Positions 1-64,000 of a stretch of DNA of 64,000 bases are shown piece by piece. This DNA is from Streptomyces sp. NBC_01314. Lineage in GTDB: Bacteria > Actinomycetota > Actinomycetes > Streptomycetales > Streptomycetaceae. Each line of letters starts with the position of its first letter. The first letter of the stretch is position 1. The notes under the pieces are model-generated. The model had not been told where the DNA came from. It worked only from the letters and a program-made list of their open reading frames with translations, and did not search any database. Position numbers and translations under genes: made by a program. The stretch is taken from the NCBI RefSeq assembly GCF_041435215.1, contig NZ_CP108394.1, positions 8,866,001-8,930,000 of the forward strand, given 5' to 3'.

Positions 1-498
1 GATGCGCACACCGGTGTCGATGACGTACGCGGTCACGCCGCTGCCCGCGGTGTCCGGGTAGGTGTACGTGCCGGAGAGCGGCAGCGACGCCTGGTCGGAG
101 CGGTCCAGGCCCCACGGGGCGTTGGACTGCGTGGCGTCGGCGGTGAAGACCTGGTTCTGCTCCACGGAGGCGATCGCCGGGTCGGCGGCGAGTCTCTTCG
201 CCTCGGCCGCGGAGAGACTGGCCGAGTAGCCGTTGAGCGCGGACTTGAAGGTCCGCTTCACCGAGCCGCCGTACTCCTCGACCAGGTCCTTGCCCGCGCT
301 CGACGCGGACTTGAGGCCCGCGCTCTTCTTGAGCGTGACGATGTAACTGCCCTTGATCGCGGTGGGGGAGCCGGCCGCGAGCACCTTGCCCTCGGCCGGG
401 GCGGCCTGGGCGGGGAGCGCGGTGAGGCCGCCGAGCAGGGCGGCGGTCGCCATGGTGACGGCGGCGACACGGATGTTGCTGATACGCAGGTGTGCCAT
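1..498 (-). CDS. Secreted subtilisin-like (S8) serine protease, 5' part only
   Basis: Exported serine endopeptidase; the window edge cuts the gene after 166 residues. An N-terminal signal peptide (about residues 1-33, ending ALPAQA-AP) is followed by an inhibitor I9 pro-domain (about 48-121, with GSYIVTLKK and the typical end VEQNQ). The catalytic domain then starts, with the Asp motif YVIDTG (Asp161) at the edge. The His and Ser motifs would lie outside the window. The ATG has a strong GAGGAGG ribosome site about 10 bases upstream. The gene is divergent from the secreted lipase at 814. Family assignment is firm; substrate and exact subfamily cannot be told from this piece. Confidence 0.93.
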   Translation of the reverse strand, partial: MAHLRISNIRVAAVTMATAALLGGLTALPAQAAPAEGKVLAAGSPTAIKGSYIVTLKKSAGLKSASSAGKDLVEEYGGSVKRTFKSALNGYSASLSAAEAKRLAADPAIASVEQNQVFTADATQSNAPWGLDRSDQASLPLSGTYTYPDTAGSGVTAYVIDTGVRI

Positions 499-813
499 TA
501 CGAGGGATTCCTCCTCATAGGCGGCGCACGCCCGGGTGGGCGCGCGCCTGTGGGGGTGTGTGTGCGAGCGCGCACTCACGGCCAGGAGCGTCGCGTTCCG
601 CTCGCGGCTGATAAGCAGACTGGGTGATCAAAGGGTGCAGCTCAAGGGAGTTGAGCTGTTGTCATGTTTCTGTCACGCGCGCGAAATCGAACGGGCATGG
701 AACGCGGTGGGTACGTTCTGTTGCGAGAGGGAAAGTATTGACATGAACACTTCCGATCAACACGCGTAGTTGCTACGACGGTTGAGGCAGAGATCCTGCT
801 AAAGGGAGGTTCC
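499..813. promoter_or_regulatory. Divergent promoter region, protease / SGNH lipase
   Basis: This 315-base gap separates two divergent secreted-enzyme genes and holds no credible gene. A TTGACA hexamer lies at 738-743, about 70 bases before the lipase start. No good -10 is spaced 16-19 bases from it, so the promoter call is weak. AAAGGGAGG (801-809) is a clear ribosome site for the lipase. The C/G-rich stretch just before the protease carries its GAGGAGG site. Confidence 0.4.
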
Positions 814-1620
814 ATGAGACGTTCCCGACTTACGGCATACATGACCTCACTCCTCCTCGCCGTCGGCGTCGCCCTCACCGGGGCCGCGACGGCGCAGGCG
901 TCCCAACAGGCCGCCGCCACCGGCTATGTGGCGCTCGGCGACTCCTACTCCTCGGGCGTCGGCGCGGGCAGCTACATCTCCTCCAGCGGCGACTGCAAGC
1001 GCAGCACGAAGGCCTACCCGTACCTCTGGGCGGCCGCCAACTCACCCTCGTCCTTCAACTTCACGGCTTGCTCGGGCGCCCGAACGGGTGATGTTCTGGC
1101 GAGTCAGATGGGACCGCTCGGCGCGGGCACGGGGCTCGTCTCCGTCAGCGTCGGCGGCAACGACGCCGGCTTCGCCGACGTCATGACCACCTGCGTGCTC
1201 CAGTCCGACAGCAACTGCCTCTCGCGCATCAACACGGCGAAGGCGTACGTCGACTCGACGCTCCCCGGCCAGCTCGACAAGGTCTACTCGGCGATCAGCG
1301 CGAAGGCACCGGCCGCCCATGTGGTGGTGCTCGGCTATCCCCGCTTCTACCGGCTGGGGGGCACCTGCCCCGGCCTCTCCCAGGCCAAGCGGTCCGCCAT
1401 CAACAACGCGGCCGACTACCTGAACACCGCGATCGCCAAACGCGCCGCCGACCACGGCTTCACGTTCGGCGACGTCCGCTCCGCGTTCACCGGGCACGAA
1501 CTGTGCTCGGGCAGCGCGTGGCTGCACGGCCTCAGCCTGCTGAACGTGGGTGAGTCGTACCACCCGAAGGCCGCGGGGCAGTCGGGCGGTTATCTGCCGG
1601 TGTTCAGGAACGTGGCCTGA
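814..1620 (+). CDS. Secreted SGNH/GDSL-family lipase-esterase
   Basis: Extracellular serine esterase, probably acting on lipids or phospholipids. The 268-residue protein has a Sec signal peptide (about 1-29, ending TAQA-S). SGNH blocks follow in order: GDSYSSG with nucleophile Ser44, a block II region near FTACSGARTGD, GGND with Asn116, and a C-terminal YHP with His250. Six cysteines fit the disulfide pattern of streptomycete secreted lipases of the SCO1725 type (resemblance from memory). AAAGGGAGG lies 5 bases before the ATG. The last 17 bases overlap the end of the convergent kinase gene, so the two transcripts share their 3' ends and no terminator separates them. Confidence 0.93.
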   Translation: MRRSRLTAYMTSLLLAVGVALTGAATAQASQQAAATGYVALGDSYSSGVGAGSYISSSGDCKRSTKAYPYLWAAANSPSSFNFTACSGARTGDVLASQMGPLGAGTGLVSVSVGGNDAGFADVMTTCVLQSDSNCLSRINTAKAYVDSTLPGQLDKVYSAISAKAPAAHVVVLGYPRFYRLGGTCPGLSQAKRSAINNAADYLNTAIAKRAADHGFTFGDVRSAFTGHELCSGSAWLHGLSLLNVGESYHPKAAGQSGGYLPVFRNVA

Positions 1621-3364
1621 CGGCCCCGTTCAGGGCTGCCTCGTCGAGGGCTCCGGCCTCGTCGTCGTAGTCGGATTCGGAGTCGCTGTATTCGTCAGGG
1701 TTCTCCGAGTCGTCGGAGGGGGAGGTCCCGCCCGTGGTCGGGGCCTCCGTCTCGCACGTCACCGAGAACGCGACGGCGTTGGACGTGACTTTCACCGGGC
1801 CGCGGACCTCGACGCTGATCTCGTCCGCGTGGCTCCCGTTCGTCGAGACGACGACCTGGTCCTGCTTGGTCCTGTCGTCGCCGGACGCGAACGACAGGGT
1901 CTTCCAGCCGGTGTCATCGACCTCGCCGTTCTTCGCCACCCAGCGGTAGTCGACGTCCACGGGGACGCTGCCCACGGTGAACGTCGCGGTGAAGGTGGGC
2001 ACCTCGGCGTCCGTCGGCGGGCAGGTGCCGGAGTAGTCGGTGTTCGCGCCCTCGACCCTCACCTCGACCGACTGCGCGGGCGGCTTGCTGGTCGGCTTCT
2101 CCTCCGGTGTTCCGGAGGGGGTGTCGCCCTCGTCGCTCGTGGTGCCGCCGCCGGGCTCCTCGCCCGTACCACCGTCGTCCGTCTGGCCATTGGCGCCGCC
2201 CACCGTGCCCGCCCCGTTGGTGGGGTTGCCGTCCTGCCCGCCGTTGTCGCGGTTGACCAGGGCGTACGTCAGGCCGGCGATGGCGAAGGCGATCGCCGCG
2301 ATGCCGGCGACGAGGAAGACGAGGGCCCGGCGGTTGCGGTCCGGCTCGCGGGTCGGCACCGGGGAGGGGCGGGTCGCGGCGGCCGGGACCGGATGAGGCG
2401 GGGTCGGCGGCCCGAACTCGTTCGTGCCCGCCCCCCGGCTCGCGCCCGGACCGGGAAAGGCGGCGACCGTCGGGTTGTACGGGGCCGACGCGACCGTGTC
2501 GGAGCCCGGGGTGCCTCCCCCGGAGGGGGTACCCCCGGCGCCGATGATCCGCAGGTCCCGCTCGGCCTGGTCGGCGGAGATCCGGCCGGCCGGATCCTTG
2601 CGCAGCAGCCCCTCGATCACCGGGGCCAGCGGACCGGCCCGGTGCGGCGGCGGAAGCTCCTCGTCGACGACCGCGCGCAGGGTGCTCAGCGGGGTGTTCT
2701 GCCGGAACGGGGAGTTGCCCTCGACCGCCGCGTACAGCAGCACACCGAGCGACCACAGGTCCGACTCGGGGCCGAACGCACGGCCGAGTGCCCGCTCGGG
2801 GGCGAGGAACTCGGGGGAGCCGATGACCTCGCCGGTCATGGTCAGCGCCGAGCTGCCCTCGACCGTGGCGATGCCGAAGTCGGTGAGGACGACCCGGCCC
2901 TCGTTGGACATGAGCACGTTGGCCGGTTTCACGTCCCGGTGCAGCACCCCGGCCTCGTGCGCGGCGCGCAGCGCGGACAGCACCTCGGCGCCGATGTGCG
3001 CGGCGCGCTGCGGGTCGAGCGGGCCCTCGGCGTCCAGGAGATCGGCGAGCGACAGCCCGCGCACCAGCTCCATCACGATCCACGGGCGGCCGTCCTCCAT
3101 GGCCACGTCGTACACCGTGACGACATTGCGGTTCGCGATCCGCGCCGCCGCCCAGGCCTCCCGCTCCAGCCGGGCGTACATCCGCTCGACGTCGGACACC
3201 GCGACACCGCCCGGCGCCCGCACCTCCTTGACGGCGACCTCGCGGTGCAGCACCTCGTCGCGGGCCCGCCACACGGTTCCCATGCCGCCCTCGCCCAGCG
3301 GGGTCAGCAGCCGGTAGCGGCCCGCGATCACTCGTTCACTGCGTGGTTCTTCGGACACGGCCAT
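1604..3364 (-). CDS. Membrane-bound Ser/Thr protein kinase (PknB/Hanks type)
   Basis: Signalling kinase of 586 residues. The cytosolic kinase domain (about 17-275) shows the glycine loop GEGGMGTV, the ATP lysine in VAVKEV (Lys46), the catalytic HRDVKPANVL (about 142) and TDFG (about 160), then the DLWSLGVLLY helix. A Pro/Gly-rich linker leads to one membrane segment (about 346-368, VFLVAGIAAIAFAIAGL). An outer Gly/Asp/Thr-rich spacer and a beta-type domain (about 430-540) follow. There are no PASTA repeats, so the outer ligand is unknown. Part of the linker (GGTPSGGGTPG) is encoded by a palindromic repeat at 2508-2536. The gene ends inside the convergent lipase gene. Confidence 0.95.
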   Translation of the reverse strand: MAVSEEPRSERVIAGRYRLLTPLGEGGMGTVWRARDEVLHREVAVKEVRAPGGVAVSDVERMYARLEREAWAAARIANRNVVTVYDVAMEDGRPWIVMELVRGLSLADLLDAEGPLDPQRAAHIGAEVLSALRAAHEAGVLHRDVKPANVLMSNEGRVVLTDFGIATVEGSSALTMTGEVIGSPEFLAPERALGRAFGPESDLWSLGVLLYAAVEGNSPFRQNTPLSTLRAVVDEELPPPHRAGPLAPVIEGLLRKDPAGRISADQAERDLRIIGAGGTPSGGGTPGSDTVASAPYNPTVAAFPGPGASRGAGTNEFGPPTPPHPVPAAATRPSPVPTREPDRNRRALVFLVAGIAAIAFAIAGLTYALVNRDNGGQDGNPTNGAGTVGGANGQTDDGGTGEEPGGGTTSDEGDTPSGTPEEKPTSKPPAQSVEVRVEGANTDYSGTCPPTDAEVPTFTATFTVGSVPVDVDYRWVAKNGEVDDTGWKTLSFASGDDRTKQDQVVVSTNGSHADEISVEVRGPVKVTSNAVAFSVTCETEAPTTGGTSPSDDSENPDEYSDSESDYDDEAGALDEAALNGAVRPRS

Positions 3365-3424
3365 CCCCCGTCACTCGCATCCGCCTGAAATCTCCACTCC
3401 GTGCGATTTCTCCGCAAAAGTAGC

Positions 3425-5233
3425 TCAGCCGAGTGCGGATGTTGCCCCCCTGAACACCAAACCGGCCCCCAGGGCGACGACGAGCAGGGCCGACGCCAGC
3501 GGCACGGTGCTGCGCACCAGCGCGGCCGTCGGCCCACCGAGCCGACCCTCGCCCTTGTCCATCACCCGCGTCACCCAGCCGCCCGCCTTCACCACGGCGT
3601 ACCCGGCCGCCGTCAGCGTGAGCGCCAGCCCGATGCCGTACGCCACCACGAGCAGCAGTCCGAACCACGCCTTGCCCAGCGCCGCCGCCCCGACCAGCAC
3701 GACCACGGCCGACGGGCTCGGCACCATGCCGCCCGCGAAGCCGAGCAGGATCGTGCCGCGCAGGGTGGGCGCGGTGGGGTGGGTGTGGGTGAAGCCCCCG
3801 TGGGTGTGCGTGACACCACCGCCGAAGAGGGAGCGCTTCTGGGCGGGAGCGTGGTCGTGGTCGTGGCTGTGCGGGGCGTCGTGGTCGTGGGAGTGACCGT
3901 CGCTGTGGTCGTGGGTGTGAGCCTTGGCCGGTGCGTGGTCGTGGGTGTGGCTCGCGACCGACGCGTGGGTGTGTGTGTGGGTTTCGCCGTGCGCGTGGGT
4001 GTGCGAAGGGGCGGCCTGGGCGAGTACGAGCTCCCGGCCGGGCTCGGGCGCGTGGTCGTGCGTGTGGGAGTGCCCGTCCCCGTGGCTGTGGTCGTGCTCA
4101 TGTCCGTGGGAGTGCCCGTCCCCATGCTGGTGGTCGTGCTCGTGGTCATGACCGTGCTCGTGCGTGTGCCCGGGCCCCTGGGCCTTCGCGTGAGTGAGCG
4201 TCAGCTTGCGGTTCAGCCACGCGCGCCGGGCGAGCGTCACCCCCGCGCCCATCACGAACAGGCCGCTCGCGATGCCCAGCCAGGTGATCACGGACGGGGC
4301 GGCGGCGGAGCCGGCGAGCACGAGGAGGCCGAGGGCGACGACGCCCAGGGTGTGCGTGACCGTCACGGACGCGGCCATGGGCAGGACGTCACGCATCCGG
4401 GCCCGGTCACGGGCGGCGGCCGTCGCGGCCATCAGGGTCTTGCCGTGCCCCGGGCCGAGCGCGTGCATGGCGCCCAGGAACATGGCGATGCCGAAGGCCA
4501 GGGTGCCGAAGCCGAGCGTGAGGTCCTGGCTGGAGACCAGGTCGTCGAGGGCCCTGGTCCAGCGGTCCGCGCCACGCGGGAGGATCGAGGCGCCGGGCGC
4601 GTCGCTCCGCCGCTCGGCCAGCGCGGGGCCGCCGGGCTTCACCTGGAGGGAGGCCGTCGCGGTGTCCTCCGGCGACTGCAGCAGTTCCTCGGGGTAGTTG
4701 GTGAGCCGCTTCGAGACCGACTCCTCGGGCACGTCCGACCCGGTCAGGGTCATCCGGTCGCCCTGAGCGGTGACCTCGCGCCAGCCCGGTCCGGAGTCGA
4801 CGGCCGCGTGGAAGCGTACGTCGGCGGCGCGGTCCGGCAGCGGAGCCGTCATCCGGCACTCCACGCGGAGCGTCTTCAGCCCCGCCTGGCCCGGCCGTTC
4901 CTCGGCCCGGCTCGACCTGAGCGCCACCTCGACGGCACTCCCGTCGACGGTGACCTCGCTGCCCTCGGCGGCCTTCTCGCACCGCTCCCGGGCCCAGTCG
5001 TCCACGCCCTGCCGCTCGATGGCGGGCGCGGCCTGGGTCGCCGGGATCTCCGCCAGGTCCTCGACATGGCGGATCCTCAGTTGCCCGGGAGCGGCGACCA
5101 GGCCGTCGTACCGGTTGACGGTGAAGTTGCCGAGCGGGTGCGCGCTCGCCGTCCCGGTGGGGACGAGGACGAGTGCGCAGGCGGCCAGGAAGACCGCCGT
5201 GCCGGAGGCGAACGCGCGCCGGGGAGAGGTCAC
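3425..5233 (-). CDS. NicO-family nickel/cobalt-type transporter with exported N-terminal domain
   Basis: Predicted metal transporter of 602 residues. A signal peptide (about 1-32, ending GTASA-HP) and a non-membrane domain of roughly 200 residues (starting HPLGNFTVNRYDGL) precede the NicO/RcnA-like membrane domain. The latter carries the signature HALGPGHGKTLMAA and, near the end, GFAGGMVPSPSAVVVL. Between these halves lies a very His-rich loop (about 350-480) of HTHDH/HSHDHD units, as in metal-binding loops of this family. The chosen GTG start at 5233 overlaps the stop of the TPR gene (GTGA), indicating translational coupling. A longer open frame extends upstream but is a shadow of the TPR gene. 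The metal (Ni, Co or other) is inferred. Confidence 0.88.
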   Translation of the reverse strand: MTSPRRAFASGTAVFLAACALVLVPTGTASAHPLGNFTVNRYDGLVAAPGQLRIRHVEDLAEIPATQAAPAIERQGVDDWARERCEKAAEGSEVTVDGSAVEVALRSSRAEERPGQAGLKTLRVECRMTAPLPDRAADVRFHAAVDSGPGWREVTAQGDRMTLTGSDVPEESVSKRLTNYPEELLQSPEDTATASLQVKPGGPALAERRSDAPGASILPRGADRWTRALDDLVSSQDLTLGFGTLAFGIAMFLGAMHALGPGHGKTLMAATAAARDRARMRDVLPMAASVTVTHTLGVVALGLLVLAGSAAAPSVITWLGIASGLFVMGAGVTLARRAWLNRKLTLTHAKAQGPGHTHEHGHDHEHDHQHGDGHSHGHEHDHSHGDGHSHTHDHAPEPGRELVLAQAAPSHTHAHGETHTHTHASVASHTHDHAPAKAHTHDHSDGHSHDHDAPHSHDHDHAPAQKRSLFGGGVTHTHGGFTHTHPTAPTLRGTILLGFAGGMVPSPSAVVVLVGAAALGKAWFGLLLVVAYGIGLALTLTAAGYAVVKAGGWVTRVMDKGEGRLGGPTAALVRSTVPLASALLVVALGAGLVFRGATSALG

Positions 5234-6723
5234 TTGGCGGTCTCCAGAGCCTTCAGGGTCTTGCGGGCCTGTGCCGCGCCGAGCGGCGAGAAGCCGGCGT
5301 TGAGACCGAGCGCCTCCTTCAGTGAGGCCCTGGCCTTCTTCTGGTCGCCGGCCGCGCTCTCGACCATGCCCCGGTGGTACAGGAACGTCGCGTCCTGGTA
5401 GCCGGTGGCGGTGGCGCGGCGGGCGTACGGCAGGGCCTCGTCGTCGCGGCCGTTGACGTGCAGGGCCCAGGCGAGGGCGTCCGCCGTGTGGACCGTCTCC
5501 CGGCGTTTCCACTCGGCCTCGGCGGCCCGCAGCGCGGCCTTCTTGTCGCCGTGGTCCGCGGCGGCGAGCGCGGTGTCGAGGTCGGCGTTGACGCCGTTGG
5601 ACCGGGCGATGGCCGTGTAGGCGTCCACCAGCGCGTACTGGTCGCCCGCCGCGGTCCTGTCGCCCTTCGCCTCGTACAGCTCGCCGAGCACGACGAGCGG
5701 TCCCGGCAGCGGATAGGTGGACACGACCTGCTCGAGGCCGCGGATCGCCGCCGCGCTGTCGCCGCTCGCGGCCTGGGCGCGGGCGCGGCCCTCCAGCGCG
5801 GGGAGATAGGTGTCGTCGGCGCCGAGTGCGCGCGCGTAATGGTCGAGCGAAGTCTTGTAGTCGCCCTGCCGCCAGGCGAGTTGGCCGAGCTGGGTGGCCA
5901 CGTAGGCGATGTCGCCCCTTGTGGCCGCCGAGCGCAGGGCCTGCTCCAGGACGCGCCGGGCGGTCTTCACGTCGCCGCGCAGCTCGTACACGTAGGCGTA
6001 CCGCGTGAACACGGGGATGCCGGGGCGGCGGGTGTCGGCGAGCTTCACCGCCTTCAACGCGTCGTCGTAGCGGCCGAGTTCGACGAGGGCGTCGACGCGG
6101 CTGCACAACGCCCGTTCGCTGTACGGGTTCTCCTTGAGCGCCCGGTCCGCGAACCGCAGCGCGTCGCCGAACTCGTGGCGGGCGGCGGCGAGCGCGGCGA
6201 GACCCGCGAGCGCCGGGTCGTTCTCCGGCCGCAGCTTCAGCGAACGCCGCAGGGCCTTCTCGGCCTGCGGGTAGCGGGTGGAGTCACCCTTGACGCGGGC
6301 CTGCTCGACGTAGGCGAGGCCGAGCGTGGACCAGGAGCCGAAGTCCTTGGGCTGTTCCTTGAGATGGGCCTGGAGCCGCTCGACCGCCGTGTCGAGGTCG
6401 CCACCGGCCAGCTGGGCCGCCGAGACGCCCGGCAAGGTCGAGACGGCCACCGTCCGGTTGTCGTCGTCCCTGGCCCCCAGCGCCACGGCGAACCCGGTGA
6501 ACGCGACGGCCAGCGCGGCCGCGCACGCGGTGAGCCGCAGCAGGCGTCGCCGGGCGGGCTCGGGCGCGGGCCCGCGGTCGGGTTCGGGAGCGGGCTCCGG
6601 GCCGGGCTCGGCATCGGACGAAGGGCCGGACTCGGCGATGTCGCGCCGCTCGTCCTCGGGAGTCCCCTCGCCGGGGCGCGGACGCCCGTCCTCCGACGCG
6701 TTCTCGTTCGTACGCGGGGACAT
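5230..6723 (-). CDS. Membrane-anchored TPR-repeat protein
   Basis: A 497-residue protein with a Pro/Glu-rich cytoplasmic N-terminus (about 1-58), one membrane segment (about 63-84, LTACAAALAVAFTGFAVAL) and a long outer region built of tetratricopeptide repeats (about 100-490; units such as LAGLAALAAARHEFGDALRFADRAL and later WRQGDYKTSLDHYARAL in part). TPR arrays bind partner proteins; no enzyme motif is visible. It is co-translated with the NicO transporter (GTGA overlap) and lies downstream of the DUF4331 gene behind a strong hairpin. This suggests it scaffolds or assembles the transporter/DUF4331 system outside the membrane, which is inference. Confidence 0.88.
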   Translation of the reverse strand: MSPRTNENASEDGRPRPGEGTPEDERRDIAESGPSSDAEPGPEPAPEPDRGPAPEPARRRLLRLTACAAALAVAFTGFAVALGARDDDNRTVAVSTLPGVSAAQLAGGDLDTAVERLQAHLKEQPKDFGSWSTLGLAYVEQARVKGDSTRYPQAEKALRRSLKLRPENDPALAGLAALAAARHEFGDALRFADRALKENPYSERALCSRVDALVELGRYDDALKAVKLADTRRPGIPVFTRYAYVYELRGDVKTARRVLEQALRSAATRGDIAYVATQLGQLAWRQGDYKTSLDHYARALGADDTYLPALEGRARAQAASGDSAAAIRGLEQVVSTYPLPGPLVVLGELYEAKGDRTAAGDQYALVDAYTAIARSNGVNADLDTALAAADHGDKKAALRAAEAEWKRRETVHTADALAWALHVNGRDDEALPYARRATATGYQDATFLYHRGMVESAAGDQKKARASLKEALGLNAGFSPLGAAQARKTLKALETAK

Positions 6724-6824
6724 GCCCTCTCCTCAACATCCTTGCCGAGCGTGGTGGTCGTGAGAGTGGGGCGCGGCCCGCATCGTGGGGGATGGATACG
6801 AGCGGGCCGCGCCGGTCTCGGTGA

Positions 6825-6851
6825 ACCGGGCCCTATGGGGGAGGGCCCGGT
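6825..6851 (-). terminator. Hairpin just downstream of the DUF4331 gene
   Basis: Perfect 10-bp arms (ACCGGGCCCT and AGGGCCCGGT) around a 7-base loop, ten bases past the DUF4331 stop. A second inverted repeat with 11-bp arms (GCGCGGCCCGC at 6771-6781, complement at 6802-6812) follows. There is no U-tract, as is usual for this genus. It would end or attenuate DUF4331 transcripts before the TPR-NicO pair. Confidence 0.65.
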
Positions 6852-6860
6852 CGGGGCGGG

Positions 6861-8381
6861 CTAGTAGTACGCGCGGTCGTTCCGACGGCGCCACCACAGC
6901 AGGCCCGAGCCGATGAGCAGGACACCGGCAGCGCCGGCGCCGGCCGAGGCGGCGATCAGCGTGGTGTCGTCGGTGCCGCTCTCGACGCCGGTGCCGATCG
7001 CGCTGCGGACGCTGTTCGTGCTGTTGCCCTGGACGGTCTTGCCACGCGAACCGGCCGTCGGCAGACCGACGTACGGGAAGCTCTTGCCGAACTTCTTGTC
7101 GTTCTTGTTCACCGCGTCACCCAGGTCGTTGGGTGCGTCGACGAGTTCGCCCTCGACGACCTGCAGCGCGATGTCGATCACGTCGTCGGTGAGCCGGCGT
7201 CCGTTCGGGAAGCCCTGGTTGTCGCCGTCCAGCACACCGAGCCGCTTCGGCTTCTTGGTGGGCTCGATGGAGGTGTTGAGGCGCAGCTGCTCCGACGGGG
7301 TCACGTGCGGCGGCTGGTTGAGGCCCTCGACGCCCTTGAGGAAGACGTCGACGAGGTCGTTGCGCGGCTCCTTGGGCGCCGGGATCTGGTAGATCGCCTC
7401 GATGAGCTTGGGCAGCTCGGGCTCGGTGACGTTCTTCAGGAACTGGCCGTCGTCCACCGGCGAGGAAGCGTTGAACTTGTCCTTGTCCCCGATGGGGTTG
7501 ACGACCTCGTTCACCAGCGGCATGCCGAGGCGTGACACCTGGTGGTACTGGCCGTCGGCGCCCGCGCGCTGGGTCGTCGACCAGATGCCGACGATCGGCT
7601 GGTCCTTGGACTCCACGAGCGCGTCGCTCGGGATCTGCAGGGCGATCGAGTTGACGTTGTAGCCCTTGAGCGTGTCCCGCCCGACCTCGGAGAGGTCACC
7701 GCCGTACAGCAGGTCGAAGACGCGCAGGTCCAGGAAGAACGGGTCGTCGGCCTGACCGGCGTACGTCGTCACTCCGCTCGCCGTCTTGTAGACCGCCTCG
7801 TCGCGCAGCTTCTTGAAGTTCGGCATCGACGCCTTGCCGACGTTCGACGGCGCCACCCACACATCGTCCGCGAGCTGCGTCTTGGAGACCTCGCGGCGGT
7901 TCTTCAGCTTGATGAGCTCGATGTCGTACGTCTGCGTGATGTTCAGGTCCGGGTCGTCGAGGCTCTCCACGACGCCCGTGTTGTACAGGAAGGTCTTGTC
8001 GTTCTTCGTCTTCGTCTTGAACGAGTACCGGAAGATCAGGTCTTCCTGCGCGTCGCCGTCCTGGTCGACGCGGATGTCGTACTGCGCGTCCTCGGAGAAG
8101 GTGAAGAAGTTCGGTCCGCCCGCCGGCTCCTCGAAGGGGATCCAGTTCGCGATGACCGTCGTCGTGTCCGGGTGGTCCGGGCTGACGAACGCGTACACAT
8201 CGGTGTTGTCGAACTGGGGCTCCCCCGAGATCAGCGGGGCCTCCCGGTGGCTGGAGGCGGAGGCCGCCCCCGGCTCCAGCACGGTCACGCCGGCGGCTGC
8301 GAGCCCACCGGCGGCCAACGAAGCACAGATGAGGGACGCGACGCTCCTGCGTCCCGAGCCGCTCCTGGAAGTAGGTGTCAT
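6861..8381 (-). CDS. Exported DUF4331-family protein with C-terminal membrane anchor
   Basis: A 506-residue surface protein. A long signal peptide (about 1-41, ending GAASA-SSHREAP) is followed by the hallmark SSHREAPLISGEPQFDNTD start of DUF4331. A domain with FVSPDHPDTTTVIANW and several Asp-rich stretches follows. The C-terminus has a hydrophobic helix (about 480-498) and an Arg-rich tail (RRRND), so the protein is membrane-anchored facing outward. Its biochemical role is unknown. The start is the ATG at 8381, 37 codons inside the longer frame, because a SigK-type promoter (8420-8446) lies in the upstream part. Divergence from sigK and that promoter make it a probable SigK target. Confidence 0.9.
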   Translation of the reverse strand: MTPTSRSGSGRRSVASLICASLAAGGLAAAGVTVLEPGAASASSHREAPLISGEPQFDNTDVYAFVSPDHPDTTTVIANWIPFEEPAGGPNFFTFSEDAQYDIRVDQDGDAQEDLIFRYSFKTKTKNDKTFLYNTGVVESLDDPDLNITQTYDIELIKLKNRREVSKTQLADDVWVAPSNVGKASMPNFKKLRDEAVYKTASGVTTYAGQADDPFFLDLRVFDLLYGGDLSEVGRDTLKGYNVNSIALQIPSDALVESKDQPIVGIWSTTQRAGADGQYHQVSRLGMPLVNEVVNPIGDKDKFNASSPVDDGQFLKNVTEPELPKLIEAIYQIPAPKEPRNDLVDVFLKGVEGLNQPPHVTPSEQLRLNTSIEPTKKPKRLGVLDGDNQGFPNGRRLTDDVIDIALQVVEGELVDAPNDLGDAVNKNDKKFGKSFPYVGLPTAGSRGKTVQGNSTNSVRSAIGTGVESGTDDTTLIAASAGAGAAGVLLIGSGLLWWRRRNDRAYY

Positions 8382-8419
8382 GCCGTCCGTCCTCTGTCCC
8401 AACTTGCCTGACGAACGCC

Positions 8420-8446
8420 ATTCGGAGCGGTCGGCAGGGTGGATTG
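8420..8446 (-). promoter_or_regulatory. Probable SigK promoter for the DUF4331 gene
   Basis: Read on the minus strand: CAATCC (8446-8441), exactly 16 bases, then CGAAT (8424-8420). The mycobacterial SigK consensus is CCATCC-N16/17-CGAAT, so one -35 base differs. Transcription would start near 8413, giving a leader of about 30 bases before the ATG at 8381. Confidence 0.7.
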
Positions 8447-8570
8447 GTCGAATCCCAAACGTTCTTACGGCGCGTTTGAAAGGTTGTTTCACCGGAGAGC
8501 ACGATTCGTTGATCCGATGTTCGGATCGGTCGACCGGAGACCCGCGTTTTGGGCAGCCTGATCCGTAACC

Positions 8571-8597
8571 CCATCCGGAGGTGGGTTGGTTGCGAAT
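8571..8597 (+). promoter_or_regulatory. Probable autoregulatory SigK promoter of sigK
   Basis: CCATCC (8571-8576), 16 bases, CGAAT (8593-8597): a full match to the CCATCC-N16-CGAAT pattern known for SigK. Transcription should begin around 8603-8606. This rules out the in-frame GTG at 8581 and ATG at 8596 as starts on this transcript and favours the GTG at 8647, which has GGAGG at 8629-8633. Confidence 0.75.
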
Positions 8598-8646
8598 GCC
8601 CTACGCGCGGGGATGGCCGTGTTCGGCCGGAGGTGAGGGAGAGCGT

Positions 8647-9189
8647 GTGGAGGCGGACAAGCTTCTGGTCCGGGTGGCCGGAGGCGACCAACGGGCGTTC
8701 GAGGAGCTGTACGCAGTGGTGTCCGGCCCGGTGTTCGGGCTGGTCCGCCGGGTCGTGCGCGACCCCGCGCAGTCGGAGGAGGTGACTCAGGAGGTGCTGC
8801 TCGAACTCTGGCGTTCCGCGGGCCGGTTCGACCCCGCCCGCGGCAGCGCCCTGTCCTGGATACTCACCCTCGCCCACCGGCGGGCGGTGGACCGGGTGCG
8901 CAGCGCCCGCGCCGCCACCGAGCGCGAGCAGCGCGAGGGACGGCGCAACCACCACCCCGCCTTCGACCAGGTCGCCGAGGAGGTCGAGGCCGGACTCGAA
9001 CGCCAGTGGGTGCGCCACTGCCTGGAGAAGCTCACCACCATCCAGCGCGAGTCCGTCACCCTCGCCTACTACGACGGCTACACCTACCGTGAAGTGGCCG
9101 AACGGCTCTCGCTGCCGCTCGGCACGGTCAAGACCCGTATGCGCGACGGACTCACACGGCTGCGCGAATGCCTGGGAGGAGTCGCATGA
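8647..9189 (+). CDS. sigK: ECF RNA polymerase sigma factor, SigK group
   Basis: Alternative sigma factor of 180 residues that redirects RNA polymerase to a small regulon. Region 2 is visible in LLVRVAGGDQRAFEELY, SEEVTQEVLLELWRSAGRFD and ALSWILTLAHRRAVDRVR. Region 4 is visible in TIQRESVTLAYYDGYTYREV and LPLGTVKTRMRDGLTRLREC. The layout closely matches mycobacterial SigK, and the next gene encodes an RskA-type anti-sigma factor. The GTG at 8647 is chosen because the SigK-like promoter at 8571-8597 overlaps the upstream alternative starts (8581, 8596). It probably activates itself and the divergent DUF4331 gene. Confidence 0.9.
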   Translation: MEADKLLVRVAGGDQRAFEELYAVVSGPVFGLVRRVVRDPAQSEEVTQEVLLELWRSAGRFDPARGSALSWILTLAHRRAVDRVRSARAATEREQREGRRNHHPAFDQVAEEVEAGLERQWVRHCLEKLTTIQRESVTLAYYDGYTYREVAERLSLPLGTVKTRMRDGLTRLRECLGGVA

Positions 9190-9271
9190 GCGCCCTGATC
9201 GGCCTCGTGGAACCTGAGGCCCCGTTCGGCCGCGCGGCCCGTGGGGCGTGTGTACCGAGGGGAGGCGTGGC

Positions 9272-10084
9272 ATGAGCCTGTTCCGCCGAGAGGACCTCCA
9301 CTCGCTCGCCGCTCCCTACGCGCTCGACGCCCTGGAACCCGACGAGCGGCGCCGCTTCGAGAAGCACCTGGAGGGCTGCGACCGCTGTCCCGCCGAGGTG
9401 CGCGCCCTGTCCGAGGACGCGGTCCGCCTGGCCTGGTCGACGGCCGCTCCGGCGCCCGAGGCGATGCGCGACCGCGTCTTCGCCGCCGTACGCAGCACCC
9501 CCCAGGAGAACCGGTCCTGGAGTGCCCAGCCGTCGCGGCAGCAGCATCTGCCGCGGCATGTGTGGGGCACGGAGCCGCCGCCGAAGTCGCGCGCCCGTGC
9601 GCCCCGTCTGCGCTCTCTGCTCGTCCCGCTGGCCACGGTCACGGCCGCCGCCGCACTCGTCGTGGCGTCCCTCTTCGCCGTCCAGGCCGACCGCACCCGC
9701 GACCAACTGGCCGCCGAGCGCGCACGGGCCAGTGAGATCGCCCACGTTCTCGCCGCGCCGGACGCCCGCGCGAGCAGTGACAGGGACACGGAGGGCCAGG
9801 CAATCGGAGTGATCGCTTCCGCCGAGGAGGGGAGCGCGATCGTGACCCTCAGCGGATTCGAGAACCTCCCGAAGAACCGGGTGCACCAGCTCTGGCTCAT
9901 GCGCCCCGACGTGCAGCCACGCTCCCTGGGTCTCTTCGACGGCGACACGCCCTTGGTCACCAGTGGAATGAACACCGACGCGACGTCACTCGCGGTGACC
10001 GTCGAACCCGACGGTGGATCAGCGCAACCCACCAGCCAGCCAGTTGTCCAACTCGCCCTGGAATCGGTTGGATTCGGAGAGTAG
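9272..10084 (+). CDS. rskA: Membrane anti-sigma-K factor, RskA type
   Basis: Negative regulator that holds SigK at the membrane until proteolysis releases it (family knowledge). The 270-residue protein has an N-terminal zinc anti-sigma domain with H-x3-C-x2-C (His32, Cys36, Cys39 in HLEGCDRC). One membrane helix follows (about 115-137, LLVPLATVTAAAALVVASLF). The outer C-terminal RskA domain (about 175-270) has the typical QLWLM segment. The ATG at 9272 has GGGGAGG a few bases upstream. It follows sigK after 82 bases in the same transcript. Confidence 0.92.
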   Translation: MSLFRREDLHSLAAPYALDALEPDERRRFEKHLEGCDRCPAEVRALSEDAVRLAWSTAAPAPEAMRDRVFAAVRSTPQENRSWSAQPSRQQHLPRHVWGTEPPPKSRARAPRLRSLLVPLATVTAAAALVVASLFAVQADRTRDQLAAERARASEIAHVLAAPDARASSDRDTEGQAIGVIASAEEGSAIVTLSGFENLPKNRVHQLWLMRPDVQPRSLGLFDGDTPLVTSGMNTDATSLAVTVEPDGGSAQPTSQPVVQLALESVGFGE

Positions 10085-10199
10085 TCAACAACCCCGTGAC
10101 GGGGTAGATGAATACCGGGACCGTGATTCCCGAGTGCTCCAACGGAGCGATATGGTTACGCTGCCCGGGCCGGGTGGACTCGTACGGGTGGGGAGTGAC

Positions 10200-10466
10200 A
10201 TGGAACAGATAACAGTGCGCAGGGCACGAGTCCCTGCGATCACGTGCGGGAGCAGCGCGACCAGTTCGCGGCTCGACCGCCATCTCTCGGTGCTGGGCGG
10301 CCCCGCCGTCCCGCAGCGCGAGGCGGCCGAGGCGACTTCGCTGATGCTCGAGATAACGTCACGTACCCCGCAGGAGCGCAGCAGCCGCAAGGACACGCGC
10401 CTCGGCCGGGTCTCGCTGTTCGCACCCCTGAAGAGGCTGCGCCGCTCGCTGTTCGGCAGCCGCTAG
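10200..10466 (+). CDS. Small basic conserved protein of unknown function
   Basis: An 88-residue protein, rich in Arg and Ser, with the segment SSATSSRLDRHLSVLGGP and a basic amphipathic end (FAPLKRLRRSLFGSR). It has no signal peptide or membrane helix. I know similar short proteins from Streptomyces genomes but no function. GGGGAG lies 4 bases before the ATG. Codon use is like its neighbours, so it looks real. It follows rskA by 115 bases and may have its own promoter. Confidence 0.6.
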   Translation: MEQITVRRARVPAITCGSSATSSRLDRHLSVLGGPAVPQREAAEATSLMLEITSRTPQERSSRKDTRLGRVSLFAPLKRLRRSLFGSR

Positions 10467-10505
10467 CACCACAGCACCAAGGGCTTTCCCGCAGGAGGCC
10501 CGCGT

Positions 10506-11729
10506 TCAGGCGACCACACCGTCCCGGCGCAGCGCTGCGATCTCTTCGTCCGTCATCCCCGCGGCACGGAGCAGCGACCCGGTGTGCTCCCCGAGCGCGG
10601 GCACCGCACCCATCCGCGCCTCGTCCCCGCCCGGCAGCGTGATGGGCGGCAGCAGTGACCTGAGCGGCCCCACCGGCGAGTCCACTTCCCGCCACCGGTC
10701 CCGGGCCGCCAGTTGCGGATGCTCCGCCACCTCCGTGACGTCCCGCAGCCGCGCGCAGGCGATCCCCGCCGCCTCCAGCCGCGCCAGCGCCGCGTCGGTG
10801 TCCAGCACCCCGAGCGCCTTCGCGACCAGCTCGTCCGTACGCTCCCGGCGCTCCACCCGCGCCGGATTTGTCGCGAACTCCGGATCGTTCGCCAACTCCG
10901 GCCGCCCCAGCACCTGTTCGGCGAGCCGCCGCCACTCCCGGTCGTTCTGCACCGACAGCAGCACCCGCCCGCCGTCCGCCGTCGGATAGGCGTCGTACGG
11001 CGCGATCACCGCGTGCCCGAGCCCCGTCCGCGCCGGCGCGCTCCCGCCGTGCATCGTGTGGTGCAGCGGATGCCCCATCCACTCGGCCAGCGCCTCCAGC
11101 ATCGACACCTCCACCGGCCCGCCCCGCCCGGTCGTTCCCCGCCGGACCAGCGCCGCGAGCACCCCCGAGAACGCGTACATCCCGGCGGCGATGTCCGCCG
11201 CCGGGATGCCCGCCTTCACCGGCTGCTCCGGCGTCCCCGTCACCGACACCAGACCGGCCTCGCACTGCACGAGCATGTCGTAGGCCCGCTTGTCCGCGTA
11301 CGGCCCCGACGCCCCGTAGCCCGAGATGTCCACCGCGACGAGCCGGGGGTGCGCGGCGCACAGCGTGGCAGAGTCCAGGCCAAGGCGGGCCGCCGCGCCG
11401 TGCGCGAGGTTCTGCACGAACACGTCCGCGTCCGCCACCAGCCGCCGTACGACGGCCAGGCCGCGCGGGTCCTTCAGATCCAGGGCCAGGGACTCCTTGC
11501 CCCGGTTGCACCATACGAAGTGCGAGGCCAGGCCCCGGGCGGCGGTGTCGTAGCCGCGGGCGAAGTCGCCGCCGTCCACCCGCTCGACCTTGATGACCCG
11601 CGCGCCGAGGTCGGCGAGCTGCCGGGTGGCGAAGGGTGCCGCGACGGCCTGCTCGACGGCGACGACGGTGATGCCGTCGAGGGGCAGGGGATCACCGGTG
11701 CGGGGGAGTGGACGCATGCCGTGGATCAT
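10506..11729 (-). CDS. CaiB/BaiF-family (class III) CoA transferase
   Basis: Moves CoA between carboxylic acids in acyl-CoA metabolism. The 407-residue length is normal for the family. Visible are the start LDGITVVAVEQAVAAPFATRQLADLGARVIKVE, the middle GPYADKRAYDMLVQ, and AADIAAGMYA, whose Asp aligns with the catalytic aspartate of formyl-CoA transferase. The C-terminal lobe ends ALGEHTGSLLRAAGMTDEEI. The substrate cannot be read from sequence. An ATG 12 bases downstream (11717) is a possible alternative start. It stands alone, convergent with the small protein gene. Confidence 0.9.
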   Translation of the reverse strand: MIHGMRPLPRTGDPLPLDGITVVAVEQAVAAPFATRQLADLGARVIKVERVDGGDFARGYDTAARGLASHFVWCNRGKESLALDLKDPRGLAVVRRLVADADVFVQNLAHGAAARLGLDSATLCAAHPRLVAVDISGYGASGPYADKRAYDMLVQCEAGLVSVTGTPEQPVKAGIPAADIAAGMYAFSGVLAALVRRGTTGRGGPVEVSMLEALAEWMGHPLHHTMHGGSAPARTGLGHAVIAPYDAYPTADGGRVLLSVQNDREWRRLAEQVLGRPELANDPEFATNPARVERRERTDELVAKALGVLDTDAALARLEAAGIACARLRDVTEVAEHPQLAARDRWREVDSPVGPLRSLLPPITLPGGDEARMGAVPALGEHTGSLLRAAGMTDEEIAALRRDGVVA

Positions 11730-11820
11730 GTCCCCGCCGGGGCGCCGTTGTCACCGGGGCGTGCCGAGCGTCACGTGCCCCCGGCCCCGCCCCGGCTCAC
11801 GTGCCCCCGGCTCACCTGGT

Positions 11821-11847
11821 TCCGGCCCGTCCCCCGAACGGGCCGGA
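11821..11847 (-). terminator. Hairpin after the ABC exporter operon
   Basis: Ten-base arms (TCCGGCCCGT and ACGGGCCGGA) with a 7-base loop start 3 bases past the permease stop codon. A likely end of the two-gene ABC transporter transcript. Confidence 0.65.
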
Positions 11848-11849
11848 GG

Positions 11850-12632
11850 TCACTTGGGCCCGGCGGCGTACGTGCGGACCGCGAGCGGCACGAACACCGC
11901 GAGCAGGACGGCGCACCAGAGCAGCGACCCGGCGACGGGATGGGTGACCGGCCAGGTGCCTCCCTCCGGCACGGGCGCGTTCCCGAAGAGGTCGCGCAGG
12001 GCCGTGGCGACCGCGCTGATCGGGTTCCACTCGGCGACCGTGCGCAGCCAGCCCGGCAGACCCTCGGTCGGGATGTAGGCGCTGGACAGCAGCGGCAGCA
12101 GGAAGGTCGCACCGCCCAGCTGACCGGCCGCCTCCTCGTTGCGGGTCAGGAGGCCCAGGAAGATGCCGATCCACACGGCCGCGAACCGGAACAGCAGCAA
12201 CAGCCCGAACGCGCCGGCCGCCGCGAGCGCGCCCCCCTCGATCCGCCAGCCCACCGCGAGCCCGACCAGCAGGAACGGCACCGTCCCGGCTGCCGTGACG
12301 ACCACGTCCGCCAGCGCCTGACCCAGGGGCACGGCCGCCCGGCTCATCGGCAGGGTGCGGAAGCGGTCCATCACGCCCCGGTGTGTGTCCCCCGCGGCCT
12401 GGAACATGCCGGTCATGATCCCGCCGGCCGCGGTCGCCACCAGCAGACCGGGCACCAGGAACCGCCGGTACTCCTCGCCCGGTACGGCCAGGGCGCTGCC
12501 GAAGACGTACCCGAAGAACAGCAGCATCGAGATGGGCATGGTCTGGGTGAGGATCAGCAGCCCCGGGTTGTTGCGGACCCGCCGCAGCTGCCGGCCCAGC
12601 ATCGCCGTGCCGTCGTACGCCAACGCGTTCAT
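11850..12632 (-). CDS. ABC-2 type exporter permease (DrrB-like)
   Basis: Membrane subunit of a drug-type ABC exporter, 260 residues with about six hydrophobic helices (for example ILTQTMPISMLLFFGYVFG and the ALADVVVTAAGTVPFLLVGL region). The family signature appears near FLVPGLLVATAAGGIMTGMFQ. It overlaps the ATPase gene by 4 bases (ATGA), so the two are co-translated and surely form one transporter. The substrate is unknown; such pairs often export antibiotics or lipophilic compounds. Confidence 0.92.
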   Translation of the reverse strand: MNALAYDGTAMLGRQLRRVRNNPGLLILTQTMPISMLLFFGYVFGSALAVPGEEYRRFLVPGLLVATAAGGIMTGMFQAAGDTHRGVMDRFRTLPMSRAAVPLGQALADVVVTAAGTVPFLLVGLAVGWRIEGGALAAAGAFGLLLLFRFAAVWIGIFLGLLTRNEEAAGQLGGATFLLPLLSSAYIPTEGLPGWLRTVAEWNPISAVATALRDLFGNAPVPEGGTWPVTHPVAGSLLWCAVLLAVFVPLAVRTYAAGPK

Positions 12633-13597
12633 GCCGCACGCTCCTTGAGGTCGGTCCGGTCGGCGACGGTGCCCTGGGTGAGGCGGAGGAACACGTCGTC
12701 GAGGGTCGGCGGACGCAGACTCGCGTCGAGCAACGGCACGCCCGCCGCGTCGAGTTCACGCACCAGCCGGGGGAGCGTGAGCGTCGGGTCGAGCGTGACC
12801 GCGCCGACCGCGTGCCGCTCGTGGTCGAACGAGGGCTGCGCTCCGGTGAGTTGGTCGAGAACGCCGGCCGCCCCGGTCATCGCGTCCGCGTGGGCGACGA
12901 CGACCTCCGCGTACGAGCCGACCAGCGCCTTGAGTTGGGGCGGCGAGCCGCTGTGCGCGATCCGGCCCCGGTCCATCAGGACGATCCGGTCGGCGAGTTG
13001 ATCGGCCTCCTCCAGATACTGCGTGGTCAGCAGCACGGTCGTCCCCTCCGCTTTCAGAGCGCGCACGGCGTCCCAGATCTGGTTGCGGCTGACCGGGTCG
13101 AGCCCGGTGGTGGGTTCGTCGAGGAAGAGCACCGCCGGGTGCCGGATGAGACTGGCCGCCAGGTCGAGGCGGCGGCGCATACCGCCCGAGTAGGTGGAGG
13201 CCGGCCGGTCGGCGGCCCCGGTCAGGCCGAAACGGTCGAGGAGCTCGCCCGCGCGGGCCGCCGTGTCGCGGACGCGGTGCAGCCGTGCGAACAGCCGCAG
13301 GTTCTGCCGCCCGGTGAGGTCGCCGTCGACCGACGCGTACTGCCCGGTCACTCCGATCGCCCGCCGGACCGCGTCCGGCTCCCGCACGAGGTCGTGGCCC
13401 GCCACCCGAGCGGAGCCCGCGTCCGGCCGCAGCAGCGTCGCCAGCAGCCGTACGGCCGTCGTCTTGCCCGCCCCGTTCGGGCCGAGCATCCCGACCACCG
13501 TGCCCTCCGCCACGGCCAGATCGAGGCCGCGCACGGCGTGGACGTCTCCGAAACTCTTCTCCAGACCCTCACTAAGTACAGCGTACGTAGTAGTCAT
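12629..13597 (-). CDS. ABC exporter ATP-binding protein (DrrA-like)
   Basis: ATPase subunit of 322 residues. Walker A GPNGAGKTT, Q-loop GVTGQYASVD, signature YSGGMRRRLDLA, Walker B VLFLDEPTTGLD and the switch His region TTQYLEEAD are all present. The DrrA-type C-terminal domain ends RPPTLDDVFLRLT. The start is the ATG at 13597; a longer frame to 13615 would run into the operator. Codons 3-9 contain a 19-base near-copy of the divergent TetR operator, so repressor binding there would block both initiation and early elongation. Confidence 0.93.
   Translation of the reverse strand: MTTTYAVLSEGLEKSFGDVHAVRGLDLAVAEGTVVGMLGPNGAGKTTAVRLLATLLRPDAGSARVAGHDLVREPDAVRRAIGVTGQYASVDGDLTGRQNLRLFARLHRVRDTAARAGELLDRFGLTGAADRPASTYSGGMRRRLDLAASLIRHPAVLFLDEPTTGLDPVSRNQIWDAVRALKAEGTTVLLTTQYLEEADQLADRIVLMDRGRIAHSGSPPQLKALVGSYAEVVVAHADAMTGAAGVLDQLTGAQPSFDHERHAVGAVTLDPTLTLPRLVRELDAAGVPLLDASLRPPTLDDVFLRLTQGTVADRTDLKERAA
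13572..13590. promoter_or_regulatory. Second TetR operator, inside the 5' end of the ABC ATPase gene
   Basis: CTAAGTACAGCGTACGTAG matches 16 of 19 positions of the reverse complement of the main operator at 13615-13633. Centre-to-centre distance is 43 bases, about four helical turns, which suits two repressor dimers on one DNA face. Confidence 0.6.
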
Positions 13598-13614
13598 GGG
13601 TCGACCATAGCGCA

Positions 13615-13633
13615 TTACGTACGCTGTACGTAA
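13615..13633. promoter_or_regulatory. TetR operator between the ABC exporter and its regulator
   Basis: TTACGTACGCTGTACGTAA: perfect 8-base arms around GCT, located in the 64-base divergent gap between the ABC ATPase start and the tetR start. Its position would repress both directions. Confidence 0.75.
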
Positions 13634-13661
13634 CTAGGATGGTGGCCAGAGGTGATGATCG

Positions 13662-14369
13662 ATGGCTGGCCGAGCGGCCGAACCCGAAGTGATCTGGGCG
13701 CGCGCCGAGCGCACCGGCCGAGGCCCGAGGCCCGCGTTCAGTCGCGCGGACATCGCGGCGGCGGCCGTGCGGCTCGCCGACGCGGGCGGTCTCGACGCCG
13801 TGTCCATGCGGCACGTCGCGGCCGAGCTGGGCTGCGGCACGATGTCGCTGTACAACTACGTGCCGCGCAAGGAGGACCTGTACGAGCTGATGGTCGACGC
13901 GGTCGGCGGTGAGCACGAGCTGTGGGAGCCGAGCGGGGACTGGCGCGCCGACATGCGGCGGGTGGCCCACCAGACGCGGGACCTGCTGCGCCGGCACCCC
14001 TGGATGCCGCGGCTGATGTCGCCGGTCTACGGGTTCAGCCCCAACGCGATGCGGTACCTGGAGCACTGCATGGCCTGCATGGATCCGCTCGACGCGCCGT
14101 ACGGGGCGAAGATGCAGCTCCTGGGGATGCTGAACGGGTGTGTGACGACGTACGTCGCGAATGAGCTGGCGGCCGCTGAGCGCGTGCGCTCATTGCCGTG
14201 GTCGGAGGAGCAGGAGAACGCGGTGCGGATCGCCTACCTGGGCAGTCGGATCGCGTCCGGGGAGTTTCCCAGGCTGGCCGCGGCGTTCATGGAGGATTCG
14301 GGGCCGATCGATCTTGAGCAGGTGTTCGAGTGGATGCTCGGCAGGGTGCTGGACTCGTTCGCGCCGTAG
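13662..14369 (+). CDS. TetR-family repressor of the divergent ABC exporter (TetR_C type)
   Basis: DNA-binding repressor of 235 residues, probably relieved by the exporter's substrate. The N-terminal helix-turn-helix is at about 26-75 (FSRADIAAAAVRLADAGG, MRHVAAELGCGTMSLYNYV). The ligand domain (about 85-235) has the HPWMPRLMSPVYGFSPN segment typical of TetR_C proteins. AGAGGTGA precedes the ATG by 6 bases. Divergent placement next to drrAB-like genes and two matching operators give a strong case for local control. Confidence 0.9.
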   Translation: MAGRAAEPEVIWARAERTGRGPRPAFSRADIAAAAVRLADAGGLDAVSMRHVAAELGCGTMSLYNYVPRKEDLYELMVDAVGGEHELWEPSGDWRADMRRVAHQTRDLLRRHPWMPRLMSPVYGFSPNAMRYLEHCMACMDPLDAPYGAKMQLLGMLNGCVTTYVANELAAAERVRSLPWSEEQENAVRIAYLGSRIASGEFPRLAAAFMEDSGPIDLEQVFEWMLGRVLDSFAP

Positions 14370-14405
14370 GGCCCCGAAGACGGGGAAGCCTTGTGCCCGG
14401 CCCTC

Positions 14406-15602
14406 TCACAGCAGCGTGAACTGGCCCTCCGGGCCCTCCTCGTGGTGGTCCAGTACCGAGGCGGGCCGGCGCGCCGACTCCGGGACCGGGAGTACGCCCG
14501 CCTCGCGCAGGTCGGCCGCCGTGATCGGCCGGTCGACCGTCAACTCGGCCCGGCCCGGCCCCAGTTCCGCCAGCAGTGCCAGCACGGTGATCAGTTCCAG
14601 CAACTCCGACGTCCAGGTCTGCGGCCAGGTCGTCGGGCGGACGGCCTCCAGCGTGCCCGGCTCCGCCTGTTCCGTTCTGCGGCCGAACCACTCCTCCAGG
14701 ACGCGGACGCCCCCGACGCGGAAGTCCCAGGCCTCGGACGGTACGGGGGAGATGCGGCCCTCGTCGACGAGCAGGGTCTCCTCGTCGCGGTCGTAGACGA
14801 CCTCGACGGGGCGGGAGGGGAGCGGGGAGCGGACGTAGGGGCGGCGGCCGCCGGGGAGTTTGGGGCGGTCGCCGTCGCGGCGCATGAGCCAGAGGGTGCG
14901 GCGGCCCAGCTCGACACCGTGGGACCAGGCTTCGGGGTCGGTGGGCAGCGGGACCTCGACGCGGTTCGGGCCGGGGCGCGCGGCCACCAGGATCCAGCCG
15001 AGGACGTCCACGGGATCGACGGGGGCGGTGCCGAGGCGTTCGCCGACGTACTCCGGCAGACCGGGTGCGAGGTTCGGCTCCCGTCCGCCCGGCCGTCGGT
15101 ACAGGGGGCGGACGCGGCCGACGCGCGGGCCGTGGGGCGGGGACAGGGGCAGGACGGGGGAGGCGAGGAGGACGGGGCCCGACGACGCCTCCGGGGCCGC
15201 CGTCTGCTCGACGACGAAGATCTGCCGCTCGTCCGCCACGCGCCACAGCTCGGGGCGGGCGGCATCGATCAGGCGGTGGTCGGGGATGAGCCACTGCTCG
15301 TCGAACGGGGCGGCCAGGATCCGTACCGGCTCGGGGCAGGGGCCCGACTCACGGGCCAGCCGGCCGGTGCCGCTGGACTGGCCCGGCAGCTGGGTCACCG
15401 CCGAGGCCAGGGTGCGGGAGCGGGTGGGGGCGAAGAGGGCTTCGCGGTCCGGGCCCTCGGCCTTCACCAGGGCGTCCCAGCGGGCCTTCAGGGCGGCCGC
15501 GTCGGGGGCCGCCGGCCACCCCCGGCCCAGCCGTGGCGGTGCGACGGACCACGGCATGAGGTCCGCGAGCAGCGGAGCGTCGTCGGGCGTCACGTCGGGC
15601 AT
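14406..15602 (-). CDS. Protein resembling the C-terminal specificity domain of type ISP restriction enzymes
   Basis: A 398-residue protein. Its last part (about 270-350: VVYDRDEETLLVDEGRISPV, SEAWDFRVGGVRVLEEWF, then TWTSELLELITVLALLAEL) looks like the C-terminal domain of LlaBIII-type ISP restriction-modification enzymes. I see no methyltransferase motif (no DPPY, no FxGxG) and no helicase or nuclease motif, so it cannot be a full restriction enzyme. It follows the gntR gene after 12 bases and is the last gene of the hmgA transcript. Function is unknown; the family call is moderate. Confidence 0.6.
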   Translation of the reverse strand: MPDVTPDDAPLLADLMPWSVAPPRLGRGWPAAPDAAALKARWDALVKAEGPDREALFAPTRSRTLASAVTQLPGQSSGTGRLARESGPCPEPVRILAAPFDEQWLIPDHRLIDAARPELWRVADERQIFVVEQTAAPEASSGPVLLASPVLPLSPPHGPRVGRVRPLYRRPGGREPNLAPGLPEYVGERLGTAPVDPVDVLGWILVAARPGPNRVEVPLPTDPEAWSHGVELGRRTLWLMRRDGDRPKLPGGRRPYVRSPLPSRPVEVVYDRDEETLLVDEGRISPVPSEAWDFRVGGVRVLEEWFGRRTEQAEPGTLEAVRPTTWPQTWTSELLELITVLALLAELGPGRAELTVDRPITAADLREAGVLPVPESARRPASVLDHHEEGPEGQFTLL

Positions 15603-15614
15603 CGTAAGGCCTCG

Positions 15615-16364
15615 TCAGTGGGCGTCGAGGGTCACGGTGAACGAGAAGCGGTCGCCGCGGTAGTGGATGACCGCCACGTCGAGGACGCGGCCGGAGTCGT
15701 CGTAGGTGACGCCCGTGTAGTGAAGGATCGGGCTGAGCAGGGGGACCTGGAGGAGCCGGGCCGTCTCCGGGTCGGCGATGCGGGCCTCGACGGTGTCGGT
15801 GATCCGACCGATGGCCACGCCTACGACATCACGGAGAACCTTGGTCATGGGCCAGCGGAGCAGGTCGTCGCGGTCGATGCGTTCGGCCAGCTCGGGGCGG
15901 ACGTAGTTGCGGGCGTGGTTGGTGGGCTCGCCCGTCCGCTCGTCACCGCGCAGCCGGTGGTACGTGGCCACCTCGGTCAAGTCGGGGAAGTACTCCGAGA
16001 GTTCACCCGACAGGGGGGTGCTGCCCTGGTCCAGCAGCTCGGTCGTCATGCCCGACTGCTGGGCCACGATCGCGTCCACCGAGCCGAGCAGCCGCACCGG
16101 AGAGCCCCGCTGCGCGCTCGGCTCGATGAAGGTGCCGCGCCGGCGGTGCCGGCTGATCAGCCCCTCGACCTCCAGCTCCTTCAGCGCCTGCCGCATGGTC
16201 AGCACACTCACCCCGTAGTGCCCGGCCAACTGCTCCTCGGTGGGCAGCCGCAGGGGATCCCGGGGCGTTCGGCCCAGTATCGAGGCGCGCAGGGACTGCG
16301 ACACCTGATACCAGAGCGGCAGTTTGCGGTTCAGGACGATCGAGTCCGGAGCGAAAGAGGTCAC
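15615..16364 (-). CDS. GntR-family regulator with UTRA domain (HutC type)
   Basis: Transcription factor of 249 residues. The winged helix-turn-helix is at about 12-80 (LPLWYQVSQSLRASIL, LPTEEQLAGHYGVSVLTMRQ, ISRHRRRGTFI) and the UTRA ligand domain at about 95-245. It lies 27 bases after hmgA on the same strand and probably controls that gene in answer to an aromatic catabolite. A 20-base imperfect palindrome at 17741-17760 before hmgA is the obvious candidate site. The pairing is inferred from position. Confidence 0.9.
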   Translation of the reverse strand: MTSFAPDSIVLNRKLPLWYQVSQSLRASILGRTPRDPLRLPTEEQLAGHYGVSVLTMRQALKELEVEGLISRHRRRGTFIEPSAQRGSPVRLLGSVDAIVAQQSGMTTELLDQGSTPLSGELSEYFPDLTEVATYHRLRGDERTGEPTNHARNYVRPELAERIDRDDLLRWPMTKVLRDVVGVAIGRITDTVEARIADPETARLLQVPLLSPILHYTGVTYDDSGRVLDVAVIHYRGDRFSFTVTLDAH

Positions 16365-16391
16365 GACGTATCCGTACCCGGCGTCGCGTGT

Positions 16392-17717
16392 TCAGTGCAA
16401 CGGGCCGAAGTGGCGCTGGAGCCCGGACCACACGTCGTCGTACCCCTGCTGCAGGTGCTCCGCGCGGGCTGCCTGCGCGGTCGTGAGGATCGGCCAGCGC
16501 GTCTCGAACATGAAGGCGAGCCCGTCGTCGACCCGCTGCGGCTTCGGTTCCGCCGCGCTCGCCCGGTCGAAGGTCTCCCGGTCCGGGCCGTGCGCCGACA
16601 TCATGTTGTGCAGCGAACCGCCACCGGGCACGAACCCCCCTTTTCCAGCGGTCTTCGCGTCGTACGCGCCCTCGATCAGGCCCATGTACTCGCTCATCAC
16701 GTTCCGGTGGAAGTACGGCGGCCGGAACGTGTCCTCGCCGACCAGCCAGCGCGGCGCGAAGACGACGAAGTCCACCCCGGCCAGGCCGGGGGTGTCGCTC
16801 GGCGACGTCAGCACCGTGAAGATCGACGGGTCCGGATGGTCGTACGAGATCGTCCCGATGACGTTGAAACGGCGCAGGTCGTAGACGTACGGCGTGTAGT
16901 TGCCGTGCCAGGCGACCACGTCGAGGGGGGAGTGGTCGTAGACGGCCGTCCAGAGGTTGCCGCAGAACTTGTTCACCACCTCCAACGGGCCCTCGACGTC
17001 CTCGTACGCGGCCACCGGCGCCCGGAAGTCACGGGCGTTCGCGAGGCCGTTGGCGCCGATCGGGCCGAGGTCGGGGAGGCGGAAGGGGGCGCCGAGGTTC
17101 TCGCAGACGTAGCCGCGGGCGGGGCCGTCCAGCAGGTCGACGCGGAAGCGGACGCCCCGGGGGATCAGGGCGACCTCGCCGGGCTCGACGTGGAGCCGGC
17201 CGAACTCCGTGCGCAGGAGGAGGCCGCCGCGCTCCGGGACGATCAGGAGTTCGCCGTCCGCGTCACTGAAGACCCGCTCCATGGCGGAATTGGCGTGATA
17301 CAGGTGCACGGCCATGCCCGTGCGCTGGGCCGCGTCGCCGTTGCCGCCGAGCGTCCACAGGCCGCCGAGGAAGTCGGTGCCCGCCGGGGGCTCCGGAAGG
17401 GGGTCCCAGCGGAGGCGGTTGGGGTCGGGAACCGTCTCGGTGAAGGGGGCCGTGCGCAGAGTCCCGCTGTCCGTGCGCGTGAAGGCGGGGTGGGCGGCCG
17501 AGGGGCGGATCCGGTAGAGCCATGAGCGGCGGTTGTGGGACCTCGGTTCGGTGAACGCGGTGCCGCTGAGCTGCTCCGCGTACAGGCCGAGCGGGGCGCG
17601 CTGCGGGGAGTTGCGGCCGTGCGGCAGTGCGCCCGGGACCGCCTCCGAGGCGTGTTCGTTGCCGAAACCGGAGAGGTAGTCCAACCCCTCGGCCGTCTTC
17701 CTCGCGTCCCCGCTCAT
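16392..17717 (-). CDS. hmgA: Homogentisate 1,2-dioxygenase
   Basis: Fe(II) ring-cleavage enzyme that turns homogentisate into maleylacetoacetate in tyrosine and phenylalanine breakdown. The 441-residue length is right. Recognisable blocks are the start [16 protein letters not shown], the middle [15 protein letters not shown] and the active-site block with [31 protein letters not shown]. These carry the iron His and Glu ligands. It heads a three-gene minus-strand group with the GntR regulator. No other homogentisate-pathway gene is in the window. Confidence 0.97.
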
Positions 17718-17740
17718 GCCCGCTCCCTCGCGCTCCTAAT

Positions 17741-17760
17741 TCCTATGCTTAACCGTAGGA
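17741..17760. promoter_or_regulatory. Candidate operator upstream of hmgA
   Basis: TCCTATGCTTAACCGTAGGA forms a 20-base palindrome with 8 of 10 paired positions, starting 24 bases before the hmgA ATG. The GntR/UTRA protein encoded next to hmgA is the likely binder. The rest of the 17718-18013 gap shows nothing I can identify. Confidence 0.45.
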
Positions 17761-18013
17761 TTCGGCCGGGGCGGGCGCAAGGGGACAGGACGACAACCGG
17801 ACGCGACGGGACGTCGGCAGATCGGGTGCATCGGGCGGAGAGGGAGAACCGGAACGGGAGGGGATCCGTCCTGTCAGTGCGGTGCTTTAGTCTCCCGGCA
17901 GGCCGTGGACGTGCGGATGTTCGCCGTCCGTCGTGCTCGGCGGCTGAGCGGGAGCGGCGGCACCGGCCGTACTGATATTCGGAAGGCTCATCGGACCTCG
18001 GCGGAAAGGCATC

Positions 18014-18631
18014 ATGAAGCCCGTGTCCCAGGCGACCTCCCTGCGCCGCGCACCCGTGCAGCGGCGCAGTGCCGAACGACTGACCAGGATCCTCGACGCC
18101 TGCGCCGACCTCCTCGACGAGGTGGGCTACGACGCGCTGAGCACCCGCTCCGTGGCGTTGCGGGCGGGTGTGCCCATCGGTTCCGTCTACCGCTTCTTCG
18201 GCAACAAGCGCGCGATGGCCGACGCGCTCGCCGAGCGCAACCTGAACCGCTTCACCGACCGTGTCACCCGCCGCCTCCAGGCGACGGGCGGCCGGGACTG
18301 GCGTACCACCATGGACGCCGTCCTCGACGAGTACCTCGACATGAAGCGCAACACCCCCGGCTTCGCCCTCATCGACTTCGGTAACCAGATCCCGGTCGGC
18401 GGCAACCGTCAGGAACCCAACCACCGCGTCGCCGACCGGCTGTCCGAACTGCTCTCCGTGTTCATCGACCGCACCCCCGACGAGGACCTCCGCCGCACCT
18501 TCCTCATCGCCGTGGAGACCGCCGACACCCTCGTCCACCTGGCCTTCCGGGTCTCCCCGGAGGGTGACGCGCGGATCATCCAGGAGATGCGGGAGCTGCT
18601 GCGGGCCTACCTCGCGCGCGTGCTGGACTGA
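18014..18631 (+). CDS. TetR-family transcriptional regulator
   Basis: A 205-residue regulator. Helix-turn-helix at about 18-65 (ERLTRILDACADLLDEVGYD, TRSVALRAGVPIGSVYRFFG). The C-terminal part (about 80-205) is a helical ligand domain with no recognised ligand class. It precedes the molybdopterin oxidoreductase on the same strand. A palindrome just before that gene (18774-18791) is a good candidate target. By gene neighbourhood it may correspond to the S. coelicolor TetR gene SCO1712, a guess from memory only. Confidence 0.88.
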   Translation: MKPVSQATSLRRAPVQRRSAERLTRILDACADLLDEVGYDALSTRSVALRAGVPIGSVYRFFGNKRAMADALAERNLNRFTDRVTRRLQATGGRDWRTTMDAVLDEYLDMKRNTPGFALIDFGNQIPVGGNRQEPNHRVADRLSELLSVFIDRTPDEDLRRTFLIAVETADTLVHLAFRVSPEGDARIIQEMRELLRAYLARVLD

Positions 18632-18773
18632 CGCCGGGGCCGGTCAGGGAGCCAACTGTCCGAGCCGGGGCGAGGGCCGTCCGGCCCCGCCCCCGGCCGG
18701 GGCGACCGGCAACGCGACCCGGCTACGGTCACGCGAATTTCCGAGAAGATCCCGGGCCGCCCCTCCCCGCGAT

Positions 18774-18791
18774 GCATACCGGTCGGTATGC
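18774..18791. promoter_or_regulatory. TetR-type operator before the molybdopterin oxidoreductase
   Basis: GCATACCGGTCGGTATGC: perfect 8-base arms around GT, about 80 bases before the GTG start. The half-site ATACCG recurs at 29440, 47385 and 51454 with wider spacing. Confidence 0.65.
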
Positions 18792-18870
18792 TCAGCGTCG
18801 GTGCCGTGCGCCTCCACAGGCGCGGCCCCCGTCCGAGCGTCACCGTCGCCGCCGCCCTTCCGGAGGACCC

Positions 18871-21126
18871 GTGTCCACCACCACCGACTCCCGCACCGCC
18901 CTGCGTATCTGCCCCCTCTGCGAGGCCACCTGCGGACTCACCCTCACCATCGAGGGCACCCGGGTGACCAAGGCGCGCGGTGACCGGGACGATGTGTTCA
19001 GCAAGGGCTTCATCTGCCCGAAGGGCGCCTCCCTGGGCGCGGCCGACGGGGACCCGGACCGGCTGCGCACCCCGCTGGTCCGCAGGGACGGCGAACTGCG
19101 GGAGGCCACCTGGCAGGAGGCCTTCGACGCCGTCGCCGCCGGGATCCGGCCCGTCGTCGAGGCCCATGGACCGAACGCCGTCGGTCTCGTCTTCGGCAAC
19201 CCGAACGTGCACACCGTGGCCGGCGGCCTCTACCCGCCGCTCCTCGTCGGCGGCCTCGGCACCCGCAGCATGTTCAGCGCCTCCACGGTCGACCAGATGC
19301 CCAAGCACGTCTCCAGCGGACTGCTCTTCGGCGACGCCAACGCCATCCCCGTGCCCGACCTCGACCGCACCGACCACCTGCTGCTCCTCGGCGCCAACCC
19401 CCTGGAGTCCAACGGCAGTCTGTGCACCGCGCCCGACTTCCCCGGCAAGCTCAAGGCCCTCAAGGCGCGCGGCGGCACCCTCACCGTCGTCGACCCGCGC
19501 CTGACCCGCACGGCCAAGCTCGCCGACCGGCACGTGGCGATCCGCCCCGGCACGGACGCGCTGCTGCTCGCGGCGATGGCGTACGTCCTCTTCGAGGAGA
19601 ACCTCGTCGACCTCGGGGACCTCGCCCCGCATGTGCGAGGGGTCGAGGAACTCGGCGCCACCGTAAAGGAGTTCACACCCGAAGCGGTCGCCGGGGCCTG
19701 TGACGTCGACGCCGGGACCATCCGCGCGCTCGCCCGCGAACTGGCCGCCGCGCCCACCGCCGCCGTATACGGCCGCATAGGCAGCTGCACCGTCCCGCAC
19801 GGTACCCTCGCCAGCTGGCTGGTCGACGTGCTCAACATCCTCACCGGCAACCTCGACCGGCCCGGCGGTGCCCTCTTCCCGCAGTCCGCGACCGACAGGA
19901 CACCCCGGCCCGCCGGGCCCGGCCACGGCTTCGCGCTCGGCCGCTGGCACAGCCGGGTCAGCGGCCACCCCGAGGCCAAGGGCGAACTGCCGCTGTCCGC
20001 GCTCGCCGAGGAGATCGACACCGCCACCGCCGAGGGCAGCCCGATCCGCGCCCTCATCACGATCGCCGCCAACCCCGTGCTCTCCGCACCCGACGGCGAC
20101 CGCCTCGACAAGGCGCTCGGCTCCCTGGACTTCATGGTCAGCGTCGACCCCTACCTGGGCGAGACCGCCCGCCACGCCGACGTCGTCCTGCCGCCGCCCC
20201 CGCCCTCCCAGGCCCCGCACTACGACTTCGCGCTCAACACCCTGGCCGTACGCAACCAGGTCCGCTACAACCGTGCCGCCGTCCCCCTGGAGGACGGCCG
20301 CATGTCCGAGACGGAGATCCTCGCGCGGCTCGTCCTCGCCGCCACCGGCATGCACGGCGCCGACCCCTCCGCCGTCGACGACCTGGTCATCGGCCAGACC
20401 CTGGGCAAGTCCGTGAAGGAGGCCCACTCACCCGTCCACGGTCGCGACCCCAAGGAGCTCGCCGCACAGTTGACGGGCACGGGCGGCCCCGAGCGCCGGC
20501 TCGACATGATGCTGCGCCTCGGCCCGTACGGCGACGGCTTCGGCGCCGACCCGGACGGGCTGACCCTCGCGAAGCTGCTCGCCCACCCGCACGGCATCGA
20601 CCTCGGGCCGCTGAAGCCGCGTCTGCCGCAGCCGCTGAAGACGGTGAGCGGCAGCATCGAACTGCTGCCGCAGCCGATCGTCGACGATCTGCCGAGGCTC
20701 CGCACCGCCCTGCGGGAGCGCCCCGACGGCCTCGTCCTCATCGGCCGCCGCCATCTGCGGTCCAACAACAGCTGGCTGCACAACATCCCCGCCCTCACCG
20801 GCGGCACCAACCGCTGCACCCTGCACATCCACCCCGACGACGCCGGCCGTCTCGGACTGGCCGACGGCGACGCCGTACGGATCAAGGGCGCCGGGGGAGA
20901 GGTCACCGCTCCCGTCGAGGTCACCGACGTCGTACGACCCGGCGTCGTCAGCCTTCCGCACGGCTGGGGACACGACCGTCCGGGCACCCGCATGAGCCAC
21001 GCGGCGATCGACCCCGGCGTGAACGTCAACCAGCTCCTCGACGGCTCGCTGCTCGACCCGCTTTCCGGCAACGCGGTCCTCAACGGCATCCCCGTCGACC
21101 TCGTCCCAACAGGCGCAACGCTGTGA
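18871..21126 (+). CDS. Molybdopterin oxidoreductase with N-terminal 4Fe-4S cluster
   Basis: Bis-MGD oxidoreductase of the formate dehydrogenase/nitrate reductase superfamily, 751 residues. The cluster ligands are Cys14, Cys17, Cys21 and Cys49 (CPLCEATC then FICPKG). The C-terminal molydopterin-dinucleotide domain starts about residue 625. There is no Tat signal, so it is cytoplasmic. At the place where relatives carry the Mo-ligand Cys or Sec (STVDQMPKHVSS) there is no Cys. The GTG at 18871 has GGAGGA 3 bases upstream; the longer frame before it crosses the palindrome and is unlikely. The electron partner and substrate are not evident. Confidence 0.85.
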   Translation: MSTTTDSRTALRICPLCEATCGLTLTIEGTRVTKARGDRDDVFSKGFICPKGASLGAADGDPDRLRTPLVRRDGELREATWQEAFDAVAAGIRPVVEAHGPNAVGLVFGNPNVHTVAGGLYPPLLVGGLGTRSMFSASTVDQMPKHVSSGLLFGDANAIPVPDLDRTDHLLLLGANPLESNGSLCTAPDFPGKLKALKARGGTLTVVDPRLTRTAKLADRHVAIRPGTDALLLAAMAYVLFEENLVDLGDLAPHVRGVEELGATVKEFTPEAVAGACDVDAGTIRALARELAAAPTAAVYGRIGSCTVPHGTLASWLVDVLNILTGNLDRPGGALFPQSATDRTPRPAGPGHGFALGRWHSRVSGHPEAKGELPLSALAEEIDTATAEGSPIRALITIAANPVLSAPDGDRLDKALGSLDFMVSVDPYLGETARHADVVLPPPPPSQAPHYDFALNTLAVRNQVRYNRAAVPLEDGRMSETEILARLVLAATGMHGADPSAVDDLVIGQTLGKSVKEAHSPVHGRDPKELAAQLTGTGGPERRLDMMLRLGPYGDGFGADPDGLTLAKLLAHPHGIDLGPLKPRLPQPLKTVSGSIELLPQPIVDDLPRLRTALRERPDGLVLIGRRHLRSNNSWLHNIPALTGGTNRCTLHIHPDDAGRLGLADGDAVRIKGAGGEVTAPVEVTDVVRPGVVSLPHGWGHDRPGTRMSHAAIDPGVNVNQLLDGSLLDPLSGNAVLNGIPVDLVPTGATL

Positions 21127-21160
21127 CCTGGAGTTCTGCTCTTATTGCTCGCATGTCAAC

Positions 21161-21173
21161 GTCTTGTTAAGAC
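21161..21173. promoter_or_regulatory. Short palindrome before the citrate transporter
   Basis: GTCTTGTTAAGAC: 5-base arms around GTT, 75 bases before the ATG. AACGTC occurs on its left and again near 21189. A possible regulator site; the binder is unknown. Confidence 0.3.
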
Positions 21174-21247
21174 TTGCGGGGCCGCCCTAACGTCGTCGCA
21201 CCGCCGGTGCCCTGGTGGGAGTTCAAGGGCGAACGTTAGGTATCCAC

Positions 21248-22705
21248 ATGTTGACCATCCTCGGCTTCGCCATGATCGCGACCTTCCTGGTCCTGATCAT
21301 GATGAAGAAGATGTCGCCGATCGCGGCACTCGTACTGATCCCCGCGCTCTTCTGCGTGTTCGTCGGAAAGGGAGCCCATCTCGGCGACTACGTCATCGAG
21401 GGGGTGGGCAACCTCGCGCCCACCGCCGCGATGCTGATGTTCGCCATCGTCTACTTCGGCCTCATGATCGACGTCGGTCTCTTCGACCCGATCGTCCGAG
21501 GCATCCTGAAGTTCTGCAAGGCCGACCCGCTGCGCATCGTCGTCGGCACGGCCCTGCTCGCCGCGATCGTCTCCCTGGACGGCGACGGCTCGACCACCTT
21601 CATGATCACCGTCTCGGCGATGTACCCGCTGTACAAGCGCCTGAAGATGAGCCTGGTCGTGATGACCGGTGTCGCCGCCACCGCCAACGGCGTGATGAAC
21701 ACGCTGCCCTGGGGCGGCCCGACCGCCCGCGCCGCCACCGCGCTCAAGCTCGACGCCGCCGACATCTTCGTCCCGATGATCCCGGCGCTCCTCGTCGGCC
21801 TGCTCTTCGTCTTCGTCCTGGCCTACGTCCTCGGCCTGCGGGAGCGCAAGCGCCTCGGCGTCCTGAGCCTCGACGAGGTCCTGGAGCAGGAGAAGATCGT
21901 CAAGGACGAGGAGGAGTCCGAGTCCGAGGAGACCGTGCTCGTCGGCGCGGGCGCCGCGTCCTCCGCCGCCGGCTCCGGCGACGACAAGGGCCGTACGACG
22001 AAGACCACCGGCGGAGCGGGCTCCGGCACCGACTCCGAGGACGACGACGAGGACGACGCCCGCCTCCAGGGCCTCGACCCCAACCGCCCGACGCTGCGCC
22101 CCAAGCTGTACTGGTTCAACGCGCTGCTCACGGTCACGCTGCTCACCGCCATGATCATGGAGTTGCTGCCGATCCCGGTGCTGTTCATCCTCGGCGCCGC
22201 GCTCGCCCTGACCGTCAACTTCCCCCATATTCCCGACCAGAAGGCCCGGCTCGCCGCCCACGCCGACAATGTCCTCAACGTCTCCGGCATGGTCTTCGCC
22301 GCCGCCGTCTTCACCGGCGTCCTCCAGGGCACCGGCATGGTCGACTCGATGGCCAAGTGGATCGTCGACGGCATCCCGGCCGGCATGGGCCCGCACATGG
22401 CCCTCGTCACCGGCTTCCTGAGCCTGCCGCTCACCTACTTCATGTCCAACGACGGCTTCTACTTCGGCGTCCTCCCGGTCCTCGCCGAGGCCGGCGCCGC
22501 CCACGGGGTCTCGCCGCTGGAGATCGCCCGCGCCTCCCTGGTCGGCCAGCCGCTGCACATGTCCAGCCCGCTGGTGCCCGCCGTGTACGTCCTCGTGGGT
22601 ATGGCGAAGGTCGAGTTCGGCGACCACACGAAGTTCGTGGTGAAGTGGGCGGCGGCGACCTCGCTGATCGTCCTCGGCGCCGGCGTGCTGTTCGGCATCA
22701 TCTGA
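21248..22705 (+). CDS. CitMHS-family citrate:cation transporter
   Basis: Inner-membrane carrier of 485 residues, in the CitM/CitH family that takes up citrate complexed with a divalent metal. About eleven hydrophobic helices are visible. Family motifs include VSLDGDGSTTFMITVSAMYP, ANGVMNTLPWGGPTARA and YFMSNDGFYFGVLP. A long acidic, Ser/Gly-rich cytoplasmic loop (about 205-275) splits the protein. The ATG at 21248 is used, although its ribosome site is weak; a GTG at 21215 is the alternative. It follows the oxidoreductase by 121 bases. Confidence 0.9.
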   Translation: MLTILGFAMIATFLVLIMMKKMSPIAALVLIPALFCVFVGKGAHLGDYVIEGVGNLAPTAAMLMFAIVYFGLMIDVGLFDPIVRGILKFCKADPLRIVVGTALLAAIVSLDGDGSTTFMITVSAMYPLYKRLKMSLVVMTGVAATANGVMNTLPWGGPTARAATALKLDAADIFVPMIPALLVGLLFVFVLAYVLGLRERKRLGVLSLDEVLEQEKIVKDEEESESEETVLVGAGAASSAAGSGDDKGRTTKTTGGAGSGTDSEDDDEDDARLQGLDPNRPTLRPKLYWFNALLTVTLLTAMIMELLPIPVLFILGAALALTVNFPHIPDQKARLAAHADNVLNVSGMVFAAAVFTGVLQGTGMVDSMAKWIVDGIPAGMGPHMALVTGFLSLPLTYFMSNDGFYFGVLPVLAEAGAAHGVSPLEIARASLVGQPLHMSSPLVPAVYVLVGMAKVEFGDHTKFVVKWAAATSLIVLGAGVLFGII

Positions 22706-22721
22706 ACCGTGGAACCCGACT

Positions 22722-22786
22722 CCCTCGAACCGGAGCGAAGCTCCCGGGAACCGCGTGAACTTCCCTCGAATCGGCGTGAACTTCCC
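22722..22786. repeat. Imperfect direct repeats upstream of the MFS gene
   Basis: GCGTGAACTTCCC occurs at 22753-22765 and 22774-22786, 21 bases apart. CCCTCGAAYCGG occurs at 22722-22733 and 22763-22774. The two-turn spacing and the position 18-80 bases before the start suggest regulator sites or a small local duplication. Confidence 0.45.
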
Positions 22787-22803
22787 CCAGGAGGACCCGC
22801 ATC

Positions 22804-24105
22804 GTGAGGCCCGGCAGGAACCGCGGCTGGCTGCTCCGCCTCGTCATCGCCTTCAGCTTCGCGCAGGGGGCGGTGTCGATGGCCCGGCCCGCCGTGTCCT
22901 ACCGGGCCCTCGCGCTGGGTGCCGACGAGCGCGCGATCGGGGTGATCGCGGGGGTCTACGCCCTGCTCCCGCTGTTCGCCGCCGTCCCGCTCGGCCGCAG
23001 GACCGACCGGGGCCGGTGCGCGCCCCTGCTGCCCGTGGGCGTCGTCCTCATATCCGGCGGCTGCGTCATGAGCGGCCTGGCGAACTCGCTGGTGGCGATG
23101 GCCGTGTGGAGCGGGGTGATGGGCCTCGGGCACCTCTCCTTCGTGATCGGCGCCCAGTCGCTGGTGGCCCGCCAGTCCGCGCCGCACGAACACGACCGCA
23201 ACTTCGGCCACTTCACCATCGGCGCCTCCCTCGGCCAACTCGTCGGCCCGATCGCCGCGGGCGCCCTGATCGGCGGCTCGGACATGGTCCGCACGAGCGG
23301 CCTGGCCCTGGTGGTGGCGGGCGCCGGGGCGGCGGTCTCGTTCACCTCGCTGTGGCGGATAGAGCGCCCGGTCGAGCCCAAGTCCCGTACGGCACAGGGC
23401 GAGCGGGTGCCCGTGCACCGCATCCTGCGCACCCGGGGAGTGCCGGGCGGCATCTTCATCAGCCTCGCCGTACTGTCGGCCACGGACATCCTCACCGCCT
23501 ATCTGCCGGTGGTCGGGGAGCACCGGGGCATCGCGCCCGCGGTGATCGGCGCCCTGCTGAGTCTGCGCGCGGCGGCGACCATCGCGTGCCGTCTGGTGAT
23601 GACGCCCATGCTGCGACTGCTGGGCCGGACCGCGCTGCTCACCGTCACCTGTGTGCTTGGCGCCGTGCTGTGCGCCGGGATCGCGCTGCCCGTGCCGGTG
23701 TGGGCGCTGGCCCTGATACTCGCCGCCCTCGGGTTCTGCCTCGGGGTGGGACAGCCGCTGTCCATGACGACGGTGGTGCAGGCCGCGCCGGACGAGGCCC
23801 GGTCCACCGCCCTCGCGCTGAGGCTGACGGGAAACCGGCTCGGGCAGGCCGGGGCACCCGCCGCCGCCGGCCTGATCGCCGGTGTCGCGGGCGTGGCCGC
23901 GCCGTTCGTGATGCTCGGCGCACTGCTGCTGGTGTCGTCGGGCATCGCCCTGCGCTCACCGGCACAGCCCGGGCAGCGGAGCGGCAGGCCTGGCAAGGGC
24001 AAGGGCAAGGGCAAGGATGGGGGCGAGGACGGGGACGAGGGGAAGGGGGACGGGAAGGGCCGCCCTCGGCCCGGTGTGCCCCTGGGCCGGAAGAGGGATA
24101 TCTGA
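22804..24105 (+). CDS. MFS transporter
   Basis: Major facilitator efflux-type carrier of 433 residues with about twelve membrane helices. The loop 2-3 motif appears as PLGRRTDRGR. The C-terminus is an unusual charged tail (about 400-433) made of KGKGKGKDGGEDGDEGKGDG-like units, encoded by simple GGCAAG repeats around 23994-24060. GTG start with CAGGAGG upstream. The substrate is unknown. Codon use is normal apart from the repeat tail. Confidence 0.88.
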   Translation: MRPGRNRGWLLRLVIAFSFAQGAVSMARPAVSYRALALGADERAIGVIAGVYALLPLFAAVPLGRRTDRGRCAPLLPVGVVLISGGCVMSGLANSLVAMAVWSGVMGLGHLSFVIGAQSLVARQSAPHEHDRNFGHFTIGASLGQLVGPIAAGALIGGSDMVRTSGLALVVAGAGAAVSFTSLWRIERPVEPKSRTAQGERVPVHRILRTRGVPGGIFISLAVLSATDILTAYLPVVGEHRGIAPAVIGALLSLRAAATIACRLVMTPMLRLLGRTALLTVTCVLGAVLCAGIALPVPVWALALILAALGFCLGVGQPLSMTTVVQAAPDEARSTALALRLTGNRLGQAGAPAAAGLIAGVAGVAAPFVMLGALLLVSSGIALRSPAQPGQRSGRPGKGKGKGKDGGEDGDEGKGDGKGRPRPGVPLGRKRDI

Positions 24106-24216
24106 GGGTTGTCCGACGGGTCGTCGGGCGTGGCTCCCTCTCGGCCCCGTGTGATGTGGCAGAGAGTCAGGCGAAAGAGCGATTTGTATGAAAATCGTCT
24201 GACTCGGAGGTTCTGT

Positions 24217-24948
24217 ATGTCCACCTCGTCCCGCCCCCGCCCCGCCGGAGTGCGCGCGAGTGCCGCCGCCGTCCTCGCGGCACTCACCGTCACGGGAGCC
24301 GGCCTCATCACGGCACCGGCCGCCGTCGCCGCCCCGGGTGACCCCGACGTCGTGATCCACAAGGTGGGCTTCCCGTTCGACAACCAGCGCAACCAGCCGC
24401 TGGTCTGCGACTTCTATCTCTCCGCCTTCAACTTCCCCAAGGACTCCACGCCGTCGCAGCGCATCAGCTGGACGATCGACCGGGAGCCGCCCGCACCGCG
24501 TACCGACCCCGTCGCCACGGGCGAGATGCCCCTCGCGACCGACGGCACCGGACACAGCACGCCCGTGGCGCCCGAGAACGCGGCACGGCTCCCCGACGGG
24601 GAGTACGTGCTGACCTGGAGGACCGTCGGGGGCACGCTCGAGGAAGGGCGCAGGGAGATCACCGTCGACTGCCCGCTCACCGCTCTCGCCGGTCCCGAAG
24701 GCACCCGTCCCGAAGGTTCCCGTGTCGAGGGCGCCCGTCCTGAAGGTTCCCGTGTCGAGGGCGCCCGTCCTGAAGGTTCCCGTGTCGGGGGCGCCCGTCC
24801 TGAAGGCGCCGTCCCGGCCGGTGCCGGCGGTCTCGCCATGACCCAGAACTTCGCGCCGGTCGCCGGCGCGGCCGCCGTGGGCCTTGCCGCGGTCGGCGGG
24901 GTGGCCTACCTGCGGCTGCGCCGTCGCCACGCCGATGGCGCCGCGTAG
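24217..24948 (+). CDS. Secreted membrane-anchored protein with 10-residue repeats
   Basis: A 243-residue surface protein. Signal peptide about 1-40 (VLAALTVTGAGLITAPAAVAA-AP), then a globular part (about 41-155) with two cysteines (PLVCDFYLS and VDCPL). A tandem repeat of about ten residues (GSRVEGARPE) runs over about 160-197, and a C-terminal membrane helix (about 212-232) ends in an Arg-rich tail. No LPxTG or LAxTG sorting motif is present. GGAGG sits 6 bases before the ATG. The stop overlaps the sortase gene start by 14 bases, so the two are coupled. Confidence 0.85.
   Translation: MSTSSRPRPAGVRASAAAVLAALTVTGAGLITAPAAVAAPGDPDVVIHKVGFPFDNQRNQPLVCDFYLSAFNFPKDSTPSQRISWTIDREPPAPRTDPVATGEMPLATDGTGHSTPVAPENAARLPDGEYVLTWRTVGGTLEEGRREITVDCPLTALAGPEGTRPEGSRVEGARPEGSRVEGARPEGSRVGGARPEGAVPAGAGGLAMTQNFAPVAGAAAVGLAAVGGVAYLRLRRRHADGAA
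24715..24804 (+). repeat. Three 30-base tandem repeats inside the secreted protein gene
   Basis: Units at 24715-24744, 24745-24774 and 24775-24804 are almost identical at DNA level, each coding for GSRVEGARPE. A partial copy precedes them. Near identity even at third positions suggests recent expansion. Confidence 0.9.
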
Positions 24949-25915
24949 ACGCCGGCCGAGGCCCTGGTACCGGACGCGCGCCTACCGCCTGACGCGGACG
25001 GTCGTGATGACCGTCGCGCTGGTGGTGGGCGGCGTCCACCTGGCGGAGGACAGGGAGCGGACCGCATCCGCCGAGGACCGCTCCGCCTGGGCCGACACCG
25101 GGGCGCGCGATGCGGGGGCGCCGCGCGGCCAGGCGTCCCTGTCCTTCACGCCCTCACCACCCGACGAGCCCGCACGCGCCACGTCCGCACACACGGCACC
25201 CGAGCAAGACGCCAAGCCGACCGAGCGCACACGGCCGACCGAGCACACTGAGCCGGCCGAGCACACTGAGCCGGTCGAGCGGGTGGGTCCGAGCCCCGCC
25301 GAGCCGGAGGAGCCCACTCCCGCCGCGCCCACCGGAGCGACCCCCACCCGACTCACGGACCCGGCCCCCGCCGAGCCTCCGCGGCCCGCCCCCACCACCA
25401 CCCCGGCCGAAGCGAAGAGGCCCGCCCTTCCCCGTACGCTCCCACCCTCCCCGGCGAAGACCGTCACCATCCAGTACCTCGGCATCGAGGCACCGGTGAC
25501 CGGGCTCCGCCTCGACAGCAGGCGGCGGCTTCCCGCGCCGCCGGACGACAGGCCCGAGCTGGTCGGCTGGTACGCGGAGGGGCCCGCGCCCGGCGGGCCC
25601 GGCACCGCGGTCGTCGTCGGCCACCGGGACACCCGGACGGGCCCCGCCGTCTTCGCCTCGCTGGACGTCATCAAGCCGGGCCGCATCGTGGAGGTCCTGC
25701 GGGCGGACGGACGCACCGCCGTCTACACCGTTGACGCCGTGAAGACGTACGAGAAGAGCCGCTTCCCCGACAAGGAGGTGTACGGCCACCGCGGCCGCCC
25801 CGAACTGCGCCTGATCACCTGCGGCGGGACGTACGACCGGTGGAAGGGTTACGCGAGCAACGTCGTCGTCTTCGCCCACCTGACCGGGACCCGGGAACCC
25901 GCGCGCAAGCCGTGA
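24935..25915 (+). CDS. Class F sortase with long Pro/Glu/Thr-rich stalk
   Basis: Membrane transpeptidase of 326 residues. An N-terminal membrane helix (about 20-38) and a disordered stalk (about 45-185; HTEPAEHTEPVE-like repeats, many Pro, Ala and Glu) precede the sortase domain (about 187-320). Catalytic residues are His230 (VVGHRDT), Cys296 (LITCGG) and probably Arg302 (YDR). The close spacing of Arg to Cys is typical of actinobacterial class F enzymes. The ATG at 24935 overlaps the previous gene by 14 bases. Its substrate is not obvious, because the coupled neighbour lacks a sorting signal. Confidence 0.92.
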   Translation: MAPRRRRPRPWYRTRAYRLTRTVVMTVALVVGGVHLAEDRERTASAEDRSAWADTGARDAGAPRGQASLSFTPSPPDEPARATSAHTAPEQDAKPTERTRPTEHTEPAEHTEPVERVGPSPAEPEEPTPAAPTGATPTRLTDPAPAEPPRPAPTTTPAEAKRPALPRTLPPSPAKTVTIQYLGIEAPVTGLRLDSRRRLPAPPDDRPELVGWYAEGPAPGGPGTAVVVGHRDTRTGPAVFASLDVIKPGRIVEVLRADGRTAVYTVDAVKTYEKSRFPDKEVYGHRGRPELRLITCGGTYDRWKGYASNVVVFAHLTGTREPARKP

Positions 25916-26579
25916 GCAGGCGCGCAGGGCGCGTTTCGTGCGCCTCGGCGAGCCCGTGAGGGCGTACTGGCCCACGCGCGGCCCGGCTCCGGCGCGGCGA
26001 GGGATCCGGAACCGGTGATCCCGCCAAGAGGACACATGACCGCGCACTCCACCGTTCCTGTGGACTGAGCGGGGGTTGGTCCGTTCAGCCGCGCGCCCCG
26101 AACGGTCCTGGGCGAGCTGGTCCGGTCCGGGAGGCCCCCGCGGCCGGAGGCCGCTGATGGACACAGCCCTGCGCGACCTGGCCAATTGGGTACGGCCAGA
26201 GGCGACTCACACCGGTGGAACAGGGCCCCGTACGCCGACGCCGTACCCGGGCGTCCCAGATCGCACGACCACGCTGACCCGAACGGCCCAGGACACCGCA
26301 AGCCCGGAAACAGGACATCACACGATCGAGCTAACTCGACCTCACGCGCACTCCTTGGCGAGCAGCTACCAACCCCCACGCACTCCCACCATCCGCACGG
26401 GCACCCCGTCCCCGTCCTCCGCACCCGGAGTGGCTCCTCCGCGCCTGGCGCGCCCGGGGCACTTCTCCGTACGCCGGGCCGCCGACGAGTCCTGCCTCAC
26501 TCCCCGCGGCTCTGGTGCCGGAAAACTATCAGAGCTAGTTTTTGGGGCGGACGACCACGCCCGCCCGGGAGGCAGCACG
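25916..26579. other. Gene-poor 664-base gap
   Basis: Short open frames here are fragments without good codon bias or ribosome sites, and no tRNA-like fold was seen. The only clear element is the palindrome at 26522-26542 next to the aldehyde dehydrogenase start. Base composition becomes less G/C-rich near 26280-26400, unlike flanking genes, so decayed coding sequence is possible. Confidence 0.5.
26522..26542. promoter_or_regulatory. TetR-type operator before the aldehyde dehydrogenase
   Basis: AAAACTA, seven bases (TCAGAGC), TAGTTTT: perfect 7-base arms, 37 bases before the ATG. The site at 32634-32654 between tetR and the acyl-CoA dehydrogenase is identical at 16 of 21 positions. Confidence 0.75.
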
Positions 26580-27968
26580 ATGAAGGCACACGACGGCATG
26601 TACATCGGTGGTACCTGGCGGCCCGCCGCGGGGACCGACACGATCGAGGTCGTGAACCCGGCCGACGAGCAGGTGATCGACCGGGTCCCGGCGGGAACGG
26701 CCGAGGACGTCGACGCCGCCGTACGAGCCGCGCGTGCCGCCCTCCCCGGTTGGGCCGCCACCCCACCCGCCGAACGGGGCGCGATCATCGGCGCGCTGCG
26801 CGACGCGCTCGCCGCGCGCCGGGAGGAGATCGCCGAGACGGTGACGGCGGAGCTCGGCTCGCCGCTGCCGTTCTCCCAGCGGGTGCACGCGGACCTTCCG
26901 GTCGCGGTCGCCGGTTCGTACGCCGACCTGGCCGCTCGGCACGCTTTCGAGGAGAAGGTCGGCAACTCGACCGTCCACCACGAGCCCATCGGCGTCGTCG
27001 GCGCGATCACCCCCTGGAACTACCCGCTCCACCAGATCGTCGCCAAGGTCGCCCCTGCCCTCGCCGCGGGCTGCACGGTCGTCCTGAAGCCCGCCGAGGA
27101 CACCCCGCTGAGCGCCCAGCTCTTCGCTGAGGCCGTCCACGAGGCGGGCGTACCCGCCGGCGTGTTCAATCTGGTCACCGGTCTCGGCCCGGTCGCCGGG
27201 CAGGCGCTCGCCGAGCACGACGGCGTCGACCTGGTCTCCTTCACCGGGTCCACGGCGGTGGGCCGGCGCATCGCCGCGACCGCCGGGGCCGCCATCAAGA
27301 AGGTGGCCCTGGAACTCGGCGGCAAGTCCGCCAACGTGATCCTCCCGAGCGCCGACCTGACCAGGGCGGTCGGCGTCGGCGTCGCCAACGTCATGTCCAA
27401 CTCCGGCCAGACGTGCAGCGCCTGGACCCGCATGCTCGTCCACTCCTCCCAGTACGACGAGGCCGTCGAGCTGGCCGCCGAGGCCGTCGCGAAGTACGGC
27501 GACCGCATCGGCCCGCTGGTCAACGCCAAGCAGCGGGAGCGGGTGCGGGGTTACATCGAGAAGGGCGTCGCCGAGGGCGCCCGTCTGGTCGCCGGCGGCG
27601 TTGAACCCCCGCGCGAGCAGGGCTATTTCGTCAGCCCCACCGTCTTCGCCGACGTGACCCCGGAGATGACCGTCGCCCAGGAGGAGATCTTCGGTCCGGT
27701 CCTGTCGATCCTCCGCTACGAGGACGAGGACGATGCCCTGCGGATCGCCAACGGCACGGTCTACGGGCTGGCCGGTGCCGTCTGGGCCGGCGACGACACC
27801 GAGGCCGTGGCCTTCGCGCGCCGCATGGACACCGGCCAGGTGGACATCAACGGCGGGCGCTTCAACCCGCTGGCCCCCTTCGGCGGTTACAAGCAGTCGG
27901 GAGTGGGCCGCGAACTCGGCGCGCACGGTCTGAGCGAGTACCTGCAGACCAAGTCCCTTCAGTTCTGA
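26580..27968 (+). CDS. NAD(P)-dependent aldehyde dehydrogenase
   Basis: Oxidises an aldehyde to its acid. The 462-residue protein has the full set of family motifs: PWNYPLHQIVAKVAPALAAG, FTGSTAVGRRI, the active-site Glu245 in LELGGKSA and nucleophile Cys279 in SGQTCSAW. The ending PFGGYKQSGVGRE is also typical. The ATG at 26580 is used, and the long upstream extension of this frame is non-coding. The palindrome just upstream matches the one near the tetR gene at 32.6 kb. The alcohol dehydrogenase follows after 168 bases, so an alcohol-to-acid pathway is likely. Confidence 0.94.
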   Translation: MKAHDGMYIGGTWRPAAGTDTIEVVNPADEQVIDRVPAGTAEDVDAAVRAARAALPGWAATPPAERGAIIGALRDALAARREEIAETVTAELGSPLPFSQRVHADLPVAVAGSYADLAARHAFEEKVGNSTVHHEPIGVVGAITPWNYPLHQIVAKVAPALAAGCTVVLKPAEDTPLSAQLFAEAVHEAGVPAGVFNLVTGLGPVAGQALAEHDGVDLVSFTGSTAVGRRIAATAGAAIKKVALELGGKSANVILPSADLTRAVGVGVANVMSNSGQTCSAWTRMLVHSSQYDEAVELAAEAVAKYGDRIGPLVNAKQRERVRGYIEKGVAEGARLVAGGVEPPREQGYFVSPTVFADVTPEMTVAQEEIFGPVLSILRYEDEDDALRIANGTVYGLAGAVWAGDDTEAVAFARRMDTGQVDINGGRFNPLAPFGGYKQSGVGRELGAHGLSEYLQTKSLQF

Positions 27969-28136
27969 GCGGGTTCGGGCCGACGGCGGGGACGGTGCCG
28001 CATCGCGATCACGCGGAGGCCGAGACGGGTGCCGACCGAGAGCCGGAGCCGTCGGACGAACCGTTCCCGCCTGCCGGACGTTGCCGTCTGCCGGACCGAG
28101 CGAGTCGTTTCCAGCGAGCGTAGGAGAGTCGTCCCC

Positions 28137-29222
28137 ATGGCCGTTCGTGCCGCCGTACTGCCCGCCGTCGGTGCCCCGTTGGAGATCACCGGGATCGAGC
28201 TGCCGGACCCCGGGCCCGGCCAGGTCCGGGTGCGGCTGGCAGCCGCCGGGGTCTGCCACTCGGATCTGTCGCTGTCCGACGGCACCATGCGGGTACCGGT
28301 GCCCGCCGTGCTCGGCCATGAGGGCGCGGGCACGGTCCTCGCGGTCGGCGACGGGGTCACCCATGTCTCGCCCGGCGACGGCGTCATCCTCAACTGGGCT
28401 CCCTCATGCGGGAGTTGCCACACCTGCTCGCTCGGCGAGGTGTGGCTGTGCGCGAACGCGCTGCTCGGCTCCGGGAACGTGTACGCCCGGCGGGCCTCCG
28501 ACGGCGCCGACCTTTACCCCGGTCTGAACGTGGCCGCCTTCGCGGAGGAGACGGTTGTGGCCTCCGGGTGCGTGCTTCCCGCCCCGGACGGCGTCCCGCT
28601 CACCGACGCGGCCCTGCTCGGCTGCGCCGTCCTCACCGGCTACGGCGCGGTCCACCACTCGGCGCGGGTCCGGGAGGGCGAGACCGTCGCCGTGTTCGGG
28701 GTGGGCGGGGTCGGGCTGGCCGCGCTGCAGGCCGCGCGGATCGCGGGCGCCTCCCGGATCGTCGCGGTGGACGTCTCCCCGGCGAAGGAGGAGCTGGCCC
28801 GTGCGGCGGGAGCCACGGAGTACGTCGTCGCCTCCGAGCAGACCGCCCGCGAGATCCGTGCCCTGACCGGCAAACAGGGTGTGGACGTCGCCGTGGAGTG
28901 CGTCGGCCGCGCGGTCACCATCCGGGCGGCCTGGGAGTCGACCCGGCGCGGCGGCCGCACCACGGTCGTCGGCATCGGCGGCAAGGACCAGCAGGTCACC
29001 TTCAACGCACTGGAACTCTTCCACTGGGGCCGCACCCTCTCCGGCTGCGTCTACGGCAACTCCGACCCGGCACGCGACGTCCCGGTCCTCGCGGACCATG
29101 TCAGGGCCGGCCGTCTGGACCTGGGCACCCTGGTGACCGACCGCATCTCCCTGGACGACATCCCGACGGCCTTCGACAACATGCGAGCGGGCAAGGGCGG
29201 CCGGGCTCTGGTGACGTTCTGA
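28137..29222 (+). CDS. Zinc-dependent alcohol dehydrogenase
   Basis: Medium-chain dehydrogenase of 361 residues. The catalytic zinc site is AGVCHSDL with GHEGAG, and the structural zinc cysteines lie in SCGSCHTCSLGEVWLC. The nucleotide fold is VAVFGVGGVGLAALQAA followed by VAVDVS, which favours NAD. Overall it resembles class III-type dehydrogenases and mycofactocin- or mycothiol-linked relatives. It probably acts before the upstream aldehyde dehydrogenase, likely in one regulon under the operator at 26522. Confidence 0.93.
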   Translation: MAVRAAVLPAVGAPLEITGIELPDPGPGQVRVRLAAAGVCHSDLSLSDGTMRVPVPAVLGHEGAGTVLAVGDGVTHVSPGDGVILNWAPSCGSCHTCSLGEVWLCANALLGSGNVYARRASDGADLYPGLNVAAFAEETVVASGCVLPAPDGVPLTDAALLGCAVLTGYGAVHHSARVREGETVAVFGVGGVGLAALQAARIAGASRIVAVDVSPAKEELARAAGATEYVVASEQTAREIRALTGKQGVDVAVECVGRAVTIRAAWESTRRGGRTTVVGIGGKDQQVTFNALELFHWGRTLSGCVYGNSDPARDVPVLADHVRAGRLDLGTLVTDRISLDDIPTAFDNMRAGKGGRALVTF

Positions 29223-29246
29223 CCCGTCCGAGGGTGATGCGTGGCC

Positions 29247-29368
29247 GCTCGCGCAGTTCCCCACGCCCGTGACGGCGCGGGGCGCGCCCGGCGTGCATCG
29301 AGGGCGCGCGCCCGTGACGGCGCAGGGCGCGCCCTGAGCGCTTCGAAGGCGTGGGGAGCTGCGTGAGC
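29247..29368. repeat. Dispersed palindromic repeat, complete copy
   Basis: Outer arms GCTCGCGCAGTTCCCCACGC (from 29247) and its near-complement ending at 29368 pair at 19 of 21 positions. The interior holds GCGCGCCC-rich inverted segments. Related copies lie at 31929, 49003 and 54449. It could fold into a long hairpin and act as a terminator between the alcohol dehydrogenase and the MFS gene. Confidence 0.75.
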
Positions 29369-29439
29369 AACCGCCGCCTACCCGCGGCCGCACAATTCAC
29401 CCCTCACGCGAACCCGTCCCTGCATGCCCGTTGACCTCC

Positions 29440-29457
29440 ATACCGTCCGGTCAGTAC
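29440..29457. promoter_or_regulatory. Possible TetR-type operator before the MFS symporter
   Basis: ATACCGTCCGGTCAGTAC agrees with 15 of 18 positions of the ATACCGACCGGTCGGTAT pattern and lies 41 bases before the ATG. Its own symmetry is only 6 of 9 pairs, so confidence is moderate. Confidence 0.4.
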
Positions 29458-29497
29458 GTTCCCCGGAACGTCCCCGCACCCACCGGAGTGTGCTCGT

Positions 29498-30841
29498 ATG
29501 GACACCGCTCCTTCCACCCCGTCCGTCCCCCAGCCGCCCGCACCCACCACCCCCCGCCCCCAGAGCCACCGCAAGGTCGCCACCGCCGCGGCCCTCGCCT
29601 CGGCCGTGGAGTGGTACGACTACTTCGTCTTCGGCATAGCCGCCGCCCTGGTCCTGGGCGACCTCTACTTCCCGGCCGGCAGCTCCTCCGCCGGAGTGCT
29701 CGCCGCGTTCGCGGCCTTCGCCGTCGGTTTCCTCGCCCGACCCCTCGGCGGCATCGTCGCCGGTCACCTCGGCGACAAGCGGGGCCGCAAACCCATGCTG
29801 GTCCTGGCCCTCACCCTGATGGGCCTCGCCACCACCGCCATCGGCCTCCTCCCCACGTACGAGACGATCGGGATCGCCGCTCCGATCCTGCTCGTCCTCC
29901 TCCGGGTCGCCCAGGGCGTCGCCGTCGGCGCCCAGTGGGGCGGCGCGATGCTGCTGGCCACCGAGTACGCCCCCGAGGGCAAGCGCGGGGTGTACGGCAG
30001 CTTCGTCCAACTCGGCGTGCCCATCGGCGTGGTGAGCGCCAACACGATGTTCCTCGTCGTGGGCGCGACCACCGACGACTCCGCGTTCACCGCCTGGGGC
30101 TGGCGCGTGCCCTTCCTGGTCGGCCTGTTCGTCCTCGGCCTCGCCTGGTACATCCACCGGCACGTGGAGGAGACCCCGGAATTCCGGGCGGCGGAGCGGG
30201 AGTTGGCGGAGAAGGAGAAGGGCGAGCAGAGCTCCCCGCTCAAAACGATCCTCCGCGGTCACCTCGGCACGGTCTTCCTGGCCGGCGGCTCCTTCGCCGT
30301 GAACACCGCGACCTTCTACATCCTCATCACCGGCGTCCTCGACTACACCACCCGCGAACTCGACATGAAACGCGGTGCGGTCCTCGCCGTCTCCCTCTGC
30401 GTCAGCCTCACCCAGCTGGTGCTGATCCCCGCCGCCGCGGCCCTCTCCGACCGTGTCGGCCGTATCCGCGTCTACGCGTTCGGCGCGGTCGGCATCGCCC
30501 TGTGGGCCGTCCCGCTGTTCCTGCTCATCGACACCGGCTCCCTGCTGTGGCTCGCCGTCGGCACCTTCGTCGCCAGCTGCTTCCTCAGCATCATGTACGG
30601 GCCCCAAGCCGCCCTGTTCGCCGAGCTGTTCACCCCCGAGATGCGCTACACGGGCGCCTCGCTCGGCTACCAGATCGCGGCGGTCCTCGGCGGCGGCCTC
30701 GCCCCGTTCCTGATGGTCCTCCTCCTGGAGGCCACCGGCACGTCCATGGCGGTGTCCGCGTACATCATCGGGCTCTCGGTGATCGCCCTCGTGTCGATCA
30801 AGATCCTTGCGGGGAGGGCGAGTTCACGAGCGGACGGCTAG
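29498..30841 (+). CDS. MFS transporter, metabolite:proton symporter (MHS) family
   Basis: Proton-coupled uptake carrier of 447 residues, in the family of ShiA, KgtP and ProP. Diagnostic pieces are ASAVEWYDYFVFG in helix 1, LARPLGGIVAGHLGDKRGRKP in loop 2-3 and VAVGAQWGGAMLLATEYAPEGKRG. About twelve helices are visible. Likely substrates are small organic acids or osmolytes. Its stop shares four bases with the end of the convergent EamA pseudogene. Confidence 0.92.
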   Translation: MDTAPSTPSVPQPPAPTTPRPQSHRKVATAAALASAVEWYDYFVFGIAAALVLGDLYFPAGSSSAGVLAAFAAFAVGFLARPLGGIVAGHLGDKRGRKPMLVLALTLMGLATTAIGLLPTYETIGIAAPILLVLLRVAQGVAVGAQWGGAMLLATEYAPEGKRGVYGSFVQLGVPIGVVSANTMFLVVGATTDDSAFTAWGWRVPFLVGLFVLGLAWYIHRHVEETPEFRAAERELAEKEKGEQSSPLKTILRGHLGTVFLAGGSFAVNTATFYILITGVLDYTTRELDMKRGAVLAVSLCVSLTQLVLIPAAAALSDRVGRIRVYAFGAVGIALWAVPLFLLIDTGSLLWLAVGTFVASCFLSIMYGPQAALFAELFTPEMRYTGASLGYQIAAVLGGGLAPFLMVLLLEATGTSMAVSAYIIGLSVIALVSIKILAGRASSRADG

Positions 30842-31846
30842 CCTCGCGGCCCGGGTCGCGGTTCCGGAACGACATCCGGGGCCGCGGCCTCCGCGCCGGG
30901 CGCCGCCGCCCGCGTACGCGCCCGGGACCGCGACACCGCCACTCCCGCCAGACACAGCGCGCCACCGGCCAGTGTGAGCAGCCCCGGAACCTCGCCGAGG
31001 GCCAGCCACGACATCAGCACGACCAGCGCGGGCACGGCGTACGTGGTCGCGCCCATCCGGCTCGCGGTCGTACGGGCGAGGGCGTATGCCCAGGTGGTGA
31101 AGGCGAGGGCGGTCGGGAACACGCCCAGGTACACCATGTTGAGCGTCGCCGAGATCGGCGCGTCAGCCACCTCCCGCACCAGCTGCCCGGCGAACGGCAG
31201 ACAGTCCCCCACTCTCGGCTGCGCTCGAGCGGGAGGGGCCCCCATCCGCACCGACGAGACAGCCGAACGTGGTCACCTGCAGCGGGCTCGCCGAGCCCAG
31301 CGCGGGCTTCTGCGCGACGACCCCCGCCGCGTACCCGACGGCCGCGAGCACACAGAGGACGACACCCAGCACCGAGCCCCCGCCCTCGCCGGACATCGAC
31401 AGCCCGACGGCGACCGCGCCCGCGAACGACACCGCCATGCCGGCGAGCAGCCGCGGCGGCATCGGGTCGCCCAGCAGCCGGGCGCCGAGCAGGGCGATGA
31501 GGATCGGTCCGATGTTCACGACCAGCGCCGCCGTGCCCGCGTCGACCTGCTGCTCGCCCCAGTTCAGGGCGACCATGTAGAACCCGAACCACAGCACCCC
31601 GGACACCGCGATGCCCCGCCACGCGGCCCGCGGCGGCAACCCCTCGCGGCGCACCAGCCAGATCGCCCCCAGCGCCACCACCCCGGCCAGCAACCGCCCG
31701 AGCGCCAGCGCCCCCGGCGAGTACGCCTCCCCGGCGCTCCGGATCGACACGAACGCCGACGCCCACAGCACGACGGTGACGACCGCCGCCCCCGCCGCGA
31801 GCAGTTCGACCTTACGGGTGGGCGTGGACCGGGAGTCGTTCGTCAT
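30838..31846 (-). pseudogene. EamA/DMT-family transporter, broken by a palindromic insertion
   Basis: The first part (minus strand, 31846 to about 31246) encodes six or seven helices of an EamA carrier up to QVTTFGCLVGA. The second part continues in another frame from DCLPFAGQLVREV to the stop at 30838 with the remaining helices (VYLGVFPTALAFTTWAYAL). Between them sit about 43 bases of a G/C-rich palindromic repeat (31204-31245), which shift the frame by one. Joined, the parts would give a normal DMT carrier of about 300 residues. As read, translation ends early in low-quality sequence, so the gene is probably inactive unless frameshifting occurs or the assembly is wrong. Confidence 0.85.
31204..31245. 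repeat. Short palindromic repeat inserted in the EamA gene
   Basis: About 42 bases beginning GTCCCCCACTCTCGG and ending GGGAGGGGCCCCCAT, with CGCTCGAGCG at the centre. From memory, very similar G5/C5-flanked sequences containing CTCGAGC and GCCGAGAGTGGGGG are scattered through Streptomyces genomes. Here it interrupts coding sequence and shifts the frame. Confidence 0.8.
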
Positions 31847-31921
31847 GGGGTCGAGGCTAGGTGAGGAGGCCGGTGGGAGGCTCGCGGATTTCGGACGCCC
31901 AGCTCGGGAGGGTACGTGGCA

Positions 31922-32608
31922 TCACGGCTGCGGGTGGTTCGTGGCCGGGTCGCGCGGTTCCCCGCGCCCCTGACGGGGCCCGACCTGCTCGTACTGCTGC
32001 TCCAAGCCGTCCAGCAACGCCCGCAGCCCCACCTCGAACGCCCGCTCGTCCACCTTCTCCTGCTGTTCCGCCAGCAGATGGGCCTGCCCGAGATGGGGAT
32101 AGTCGGACGGGTCGTACGCGCTCTTGTCGTCCACGAACCCCCCGGCGAACGACCCGATCGCGGACCCCATGATGAAGTACCGCATCAACGCCCCGACGGA
32201 CGTGGCCTGCGCGGCCGGCCACCCCGCCTCGACCATGGCCCCGAACACGACGTCGGCGACCTTCAGCCCCGCGGGCCGCCGCCCGGGCCCCCGGGCGAGG
32301 ACGGGCACGATGTTCGGATGGTCGCGCAGGGCGGCCCGGTAGGAGACCGCCCAGTCGTGCAGAGCGGTCCGCCAGTCGCGCCCGTCCTCGAACATCGACA
32401 GGTCGACCTGCGCGCTCACCGAGTCGGCGACGGCCTCCAGGATCTGGTCCATGGTGCGGAAGTGGTTGTAGAGGGAGGGTCCGCTCACTCCCAGCTCGGC
32501 GGCGAGCCGTCGCGTGGAGACCGCCGCCAGCCCCTCCGCGTCCACCAGCGCCCGCGCCGTCTCCACGATGCGGTCGGTGCTCAGCAAGGGCTTGCGCGGT
32601 CGGGCCAT
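31922..32608 (-). CDS. TetR-family regulator, probable controller of the alcohol/aldehyde and acyl-CoA genes
   Basis: A 228-residue repressor. Helix-turn-helix at about 8-55 (RIVETARALVDAEGL, TRRLAAELGVSGPSLYNHF) and a TetR_C-like ligand domain. The start MARPRKPLL (32608) is the usual TetR opening and is preferred over the ATG at 32617. It is divergent from the acyl-CoA dehydrogenase, with an operator-like palindrome in the gap. The last residues (about GRGEPRDPATNHPQP) are encoded by a dispersed repeat, so the C-terminus is likely a recent extension. Confidence 0.88.
   Translation of the reverse strand: MARPRKPLLSTDRIVETARALVDAEGLAAVSTRRLAAELGVSGPSLYNHFRTMDQILEAVADSVSAQVDLSMFEDGRDWRTALHDWAVSYRAALRDHPNIVPVLARGPGRRPAGLKVADVVFGAMVEAGWPAAQATSVGALMRYFIMGSAIGSFAGGFVDDKSAYDPSDYPHLGQAHLLAEQQEKVDERAFEVGLRALLDGLEQQYEQVGPRQGRGEPRDPATNHPQP
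31929..31978. repeat. Half copy of the dispersed repeat within the tetR 3' end
   Basis: CTGCGGGTGGTTCGTGG followed by CGCGCGGTTCCCCGCGCCCC matches the left end of the copy at 49003-49148. Only one arm is present. It codes for the tail of the TetR protein on the minus strand. Confidence 0.7.
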
Positions 32609-32633
32609 GGCGCACATAGTAGGGCTGCACCAT

Positions 32634-32654
32634 AAAACTAGCAGTGATAATTTA
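32634..32654. promoter_or_regulatory. Operator in the tetR / acyl-CoA dehydrogenase gap
   Basis: AAAACTA, seven bases (GCAGTGA), TAATTTA. It shares 16 of 21 positions with the site before the aldehyde dehydrogenase (26522-26542). It lies 25 bases from the tetR start and 50 bases from the dehydrogenase GTG. Confidence 0.65.
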
Positions 32655-32703
32655 AGCGTGAATGGCCATGCCCGAGCGTGATCTGTGGATGGGGTGATCC
32701 GAC

Positions 32704-33855
32704 GTGAACCTGGAGCTCAGCGAGGAACAGACCGCCGTACGCCGGCTCGCGGGAGACTTCGTGGAGCGCGAGATCGCCCCGCACGTCATCGCCTGGGACC
32801 GGGCGGAGGAGGTCGACCGGGCCCTCGTGAAGAAGCTGGGCGAAGTCGGCTTCCTGGGGCTCACCGTCGACGAGGAGTACGGCGGCTCCGGCGGTGACCA
32901 CCTCACGTACTGCCTGGTCACCGAGGAGCTCGGCCGGGGCGACTCCTCCGTGCGCGGCATCGTCTCCGTCTCCCTCGGCCTGGTCGCGAAGACCATCGCC
33001 GCCTGGGGCGACGAGGAGCAGAAACGCCGCTGGCTGCCGGGGCTCACGGCGGGGCAGTACGTCGGCTGCTTCGGCCTCACCGAACCCGGCACGGGCTCCG
33101 ACGCGGGCAACCTCACCACCCGCGCGGTCCGGGACGGCGACGAGTACGTCATCAGCGGCACCAAGATGTTCATCACGAACGGCACCTGGGCCGACGTCGT
33201 CCTTCTCTTCGCCCGCTCCACCGACGCCCCCGGCCACAAGGGCATCTCCGCCTTCCTCGTCCCCACCGACGCCCCCGGCCTGACCCGCCGCGCCATCCAC
33301 GGCAAGCTCGGCCTGCGCGGCCAGGCCACCGCCGAACTGGTCCTGGAGGAGGTCCGCGTCCCCGCCTCCGCCATGCTCGGCCCGGAGGGCAAGGGCTTCA
33401 CCGTCGCCATGTCCGCGCTCGCCAAGGGCCGGATGTCGGTCGCGGCCGGCTGTGTCGGTATCGCCCAGGCCGCACTGGACGTCGCGGTCCGCTACGCCAC
33501 CGAGCGCGAGCAGTTCGGCAAGTCCATCGCCCACCACCAGCTCGTCCAGGAACTCATCAGCGACATCGCGGTCGACGTCGACGCCGCCCGGCTTCTCACC
33601 TGGCGCGTCGCCGATCTCGTCGACCGGGGGCAGCCCTTCGCCACCGAGGCCAGCAAGGCCAAGCTCTTCGCCTCCGAGGCCGCCGTCCGCGCCGCGAACA
33701 ACGCCCTGCAGGTGTTCGGCGGTTATGGCTACATCGACGAGTACCCGGCCGGAAAGCTCCTGCGCGACGCCCGCGTGATGACCCTCTACGAGGGCACCAG
33801 CCAGATACAGAAACTGCTCATCGGGCGGGCGCTGACAGGGGTTTCGGCGTTCTGA
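32704..33855 (+). CDS. Acyl-CoA dehydrogenase
   Basis: FAD enzyme that forms 2-enoyl-CoA, 383 residues, of short/medium-chain or glutaryl type by length. Motifs: CFGLTEPGTGSDAGNL, the block around GTKMFITNG, the region ALDVAVRYATEREQFGKSI, and FGGYGYIDEYPAGKLLRDARV. The catalytic glutamate is in LYEGTSQIQ (Glu363), the standard position for this branch. GTG start. Divergent from tetR and probably repressed by it. Confidence 0.94.
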   Translation: MNLELSEEQTAVRRLAGDFVEREIAPHVIAWDRAEEVDRALVKKLGEVGFLGLTVDEEYGGSGGDHLTYCLVTEELGRGDSSVRGIVSVSLGLVAKTIAAWGDEEQKRRWLPGLTAGQYVGCFGLTEPGTGSDAGNLTTRAVRDGDEYVISGTKMFITNGTWADVVLLFARSTDAPGHKGISAFLVPTDAPGLTRRAIHGKLGLRGQATAELVLEEVRVPASAMLGPEGKGFTVAMSALAKGRMSVAAGCVGIAQAALDVAVRYATEREQFGKSIAHHQLVQELISDIAVDVDAARLLTWRVADLVDRGQPFATEASKAKLFASEAAVRAANNALQVFGGYGYIDEYPAGKLLRDARVMTLYEGTSQIQKLLIGRALTGVSAF

Positions 33856-33945
33856 GCCGCATGCGAGCCGGTCTGAGTACCTGGGACCGCCGACTGAGTA
33901 TCCCGACGGATGCGGTCCGGGCCGCCGCCGGCGAACCATGTCCCC

Positions 33946-34233
33946 ATGAGTGAGACACCGGGCAAGCAGCAGAACACGGCGGCCTTCTACGGCCAGGCCG
34001 TCGCCTCCTTCGCCGTCGCCATGGCGGCCACCACCGTCGGCATCTACAACCTCGACGCCGACACCTGGGTCCGCGCCTTCCTGGCCGTCGCGGTCCTCTA
34101 CCTCGTGACCTCGTGCTTCACCCTGGCCAAGGTGATCCGTGACCGGCAGGAGGCCGGGCGGCTCGTCAGCCGGGTCGACCAGGCCAGACTGGAGAAGCTC
34201 CTGGCGGAGCACGACCCCTTCGAAAAGCTCTGA
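33946..34233 (+). CDS. Small YiaA-type two-helix inner-membrane protein
   Basis: A 95-residue protein with two membrane helices (FYGQAVASFAVAMAATTVGIY and AFLAVAVLYLVTSCFTLAKVI, each roughly 20 residues). A charged tail (RDRQEAGRLVSRVDQARLEK) follows, matching the YiaAB two-helix domain. Its function is unknown in any species as far as I recall. The start is the ATG at 33946. Upstream, CTGAGTA occurs twice, 21 bases apart (33873, 33894), a possible promoter element. Confidence 0.8.
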   Translation: MSETPGKQQNTAAFYGQAVASFAVAMAATTVGIYNLDADTWVRAFLAVAVLYLVTSCFTLAKVIRDRQEAGRLVSRVDQARLEKLLAEHDPFEKL

Positions 34234-34306
34234 GGAGCCCCGGCCCGGCAGGGCTCGGCCCTTGCGGCCCGTGCGGCCCGTCCGGCACGGCCCTGAGCGG
34301 GCCTTC

Positions 34307-34320
34307 TAAGCGCTCGCTCA
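34307..34320. promoter_or_regulatory. Candidate TetR operator before tetR 34370
   Basis: TAAGCGCTCGCTCA: 6-base arms with one mismatch around CT, 49 bases before the start. The CTAAGC...GCTnA half-sites recur in the perfect palindrome before the MaoC gene (37236-37251). Confidence 0.5.
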
Positions 34321-34369
34321 CCTTTCGGCGGTATGGTGGTGCCCAGCCATCGGAAGGGGCGAACGAGCG

Positions 34370-34996
34370 ATGAGTACGGCGGAGGACCCGGCGGGCGGCG
34401 AGCCGCAACCGTGGGGCGAGGTCAACCCGGACGCGGCCCGGCGGCTGCTGGTGGCCGCCGTGGAGGCCTTCGCCGAGCGTGGGTACCACGCGACGACGAC
34501 CCGTGACATCGCGGGCCGCGCGGGCATGAGCCCCGCCGCGCTGTACATCCACTACAAGACGAAGGAAGAGCTGCTCCACCGGATCAGCCGCATCGGGCAC
34601 GAGAAGGCCCTCGACGTGCTGCGTAACGCGGCGGAGTCCGAGGGGAGCCCGGCCGACCGCCTCGCCGAGGCCGTGCGCTCCTTCGTCCGCTGGCACGCCG
34701 GGCAGCACACCGTGGCCCGCGTCGTCCAGTACGAACTGGACGCGCTCGGCCCCGACGCCCGCGCCGAGATCGTCACCCTCCGCCGGGAGAACGACGCGGC
34801 CGTGCGCGGCATCATCGAGGACGGCGTCGCCGCCGGCGACTTCGACGTCCCCGACGTCCGCGGCACCACCATCGCCGTCCTGTCCCTGTGCATCGACGTC
34901 GCCCGCTGGTTCAACGCCAACGGCCCGCGCACCCCTGACGAGGTCGGCAGCCTCTACGCGGACCTCGTCCTGCGCATGGTGGGCGCGACGAAGTGA
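34370..34996 (+). CDS. TetR/AcrR-family regulator
   Basis: A 208-residue regulator. Helix-turn-helix at about 22-70 (AARRLLVAAVEAFAERGYHA, TRDIAGRAGMSPAALYIHY). The C-terminal part (WHAGQHTVARVVQYELDAL) resembles TetR proteins controlling acyl-CoA or fatty acid catabolism (KstR2-like). It stands between YiaA and the xylanase operon, with its own operator-like palindrome. A shared half-site suggests it also controls the MaoC gene at 37.2 kb. Confidence 0.88.
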   Translation: MSTAEDPAGGEPQPWGEVNPDAARRLLVAAVEAFAERGYHATTTRDIAGRAGMSPAALYIHYKTKEELLHRISRIGHEKALDVLRNAAESEGSPADRLAEAVRSFVRWHAGQHTVARVVQYELDALGPDARAEIVTLRRENDAAVRGIIEDGVAAGDFDVPDVRGTTIAVLSLCIDVARWFNANGPRTPDEVGSLYADLVLRMVGATK

Positions 34997-35020
34997 CCTG
35001 ACACGGCGATCGGATAATTC

Positions 35021-35035
35021 TTCGAAACATTCGAA
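35021..35035. promoter_or_regulatory. CGAA-N3-TTCG operator, copy 1 (xylanase operon)
   Basis: TTCGAA-ACA-TTCGAA, containing CGAAACATTCG (35023-35033). It lies about 200 bases before the xylanase start. It resembles the CGAA-N-TTCG type sites known from streptomycete xylan and xyloside regulators, though spacing differs. Confidence 0.5.
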
Positions 35036-35124
35036 TAATCGCCGGGCGATCCTGTGAGTGGGAGGCGTCGGCCCTGTCGTCCAGCCTGATGCGGGTCCCT
35101 GCAATACGCGCACGCGGGCAGGGT

Positions 35125-35135
35125 CGAATGTTTCG
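35125..35135. promoter_or_regulatory. CGAA-N3-TTCG operator, copy 2 (xylanase operon)
   Basis: CGAATGTTTCG is the exact reverse complement of the core of copy 1, 102 bases downstream. A half-site CCGAAAC follows at 35145, then TTGACA at 35154-35159 and again at 35161-35166, a plausible -35 region overlapped by the regulator. Confidence 0.55.
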
Positions 35136-35231
35136 TTCCCGGTGCCGAAACTATTGACAGTTGACAGGGGCAGGCCAACACTCCGTGGGTGACAGGGCGA
35201 ACCCCCATCAGCCCGAGGAGGACGCGCGCGT

Positions 35232-35942
35232 ATGAACGACGCACCCGCACCCGCACCGGCACCCACTCCCGCCCCGCCCCCGAGCCGCAGGCTCTTCATG
35301 ACCGGTCTCTGTACGACCGCGCTGGCCGCCGCGACCGCGGTGGCCCTGCCCGGCACCGCCCACGCGGACACGGTCGTCACCACCAACCAGACCGGCAGCA
35401 ACAACGGCTTCTACTACTCGTTCTGGACCGACGCCCCGGGCACGGTCTCCATGACCCTGGCCTCCGGGGGCGGTTACCGGACCTCCTGGAGCAACACCGG
35501 GAACTTCGTCGCCGGCAAGGGCTGGAGCAACGGCTCCCGCAGGACCGTGACCTACTCGGGCACGTTCAGCCCCTCCGGCAACGCCTACCTGACCCTCTAC
35601 GGCTGGACGGCCAGTCCGCTCGTCGAGTACTACATCGTCGACAACTGGGGCACCTACCGGCCCACGGGAACGTACAAGGGCACGGTCACCAGCGACGGCG
35701 GCACGTACGACATCTACAGGACGACGCGGTACAACGCCCCGTCCGTCGAGGGCAACCGGACCTTCGACCAGTACTGGAGCGTCCGTCAGGCGAAGCGGAC
35801 GGGCGGGAACATCACCACCGGCAATCACTTCGACGCCTGGGCCCGCGCCGGGATGCCCCTCGGCAGCTTCAGGTACTACATGATCATGGCCACCGAGGGA
35901 TACCGGAGCAGTGGCAGCTCCAACCTCACGGTGGCCCCGTGA
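35232..35942 (+). CDS. Secreted endo-1,4-beta-xylanase, family GH11
   Basis: Cuts the xylan backbone outside the cell. The 236-residue protein has a Pro/Ala-rich start and a twin-arginine-like signal ([10 protein letters not shown], about 18-45, ending AHA-D). A single GH11 jelly-roll domain follows. Catalytic glutamates are Glu132 ([12 protein letters not shown]) and Glu222 ([10 protein letters not shown]). There is no carbohydrate-binding module, and the single-domain, Tat-type layout resembles S. lividans XlnC. GAGGAGG lies 10 bases before the ATG. The stop overlaps the next start (GTGA), so the CE4 enzyme is co-translated. Confidence 0.96.
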
Positions 35943-36643
35943 ACACCGGACCGCGCCGCTCGTTCCGTCTCCTGGGCAAGCGGCTGGCCGTCGTCGGGGC
36001 GGCCTTCGCGACCACCGTCCCCCTCACACTCACGGCCGCCGCGGCAGCCCCGGCGCCGGCCGCCGCCTGCAACGGGTACGTCGGCCTCACCTTCGACGAC
36101 GGCCCGTCCGGCAACACGTCGGCCCTGCTCGGCGCGCTGCAGCGGAACGGGCTGCGGGCCACGATGTTCAACCAGGGCCAGTACGCCGCCGCCAACCCCG
36201 CCCAGGTCCGGGCCCAGGTCGCCGCCGGCATGTGGGTGGCCAACCACAGCTACACCCACCCGCACCTGACCCAGCTGAGCCAGGCGCAGATCGACTCGGA
36301 GATCTCCCGGACCCAGCAGGCCATCGCCGGCGCGGGCGGCGGCACCCCCAGGCTGTTCCGGCCGCCGTACGGCGAGACCAACGCGACGGTGAGGTCGGTC
36401 GCGGCCAGGTACGGCCTGACCGAGATCATCTGGAACGTCGACTCACAGGACTGGAACGGCGCCAGTGCGGAGTCGATCGTGCAGGCCGCCGCCCGGCTCA
36501 CCAACGGCCAGGTCATCCTCATGCACGACTGGTCCGCGAACACACTCGCGGCGATCCCGCGCATCGCGCAGGGGCTGGCAGGCCGAGGCCTGTGCGCCGG
36601 GACGATCTCGCCGCAGACCGGCCGCGCCGTGGCACCCGGGTAG
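35939..36643 (+). CDS. Secreted CE4 polysaccharide deacetylase, probable acetyl-xylan esterase
   Basis: Removes acetyl groups, most likely from xylan, helping the co-translated xylanase. The 234-residue protein has a signal peptide (about 1-43) and a NodB domain with all CE4 motifs: TFDDGP (Asp53, Asp54), HSYTHPHL (metal His103 and His107), RPPYG, the motif NVDSQDW and ILMHD. The GTG start lies in the GTGA overlap with the xylanase stop. The same gene order is known for xlnB-axeA in S. lividans, where AxeA also carries a binding module that is missing here. Confidence 0.92.
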
Positions 36644-36674
36644 CCGAGCACCGCTCCCGGGTACCGGAACACCC

Positions 36675-36704
36675 GTGGCGCGGCGGTCGCGACCGCCGCG
36701 CCAC
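36675..36704. terminator. Strong bidirectional hairpin between CE4 and MaoC genes
   Basis: A perfect 30-base palindrome: 13-base arms (GTGGCGCGGCGGT and complement) around CGCG, midway between two convergent stop codons. Confidence 0.85.
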
Positions 36705-36747
36705 TTCACCGTCGGCTCGTCGACCCGTCGGTTATCGACCCATCGGC

Positions 36748-37209
36748 TCAGAAGTAGTACCGGGACACCGACTCCGCCACACACACCGGCTTGTCCCCGC
36801 CCTCGCGCTCCACGAGGACCGCGGCCGTGACCTGCACGCCGCCGCCGACCTCCGTGACCTCCTGGAGGGCCGCCGTGGCGCGCAGCCGAGAACCGACCGG
36901 CACCGGCGCCGGAAAGCGGACCTTGTTGGTGCCGTAGTTGACGCCCATCCTCACGTTGTCGACCTTGAGCACCTGAGGAACGAGCAACGGCAGCAACGAC
37001 AGGGTCAGATAGCCGTGGGCGATGGTCGTCCCGAAGGGTCCTGTCGCCGCCTTCTCCGGGTCCACGTGGATCCACTGGTGGTCACCGGTGGCCTCGGCGA
37101 ACAGATCGATCCGCTTCTGGTCGACCTCCAGCCAGTCGCTGTACCCCAGCTGCTCACCCACCGCCGCCTTCAGTTCCTCGGCGGATGTGAAGATCCTCGG
37201 CTCTGCCAT
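36748..37209 (-). CDS. MaoC-family enoyl-CoA hydratase
   Basis: Hotdog-fold hydratase of 153 residues acting on (R)-specific or trans-2-enoyl-CoA. The active-site segment is present: DHQWIHVDPEKAATGPFGTT with IAHGYLTLSL, giving the Asp/His pair of the R-hydratase motif. The start MAEPRIFTSAEEL (37209) is chosen because the longer frame crosses the palindrome at 37236-37251. Likely part of fatty acyl breakdown or PHA-type metabolism, and likely TetR-controlled. Confidence 0.92.
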   Translation of the reverse strand: MAEPRIFTSAEELKAAVGEQLGYSDWLEVDQKRIDLFAEATGDHQWIHVDPEKAATGPFGTTIAHGYLTLSLLPLLVPQVLKVDNVRMGVNYGTNKVRFPAPVPVGSRLRATAALQEVTEVGGGVQVTAAVLVEREGGDKPVCVAESVSRYYF

Positions 37210-37235
37210 GTCCCGGCCTCCCTGATCCCAAATGT

Positions 37236-37251
37236 CTAAGCAACTGCTTAG
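37236..37251. promoter_or_regulatory. TetR-type operator before the MaoC gene
   Basis: CTAAGCAACTGCTTAG: perfect 7-base arms around AC, 27 bases before the MaoC ATG. The half-sites match those before tetR 34370. Confidence 0.7.
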
Positions 37252-37317
37252 CATGGTCGGCCGCGCGGTCCCTGTCAACGGACCGTGACCCTATCGGGTA
37301 TGGGTAGGGTCGGAGGG

Positions 37318-37761
37318 GTGCCCCAGATCCCTGAGAAGATCCACGAGTTGACCGTCGGCCAGCTGTCGGCCCGTAGCGGTGCCGCCGTCTCCGCGCTGCA
37401 CTTCTACGAGTCCAAGGGGCTGATCAGCAGCCGCCGCACCACGGGCAACCAGCGCCGCTACAGCCGTGACGCCCTGCGCCGCGTCGCCTTCGTCCGGGCC
37501 GCGCAGCGCGTCGGCATCCCGCTCGCCACGATCCGCGAGGCGCTCGCCGAGCTGCCCGAGGAGCGGACGCCGACCCGCGAGGACTGGGCCCACCTCTCCG
37601 AGGTCTGGCGGTCCGAGCTGGACGAGCGGATCAAGCAGCTCAACCGGCTGCGCGACCACCTGACCGACTGCATCGGCTGTGGCTGCCTGTCCCTGGCCAC
37701 TTGCGTGCTGTCCAACCCCGACGACGTCTTCGGCGAACGGCAGAGCGGCTCCCGCCTCTAG
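37318..37761 (+). CDS. soxR: Redox-sensing MerR-family regulator SoxR
   Basis: A 147-residue transcription activator that senses redox-cycling compounds through a 2Fe-2S cluster. The MerR helix-turn-helix (LTVGQLSARSGAAVSALHFYE) and NQRRYSRDALRRVAFVRAAQ lead to a dimer helix. The cluster motif is C-x2-C-x-C-x5-C: Cys118, Cys121, Cys123 and Cys129 in CIGCGCLSLATC. In Streptomyces SoxR responds to the cell's own redox-active antibiotics (family knowledge). The GTG start giving MPQIPEKIHEL fits homologues in memory, but GGAGG is only one base away; ATG 37300 is an alternative. Confidence 0.93.
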   Translation: MPQIPEKIHELTVGQLSARSGAAVSALHFYESKGLISSRRTTGNQRRYSRDALRRVAFVRAAQRVGIPLATIREALAELPEERTPTREDWAHLSEVWRSELDERIKQLNRLRDHLTDCIGCGCLSLATCVLSNPDDVFGERQSGSRL

Positions 37762-37847
37762 GTGGAGCGCCGGAGGGTGGTCGAACAGGAGAAGCGGGAG
37801 AAGCGGGAGAAGTAGGAGGAACAGGAGAAGCAGGAGGAGCGAGAGAA

Positions 37848-37884
37848 GGAGCCCAGGGTTGCCGCTGAGCAACTCCCGGGCTCC
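37848..37884. terminator. Hairpin between soxR and the RNA ligase gene
   Basis: GGAGCCC pairs with GGGCTCC, and inside them GGGTTGC pairs with GCAAC-CCC with one bulge. It lies between convergent stop codons. A purine-rich tract (37785-37851) precedes it. Confidence 0.65.
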
Positions 37885-37961
37885 CCGGCCCCACGAGTCC
37901 CCCGAAGATCCCGTGGGGGGCCTGTTCGCACTCGGCCCCGGTTCTCACCCTGCCTCGGCAC

Positions 37962-39038
37962 TCACTCGTACTCGGTGCCGCCCTTGCGGGTCAGATACGC
38001 GGGGCTGACCGCCTTCGCGACGGCCCGCCCGCCGGTCACCGGGCTGTACCGCTCGGTGGCCGACCGGATCACGACCCCCTCACGCAGATGCAGATCGTGC
38101 CCGGAGACCGTCTCCCGGCCGTCGGCCACCTCCAGCACCCGCTCGATGGCGTACGGGCCCTCGTACAGCCTCGGCACCAGCGGCAGTTCGCCGTCGAGCA
38201 GCTCGGACAGCTCGGCCGAGTCCAGCCAGCGGACCTGGCCGTCGATGTCGGCGGAGACGTCGAACACGGCGTAACCGAGCGTGTCGCGACGGCCGTCGGC
38301 GCCGTACGACAGGTCCTGCACCCCGGCGCCGTACACCTCACCGAAGACGCCGACCCGGCGCGCCCCCAGCCGCTCGGCGAGCCGGGCCGCGGCTTCGGTG
38401 ACCCGGTGGCCGTGGACGGCACGCCAGTACAGGTTGCGCGGGTCCTCCTTCAGCGCGAGGGACTTCGAGCCGAAGCCCTTCGAGGACACCTGGACGCGGC
38501 CGTCCTCGGTGAAGTACGTCACCAGGCAGGCCGTGCCGTGCAGCTTCTCCGTCAGGACGATCCGCTCGCCGGGCGTGAAGATGTCGGGATAGCGCTGGAT
38601 GTTCTCGATGTCGACCCAGGGCAGCAGATCCGGCGCCGACTCGACCTCGCCGTTCATGGTGGGCGGGATCGGCGGCGCCCATTTGACGATGCCGAGCCGC
38701 TCCGCGAAGTCCGTGCCGTCCGTGACGGCCGCCGTCAGGTCCACGTCCGCGAGCGCCCGCGGACGGCAGACGATGCCCTGCGACAGCTCGCCCCGCAGCC
38801 GTACCGCCTTCACCCGGTCCGACCTGCTCCCCGCGAGCCGTCCGGTCAGCCCCAGCTCCTCGATCAGCGCGGCCGGGAGCACGGACTGCTCGGGGACGTA
38901 GACGGCGGTGTCACCGGTGCGGTACACGCCCTTCGCCACGACGGCTCGGTACAGGCCGACCTGGGCCAGTTCGAGTGCGTCGGCGTTCGGGTGTTCGTGG
39001 ATCGTCAGCACTTCGGCGGTGACACGCAGCGTCGACAT
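37962..39038 (-). CDS. ATP-dependent RNA ligase, DRB0094 (Rnl5) type
   Basis: Seals RNA nicks through a lysyl-AMP step. The 358-residue protein has an N-terminal OB-type module (about 1-110, MSTLRVTAEVLTIHEHPNAD) as in Deinococcus DRB0094. The nucleotidyltransferase domain follows: motif I K-x-x-G is Lys165-Leu-His-Gly168 in TEKLHG, then motif III-like VGVFGEVYG, motif IV LREGVVIRS and the terminal lysine motif AVAKAVS. The true biological RNA is unknown. It stands alone, convergent with soxR and divergent from an unrecognised gene. Confidence 0.88.
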   Translation of the reverse strand: MSTLRVTAEVLTIHEHPNADALELAQVGLYRAVVAKGVYRTGDTAVYVPEQSVLPAALIEELGLTGRLAGSRSDRVKAVRLRGELSQGIVCRPRALADVDLTAAVTDGTDFAERLGIVKWAPPIPPTMNGEVESAPDLLPWVDIENIQRYPDIFTPGERIVLTEKLHGTACLVTYFTEDGRVQVSSKGFGSKSLALKEDPRNLYWRAVHGHRVTEAAARLAERLGARRVGVFGEVYGAGVQDLSYGADGRRDTLGYAVFDVSADIDGQVRWLDSAELSELLDGELPLVPRLYEGPYAIERVLEVADGRETVSGHDLHLREGVVIRSATERYSPVTGGRAVAKAVSPAYLTRKGGTEYE

Positions 39039-39109
39039 GGGGGCTCTCCCTCGGTTCCTGGGTCGCTCAGGGCTGTTTCATCGCCCCCAACTGTCCGTAC
39101 GGGAAAGGG

Positions 39110-39919
39110 GTGGAGCGAGGGGATTTGCGGCTGGTAGGGTCGCGATCTTCGGTCGGCGGACCCGGGAGCGGACGGGCGCGGCACGGAGTACCGACGGGAC
39201 CGATTCCCTTGTTCTCAGCCGCCCTTGAGGCCGCACTCGCGGACATCGACACGATCTTCGACGGCTTCTCCAGCCCGAACGAGACCGGGTGCGGCCGCTG
39301 CCACCTGCCCGAGGAGACCGCGTACCTCCGCACGCCGTACACGCGCGTGCCGCCGGACGTGCTGAAGCAGTACATGTTCGAGGTCTCGAACCACTTCGAC
39401 GACCACGCCGCCTCGATGCGCCGACTGCTGCCGCAGGCCGCGCGGGCACTGGCGGACGGCACGCTCCACCTCGCCGGGGGGTGGAAGCCCCTCGGGCTGA
39501 GCGAGGTCGACCGGCGCCGGTGGCCCGCCGAACAGGCCGCCGCCGTCGAGGCGTTCGTCCACGCCTGGTGGGAGGGCAACCTGGCGAGGGCCCGGCCGCC
39601 GCAGCCGGTCGGTGACGTCTTCGAGGCCTGCGCCGGGCTTCTCGGCACCGCCGTGCCGCTGCTCGACCGCTGGCCCGCGGGCCCGGAGGCCGACGCGCAT
39701 CTCGCGCGCTGCGTCGACTCCTGGATCCACGACCTGCTGCTCGACGCTCCGCCGTTCTCCCGGCTCGCCCCCGACATCGAGAGCGCCGTCGTACGCGACC
39801 TGCGGACCTGGCTCGCCGCCGAGGCACCCGCTCGCATCGAGCCCCTGGACTACGGCCTCGCCGTGCGCGTCGGCGTACTCGGGCTGCCCGCGCCGGAGCG
39901 CTGGGACCGCCTGCCGTGA
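39110..39919 (+). CDS. Conserved protein of unknown function
   Basis: About 230-269 residues; I do not recognise the family. It has an N-terminal GCGRCHLPEETAYLRTPY segment (two Cys and a His, possible metal site). Helical sequence follows, with several HDDH/Asp-rich turns (FEVSNHFDDHAASMRRL, HAWWEGNLARARPP, SWIHDLLLDAPPF). There is no signal peptide or membrane helix. Codon bias shows it is real, but the start is unsure: GTG 39110 has gggaaagggg just upstream, while homology-like sequence begins only near LFSAALEAALADI (about 39208). Confidence 0.65.
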   Translation: MERGDLRLVGSRSSVGGPGSGRARHGVPTGPIPLFSAALEAALADIDTIFDGFSSPNETGCGRCHLPEETAYLRTPYTRVPPDVLKQYMFEVSNHFDDHAASMRRLLPQAARALADGTLHLAGGWKPLGLSEVDRRRWPAEQAAAVEAFVHAWWEGNLARARPPQPVGDVFEACAGLLGTAVPLLDRWPAGPEADAHLARCVDSWIHDLLLDAPPFSRLAPDIESAVVRDLRTWLAAEAPARIEPLDYGLAVRVGVLGLPAPERWDRLP

Positions 39920-40049
39920 ACCCGTGAACCTGTGAATCGACGCACCCCGGCGCGTTCCGCCTCCGCGGTGCAACCGCTTTCGCCGAGACTGTGTCATGGA
40001 CACGGAGGGGGGCGGCACGGCACGCCCTCGGGCAAGGAAAGGGGCGCTG

Positions 40050-40571
40050 GTGAGCGTCGTCATCTGTTCGCTGAAGTGGGAGAAGGCGCACTCGGGGGTG
40101 CAGAGGATCGCCTACGACCCGGACGGCTACCACCTGGTGCGCTTCCCGTACGCGCAGAGCGAGGAGTCGTACGACCCCTGGAAGATGCACGACCCGGCGA
40201 ACGGCGGCGACACCGCGTCGAAGTTCCCCGACCCGCGCTCCGGACTGATCTGGCCCAGCCACAACGGCTGGGGTGTGCTGTCGGCGATGGTGTTCTGGGA
40301 GGCGGACCCCAGGACGCTGGAGCACCGGGCCCGCTTCGTGCGCGATCCCCTGAACCTGACGAAGAAGAAGTACGACTCGACGGGCACCACGGACAGCGCG
40401 TCCACGCGGGGCGGCCAGTTCCGCACCTACACCTGGCAGATGTTCGTGCACAAGGGCATACCGCTCGGGCTGAAGATATCCGCGCGTGGGTCGGGGGACA
40501 CCAGGCGGGCCACGACGCTCACCCTCGCCGAGTTCAAGCTCGCCATCCACACGGACGTCAAGAAGCCGTAG
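40050..40571 (+). CDS. Unrecognised cytoplasmic protein
   Basis: A 173-residue protein without signal, membrane helix or known motif. It is rich in aromatic and charged residues (KWEKAHSGVQRIAYDPDGYH, WPSHNGWGVLSAMVFWEADP, FRTYTWQMFVHKGIPLGLKI), suggesting a beta-rich fold. The GTG at 40050 has GGAAAGGGG about 5 bases upstream and is preferred to the ATG at 39996, whose extra residues look unlike coding sequence. It is followed by a convergent hairpin. Confidence 0.6.
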   Translation: MSVVICSLKWEKAHSGVQRIAYDPDGYHLVRFPYAQSEESYDPWKMHDPANGGDTASKFPDPRSGLIWPSHNGWGVLSAMVFWEADPRTLEHRARFVRDPLNLTKKKYDSTGTTDSASTRGGQFRTYTWQMFVHKGIPLGLKISARGSGDTRRATTLTLAEFKLAIHTDVKKP

Positions 40572-40652
40572 TCGTCACGCCGTACCTGTGTGTTGTCTCC
40601 GCGCTGTGTTGTCTCTCCGCGTCGAACCCGCGCGCCGTACGTGCTCATACAC

Positions 40653-40680
40653 GGGGGTGCGGCATCCCCGGCGCACCCCC
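40653..40680. terminator. Convergent hairpin between two unknown genes
   Basis: Perfect 9-base arms (GGGGGTGCG and CGCACCCCC) around a 10-base loop, lying between the stop at 40571 and the minus-strand stop at 40687. Confidence 0.7.
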
Positions 40681-40686
40681 GCCGGG

Positions 40687-41289
40687 CTACGCCGAGATCA
40701 GCAGCCGTCCGCGCCGGGACTCCGCCAGGGCCTCGGCCGTGAGCACCGGACGTGGCACCACGATTCCGCACTCCGTGCACACCGGGCCCGAGGACGGTTC
40801 GTGGGCCAGGTCGTACATCCAGACGAGGCGATCGCCGTCGCACACCGGGCAGGTCGAGCCCGGTTCGCGCTCCAGCGCGGCGATGAGCCGGCGCAGCACC
40901 TCCGCCATCGGTCCACGGGGATGGACCTTCGGGTCGTCGCACCAGGCGACTCCGAACCCGCCCCAGGTCAGCCGGTGCCAGTCGTCGACCGTGCCCGGCC
41001 TGCGCAGCCCGTCGTGCTTCTCCTTCTTGCGGCGCTGCGCGAACTGCAGCTCGTAGTCGAGCCAGACGGAACGGGCCTCCTCCAACTCCTCCAGTGCGGC
41101 CACGAGCCGCGCCGGGTCGGGGTTGCGGTCCTCGGGGCCGAACCCGGCCCTGGAGCACAGGTGGTCCCAGGTCGCCCGATGCCCGTAGGGGGCGAACCGC
41201 TCAAGGCACTTGCGCAGCGAATAGCGCCGCAGTGCCAGGTCGCACCTGGGATCCCGCACCTGTCTTGCCAGACTCCGGAAACCGGCCAT
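40687..41289 (-). CDS. Unknown protein with C-terminal zinc-ribbon-like cysteines
   Basis: A 200-residue protein. The last third has CPVC (about 145-148) and CTEC (about 170-173) separated by 22 residues, a spacing that fits a zinc ribbon. The N-terminal part is charged and helical (LVAALEELEEARSVWLDYEL, QRRKKEKHDG) with several Trp. There is no enzyme motif. It looks like a nucleic-acid or adaptor protein, but that is a guess. Confidence 0.6.
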   Translation of the reverse strand: MAGFRSLARQVRDPRCDLALRRYSLRKCLERFAPYGHRATWDHLCSRAGFGPEDRNPDPARLVAALEELEEARSVWLDYELQFAQRRKKEKHDGLRRPGTVDDWHRLTWGGFGVAWCDDPKVHPRGPMAEVLRRLIAALEREPGSTCPVCDGDRLVWMYDLAHEPSSGPVCTECGIVVPRPVLTAEALAESRRGRLLISA

Positions 41290-41625
41290 CGCCCTGCACC
41301 TCCGTCACACCTGCACCTGTACTTCGGTCACTTCGGCGTCGTCGTCGGGACGTCGCCGAATAGACGTATCGACACGCGATTCGGCTCCATCCGATTTCCG
41401 ATGACCTCCATAAGTCGTCAACTGAGCCGTTCACGGACCATTCCTGCCTACGCCTGACCGCCTCTGACTTCTTCTCGTCTGCTTTACGACTACTTCTGAG
41501 TACCTGTTCACGCTGTCAGTCACCTGTCCGGGAACGGTGATCTCCAAAACGTGACGCATGTTCATCTTCAAACGCGGGGATACCGGCGGTAACATCCGGC
41601 CCCACCCCCGTCGGGAGGAACTGCC
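41290..41625. promoter_or_regulatory. Upstream region of the penicillin-acylase-like gene
   Basis: These 336 bases hold no gene I can support. TACCGGCGGTA (41581-41591) is a perfect 11-base palindrome 35 bases before the ATG. GTCGGGAGGAACTGCC gives the ribosome site. The base mix around 41340-41540 is less G/C-rich than the flanks, as expected for a promoter. Confidence 0.4.
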
Positions 41626-44430
41626 ATGCCCTGGCGCACCCCACGCACCACACTCGACAGACTGAGAACTCCCCGTAGATTCACGGAGTTCCTCAAGGCC
41701 GCTTCGATATGCGCACTCGTTGCCGGTCTTTTGTCGCCTCTTTCCCCGGCTTCCCCCGCGGCGGCCGCCGACACCGAGGCCGTCGCGGCCGCGGCGGTGA
41801 CCGACCACTGCGGCGGACAGTGTTCCGACATCCTGCCGCCCGGTCAGAACGGCAACGCGACGCTCGCCCAGATCCTCGCCAACCAGGCCTTCGGCTCCAT
41901 GCCGGAGAACGCGAGCAACCAGCTCGGCCCCTACAACAACCTGGCCACCGGCTACTCGGGCCTCACCAACTCCACGATCAACACCTTCTTCAACGACGCC
42001 TCCTTCGGCGTCCCCTCCGGCCAGGTCGCCTCCACCCTGAACCCGGCCGGCCGCACCGACGTCACGATCGTCCGTGACAAGAAGACCGGTGTGCCGCACA
42101 TCACGGGCACCACCCGCTACGGCACCGAGTTCGGCGCGGGCTACGCGGCCGCCCAGGACCGGCTGTGGCTGATGGACGTCTTCCGGCACGTCGGCCGCGG
42201 CCGGCTGACCCCCTTCGCGGGCGGCGCCGCGTCCAACCAGGGCCTGGAACAGGAGTTCTGGCGCCACGCCCCCTACACCGAGGCCGACCTCCAGGCCCAG
42301 ATCGACAAGGCGGTGGCCACCAACGGCGAGCGCGGGCAACTGGCCCTCGCCGACGTCAACGCCTACGTCGCCGGCATCAACGCCTACATCGACGCCTCCG
42401 ACAGTGGCCGCTACTACCCCGGCGAGTACGTCCTGACCGGCTACAAGGACTCCGTCACCAACGCCGGCACCATCGAGCGCTTCAAGCCCACCGACCTGGT
42501 CGCCCTGGCCTCCGTCATCGGAGCCCTCTTCGGCTCGGGCGGCGGCGGCGAGGTCAACAACGCCTTGTCCCTGCTGGCCGCCCAGGAGAAGTACGGCGTC
42601 ACCGAGGGCGCCAAGGTCTGGGAGTCCTTCCGCGAGCGCAACGACCCCGAGGCCGCCCTCACCGTCCACGACGGCAGCTTCCCGTACGCCACCAAGCCCA
42701 CCGACCCCCAGGGGATGGCCCTGCCCGACGAAGGCACGGTGACCGAGGAGCCGCTCGTCCACGACCGCACCGGCAGCGCGGCCACGGCAGCCTCCGCGAC
42801 CGTTTCCACCAAGGCCACCGACACGGCCCTCAGCTCCGCCCGGCGCGGCATGTCCAACGCCCTCGTCGTCAGCGGTGAGCACACCGCGAGCGGGCGCCCC
42901 ATCGCCGTCTTCGGCCCACAGACCGGTTACTTCGCCCCGCAGTTGCTCATGCTCCAGGAGATCCAGGGCCCGGGCATCAGCGCCCGCGGCGCCTCCTTCG
43001 CCGGCCTGAGCATGTACATCGAACTCGGCCGGGGCCAGGACTACGCCTGGAGCGCCACCACCTCCGGCCAGGACATCATCGACGCGTACGCCGTCGAGCT
43101 GTGCCAGGACGACGTCCACTACCTGTACCACGGCACCTGCACGGCCATGGAGAAGATCGAACAGACCAACTCCTGGAAGCCCACCACCGCCGACTCCACC
43201 CCGGCCGGCTCCTACCGCATGCAGGTCTGGCGCACCAAGTACGGCCCCGTGACGCACCGTGCGACGGTCGGCGGCAAGAAGGTCGCCTACACCACCCTGC
43301 GCTCCTCGTACCTGAACGAGGCCGAGTCGATCATCGGCTTCCAGATGCTGAACGACCCGGACTTCGTCAAGGGCCCGGAGACCTTCCAGAAGGCCGTCCA
43401 GAACATCAACTACACCTTCAACTGGTTCTACGCCGACTCCACCCGCACCGCGTACTACAACAGCGGCGACAACCCGGTGCGCGCCGCGACCGTCGACCCC
43501 GAGTTCCCGGCCTGGGCGCAGCCGGCGTACGAATGGCGGAACTGGAACCCCACCACCAACACCGCCGACTACACCGCGCCCTCCGCCCACCCCAACTCCA
43601 TGGACCAGGACTACTACATCTCCTGGAACAACAAGCAGGCCGCGGACTACACCACCGCCTCCTGGGGCAACGGTTCCGTCCATCGCGGCAACCTCCTCGA
43701 CGACCGGGTGAAACGGCTGGTCGCCGCGGGCGGCGTCACCCGGGCCTCGCTGACGAAGGCCATGGCCGAGGCCGGCCTCGCCGACCTGCGCGCCGAGGAC
43801 GTCGTCCCGGACCTGCTCAAAGTCATCAACAGCAGCACGGTCACGGACTCCACGGCCGCCGCGGCGGTCACCAAGCTGCAGACCTGGGTCACCTCCGGCT
43901 CCAAACGCACGGAGACCGCGGCCGGCTCCAAGACCTACGCCAACGCCGAGGCGATCCGCATCCTGGACGCCTGGTGGCCGCTGCTGGTGAAGGCCGAGTT
44001 CGAACCCGGCCTCGGCACCGACCTGTACACCGCCATGGCCGCCAACCTTCCCATCGACGAGTCCCCGTCGGCCGCGCACGGCCCGACCGGCTCCCACGCC
44101 GGCAGCTCCTTCCAGTACGGCTGGTGGAGCTACGTCGACAAGGACATCCGCTCGGTGCTGGGCGAGACGGTGCGGGGTCCGCTGGCGAACCAGTACTGCG
44201 GCGGCGGCAGCCTCAGCGCCTGCCGCACCCTCCTGATCAACTCCCTCAAGGAGGCCGCCGGCAAGACCGCCGCACAGGTCTACCCCGGAGACGCGTACTG
44301 CTCGGCGGGCGACCAGTGGTGCGCCGACTCGATCATCCAGCAGCCCCTGGGAGGCATCAAGCACAACAAGATCAGCTGGCAGAACCGGCCCACCTACCAG
44401 CAGGTCGTGGAGTTCACCTCGCACAGGTGA
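41626..44430 (+). CDS. Secreted penicillin-acylase-family Ntn hydrolase
   Basis: Self-processing amidohydrolase of 934 residues. A signal peptide (about 1-48, ending SPAAAA-DT) precedes the alpha chain with GAGYAAAQDRLWLMDVFRHV. The spacer ends at RRGM and the beta chain begins with the nucleophile Ser410 (SNALVVSGEHTASGRP), followed by RGASFAGLSMYIELGRGQDY. Relatives cleave penicillins, acyl-homoserine lactones, cyclic lipopeptides or phenylacetyl amides; this sequence does not tell which. Four C-terminal cysteines suggest an extracellular enzyme. Length is at the long end of the family, as in streptomycete aculeacin-type acylases. Confidence 0.9.
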   Translation: MPWRTPRTTLDRLRTPRRFTEFLKAASICALVAGLLSPLSPASPAAAADTEAVAAAAVTDHCGGQCSDILPPGQNGNATLAQILANQAFGSMPENASNQLGPYNNLATGYSGLTNSTINTFFNDASFGVPSGQVASTLNPAGRTDVTIVRDKKTGVPHITGTTRYGTEFGAGYAAAQDRLWLMDVFRHVGRGRLTPFAGGAASNQGLEQEFWRHAPYTEADLQAQIDKAVATNGERGQLALADVNAYVAGINAYIDASDSGRYYPGEYVLTGYKDSVTNAGTIERFKPTDLVALASVIGALFGSGGGGEVNNALSLLAAQEKYGVTEGAKVWESFRERNDPEAALTVHDGSFPYATKPTDPQGMALPDEGTVTEEPLVHDRTGSAATAASATVSTKATDTALSSARRGMSNALVVSGEHTASGRPIAVFGPQTGYFAPQLLMLQEIQGPGISARGASFAGLSMYIELGRGQDYAWSATTSGQDIIDAYAVELCQDDVHYLYHGTCTAMEKIEQTNSWKPTTADSTPAGSYRMQVWRTKYGPVTHRATVGGKKVAYTTLRSSYLNEAESIIGFQMLNDPDFVKGPETFQKAVQNINYTFNWFYADSTRTAYYNSGDNPVRAATVDPEFPAWAQPAYEWRNWNPTTNTADYTAPSAHPNSMDQDYYISWNNKQAADYTTASWGNGSVHRGNLLDDRVKRLVAAGGVTRASLTKAMAEAGLADLRAEDVVPDLLKVINSSTVTDSTAAAAVTKLQTWVTSGSKRTETAAGSKTYANAEAIRILDAWWPLLVKAEFEPGLGTDLYTAMAANLPIDESPSAAHGPTGSHAGSSFQYGWWSYVDKDIRSVLGETVRGPLANQYCGGGSLSACRTLLINSLKEAAGKTAAQVYPGDAYCSAGDQWCADSIIQQPLGGIKHNKISWQNRPTYQQVVEFTSHR

Positions 44431-44517
44431 GCGCCGGGCAGCACCGGTAGGAGCCGGTGAGAGCCGGTGCGTGCGCCGGTGCGTGCCGGTGAGAGCGTGA
44501 CGGCGGCGGGCCCGGGA

Positions 44518-45837
44518 TCAGGCGATACGGCCCGCCGCCAGCACCACCCTCGCCAACTCCCGGTGACAGATGTCGCTGTGCGCGCCCGAGGGCGCGCCGC
44601 CGCGTCTCACCACCGCCGCCGCGTCGATGTTCACGCAGCCCGATGTCGGCAGCTGGGTCCTGAGGGCGTCGGCCAGTTCGAACGACCGGGTGCCCTTGAC
44701 CGCCCGCACCCCGCCGTAGCCGAGGGCTCCCCACTTGGTGCCGAGGAGACTGTTCACGCTCAGGCCCAGCACCGTCCGTGCGTCTCCCGCCATCCGGGAG
44801 GCTAGCGGGTAGATCGTGCCGAGCGCCGTGTCGTGCCTGGAGTGGCAGCACACCAACGGTCCGTCGATGCGTTTGTGCCGGCCGTTCAGTACACCGCTCG
44901 CGCGGGGGTCGTGGGGCAGGCGCGCGGCGAACGCGTAGTGGGAAAAGGCCGCCTGAAGGAGCGTCACCGATTTCACGGTGTGCACCCCTTCAGGGAGCCC
45001 GCGCAGCGCGAACGACACGAGACGCGCGCCGAAGCTGTGCCCGACGAGGTGCACCCGCACGTTCGGTGCCGTCCCCGCGAGCTGCCCGAGCAGCCGCCCC
45101 AGCCCACGCTCGCCGACCGTCCCCGCCCGGCGCTTCATCGCGAAGTACGTGGCCTGACGAAGGAGTTCATGGGCGCCGTCCCAGGCCTGCGGAGGAGTGG
45201 GCACCGCCCCGGTCATCACCCCCGAGGCCTCGACCTCCGCCAGCGCCAGCGCGAAGTCCGCGCACACCGCCGCCGCGTCTCCGCACAGCATCCCGGGCGT
45301 ACCCTCCGGGACCCCCTCCGTGATGGTGTCCGCCGTGAACGCGCCCTGCGGCCCCTGCGGGGGCACCTCCACCAGCAGCCGTACGAGCCTGCCGAACTCC
45401 TCCAACGAAGCGCCCTCGTCCGGCCGTTGGTCCAGCAGCCGTGCGAGCTCCTCGACGACGGTGGCCCGCCCGGGGAAGACCTCCAGCAGTGCGTGCCGGG
45501 TGTTCTTGTCGAGCGTGGGGCGGCCGGGCGCCACCGCCGGGACCGGCTTGAGGTCCGGGATCGGCTCGTCCGAGAACCGCATCGAGGGCCACAGCACGCC
45601 CACATACCCCAGCTTCGCGTGCGGCGCGAGTGCCGGGAACGGGGCGAGGAAGCGGCTGTACAGCCGGGTCGCGCCGGACCGGTCGCTGTTCCAGCCGTGC
45701 GCGAAGACGACCAGGTCCACCACCCCGCGCCGCCGGACCCCGCCGAGCAGCCGGTCCCGCTGACCGGTATCCACGTCCCCGTCCGCGTCGAAGGTCAGTT
45801 CCCAGTAGGGAGTCACGCTCATTTCCGGATCCGCCAT
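44518..45837 (-). CDS. Alpha/beta-hydrolase-like serine hydrolase
   Basis: A 439-residue protein. An oxyanion-type segment VVFAHGWNSDRSGATRLY comes early, and the nucleophile elbow is GHSFGARLVSFAL (about 280-292). The acid and His would lie in the later CCHSRHDTALGTIYPLA and GAHSDICH segments. No signal peptide is present. The ATG at 45837 has AAGGGGG upstream and is preferred to 45909. The SDICH ending resembles other large streptomycete hydrolases annotated only by fold. Substrate unknown. Confidence 0.75.
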   Translation of the reverse strand: MADPEMSVTPYWELTFDADGDVDTGQRDRLLGGVRRRGVVDLVVFAHGWNSDRSGATRLYSRFLAPFPALAPHAKLGYVGVLWPSMRFSDEPIPDLKPVPAVAPGRPTLDKNTRHALLEVFPGRATVVEELARLLDQRPDEGASLEEFGRLVRLLVEVPPQGPQGAFTADTITEGVPEGTPGMLCGDAAAVCADFALALAEVEASGVMTGAVPTPPQAWDGAHELLRQATYFAMKRRAGTVGERGLGRLLGQLAGTAPNVRVHLVGHSFGARLVSFALRGLPEGVHTVKSVTLLQAAFSHYAFAARLPHDPRASGVLNGRHKRIDGPLVCCHSRHDTALGTIYPLASRMAGDARTVLGLSVNSLLGTKWGALGYGGVRAVKGTRSFELADALRTQLPTSGCVNIDAAAVVRRGGAPSGAHSDICHRELARVVLAAGRIA

Positions 45838-45962
45838 GACGAGCCCCCTTCGGCCCCCGTTGGTGGTGCGCTCAGGCGCATGGTCCTGCGAACGGCGAAG
45901 GATGGCCATACGTCACGTAGGGCCCTTGGCACCGACTCTCGGGTGCGCGGTGGATACGCCCG

Positions 45963-47216
45963 CTACCGGTACAACAGGTACTCCTTGCGCACCTTGCGGA
46001 ACGCCGTCAGCTCCGCCTGCCAGCCCGCCACGACCTCGTCCGTGTCGGCCCCCGCGTCGATCATCGTCCGCACCCGCGCCGAACCGGTCAGCTTGTCGAT
46101 CCAGTTGTCCGGACGCCAGGCGAAACCGCTCCACACCCTCCTGGCGGTCACGAGGAGGCCGATCCCGGTGCGCACCGGGTCGTAGGCGGCCCGGTCGTGG
46201 AGATGGATCTGTACGCCCCCGATGGTCTTCCCCTGGAACTTGGAGAACGTCGGGGCGAAGTACGCCTCCCTGAAGTGCGCGCCGGGCAGGCCGAGTTCGC
46301 TCACGGCGGCGGCCCACCGCCGGTCGACGCCCTCCGCGCCGAGCAGTTCGAACGGCCGCGTGGTGCCGCGCCCCTCCGACAGGTTCGTCCCCTCGAAGAG
46401 ACACGTCCCCGCGTACACGAGCGCGGTGTCCGGTGTCGGCATGTTCGGGCTCGGCGGCACCCAGGGCAGCCCGGAGTCGTCGAAGAACCGCGACCGCTTC
46501 CACCCCGACATCAGTACGGTCTCCAGCGGCACGGGCGTGGTGAGGAACTCCTCGTTGAACAGCCGTGCCAGCTCCGCCACCGTCATCCCGTGCGCCTGCG
46601 AGATGGGCTGCCGCCCGACGAACGTCGCGAACTCCTTGTGCAGCACGGGCCCTTGGGCGCTCCGCCCGGTCACCGGGTTCGGCCGGTCCAGTACGACGAA
46701 TCGCTTCCCGGCGAGCTGGGCCGCCTCCATGCAGTCGTACAGCGTCCAGATGTACGTGTAGAAGCGGGCGCCCACGTCCTGGATGTCGAAGACGACCGTG
46801 TCCACGCCGGAGGCGGTGAAGATGTCCGCGAGCGGACGGCCGCTCTTCAGGTAGGTGTCGTAGACCGGCAGCCCGGTCGCCGGGTCGTCGTGGCGGCCCT
46901 CGGAGCCGCCGGCCTGGGCGGTGCCCCGGAAGCCGTGCTCCGGGCCGAAGACGGCTCCGAGGTCCACGCGGTCGTCGGCGTGCATCACGTCGACGATGTG
47001 GCGGGCGTCCCGGGTGATGCCGGTGGGGTTGGTGACGATGCCGACCTTCTGACCGCCGAGGGTCCGGTAACCGTCGGCGGCCAGTCGCTCGAAGCCGGTG
47101 CGAAGGCCTTGGCGGGCCGCCTCGGCCGGGGGAGCGGTGGTGCGGCTCGCGGTGGCGGCCGTGGAGGCGGTGGCTGCCGTGGCGGCGGCGAGGAAGGCGC
47201 GGCGGGAGAGGTGCAT
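45963..47216 (-). CDS. namZ: DUF1343 protein, probable exo-beta-N-acetylmuramidase (NamZ)
   Basis: Exported enzyme of 417 residues. DUF1343 members include NamZ, which removes terminal MurNAc from peptidoglycan fragments (family knowledge). A twin-arginine-type signal (SRRAFLAAATAA) is followed by VGIVTNPTGITRD, the FGPEHGFRG motif, FDIQDVGARFYTYIWTLYD and the VLDRPNPV segment. FEGTNLSEGRGTTRPFE near the middle is also diagnostic. The ATG at 47216 has GGAGG 7 bases upstream. AAGCGCTT at 47262-47269 is a LacI-type half-palindrome that could serve sugar control. Confidence 0.88.
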   Translation of the reverse strand: MHLSRRAFLAAATAATASTAATASRTTAPPAEAARQGLRTGFERLAADGYRTLGGQKVGIVTNPTGITRDARHIVDVMHADDRVDLGAVFGPEHGFRGTAQAGGSEGRHDDPATGLPVYDTYLKSGRPLADIFTASGVDTVVFDIQDVGARFYTYIWTLYDCMEAAQLAGKRFVVLDRPNPVTGRSAQGPVLHKEFATFVGRQPISQAHGMTVAELARLFNEEFLTTPVPLETVLMSGWKRSRFFDDSGLPWVPPSPNMPTPDTALVYAGTCLFEGTNLSEGRGTTRPFELLGAEGVDRRWAAAVSELGLPGAHFREAYFAPTFSKFQGKTIGGVQIHLHDRAAYDPVRTGIGLLVTARRVWSGFAWRPDNWIDKLTGSARVRTMIDAGADTDEVVAGWQAELTAFRKVRKEYLLYR

Positions 47217-47261
47217 GGGGGTGACCTCCGTCATCGCGGGAAGCGGTGTTATGTGCAAGCT

Positions 47262-47269
47262 AAGCGCTT
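47262..47269. promoter_or_regulatory. Possible LacI-type site before namZ
   Basis: GGAAGCGCTTAGC contains the perfect 8-mer AAGCGCTT, 46 bases before the namZ start. LacI-family operators often share this core. No regulator of that family is in the window. Confidence 0.25.
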
Positions 47270-47384
47270 CCCCGGGTGGTTTGTAGTCCGCGGGCCGCAG
47301 GTGGCCGATCGCGCCCACGCGGCGGAGCCGCACCTGTCACGGCCCCGCGCCCCCGAAAAGCGGGTGGCGCCCCTTCTCGTTGAC

Positions 47385-47402
47385 ATACCGACTGGTTAGT
47401 CT
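47385..47402. promoter_or_regulatory. Possible TetR site overlapping the SDR promoter
   Basis: ATACCGACTGGTTAGTCT shares 13 of 18 positions with the reverse complement of the 51454 site. TTGACA (47380-47385) overlaps its left edge, so binding would block a -35 region 68 bases before the SDR start. Confidence 0.4.
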
Positions 47403-47452
47403 GACTGTCTGGCTTGAGCCGTTCGTGTGCGTCGTGTCGAGGGAGAACGATC

Positions 47453-48214
47453 GTGGATGTCGTGCGGGGTGCGGGTGTGGTCGTCACAGGGGCCGGTGGC
47501 GGGATCGGGGCCGCTCTGGCGCGGCGGTTCGCGGCCGAGGGTGCCCGGGTCGTGGTGAACGACCTGGACGGCGACCGGGCGAAGGCCGTGGCCGACGAGA
47601 TCGGGGGGATCGCGGTGGCCGGGGACGCGTCCACGATCATCGGCGAGGCGCGCGACGCCCTCGGCGGCACCGTGGACGTGTACTGCGCCAATGCCGGAGC
47701 CGCCTCCGGCGGGACGGAAACGGCCGACGAAAAGGTGTGGGCGCTCGCCTGGGACGTCAATGTGATGGCGCACGTCCGGGCGGCCCACGAACTGCTTCCG
47801 GCGTGGCTGGAACGGGGCAGCGGACGTTTCGTCTCGACGGTCTCGGCGGCGGGGCTGCTCACGATGATCGGCGCGGCGCCCTACAGCGTCACCAAGCACG
47901 GCGCGTACGCCTTCGCCGAATGGCTGTCCCTCACCTACCGGCACCGGGGCATCAAGGTCCACGCGATCTGCCCGCAGGGAGTGCGAACCGACATGCTGAC
48001 GGCCTCCGGCAGCGCCGGCGACCTGGTGCTCGCGCCCACCGCGATCGAGCCGGAGGACGTGGCCGACGCGCTCTTCGAGGGCATCGACAAGGACCGCTTC
48101 CTGATCCTGCCGCACCCCGAGGTGGCCGGTTTCTACCAGGCCAGGGCGGCCGACCCGGAGCGCTGGCTGACGAACATGAACCACATCCAGCGGAAGTGGG
48201 AGACGACGGGCTGA
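47453..48214 (+). CDS. Short-chain dehydrogenase/reductase
   Basis: NAD(P)-dependent oxidoreductase of 253 residues. The Rossmann motif is VVVTGAGGGIGAALARRFAA, with NDLD after strand 2 (an Asp favouring NAD). NAG is present as ANAG, and the catalytic Ser-Tyr-Lys are in VSAAG and YSVTKHG. GTG start with GAGGGAG 6 bases upstream. It lies next to a TetR and acyl-CoA dehydrogenase genes, so a 3-hydroxyacyl or steroid-like alcohol is a reasonable substrate. Confidence 0.92.
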   Translation: MDVVRGAGVVVTGAGGGIGAALARRFAAEGARVVVNDLDGDRAKAVADEIGGIAVAGDASTIIGEARDALGGTVDVYCANAGAASGGTETADEKVWALAWDVNVMAHVRAAHELLPAWLERGSGRFVSTVSAAGLLTMIGAAPYSVTKHGAYAFAEWLSLTYRHRGIKVHAICPQGVRTDMLTASGSAGDLVLAPTAIEPEDVADALFEGIDKDRFLILPHPEVAGFYQARAADPERWLTNMNHIQRKWETTG

Positions 48215-48276
48215 CGGCCCTGCCCGGCGCACGGGTGCCGGAGAGTGGGATGATCCTCCGGCGGGAGCGCCCGATT

Positions 48277-48299
48277 CCGGCCGGTAGGGAACCGGCCGG
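48277..48299. terminator. Hairpin between SDR and tetR
   Basis: Perfect 9-base arms (CCGGCCGGT and ACCGGCCGG) around AGGGA, 63 bases past the SDR stop and 58 bases before the tetR start. It may terminate or attenuate SDR transcripts; an operator role is also possible. Confidence 0.5.
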
Positions 48300-48357
48300 G
48301 GGCCGACGGGCGACCACCGGCAGGCGACAACAGAACCTCGGAAGGCAGGTGGCGGCA

Positions 48358-48951
48358 GTGCCCAGGACGACGGACGGTGACGGTACTCCCGTCCCTCAGC
48401 GGCTGCTGGCCGCCGCCACCCGGCTCTTCGCCGAGCGTGGCTACGACCGCACCTCCGTACAGGAGATCGTCGAGGCGGCCGGCGTCACCAAGGGCGCGCT
48501 TTACCACTACTTCGGCTCCAAGGACGACCTGCTGCACGAGGTGTACGCGCGCGTGCTGCGCATCCAGCAGGAGCGGCTCGACGCGTTCGCGGGGGCCGAC
48601 GCGCCCGTCGAGGAGCGGCTGCGGGGTGCCGCCGCCGATGTCGTCGTCACCACCATCGACAACCTCGACGACGCGATGATCTTCTTCCGGTCCATGCACC
48701 ACCTGAGCCCCGAGAAGAACAAGCAGGTCCGCGCCGAACGCCGCCGCTACCACGAACGCTTCCGCGCGCTCGTGGAGGAGGGGCAGGAGGCGGGCGTCTT
48801 CTCCAGGGCCACCCCGGCCGACCTGGTGGTCGACTACCACTTCGGCTCGGTCCACCACCTGTCGACGTGGTACCGCCCGGATGGCCCGATGGCCCCCCAG
48901 GAGGTGGCGGACCACTTGGCGGACCTGCTGCTGCGCGCGCTGCGGCCGTAG
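48358..48951 (+). CDS. TetR-family regulator of the acyl-CoA cluster
   Basis: A 197-residue regulator. Helix-turn-helix at about 12-60 (RLLAAATRLFAERGYDRTSV, EIVEAAGVTKGALYHYFGSK), then a C-terminal domain with MHHLSPEKNKQVRAERRRYH. This combination is typical of TetR proteins of fatty acyl-CoA catabolism (FadR/KstR-like). It sits between the SDR and acyl-CoA dehydrogenase genes. ATACCG...CGGTAT-type sites before SDR and before the phosphotransferase are candidate targets. The GTG at 48358 is chosen; GTG 48349 is an alternative. Confidence 0.9.
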   Translation: MPRTTDGDGTPVPQRLLAAATRLFAERGYDRTSVQEIVEAAGVTKGALYHYFGSKDDLLHEVYARVLRIQQERLDAFAGADAPVEERLRGAAADVVVTTIDNLDDAMIFFRSMHHLSPEKNKQVRAERRRYHERFRALVEEGQEAGVFSRATPADLVVDYHFGSVHHLSTWYRPDGPMAPQEVADHLADLLLRALRP

Positions 48952-49002
48952 GGGGCCTGGGCGCCTGACAGCTCGGGGGTGCGGGTGCGTCGGCGGGTGC
49001 GG

Positions 49003-49148
49003 GTGGTTCGTGGTTGCTCGCGCAGTTCCCCGCGCCCCTGAAAAGCAGGGGCTGCGCCCCGTGCTTTTCAGGCCCGCAGGGGCCTGATCTTTTAGGGGCG
49101 CGGGGAACTGCGCGACCAGCCCCCACCGGACCCGCAGCCGACAACGAA
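49003..49148. repeat. Dispersed composite palindromic repeat, complete copy
   Basis: Outer arms GCTCGCGCAGTTCCCCGCGC and its complement (TAGGGGCGCGGGGAACTGCG, to about 49112) enclose two nested hairpins. One has AAAAGCA and TGCTTTT arms around GGGGC/GCCCC, the other CAGGCCC/GGGCCTG. It fills the gap between convergent stops at 48951 and 49159 and may end both transcripts. Same family as 29247, 31929 and 54449. Confidence 0.8.
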
Positions 49149-49158
49149 CCCCCCGCCG

Positions 49159-50373
49159 CTACACGTACCGCTTCAGCTCCCGTCGCGCCAACGACCGCTG
49201 GTGCACCTCATCGGGCCCGTCCGCGATCATCAGCGTCCGCGCCCCCGCGTACAGCTCGGCCAGCGGGAAGTCCTGGCTGACACCCCCCGCGCCGTGCAGC
49301 TGAATGGCCCGGTCGATGATGTCCACGACCGTCCGCGGCGTAGCGATCTTGATGGCCTGGATCTCCGCGTGGGCCCCCTTGTTGCCCACCGTGTCCATCA
49401 TCCACGCCGTCTTCAGCACCAGCAGCCGCAACTGCTCCACCGCCACCCGCGCGTCGGCGATCCAGTTGTGCACGACCCCCTGCTGCGCCAGCGCCTTGCC
49501 GAAGGCCTCCCGCGCCACCGCCCGCCGGCACATCAGCTCGATCGCCCGCTCGGCCATCCCGATGAGCCGCATGCAGTGGTGGATACGCCCCGGTCCGAGC
49601 CGCGCCTGCGCGATGGCGAAACCGCCGCCCTCCTCGCCGATCAGGTTGGCGGCCGGCACCCGCGCGCCCTCGAAGATCACCTCGGCGTGACCGCCGTGGG
49701 AGTGGTCCTCGTAGCCGAACACCCGCATCGCGCGCTTCACCGTGACACCGGGAGTGTCACGCGGGACCAGGATCATCGACTGCTGACGGCGGATGTCGGC
49801 CCCGTTCGGGTCCGTCTTGCCCATCACGATGAAGATCTGACAGTCCGGGTTCATCGCCCCGGAGATGTACCACTTGCGCCCGTTGACGACATAGTCGTCA
49901 CCGTCCCGCTCGATCAGTGTGGTGATGTTCGTGGCGTCCGAGGAGGCCACCTCCGGCTCGGTCATCGCGAAGGCCGAACGGATCTCACCGGCGAGCAGCG
50001 GCTCCAGCCACTGCTTCTTCTGCGCCTCGTCGCCGAACTGGCTCAGCACCTCCATGTTGCCCGTGTCGGGCGCGGCGCAGTTCAGCGCGGTCGGCGCCAA
50101 CTGCGGGGACCGGCCCGTGATCTCGGCGAGCGGTGCGTACTGGAGGTTGGTGAGCCCGGCCCCGTACTCGGAGTCGGGCAGGAAGAGGTTCCACAGGCCC
50201 TGCCTGCGGGCCTCGGCCTTCAGCTCCTCCACCACGGCGGGTGTGTCCCACGGCGAGGCCAGCTCGGCACGCTGCTCCTCGGCCACGGCTTCCGCCGGGT
50301 ACACGTACTCGTCCATGAAGGCGAGGAGCTTGGCGCGCAGCTCCTCCGTACGGGCGTCGAATGCGAAGTCCAT
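49159..50373 (-). CDS. Acyl-CoA dehydrogenase (ACAD10/11 type)
   Basis: FAD acyl-CoA dehydrogenase of 404 residues. Visible are AFAMTEPEVASSDATNI, the NGRKWYISGAMNPDCQIF block, GEEGGGFAIAQARLGPGRIHH and LHGAGGVSQDFPLAELYAGAR. The usual C-terminal Glu position reads IADGPDEVHQ, as in the long-chain ACAD10/11 branch. The phosphotransferase starts 6 bases upstream. Mammalian ACAD10/11 fuse these two activities to break down 4-hydroxy acids (family knowledge), so the pair probably does likewise. Confidence 0.94.
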   Translation of the reverse strand: MDFAFDARTEELRAKLLAFMDEYVYPAEAVAEEQRAELASPWDTPAVVEELKAEARRQGLWNLFLPDSEYGAGLTNLQYAPLAEITGRSPQLAPTALNCAAPDTGNMEVLSQFGDEAQKKQWLEPLLAGEIRSAFAMTEPEVASSDATNITTLIERDGDDYVVNGRKWYISGAMNPDCQIFIVMGKTDPNGADIRRQQSMILVPRDTPGVTVKRAMRVFGYEDHSHGGHAEVIFEGARVPAANLIGEEGGGFAIAQARLGPGRIHHCMRLIGMAERAIELMCRRAVAREAFGKALAQQGVVHNWIADARVAVEQLRLLVLKTAWMMDTVGNKGAHAEIQAIKIATPRTVVDIIDRAIQLHGAGGVSQDFPLAELYAGARTLMIADGPDEVHQRSLARRELKRYV

Positions 50374-50379
50374 GGTGGG

Positions 50380-51417
50380 TCAGGCCTCCTGGGAGCCGGC
50401 GCGAAGAGTCGTCAGGCCGTGTTCGATGAAGACGGGGACCAGGTCGCCGATGCGGTCGAAGCCGCGGCCGACCGTCTGGCCGAGTGTGTACCGGTAGTGG
50501 ATGCCCTCCAGGATCACGGCGAGCTTGAACCACGCGAACGCCGTGTACCAGGACACCGAGGCGACGTCGCGGCCCGAGCGTGCCGCGTACCGCTCGACGA
50601 TCTCTGCGGGATCCGGGTGCCCGGCCGCCGCCGCGGTCGTGGAGACGGGGGATTCGGGCGTTGCGAGCGGCACGCTGTACATCACCAGCAGGCCCAGGTC
50701 GGTGAGCGGGTCACCGAGCGTGGACATCTCCCAGTCGAGGATCGCCCTGATCCGGTCGTCGTCACCCAGCAGGACGTTGTCGAGCCGGTAGTCGCCGTGC
50801 ACGACGGTCGGGGCGGGGGAGTGGGGCAGTTGGCGCCCCAGGGCCGCGTGCAGTTCGTCGATGCCGGCCAGCTCGCGGTTGCGGGACGCGTCCAACTGCT
50901 TGCCCCAGCGCCGCAGTTGCCGGTCCAGGAAGCCCTCCGGGCGTCCGAAGTCGGCGAGGCCCACCTCGGCGGGGTCCACCGCGTGCAGCTCGACGAGGGT
51001 GTCGACCAGGCTCAGCACGGCTGCCCGGGTGCGCTCCGGGCCCAGCGGGGCCAGCTGCTCGGCGGTGCGGTAGGGGGTGCCCTCCACGAAGTCCATGACG
51101 TAGAAGGGCGCGCCGAGCACGTCCTCGTCACCGCAGAACAGCACGGGACGCGGCACCGGAACGTCCGTCGCGTGCAGCGCGCTGATCACCCGGTGTTCAC
51201 GCTTCATGTCGTGCGCGGTCGCCAGCACATGGCCCAGCGGAGGCCGCCGTACGACCCACTTCGCGGAGCCGTCCGTGACCTCGTACGTCAGGTTCGACCG
51301 TCCGCCCTCGATCAGCCGGCCGGTGAGCGGGCCGCCCACGAGTCCGGGCCGCTCGGCGTCGAGCAGGGCGCGGAGCCGGTCGGGATCGAGACCTGGCGGG
51401 TGGTCTGGGTGCATCAT
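50380..51417 (-). CDS. Aminoglycoside-phosphotransferase-fold kinase, ACAD10/11 type
   Basis: A 345-residue kinase-fold protein with LIEGGRSNLTYEV near the start. The catalytic VVHGDYRLDNVLLG and AILDWEMSTLGDPLTDLG carry the Asp residues of the Brenner and metal motifs. This branch phosphorylates hydroxyacyl-CoA rather than aminoglycosides and works with the downstream dehydrogenase. Six bases separate the two. The TetR-type palindrome at 51454-51471 lies 37 bases before the start. Confidence 0.92.
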   Translation of the reverse strand: MMHPDHPPGLDPDRLRALLDAERPGLVGGPLTGRLIEGGRSNLTYEVTDGSAKWVVRRPPLGHVLATAHDMKREHRVISALHATDVPVPRPVLFCGDEDVLGAPFYVMDFVEGTPYRTAEQLAPLGPERTRAAVLSLVDTLVELHAVDPAEVGLADFGRPEGFLDRQLRRWGKQLDASRNRELAGIDELHAALGRQLPHSPAPTVVHGDYRLDNVLLGDDDRIRAILDWEMSTLGDPLTDLGLLVMYSVPLATPESPVSTTAAAAGHPDPAEIVERYAARSGRDVASVSWYTAFAWFKLAVILEGIHYRYTLGQTVGRGFDRIGDLVPVFIEHGLTTLRAGSQEA

Positions 51418-51453
51418 CGCTCCTACACGCGGTTTACCGTGACCTGTCTCATG

Positions 51454-51471
51454 ATGCCGACCGGTCGGTAT
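51454..51471. promoter_or_regulatory. TetR-type operator before the phosphotransferase-ACAD operon
   Basis: ATGCCGACCGGTCGGTAT: 8 of 9 pairs match, with a perfect 12-base core CCGACCGGTCGG. It is the best member of the site family also seen at 29440 and 47385. Confidence 0.7.
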
Positions 51472-51573
51472 GCCGTCCAGGGGGCGACACGAAAGTGATC
51501 GGAGTCTCGACGGGATCCCGCCGGAATCCGGCCGTACCCCGCCGGGGTACGGCTCGGGTCCCGGGACGGTCCG

Positions 51574-52485
51574 TCACGCGTGGCAGGTCATCATCTCCCC
51601 GCCGTTGACGGTCGCCATGTCGATGAACCCGGCGAACGGGTCGACGCCCTCGCCCTCCGGCTCCCCGTCCAGCTCGGCGTACGCCCGGCGCAGGTTCGCC
51701 ACCAGCCGCTCGCTCTCCGGCAGCGCCGCGTACTCGCCGAGATCCGTGCTCCGGGCCGCCTCCAGTGGCGTCAGGCCCGCCGCGTGCGACTTCTCGGCCA
51801 CCTCGCCCACGAAGCGCATGTACCGCTCGGCCTTGTCGAACGCGGACGGGTCGGTGACCGGCCCGTGCCCCGGTACGACGGTCTCGGCGCCCAGCTCGCG
51901 CAGCAGCGCCAGCGCCCGCAGTGAACCGCTCAGCGAGCCCATCAGGAAGAACGGCGTCCCGCCCTCGAAGACCAGGTCCCCCGCGAACAGCACCCGCCGG
52001 TGCGGCAGCCACACGACGGAGTCGCCGACCGTGTGCGAGACACCCGGGTGGATGACCTGGGCCTCGATGTCGCCGACGTGGAGCGTCACGCGGTCGTCGT
52101 ACGTCAGGTCCGCGCCCTGGATGTCGACATCGCCGAAGTCGGTCTGCGGCCACAGCAGGTGGAGGTGGAGCCCGCTGGCGAGGGCCTCGCGGCGGCAGGC
52201 CGAGTGTGAGACGAGGGTGGCGGACGGCGTGAAGAAGCCGTTGCCGTAGGTGTGGTCCCCGTGGTGGTGGGTGTTGACCAGGAGGCGGGGCTTCGGGACG
52301 CCGGTCGCGTCGAGCGCGGCGCCCAGGGCGCGGGTCCTGCGCTCCGTCGCCGCCGTGTCCACGAGCAAGGTGGTGGTGCCGTCACTCACGAAACCGGAGT
52401 TGTTCAGACACCATCCGCCGTCCGGCTGTACATACGCGTACACGTCGCTCGCGAGTTCGACGGTGTACGGCTCTTCCGCGGTCAT
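51574..52485 (-). CDS. MBL-fold metallo-hydrolase
   Basis: Metallo-beta-lactamase-fold protein of 303 residues, presumably with two zincs. The metal motif is THHHGDHTYGN, with later ligands in HPGVSHTVGD, VLFAGDLVFEGG and VVPGHGPVTD. No signal peptide is present, so it is cytoplasmic. Close relatives are usually annotated only as hydrolases. The ATG at 52485 has AAGGGG 6 bases upstream; the longer frame is a shadow of the His-rich gene region. It is not clearly in an operon. Confidence 0.9.
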   Translation of the reverse strand: MTAEEPYTVELASDVYAYVQPDGGWCLNNSGFVSDGTTTLLVDTAATERRTRALGAALDATGVPKPRLLVNTHHHGDHTYGNGFFTPSATLVSHSACRREALASGLHLHLLWPQTDFGDVDIQGADLTYDDRVTLHVGDIEAQVIHPGVSHTVGDSVVWLPHRRVLFAGDLVFEGGTPFFLMGSLSGSLRALALLRELGAETVVPGHGPVTDPSAFDKAERYMRFVGEVAEKSHAAGLTPLEAARSTDLGEYAALPESERLVANLRRAYAELDGEPEGEGVDPFAGFIDMATVNGGEMMTCHA

Positions 52486-52633
52486 AGTGACCCCTTCATC
52501 CCCCGGATCGTCGCCAACTGGTGGTCCGAGCCTGCCAGTCGGCGATGATCCGGTGGAATCCGGGGTGCACGGAAACGGCGCGGGTGATGGCGCTACCGCT
52601 GGTGCCGGCACCAGCCGTCGGCCGTCGCCGCCG

Positions 52634-52930
52634 TCAGTGGTCGTCCCAGTGCCCGTCGTGGGCGGCGTGCCGGTGTCCGTCGTGCTCATAGTCCACGTGG
52701 TCCCCGTGCGAGACCGCCTGGTGCCCGCAGTCCTCCCCGTGCTCATGGGCGTGCCCGTCGTGCGTGGTGTGCCCGCTCGGCTCGCATTCGTCCCAGTGGC
52801 CGGAGTGCTCGCGGTGCAGATGCCCGTCGTGCGCGTAGTCGGTGTGGTCACCGTGCGACACGGCGGTGTGCCCGCAGGTGGGGCTGTGGGCGTGGTCGTG
52901 GACGGGGTGTTCCTGGTGCAGGGTGGTCAT
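52634..52930 (-). CDS. Histidine-rich small protein with internal duplication
   Basis: A 98-residue protein of which about one residue in four is His. Two copies of a module of roughly 30 residues are present: CGHTAVSHGDHTDYAHDGHL and CGHQAVSHGDHVDYEHDGHR, each ending in HxGHWD. There is no signal or membrane helix. Such composition suggests a metal (Zn, Ni, Co, Cu) store or chaperone. The ATG at 52930 has GAAGG upstream. A 13-base palindrome (GAAGTCCCACTTC, 52979-52991) lies in its promoter region. Confidence 0.8.
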   Translation of the reverse strand: MTTLHQEHPVHDHAHSPTCGHTAVSHGDHTDYAHDGHLHREHSGHWDECEPSGHTTHDGHAHEHGEDCGHQAVSHGDHVDYEHDGHRHAAHDGHWDDH

Positions 52931-53122
52931 CGCGCTCACCTTCGGTGGTACGGGGGTGACATATCCAGGCTAGTCACAGAAGTCCCACTTCGACCTTTTT
53001 GAAACTCCCCGCACGCACCAGAACCTGCCCCCCGCTTCGGTTCGCTCGATCGCTCCTCGTCGCCATCGTCGCCCTCCGCCGGGTCCGGCCGTCCGGTGGT
53101 GCGGTGGCCGCAGGGTCAGATG

Positions 53123-53455
53123 TCAGGACACCAGGGCCGCGCCACACACCGCGAGGGCGATCACGCACAGGACGGCCGCCGCGGCCGTCCTGGGCACCAG
53201 TACGGGCGGGCGGGAGGCCGTCAGGGTGTCGATGCGACGATGGGCGAGCGCCAGGAAGCCCAGCCACAGCACCACGCACAGGGCCGCGGCCACCACTCCG
53301 GCCGCGGACGGCCCACCGTGCAGCGCGGACTTCGCGGCGAGCACGGTGATCACGGCGCCCGCGAGGGTCGTACGCCGCCAGGCGAGCCGGGTGCGCTCGG
53401 GCTGGAGGCCCGGGTCGCGGTCGGAAGACCCGGGGGGAGCGGACGGCGGGCTCAC
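53123..53455 (-). CDS. DUF202-family small membrane protein, second of a pair
   Basis: A 110-residue protein with three hydrophobic helices (TTLAGAVITVLAAKSALHG, AAALCVVLWLGFLALAH, TAAAAVLCVIALAVCGAAL). It opens with the DUF202 sequence PERTRLAWRRTTLA. The GTG start overlaps the stop of the preceding DUF202 gene (GTGA). Function unknown; the pair probably forms one membrane complex. Confidence 0.82.
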   Translation of the reverse strand: MSPPSAPPGSSDRDPGLQPERTRLAWRRTTLAGAVITVLAAKSALHGGPSAAGVVAAALCVVLWLGFLALAHRRIDTLTASRPPVLVPRTAAAAVLCVIALAVCGAALVS

Positions 53456-53844
53456 CCCTCCCACCCGAGCAGCACGACAGCGACCATGCCGACGGCGACC
53501 ACGGCGACGACGAGGCCGAGCAACGCCGGGAAGCGGGACACCGGCAGATCCTCCCCGCGCCGCATCGCCCGCTCGCAGCGCACCCAGTGGTTGACCGCGC
53601 GCAACGCGCACAGCACCCCGGCGGCCAGCAGGGCGAGCGCCAGCCCGACGCGCCAGCCCCAGCGCAGGTCCGGCAGGAACTGGTCCACCGCGAAGCCGCC
53701 GCCGATGAGGGCGAGCGAGGTGCGCAGCCAGGCCAGGAAGGTCCGCTCGTTGGCCAGGGAGAACCGGTAGTCCGGGGTCCGGCCTTCCTCCCGGATCTCA
53801 CCCGGGGCGAACCAGAGCCGGACGTTCTGTATAAATTCGATCAC
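53452..53844 (-). CDS. DUF202/YidH-family membrane protein, first of a pair
   Basis: A 130-residue protein with WFAPGEIREEGRTPDYRFSL, then the conserved NERTFLAWLRTSLALIGGG of YidH-like DUF202 proteins and three membrane helices. Function is unknown in all species as far as I know. It is co-translated with the shorter DUF202 protein downstream. Confidence 0.88.
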   Translation of the reverse strand: MIEFIQNVRLWFAPGEIREEGRTPDYRFSLANERTFLAWLRTSLALIGGGFAVDQFLPDLRWGWRVGLALALLAAGVLCALRAVNHWVRCERAMRRGEDLPVSRFPALLGLVVAVVAVGMVAVVLLGWEG

Positions 53845-53895
53845 TCGCAGGACATTACCGGTCGGCCTCGGAGCGCAGGTCCGCCTCCCCGCGCT

Positions 53896-54411
53896 TCACC
53901 CCGCGGCCCCGCGCGCCCTCAGCCGCTCGTACGCCGCCACCCCGTCCGGCACCCACTCCCACTCGCCCAGCCGCCGCTCCACCTCGGCCTCCGCGAGGAA
54001 CCCGTGCCAGGCGACCTCCTCCGTCTGCGGGTCCACCGGCAGCGCGCAGCGGACCTCGTACACCGCCGACCACCAGGTCCGCCCGGCCCCGTCGTCGTAC
54101 AAGAACTTGAACAGCGGGTCCGGCCGGGGCAGCCCGGAGACACCCAGCTCCTCCTCGGCCTCGCGGAGCGCCGCGTCGTCGTAGGACTCGCCCGCCCCGA
54201 CGACTCCGCCCACGAACATGTCGTACAGCGACGGAAAGATCAGTTTCGTGCCCGTCCGGCGATGCACGAACACCCGCCCTTCGGCATCCTTGACCAGCAC
54301 GAACACGGCCCGATGACGCATCCCCCGCGCATACACCTCCCCCCGTGGGGCCTGCCCGATGACCTGGTCGCTCTCGTCCACGATGTCGAGGATCTCGTCG
54401 GCGGCACTCAT
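53896..54411 (-). CDS. NUDIX hydrolase
   Basis: Pyrophosphohydrolase of 171 residues. The Nudix box is GGVVGAGESYDDAALREAEE followed by ELGV, matching G-x5-E-x7-REUxEExGU. The start MSAADEILDIVDESDQVIG and HRAVFVLVKDAEGRVFVHRR resemble the YfcD/IPP-isomerase-like branch. The ATG at 54411 is chosen; the longer frame runs into the dispersed repeat at 54449-54535. Confidence 0.9.
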   Translation of the reverse strand: MSAADEILDIVDESDQVIGQAPRGEVYARGMRHRAVFVLVKDAEGRVFVHRRTGTKLIFPSLYDMFVGGVVGAGESYDDAALREAEEELGVSGLPRPDPLFKFLYDDGAGRTWWSAVYEVRCALPVDPQTEEVAWHGFLAEAEVERRLGEWEWVPDGVAAYERLRARGAAG

Positions 54412-54448
54412 GTCCCCATCCAAGCAGGGGGCGGGTGGAGCGAGGGTG

Positions 54449-54535
54449 CGGGTCGGCTGCGGATGGGAGAAGCACGGGGCGCAGCCCCTGCTTCTCAGGG
54501 GCGCGGGGAACTGCGCGAGAAGCCCCACTCAGCCG
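54449..54535. repeat. Dispersed composite repeat, partial copy
   Basis: GGTCGGCTGCGGATGGGAGA, then a hairpin with GAGAAGCA and TGCTTCTC arms around GGGGC/GCCCC, then GGGGCGCGGGGAACTGCGCG. The hairpin and right arm match the copy at 49003-49148; the left arm is missing. It lies between the NUDIX start and the DMT transporter stop. Confidence 0.75.
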
Positions 54536-54541
54536 CACTCG

Positions 54542-55438
54542 CTACGCGACCCGCACTCCCGAGCTCTCCCGCGAACCCCCGGCGGAGCCGCACGGCATCG
54601 CCGGATGCATCCCGAGCAGCACCACCCCGACAACGATCCCCGTCAACCCGGCCGCCTCCCACGCCAGCGCCCCCGCGTCCATCCGGAGTCGATCCCCCAG
54701 GAACCCCACTCCGCACGCGATTCCCGCCAGCGGCTGCGCGGCGGTGAGCGCCGGCAGGGACATCCGCAGCGGCGCCGCCTCGAAGGCGCTCTGTACGAGC
54801 ACGAGCCCGGTCACGCCGAGCAGCACGACCCCGTACGGCTGCCACGAGGTGAAGAGCCCGCCCCAGCCGGCTCCGGCGAACAGCTGCCCGCTGATCCGGG
54901 TGAGCGCGTCCTGGATGCCGTAGAGGAGCCCGGCCGCGACCGCGAGCAGCACCGGGGCCGCACTGAGCCGCGACCGCTTCGCGTACGCCGTGAGCAGCAG
55001 CGCGAGCCCCAGCATGACGCCGATGATCAGCCACTGCCGGAAGGGGCCGCCGACCGCCGCCCCGCCCTCCGGCCGCCCGGCGACGATGAACGCGGTGACG
55101 CCGCCCGCGAGCAGCACCAGCCCCGCCCAGCCCTGGCGGCCCAGCGGCTGACGGGTCTGCCGGCGGGACAGGGCGAGCGCGAAGAGCAGGTTCGTGGCGA
55201 GGAGCGGCTCCACGAGGGTGATCTCACCCTGGCTGAGCGCGATCGCGCCCAGAGCCATGCCGCACACCATCAGCCCGATGCCGCCGAGCCAGCGCGGCAC
55301 CCGGATCAGGTCGAGCAGCAGCCGGGGCGAGAGGAAGTCGCCCAGCGGGGCGTGGGCGGCCGCCTGCTGCTGGAGAACGAAGCCGAAGCCCAGACAGCAG
55401 GCGGCGCCCACGGCGAGAAGAAGAACGAGAACCGACAC
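54542..55438 (-). CDS. DMT-superfamily (EamA-like) transporter
   Basis: A 298-residue membrane protein with about nine or ten helices, for example VLLLAVGAACCLGFGFVLQQ and LSQGEITLVEPLLATNLLFA. The second half repeats the pattern (VLLGVTGLVLVQSAF, LPALTAAQPLAGIACG). The GTG at 55438 has GAGG 8 bases upstream. The longer frame to 55600 is unlikely. Substrate unknown; unlike the copy at 31 kb this one is intact. Confidence 0.88.
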   Translation of the reverse strand: MSVLVLLLAVGAACCLGFGFVLQQQAAAHAPLGDFLSPRLLLDLIRVPRWLGGIGLMVCGMALGAIALSQGEITLVEPLLATNLLFALALSRRQTRQPLGRQGWAGLVLLAGGVTAFIVAGRPEGGAAVGGPFRQWLIIGVMLGLALLLTAYAKRSRLSAAPVLLAVAAGLLYGIQDALTRISGQLFAGAGWGGLFTSWQPYGVVLLGVTGLVLVQSAFEAAPLRMSLPALTAAQPLAGIACGVGFLGDRLRMDAGALAWEAAGLTGIVVGVVLLGMHPAMPCGSAGGSRESSGVRVA

Positions 55439-55745
55439 GCGGAATACCTCGGGTCGTCGGACGGGCCGCGGTGACCGTCCCACCGGACGTCCCGCTCGGT
55501 ACCCCGCCAGGGAGGCGATTTGTGCCTCGACGGGTGACCCGATACGTATTCGGACGACTGTAGCCGCCCCGCCGGAGGCTGTCCGTAAGAGGAGACACAT
55601 CTCGGCAGTTGACTAGGTCACTCCTTCTGCCGAAGGATCTGGTCCAAACCTGCTGACCGGCCGGTAACAAAGCGTGGGGCCGTGCCTGGCCTGCTTCGGC
55701 CTGCCCCCGCTTGCCTGACCCGTTCCCCCGAGAGGACGTCCTCCA

Positions 55746-57401
55746 ATGTCGTACGACGCAGATGTGATCGTGATCGGGGCGGGCCTCGCAGGGCTCGCGG
55801 CGACCGCGGAGCTCGTCGACGCGGGCCGCAAGGTGATCCTCCTCGACCAGGAGCCGGAGCAGTCGATCGGCGGCCAGGCGCACTGGTCGTTCGGCGGACT
55901 CTTCTTCGTCGACTCGCCCGAGCAGCGCCGCCTGCGCATCAAGGACAGCCACGCGCTCGCCCTCCAGGACTGGATGGGCACGGCCGCCTTCGACCGCGAG
56001 GAGGACCGCTGGCCGCGCAAGTGGGCCGAGGCGTACGTCGACTTCGCGGCCGGTGAGAAGCGGTCCTGGCTCCACCAGCAGGGTGTCCGGTTCTTCCCGG
56101 TGGTCGGCTGGGCCGAGCGCGGTGGCTACGACGCCAACGGTCACGGCAACTCCGTCCCCCGCTTCCACATCACCTGGGGCACCGGCCCCGGCCTCGTCGA
56201 GCCCTTCGAGCGGCGGGTGCGGGAGGGCGTGGCCCGGGGACTGGTCCAGCTGAAGTTCCGGCACCGGGTGACCGGCCTGTCACGCAGCGCGGGCGCCGTC
56301 GACACCGTCACCGGCGAGATCCTGGAGCCGTCGACCATCGAGCGCGGCCAGGCCAGCAGCCGCGACGTCACCGGCGCCTTCGAACTGAAGGCCCAGGCCG
56401 TGATCGTCACCTCCGGCGGCATCGGCGGCAACCACGACCTCGTCCGCGCCAACTGGCCGGAGCGCCTCGGCAACCCCCCGGAGAAGATGATCTCCGGCGT
56501 GCCCGCGCACGTCGACGGCCGGATGCTCGGCATCGCCGAGGAGGCGGGCGCCAACCTCATCAACCGCGACCGCATGTGGCACTACACCGAGGGCATCCAG
56601 AACTGGAACCCCATCTGGGAGAACCACGGCATCCGAGTCCTCCCCGGCCCGTCCTCGCTCTGGCTGGACGCCCGCGGCAAGCGGCTCCCGGTCCCGCTGT
56701 TCCCCGGCTTCGACACCCTCGGCACGCTCGAACACATCATGAAGACCGGCTACGACTACACGTGGTTCGTCCTCGACCAGAAGATCATCGGCAAGGAGTT
56801 CGCGCTCTCCGGCTCCGAGCAGAACCCCGACCTGACCGGCAAGTCCATCAAGGACGTCTTCATCCGGGCCCGCGCGGACGTCCCCGGCCCGGTGAAGGCC
56901 TTCATGGACCACGGCGTCGACTTCGTCGTCGAGAAGGACCTCGGCTCCCTGGTCCGCGGCATGAACGCGCTCACGAAGGAACCGCTGATCGACGAGGCCG
57001 AGCTGCGCCGCGAGATCGTCTCCCGGGACCGCGAGGTCGCCAACCCCTTCACCAAGGACCTGCAGATCATGGCGGTCCGGGGGGCCCGCAACTACCTCGG
57101 CGACAAGCTCATCCGCACCGCCACCCCGCACCGCATCCTCGACCCGAAGGCGGGTCCGCTGATCGCCGTCCGCCTGAACATCCTGACCCGCAAGACCCTC
57201 GGCGGCCTGGAGACCGACCTCTCCTCCCGCGTCCTCACCGAGGGCGGCGACCCGCTGGAGGGCGTGTACGCGGCGGGCGAGGCCGCCGGCTTCGGCGGCG
57301 GCGGAGTCCACGGCTACCGCTCCCTGGAGGGCACCTTCCTCGGCGGCTGCCTGTTCTCCGGCCGCACGGCGGGCCGCGCGGCGGCGAAGGCGACGGGCTG
57401 A
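55746..57401 (+). CDS. FAD-binding dehydrogenase (KstD/fumarate-reductase fold)
   Basis: Flavoprotein of 551 residues. The FAD motif is VIVIGAGLAGLAATAELVDA with VILLDQE. IGGQAHWSFGGLFFVDSPEQ and the closing GVYAAGEAAGFGGGGVHGYR are typical of the 3-ketosteroid-dehydrogenase-like branch that many actinobacteria carry without steroid genes. SSGGIGGNHD-type motifs (TSGGIGGNHDLVRANWP) support the fold. No signal peptide. A FeS or quinone partner is not adjacent, and the substrate is unknown. Its own promoter lies in the 55439-55745 gap, shared divergently with the DMT gene. Confidence 0.9.
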   Translation: MSYDADVIVIGAGLAGLAATAELVDAGRKVILLDQEPEQSIGGQAHWSFGGLFFVDSPEQRRLRIKDSHALALQDWMGTAAFDREEDRWPRKWAEAYVDFAAGEKRSWLHQQGVRFFPVVGWAERGGYDANGHGNSVPRFHITWGTGPGLVEPFERRVREGVARGLVQLKFRHRVTGLSRSAGAVDTVTGEILEPSTIERGQASSRDVTGAFELKAQAVIVTSGGIGGNHDLVRANWPERLGNPPEKMISGVPAHVDGRMLGIAEEAGANLINRDRMWHYTEGIQNWNPIWENHGIRVLPGPSSLWLDARGKRLPVPLFPGFDTLGTLEHIMKTGYDYTWFVLDQKIIGKEFALSGSEQNPDLTGKSIKDVFIRARADVPGPVKAFMDHGVDFVVEKDLGSLVRGMNALTKEPLIDEAELRREIVSRDREVANPFTKDLQIMAVRGARNYLGDKLIRTATPHRILDPKAGPLIAVRLNILTRKTLGGLETDLSSRVLTEGGDPLEGVYAAGEAAGFGGGGVHGYRSLEGTFLGGCLFSGRTAGRAAAKATG

Positions 57402-57485
57402 TCCGGGGCCGCGAAGGCTTACCGAATCCTGACGAATATCCGCCGCCACTGGCCCGACCGGGGCGGCGGATGGTCGAATCGATGG

Positions 57486-58271
57486 GTGAACCCTGAACAT
57501 CCCGAAGCGCGGCAAGCGCCGACGGAGCACCCCGAAGAGCAGGAAGGCCACGCCGGTCAGGAATCCGAGCGGGGCAGACCCATCGGCCGCCGTGTCCTTC
57601 TCGGCACCCTCGGACTCGGTGCCCTCGGCGTCGTCTCCGCGCCCGTTCTCCAGCGCGGCATGGAGGCGTTCCTCGGCGAGGCGGCCCAGAAGGACCCCAC
57701 CGGCCTGACCGGCCTGCTCCCCAACGGCGGCGGCTTCCGCTACTACTCCGTGACGTCGTCCGTCCCCCGCAGGACCGCGAGGAACTACCGTCTGACCGTC
57801 GGCGGCCTGGTCGACAAGCCCGCCTCGTACACCCTCGCCGACCTGCGGGCCCTCCCGCAGACCCGGATGGTCGAGGACGTCCAGTGCGTCACGGGCTGGC
57901 GCGTGCCGGACACCCCGTTCGAGGGCGTACGGCTCTCCGCGCTGCTGGACGCGGCCGGCGTGCGCTCCTCGGCGGGCGCGATCCGCTTCACCTGCTTCGA
58001 CGGGGCGTACACCGAGAGCCTCACCCTGGAACAGGCCCGCCGCGCCGACGTCCTGGTGGCCCTGCGTATGCAGGACAAGGACATCAGCCACAACCACGGC
58101 GGCCCGGTACGTCTCTATGTCGCCCCCATGTACTTCTACAAGTCGGCCAAGTGGCTCTCCGGCATCGAGGTCACGGAGAAGGTGGAGCCCGGCTACTGGG
58201 AGGAGCGGGGCTACGACATCGACGCGTGGGTCGGCCGATCGAACGGGCGGGACGATGAACCGACGACTTGA
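57486..58271 (+). CDS. Sulfite-oxidase-fold molybdopterin protein (MsrP/YedY-like)
   Basis: Mono-molybdopterin oxidoreductase of 261 residues. A Tat-like signal or anchor (RRVLLGTLGLGALGVVSAPV, about 35-56) directs it outward. The Mo-ligand Cys134 lies in VQCVTGWRVP, and the domain continues with TCFDGAYTESLTLEQA and HNHGGPVRLYVAPMY. The gene overlaps the cytochrome b gene by 17 bases. MsrP-MsrQ pairs repair oxidised methionine in exported proteins; this pair could do that or another reduction. GTG start. Confidence 0.9.
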   Translation: MNPEHPEARQAPTEHPEEQEGHAGQESERGRPIGRRVLLGTLGLGALGVVSAPVLQRGMEAFLGEAAQKDPTGLTGLLPNGGGFRYYSVTSSVPRRTARNYRLTVGGLVDKPASYTLADLRALPQTRMVEDVQCVTGWRVPDTPFEGVRLSALLDAAGVRSSAGAIRFTCFDGAYTESLTLEQARRADVLVALRMQDKDISHNHGGPVRLYVAPMYFYKSAKWLSGIEVTEKVEPGYWEERGYDIDAWVGRSNGRDDEPTT

Positions 58272-58878
58272 GGTGGCACCCGTTCGGGCGGAGACACGCG
58301 TCCGGCGCTTCACGGCCGCCGAACGCTGGATCCACCGCACGACGGCCGCCCTGATGGGCATCTGCGTGGTGACGGCGGCCTGTCTCTACGTCCCCGCCCT
58401 CGCCGAACTGGTCGGCCGCCGGGCCCTGGTGGTCACGGTCCACAAGTGGACGGGCCTGCTCCTGCCCCTCCCGGTCCTGGCGGGCCTGGCCTCCCGCGCG
58501 TTCCGTGCGGACCTCGGCCGGCTGAACCGCTGGGGCCCGCACGACCGCGTCTGGCTCCGCGCCGCCCGCCGCCGCGTCCCGGGCGCACGCCCCGCCGCCA
58601 AGTTCAACGCCGGCCAGAAGCTCTACGCCGCCTGGATCGCCGGCGCCACCCTCGTCATGCTCGCCACGGGCCTGATGATGTGGTTCACCCACCTCACCCC
58701 GCTGATGTGGCGCACCAGCGCGACCTTCGTCCACGACTGGCTGGCCCTGACGATCGGCATCGTCCTGGCGGGCCACATCGGCATGGCCCTGGGCGACCCG
58801 GAGGCCCGCCGGGGCCTGCGGACGGGCTCGGTGAGCAGGGAGTGGGCGGACCGGGAACACCCGCTGTGGCGGCCTTAG
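58255..58878 (+). CDS. Membrane cytochrome b partner of the molybdoprotein
   Basis: A 207-residue protein with four membrane helices. Heme ligands are likely among His in AERWIHRTTA, VTVHKWTG, WFTHLTPLM, FVHDWLALT and GHIGMALGD, a pattern like the formate-dehydrogenase gamma/cytochrome b561 group. It would feed quinol electrons to the overlapping molybdoprotein. The ATG at 58255 lies 17 bases inside the previous gene. Confidence 0.88.
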   Translation: MNRRLEVAPVRAETRVRRFTAAERWIHRTTAALMGICVVTAACLYVPALAELVGRRALVVTVHKWTGLLLPLPVLAGLASRAFRADLGRLNRWGPHDRVWLRAARRRVPGARPAAKFNAGQKLYAAWIAGATLVMLATGLMMWFTHLTPLMWRTSATFVHDWLALTIGIVLAGHIGMALGDPEARRGLRTGSVSREWADREHPLWRP

Positions 58879-58890
58879 CACCGGCCACGG

Positions 58891-58919
58891 CCGGGAGTCC
58901 CCGGTCCCGTACTCCCCGG
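58891..58919. terminator. Hairpin between cytochrome b and gntP
   Basis: CCGGGAGT pairs with ACTCCCCGG with one bulge, around a 12-base loop, between convergent stops at 58878 and 58943. Confidence 0.5.
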
Positions 58920-58942
58920 ATCACCAGGGACACCCGTACGCC

Positions 58943-60340
58943 CTAGATCACCAGTGACAACAGCATCACGAGCGCCCCCGCCACCACCGAGATGATCGTC
59001 TCCATCACCGACCAGGTCTTGATGGTCTGGCCGACGGTCATCCCGAAGTACTCCTTCACCATCCAGAACCCGGCGTCGTTGACGTGGCTGAAGAAGAGCG
59101 AGCCCGCGCCGATCGCGAGGACCAGCAGGGCCGTGTGGGTGGTCGACATGTCCGCGGCGAGGGGGGCCACCAGCCCTGCCGCCGAGATCGTGGCGACCGT
59201 CGCCGAACCGGTCGCCAGCCGGATCGCCACCGCGATCAGCCAGGCCAGGACGAGCGCGGGGATCGACCAGTCCTCGGAGATCTCCAGGATCATCCGGCCG
59301 ACCCCGGAGTCGATGAGCGTCTGCTTGAAGCCGCCGCCGGCGCCGACGATCAGCAGGATGCCCGCGATGGGCGCGAGGGACTTCTCGACGGTCGACCCCA
59401 GCCGCTCCTTGGTGAACCCGGCCGCCCGCCCCAGCGTGAACATGCCCACGATCACCGACGCGAGCAGCGCGATCAGCGGCGAGCCCGCCACGTCGAAGAC
59501 CCGCTGCACCATCTGCTCGGGATCGTCCACGATGATGTCCACCAGCGCCTTGGCCAGCATCAGCACCACCGGCAGCAGCATGGTCGCGATGGTCGCGCCG
59601 AACCCGGGCCGCTTCTCCAGCTCCTCCGAGGCACGCGCGGGAATCATGCGCTCGGGGACGGGCACGTCCACCCAGCGCGCCGCGTACTTCGAGAACAGCG
59701 GCCCGGCGATGATCACGGTCGGTATCGCCACGAGCAGCCCCAGCGCCAGCGTGACGCCCAGGTTGGCCTGCACCGCGTCGATCGCGACCAGCGGGCCGGG
59801 GTGCGGCGGGATCAGCCCGTGCATCACGGACAGACCGGCGAGGGCCGGAATGCCGATACGCATCAGCGAGTAGTTGCCGCGCTTGGCGACCATCAGCACG
59901 ACCGGGATGAGCAGCACGATCCCGACCTCGAAGAACAGCGGCAGCCCGATCACGGAGGCGATCAGCACCATCGCCCACGGCATGGCCCGCCCGCCGGCCT
60001 TCGCGAGGATCGTGTCGACGATCTGGTCGGCGCCCCCGGAGTCCGCCAGCAGCTTGCCGAGGATCGCGCCCAGCGCGATGAGTACGCCCACCCCGGCCAC
60101 GGTCGACCCGAGCCCGGTGGTGAAGCTCAGGATCGCCTTGTCCAGCGGCGCCCCGGCGAACGCGCCGAGCGCGAGCGAGCCGATGGTCAGCGCCAGGAAG
60201 GCGTGCACCTTGAACCTGGTGATGAGCACGACGATGACGGCGATGCCCGCCAGTACGGCGATGCCCAGCTGCGCGTGTCCCGCCGAGGTGATCGGCTCGA
60301 CGGGGTCCGCTGCCAGCAGCTCGACGTTGAGTCTGGTCAC
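58943..60340 (-). CDS. gntP: Gluconate:proton symporter (GntP family)
   Basis: Uptake carrier of 465 residues with about twelve helices. Family markers: GLPLFFEVGIVLLIPVV, LSVMHGLIPPHPGPLVAI and ATGSATVATISAAGLVAP. GTG start at 60340 with AAGGA about 9 bases upstream; the longer frame crosses gntK and is a shadow. It lies 79 bases downstream of gntK on the same strand, and the two import and phosphorylate gluconate under the divergent GntR. Confidence 0.93.
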   Translation of the reverse strand: MTRLNVELLAADPVEPITSAGHAQLGIAVLAGIAVIVVLITRFKVHAFLALTIGSLALGAFAGAPLDKAILSFTTGLGSTVAGVGVLIALGAILGKLLADSGGADQIVDTILAKAGGRAMPWAMVLIASVIGLPLFFEVGIVLLIPVVLMVAKRGNYSLMRIGIPALAGLSVMHGLIPPHPGPLVAIDAVQANLGVTLALGLLVAIPTVIIAGPLFSKYAARWVDVPVPERMIPARASEELEKRPGFGATIATMLLPVVLMLAKALVDIIVDDPEQMVQRVFDVAGSPLIALLASVIVGMFTLGRAAGFTKERLGSTVEKSLAPIAGILLIVGAGGGFKQTLIDSGVGRMILEISEDWSIPALVLAWLIAVAIRLATGSATVATISAAGLVAPLAADMSTTHTALLVLAIGAGSLFFSHVNDAGFWMVKEYFGMTVGQTIKTWSVMETIISVVAGALVMLLSLVI

Positions 60341-60419
60341 GGTGAAGAATCCTTGGGGTGGGGGAAGTTGAAGGGGATGCAGAAAGAGGACGAAGAAGGG
60401 ACGCCCAGGAAGACAGGGC

Positions 60420-60938
60420 CTACGACGTCGCCGGGTCGCGTCCCCGCAGCGCGGCGACCGCCCGCTCGGCGATCTCCTCGGGCGCGCCCGACACGTCGAC
60501 CGTGACGCCCGCCTCGTCCGCCTCCAGCGGCTGCAACGTGGCGAACTGCGAGTCGAGCAGCGCCGTGGGCATGAAGTGGCCCTGCCGGTGGGACATCCGG
60601 CCCTCGATGAGCGCACGGTCACCGGCGAGGTGCACGAAGACGACTCCGGGCGCCGCGGCCCGCAGCCGGTCCCGGTACGCGCGCTTCAACGCGGAACAGC
60701 TGACCACCCCGCCGAGCCCGTCCCGGCCGTGGGCCCACGCGCCGATGGCGTCCAGCCATGGCTCCCGGTCCGCGTCGTCCAGCGGTGTCCCGGCCGACAT
60801 CTTGGCGATGTTGGCCTCGGGGTGGAAGTCGTCGCCCTCGGCGTACGGAACGCCGAGCCGGGCCGCGAGCAGGGGACCGATCGTGGTCTTCCCGGTTCCT
60901 GCCACGCCCATCACCACGACGACATGAGGGGTACGCAT
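60420..60938 (-). CDS. gntK: Gluconokinase
   Basis: Phosphorylates gluconate to 6-phosphogluconate, feeding the pentose phosphate route. The 172-residue protein has the P-loop VMGVAGTGKTT (GVAGTGKT), the substrate segment YAEGDDFHPEANIAKMSAGT and CSALKRAYRDRLR, all standard for the GntK family. The start MRTPHVVVVMGV (60938) is preferred to the upstream GTG at 60992, whose extra residues are unlike the family. Confidence 0.95.
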   Translation of the reverse strand: MRTPHVVVVMGVAGTGKTTIGPLLAARLGVPYAEGDDFHPEANIAKMSAGTPLDDADREPWLDAIGAWAHGRDGLGGVVSCSALKRAYRDRLRAAAPGVVFVHLAGDRALIEGRMSHRQGHFMPTALLDSQFATLQPLEADEAGVTVDVSGAPEEIAERAVAALRGRDPATS

Positions 60939-61000
60939 CACTACCTCGCTGTCTTCGTCGACACCTGGGACGTCACCCGACGTCGACGACACTGAAACCC

Positions 61001-61016
61001 ATTAGGTACGACTAAT
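61001..61016. promoter_or_regulatory. GntR operator, copy 1
   Basis: ATTAGGTACGACTAAT: 5-base arms around GTACGA, in the divergent gntK/gntR gap. GT...AC half-sites suit FadR-subfamily GntR proteins. Confidence 0.6.
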
Positions 61017-61035
61017 TCAAGCCCTCGACCCAAAT

Positions 61036-61046
61036 AAGTCTGACTT
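61036..61046. promoter_or_regulatory. GntR operator, possible copy 2
   Basis: AAGTCTGACTT: 4-base arms around CTG, next to an unusually A/T-rich patch (61029-61052) that may include the promoter. It lies 36 bases before gntR. Confidence 0.45.
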
Positions 61047-61081
61047 TTTCTTCGCCCTTCCCTCCTCGTACCCTGATCCCC

Positions 61082-61807
61082 ATGAGCACACCGGGCCGGG
61101 GGCTGCACGGCCGAGTACTGGAATCCCTCGGACCGGCGATCACCGCGGGCGAGTACCCGGCGGGAAGCGTGCTGCGCACGGACGAACTCGCCCAGACCTT
61201 CGAGGTGTCCCGCTCGGTGATGCGCGAGGCGGTCCGGGTACTGGAGTCCATGCACCTGGTGGAGTCACGCCGCCGGGTCGGTGTGACCGTCCGCCCGTCC
61301 GTCGAGTGGAACGTCTACGACCCCCAGGTCATCCGCTGGCGCCTGGCCGGCGCGGACCGTCCCCGCCAGCTGCGCTCGCTGACCGTTCTCCGCAGTGCCG
61401 TCGAACCGATCGCCGCGGGCCTCGCCGCGCGCTACGCCACGGCCGAGCAGTGCGCCGCGATCACCGCGTGCGCCATCGGCATGGTCGCCCACTCACGTGG
61501 CCACAAGCTGGACGGATACCTCCACCACGACGTCGCCTTCCACCGCCTGATCCTCACCGCCTCCGGCAACGAGATGTTCGCCCGCCTCGGCGACGTCGTC
61601 GAGGAAGTACTCGCCGGCCGCACCCACCACGCCGTCATGTTCGACGACCCCGACCCGGTCGCCGTCACCCTGCACGTCCAGGTGGCCGCAGCCATCCGGG
61701 AGCACGACGCCCCCAGAGCCGAAGAACTCACCAGGGAGATCACCACGGGCGCCCTCCAGGAACTCGACATCCTGGCGCCCAACGGCCACTCCCCGGCCGC
61801 CGGTTGA
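61082..61807 (+). CDS. gntR: GntR-family (FadR/FCD subfamily) gluconate regulator
   Basis: A 241-residue repressor. The winged helix-turn-helix (about 8-72: LGPAITAGEYPAGSVLRTDE, FEVSRSVMREAVRVLESM) is followed by an FCD ligand domain (about 95-225). The metal-binding His/Asp positions there include DVAFHRLILTASGN and HVQVAAAIREHD. Divergent placement from gntK-gntP and two palindromes in the gap make it their regulator, with gluconate or 6-phosphogluconate as likely effector. Confidence 0.92.
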   Translation: MSTPGRGLHGRVLESLGPAITAGEYPAGSVLRTDELAQTFEVSRSVMREAVRVLESMHLVESRRRVGVTVRPSVEWNVYDPQVIRWRLAGADRPRQLRSLTVLRSAVEPIAAGLAARYATAEQCAAITACAIGMVAHSRGHKLDGYLHHDVAFHRLILTASGNEMFARLGDVVEEVLAGRTHHAVMFDDPDPVAVTLHVQVAAAIREHDAPRAEELTREITTGALQELDILAPNGHSPAAG

Positions 61808-61817
61808 CCGACAGGCC

Positions 61818-62255
61818 CTAGTCCAGGAACTCCCCGTCCACATAGACCCAGGCCCCGTCGACCCGCTCGAACCGGCTCCGCTCGTGCATCGAGCCGCCCC
61901 GGAACGAGGCGCGGAAGGTGACCGTGCCGGTGCTGTGGAAGGCCGAACCGTCGTGGGTGTCGAGGATTTCGAGGCCGGTCCAGCGCATGGTCGTGTCGAA
62001 GTCGACGGTGGCGGGCCGCGTCCGGGGATGCCAGCTGCGCAGCAGGTACGCCTCGTCGCGCACGACGAAAGCGCTGTAGCGCGACCGCATCAGCGCCTCG
62101 GCGGTCGGCGCGGCGGCGGCGCCGACGGGGAGGTAGCGTCCGCAGCACTCCTCGTAGGTCCGGGGCAGCCCGCAGGGACAGCTACCGGGAGCCGGCGGAG
62201 AGACCCGCGAGGCACTCTTCGACCTGGCCCTGGAACTGCTGCGGCGCGACGACAT
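61818..62255 (-). CDS. YchJ-family (UPF0225) protein
   Basis: A 145-residue protein with N-terminal SEC-C-like zinc motif PCGLPRTYEECCGRYL preceded by SCPCG, then the NTF2-like part (ALMRSRYSAFVVRDEAYLLR, TWHP-type HPRTRP, FRASFRGG, VDGEFLD). Family members are small zinc proteins of unsure role. The Ser/Arg-rich first 25 residues are not typical, so the true start may be further in. It is convergent with gntR. Confidence 0.85.
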   Translation of the reverse strand: MSSRRSSSRARSKSASRVSPPAPGSCPCGLPRTYEECCGRYLPVGAAAAPTAEALMRSRYSAFVVRDEAYLLRSWHPRTRPATVDFDTTMRWTGLEILDTHDGSAFHSTGTVTFRASFRGGSMHERSRFERVDGAWVYVDGEFLD

Positions 62256-62288
62256 GCCCGCCATTGTGCACGCCCCGCGGGCCGTGCC

Positions 62289-63761
62289 CTACGCCGAGCC
62301 CGAGTTCGTCGGTGGGTACGGTGGTCGCGCCGGGACCACAGGGCCCTTCGGCGAGGGCAGCGGTGGCACAGCGGGCTCCCGCAGCCACGCCCTGAACAGG
62401 GCGTCCAGCGGCCCGTCCGCGTAGCGCCCGGCGTGGGCGGTGAAACCGGCCGTCGTGACGGCGCCGCCGCGATGGACGGTCGCCCAGCCGCGCAGCATCC
62501 GGAAGAACGCCTCGTCGCCGAGCGCGCAGCGGACCGCGTGGACGGTGAGACCGCCGCGCTCGTAGAGCCGGTCGTCGAACATCAGCTTCCGGCCCGGGTC
62601 GGCCAGCCGCAGGTCCTGGGGGAGTGCGGAGAGCTTCTGGTGCGCGCCGGCGGCCAGTTGGTGCGCCGTACGCCCGCCGGAGCGCTCCGACCACAGCCAC
62701 TCGGCGTACTTGGCGAACCCCTCGTTCAGCCAGATGTGCCGCCAGTCGGCGATGGACACACTGTTGCCGAACCACTGGTGCGCCAGCTCGTGCGCGACCA
62801 GCCGCTCCGAACCCCGCGCCCCGTCCACATGGTTGGCGCCGAACAGCGACAACCCCTGTGCCTCGACCGGGACATCGAGCTCCTCCTCGGTCACCACCAC
62901 CGCGTACTCCCCGAACGGATACGGCCCGAAGAGCTCCTCGAACAGCTCCATCATGGCCGGCTGCCGCGCGAAGTCCCGCGAGAACTCGGTGAGCAGGTCG
63001 GCCGGGATGTGCCCGTGCTGCGGCACCCCGCCCGGCCTCGGGTCGCCCAGCAGCACCGTCTGGTACTTGCCGATCGCCAGCCCGACCAGATAGCTCGACG
63101 TCGGCGCCGACTGCTCGTACACCCACGTCGTCGTGGACGCCTTCGCCGTACGGGTGAGCAGCCGCCCGCCCGCCACCACCTGGTACGAGGACGGCGTCGT
63201 GACCGAGATCTGGTACGAGGCCTTGTCGGCGGGCCGGTCGTTGCACGGATACCAGGACGGCGCCCCGACCGGCTGGCTCGCCACCAGCGCCCCGTCGGTC
63301 AGCTCCTCCCAACCGAGCCCGCCCCAGGGGCTGTTCACCGGCTTGGGATTGCCCGACCAGTGGACCTCGACCGTGAACGCGGCCCCGGGCCGGATCGGCT
63401 TCGCGGGCCGGATACGCAGCCTGCCGCCCCGGTGCGAGTAGTGCGGCGCCCGGCCGTCGACCCGTACCCGGCCGATCTTGAAGTCGGCGAGGTTGAGCTG
63501 GAACTCGGCGAGCGCGGCCCGGCCCGCTATGGCGTTGAGCCGCGCGGTGCCCGACAGCCGGTTCGGCCCTGGTCGGTAGTCCACAGCCAGCTCGTACCGA
63601 TGCACCCGGTAACGGGAATCACCGTTCGCCGGGAAGTACGGGTCCGGACCCACTGACTGCTGAACCGCCACTGCCGCTTCTGCTCCCCGCTCCGCTCTCG
63701 TACGACGTCCATCGTCCCCCGAATCACCCGACGCCGCACGAGCCGCACTCAGCGGCGCCAT
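62289..63761 (-). CDS. M1-family metallopeptidase (aminopeptidase N-like)
   Basis: Zinc aminopeptidase of 490 residues. The zinc site is HELAHQWFG with the third ligand Glu in WLNEGFAKYAEW, and a GxMEN-like recognition loop is replaced by VEAQGLSLFGAN. It is short, lacking the large C-terminal helical domain of PepN. No clear signal peptide. The ATG at 63761 overlaps the end of the upstream synthetase gene by 13 bases, so the two are coupled; a GTG at 63785 is an alternative. Confidence 0.9.
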   Translation of the reverse strand: MAPLSAARAASGDSGDDGRRTRAERGAEAAVAVQQSVGPDPYFPANGDSRYRVHRYELAVDYRPGPNRLSGTARLNAIAGRAALAEFQLNLADFKIGRVRVDGRAPHYSHRGGRLRIRPAKPIRPGAAFTVEVHWSGNPKPVNSPWGGLGWEELTDGALVASQPVGAPSWYPCNDRPADKASYQISVTTPSSYQVVAGGRLLTRTAKASTTTWVYEQSAPTSSYLVGLAIGKYQTVLLGDPRPGGVPQHGHIPADLLTEFSRDFARQPAMMELFEELFGPYPFGEYAVVVTEEELDVPVEAQGLSLFGANHVDGARGSERLVAHELAHQWFGNSVSIADWRHIWLNEGFAKYAEWLWSERSGGRTAHQLAAGAHQKLSALPQDLRLADPGRKLMFDDRLYERGGLTVHAVRCALGDEAFFRMLRGWATVHRGGAVTTAGFTAHAGRYADGPLDALFRAWLREPAVPPLPSPKGPVVPARPPYPPTNSGSA

Positions 63762-64000
63762 GCTTCGATCGGGTTGCCCAGCCACCGGGTGTCGTCGGGA
63801 ACGGACTCCGAGGCCATGACCAGCGACGCCGGACCCAGTGTGGTGCGGGCCCCGACCACGCTGCCGGGCAGGACGATTCCGCCCGGGCCCAGGGTGGCGC
63901 CCTCACGGAGCTCAACAGTATCCGTCCGCAAGATCCGGTCGTGGAAGAGGTGGGTCTGGAGCACGCATCCCCGGTTCACCGTCGCCCCGTCGCCGAGCGT
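63749..64000 (-). CDS. C-terminus of a Pls/PosA-like synthetase with hexapeptide repeats (partial)
   Basis: The last 83 residues of a gene running off the window. The sequence LGDGATVNRGC, LREGATLGPGGIVLPGSVVG and ARTTLGPASLVMASESVP shows left-handed beta-helix hexapeptide repeats, ending GNPIEAW. In Streptomyces this kind of end, followed directly by an M1 peptidase, is known from single-module, membrane-embedded synthetases of the epsilon-poly-lysine (Pls/PosA) type. That identity is inferred; a plain acyltransferase is the alternative. Confidence 0.6.
   Translation of the reverse strand, partial: TLGDGATVNRGCVLQTHLFHDRILRTDTVELREGATLGPGGIVLPGSVVGARTTLGPASLVMASESVPDDTRWLGNPIEAWRR

Follow-up and report, generated by a model that had tools for sequence, protein, structure and literature searches.

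Two putative divergent SigK-type promoters between sigK and a DUF4331 gene in Streptomyces sp. NBC_01314

The window, i.e. the whole stretch of 64,000 nucleotides that was analysed, contains a gap that direct sequence reading bounds by the ATG of a DUF4331 gene (8381, minus strand) and the GTG of the sigma factor gene sigK (8647, plus strand). The features of the gap and its neighbours are collected in Table 1. The NCBIfam score of the sigma factor exceeds the cut-off of the curated SigK model (226), which makes it a member of that family. Its best solved relative is SigK of M. tuberculosis (4NQW, 187.9 bits), with the redox cysteines of which C125 and C175 align; both are kept in 27/27 orthologs. 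The adjacent gene is of the RskA type (PF10099, 109.8 bits; PF22618, 35.0 bits; PF13490, 28.0 bits). A frame of 29 codons (9186-9275) lies between sigK and rskA, with an ATGA overlap at either end; the relatives L046 and L047 show a direct overlap of sigK with rskA. M. tuberculosis SigK is classed as ECF18 in PMC7509140, and its RskA is tied to group AS19-1 of ECF19 in PMC7406223. The S. coelicolor gene called sigK (SCO6520) is, according to PMC9205884, a SigB-type factor and not the SigK described here.

Table 1. Features of the sigK/DUF4331 locus, and the related site elsewhere in the same genome.
Feature	Position	Strand	Remark
NicO-like membrane protein with a His-rich stretch (presumed DUF4331 operon, gene 3)	3425-5233	-	PF03824, 46.2 bits (3425-4930 tested)
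TPR protein (presumed DUF4331 operon, gene 2)	5230-6723	-	TPR Pfam matches
DUF4331 protein, 506 aa	6861-8381	-	PF14224, 540.6 bits, full-length
Conserved DUF4331 leader CGTCAGGCAAGTTGG...GGACGGACGGC with ribosome site	8382-8413	-	Small changes across 23 printed loci
Putative SigK-type promoter, DUF4331 side, CAATCC-N16-CGAAT	8446-8420	-	Direct reading
Two-block element ACCCGCGTTTTSGGC-N4-TGATCCGTA	8540-8567	+	May be a second sigK promoter, independent of SigK, or an activator site
Putative SigK-type promoter, sigK side, CCATCC-N16-CGAAT	8571-8597	+	Direct reading
sigK, ECF sigma factor, GTG start, 180 aa	8647-9189	+	NF007228, 301.7 bits
rskA, anti-sigma factor (RskA_N, zf-HC2, RskA_C), 270 aa	9272-10084	+	Pfam
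SigK-type site before anti-sigma-like gene	C1:1857337 (own genome); gene L037:4038-4828		Site ends 104 bp before gene

The DUF4331 protein is probably anchored in the membrane and facing out, because it has an N-terminal hydrophobic stretch and, in the structural model, a C-terminal helix (474-502, where confidence is low). No NCBIfam family matches it at E <= 0.001. The model (pLDDT 72, pTM 0.74) gave no match at E <= 0.001 in a fold search, so that no function was assigned from the structure, and a search for a solved relative found none. There are at least 7995 relatives at E <= 1e-10; the term DUF4331 returned no paper in an open literature search. By this protein the closest named relatives are Streptomyces stelliscabiei (96%), S. 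sp. MNU76 and S. caniscabiei (both 95%). DUF4331, TPR and NicO-like matches occur together in 43 of the 60 DUF4331 loci that were retrieved from the class, which are a subset of those listed in the class survey; in 11 of these 43 the TPR and NicO genes are on the opposite strand.

Each strand of the gap carries a sequence of the form CMATCC...CGAAT, which is the promoter code of mycobacterial SigK. On the sigK side CCATCC (8571-8576) is followed after 16 bases by CGAAT (8593-8597, plus strand), with a predicted transcription start at about 8604 and a leader of about 43 nt. On the DUF4331 side CAATCC (8446-8441) and CGAAT (8424-8420, minus strand) are also 16 bases apart, the extended form being CAATCC-N12-GCTC-CGAAT; the predicted start is at about 8413 and the leader about 32 nt long. 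The column table covers 23 of the 27 orthologous gaps defined below, four loci with an irregularly cut leader being omitted by name. A preliminary description of this DNA had placed both sites at these positions and in these orientations, and they are indeed correctly oriented CMATCC-N16/17-CGAAT sequences before their presumed targets. It had called the two 16-base spacers identical: they are equal in length and differ in sequence. Its proposal that the mycobacterial code is kept agrees with the match of the sites and with the assignment of the sigma factor to SigK by NF007228, and from these two matches we infer that SigK recognises the sites.

The promoter had also been said to settle the sigK start as GTG 8647. 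The promoter alone is insufficient for this, but the relatives support the codon: in 21 named Streptomyces loci it is GTG in 17 and TTG in three, and the match of one locus begins at residue 3. With GTG or TTG in 20/21 loci, GTG 8647 is therefore well supported as the start. The upstream in-frame GTG 8581 is unlikely because it falls within the promoter spacer.

Sixty-one relatives were searched, 46 of which have SigK at E <= 1e-40. SigK is divergent from DUF4331 in 15/15 of the best genomes (at least 82% identity, own genome included). These 15 loci, the window among them, and 12 SigK-DUF4331 loci found in other genomes by the class survey provide 27 orthologous gaps. In 27/27 a site can be recognised on the DUF4331 side, 19 times in strict form and eight times as CAA(T/A)CC-N17-CGTAT (L008, L015, L016, L018, L106, L107, L112 and L119). 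The sigK-side site is strict in 13, one mismatch off in two and degenerate in 12; all eight N17-CGTAT loci are among the degenerate ones. When the letters of the motif were permuted (about 2000 draws over the 27 gaps), a mean of 0.0 loci matched on the sigK strand (maximum 0) and of 0.0045 on the DUF4331 strand (maximum 3). In the gap alignments a large part of the spacer varies while the hexamers hold. The 21 named loci, which may overlap the 27-gap set, have the DUF4331-side site in 21/21 (19 strict and two CGTAT) and a strict sigK-side site in 18/21. One further locus outside the 27 (L021, SigK 72% identical) has a single strict site, on the DUF4331 side.

This comparison of the gap in other Streptomyces had been proposed as a check by the preliminary description, and the sites prove conserved. 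DUF4331, named there as a direct target, is the best conserved candidate. Autoregulation of sigK, also proposed there, is consistent with the site present in the window and appears lineage-dependent. Since the counts are 27/27 on one side and 13/27 strict on the other, DUF4331 would be the constant target and autoregulation the variable part, which suggests that the most constant job of SigK is to switch on the DUF4331 protein.

Members of the CGTAT lineage group together on the SigK tree, where several forks have weak support: two changes are needed, and 0/500 shuffles are as low. An altered SigK code in this lineage was considered and rejected. Comparison of CGTAT and other SigKs flagged 13 positions, none of them a fixed difference; the nearest to fixed is residue 179 at the C-terminus (A or T in 8/8 CGTAT, V in 16/19 others), and residues 59, 64 and 174, near helices, are variable inside both sets. 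The stretches AHRRAVDRVRS and LPLGTVKTRMRDGL, which we take to read the -10 and the -35 respectively, are identical across all 27 rows. In addition, the site before an anti-sigma gene (see below) is still N16, with CGAAT or CGAAC, in four genomes of the lineage. The absence of a fixed SigK change and the N16 spacing of that site make a promoter variant more likely than a changed SigK code. The N17-CGTAT form could also be read by a different sigma factor.

A further conserved feature of the gap, absent from the preliminary account, is the 28-bp element, with the consensus ACCCGCGTTTT(C/G)GGC-N4-TGATCCGTA, separated by 3 nt from the sigK-side -35 downstream of it. It has 0-3 mismatches to the consensus in 27/27 gaps, against at least 8 in shuffled gaps. 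Its core (at most one mismatch) has a single match in each of 14 of the 61 relatives, always at the sigK gap by coordinates; none was found in the other 47, of which G022, itself of the sigK/DUF4331 kind, has a weaker copy (L019). In the own genome there is one exact copy; a second place, at one mismatch, falls within a gene that by eye is transporter-like, and two mismatches give four more. In L014, where no SigK site remains on the sigK side, 34 nt separate the element from the start codon, suggesting that it is a promoter in its own right.

It is conceivable, then, that sigK is driven by this element and that the CCATCC-N16-CGAAT before it is minor or vestigial, SigK control being confined to DUF4331. 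The presence of the element in every one of the 27 gaps, while the sigK-side site is strict in fewer than half, would fit this reading, as would L014 and M. tuberculosis, where sigKp, just before sigK, is described as not SigK-regulated (PMC7509140). But it seems unlikely, because the window, like the 13 gaps and 18 named loci counted above, has an intact site on the sigK side, and because the element is itself less constant among the 21 named loci: 13 have 0-2 mismatches and eight have 4-11, by substitutions in L224 and L231, apparently by one-base indels in L216, L226, L227 and L229, and in L214 and L215 perhaps since the stretch was cut too short to reach the element.

The class sample comprised 296 genomes, 65 with DUF4331 and 168 with SigK. 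Full-length DUF4331 genes have a strict N16 site in the 500 bp upstream in 11/15 sigK-adjacent and 4/39 non-adjacent cases, and the distant ones in 0/6; permuted motifs gave means of 0.002, 0.0025 and 0.001 (maxima 3, 1 and 1) respectively. The other four sigK-adjacent genes (L106, L107, L112 and L119) have the CGTAT form. Outside the genus of the window DUF4331 sites occur in five families: f22 (L083), f19 (L093, L096), f17 (L085), f15 (L092) and f30 (L094). Because 35 of the 39 non-adjacent full-length loci are without a strict site, control of DUF4331 by SigK would be recurrent and not universal. The four non-adjacent sites (L085, L092, L094 and L103) are all in SigK-bearing genomes, and 0/11 strict sites were found within 1.2 kb upstream of the eleven fetched full-length DUF4331 genes of genomes without a SigK match (L066, L067, L068, L071, L077, L084, L086, L087, L100, L101 and L102); this contrast with the SigK-positive remainder (4/28) is weak by itself. 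L103 keeps the gene order of the window, i.e. kinase, NicO, TPR, DUF4331 and CoA-transferase-like (first and last named by eye), and the DUF4331 site, with no sigK match between the genes and SigK elsewhere in the genome: it is a natural experiment for the presumed SigK/DUF4331 link.

SigK adjoins DUF4331 in four families: f1 (window), f3 (L201), f19 (L093, L096) and f22 (L083). L083, outside the genus, has one site before sigK and one before DUF4331, and L201 has a strict site before sigK only. A small gene stands between site and DUF4331 in L093 and L096; in L093 it is secreted-looking. A second site in L093 precedes a divergent lipoprotein gene, fasciclin-like by eye. L096 also has a divergent fasciclin-like lipoprotein together with a downstream DUF4331, the strict site being on the DUF4331 side only.

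A genome-wide scan for CMATCC-N16-17-CGAAT, another proposed check, returned five strict sites in the 11.35 Mb of the own genome (two contigs, both strands), two of them in the sigK/DUF4331 gap. The pattern read backwards gave none in the same 11.35 Mb; with the spacer loosened to N15-18 there are 12 sites. Of the remaining three strict sites, two were rejected as promoters: one (L039/L003) sits inside a coding frame, and that before an ArsR-like gene, named by eye (L001), is unconserved, the single hit among 20 fetched loci of the gene family (250 bp upstream searched) being its own. The third is kept before an anti-sigma gene. Thus the two sites of the gap, which the preliminary description took to define the regulon, are both present and are joined by a third conserved one.

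The gene after this third site likely encodes an anti-sigma factor: the protein has an H-x3-C-x2-C motif and scores below the curated cut-offs for zf-HC2 (21.2 bits, cut-off 22.2) and NF052375 (44.9 bits, cut-off 100). A search of 61 Streptomyces genomes for this gene gave 20 matches at E <= 1e-40, among which the G024 copy has one internal stop. The site is found in 17/17 orthologs of at least 51% identity (16 strict and one CGAAC) and in 0/3 at 40-44%. An ECF gene of the same locus (L037, 2746-3291; own copy scanned) is of SigL type (NF007227, 240.9 bits, cut-off 202), with SigL 6dv9 as best solved relative (98.9 bits, next best 53.0). The order SigL-type sigma gene, gene of about 170 codons, anti-sigma gene recurs in 10/10 re-fetched site-bearing loci and in 0/3 loci without site. 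This arrangement resembles a SigL-RslA type pair, from which it differs in that the anti-sigma gene carries the SigK-type site and, between this site and the gene, a second promoter-like pair, TGAGTG-N16-CGTACC, similar letters being seen in the printed relatives. Anti-sigma gene and site are present in 14/15 genomes with the DUF4331-type SigK (not G017); among the other 22 Streptomyces relatives the site occurs only in G001 (79% complete, no SigK found). Because the genomes are related the co-occurrence of site and SigK is suggestive only. The conservation of the site in the close orthologs suggests a SigK-driven brake on the SigL-type factor. In M. tuberculosis sigC is reported as a SigK target (PMC4821874); SigK control of a SigL-type brake was looked for and not seen in the accessible part of that source.

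The extended form CMATCC-N12-GCTCCGAAT occurs in 33/46 SigK-positive relatives, being absent from 13, and in 1/15 SigK-negative ones (Fisher p = 1e-5, in a test that ignores shared ancestry); the one SigK-negative genome with the site is again the incomplete G001. The reversed extended pattern is found in 0/61 relatives. Nineteen stretches, mostly around extended sites, were read, and sites stand before sigK genes and before genes whose products are a fasciclin protein (PF02469), a flavin amine oxidase (PF01593), a photolyase (PF03441) or a molybdopterin-oxidoreductase (PF00174). The regulon of SigK-bearing relatives would thus extend beyond what the preliminary description had in view. Some sites also precede genes without evident relation (L194, L198, L202 and L203). 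In L060 (1501-2555) a CAATCC-N16-CGAAG lies about 80 bp before the gene of a secreted-looking 324-aa protein without NCBIfam match, a possible further target. The sister SigKs (14 rows, L022-L035) form a single clade in the SigK tree. Four sister Streptomyces loci were read: in two (L043, L044) the position of DUF4331 is occupied by a divergent fasciclin lipoprotein that has a site of its own, and the other two (L042, L045) have a siderophore-interacting protein upstream.

The near-identical sites at sister SigK loci raise the question of whether another sigma factor of similar code, i.e. a sister SigK or another ECF, and not the adjacent SigK, reads the sites of the window. Some genomes do have a second, more distant SigK (G014, G024 and G032), and in these cross-reading is likely for that reason. 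For the window we hold this to be quite improbable, as one SigK is seen in the own genome and as extended sites track the presence of SigK. That the sites are chance matches retained by slow drift of a short gap hardly deserves credence, even with 11 specified bases only and with two of the five own-genome sites looking accidental or unconserved, being already contradicted by the conservation pattern: permuted-motif controls near zero, hexamers that stay beside varying spacers, and recurrence of the site in other families.

Very probably, therefore, as judged from sequence comparison, the gap holds two divergent SigK-dependent promoters, one for the DUF4331-TPR-NicO operon and one for a sigK-rskA loop. 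RskA would release SigK upon a signal, possibly thiol-redox in nature because both SigK cysteines are kept. SigK-RNA polymerase would then read CAATCC-N16-CGAAT leftward into the DUF4331-TPR-NicO operon, the constant output, and CCATCC-N16-CGAAT rightward into sigK-rskA, closing a positive loop in some lineages. The 28-bp element may act as a SigK-independent basal promoter that primes this loop, and SigK may also drive the anti-sigma gene beside the SigL-type sigma gene. A fuller version, possible rather than probable, is a two-armed switch: SigK would activate the DUF4331-TPR-NicO operon and simultaneously repress a second envelope or redox response via the SigL-type anti-sigma gene, and the timing of the loop would depend on a basal SigK level set by the element.

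What we describe is a variant of the SigK-RskA system, whose sigma factor, anti-sigma factor and site code are familiar from mycobacteria. As in M. tuberculosis (4NQW), a SigK with both redox cysteines and an adjacent RskA-type gene would have an exported product as target. MPT70 and MPT83 are fasciclin-type proteins. Among the targets of M. tuberculosis SigK are mpt70, mpt83 and the Rv0449c promoter; here the output would be DUF4331-TPR-NicO instead of fasciclin proteins, the leftward neighbours of the system in the window being DUF4331, TPR and NicO, with no fasciclin gene beside it. Moreover sigK here has a SigK-type site immediately in front of it; M. tuberculosis, by contrast, autoregulates via the Rv0449c promoter and its sigKp is not SigK-regulated, as PMC7509140 has it; the same source describes SigK sites as highly conserved in Actinobacteria, with orthologs reading the mpt70 promoter. 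The same code is used at SigK loci linked to fasciclin genes, in Streptomyces and the order to which it belongs (L043, L044, L199 and L208), with sites before sigK and/or the fasciclin gene, and L043 has an RskA-type partner (PF10099) as in the window. Their presumed target, unlike that of the window, is a fasciclin protein (PF02469 in L043, L044 and L197), no DUF4331 being recognisable by eye among their genes, and the Streptomyces SigKs concerned form a clade separate from the window SigK.

If SigK reads the third site, the anti-sigma gene would be a concrete instance in which one ECF sigma factor acts as a brake on a second. The DUF4331 protein would be a candidate functional analogue of the MPT70 and MPT83 antigens, and the link to SigK would give an experimental handle on the DUF4331 family.
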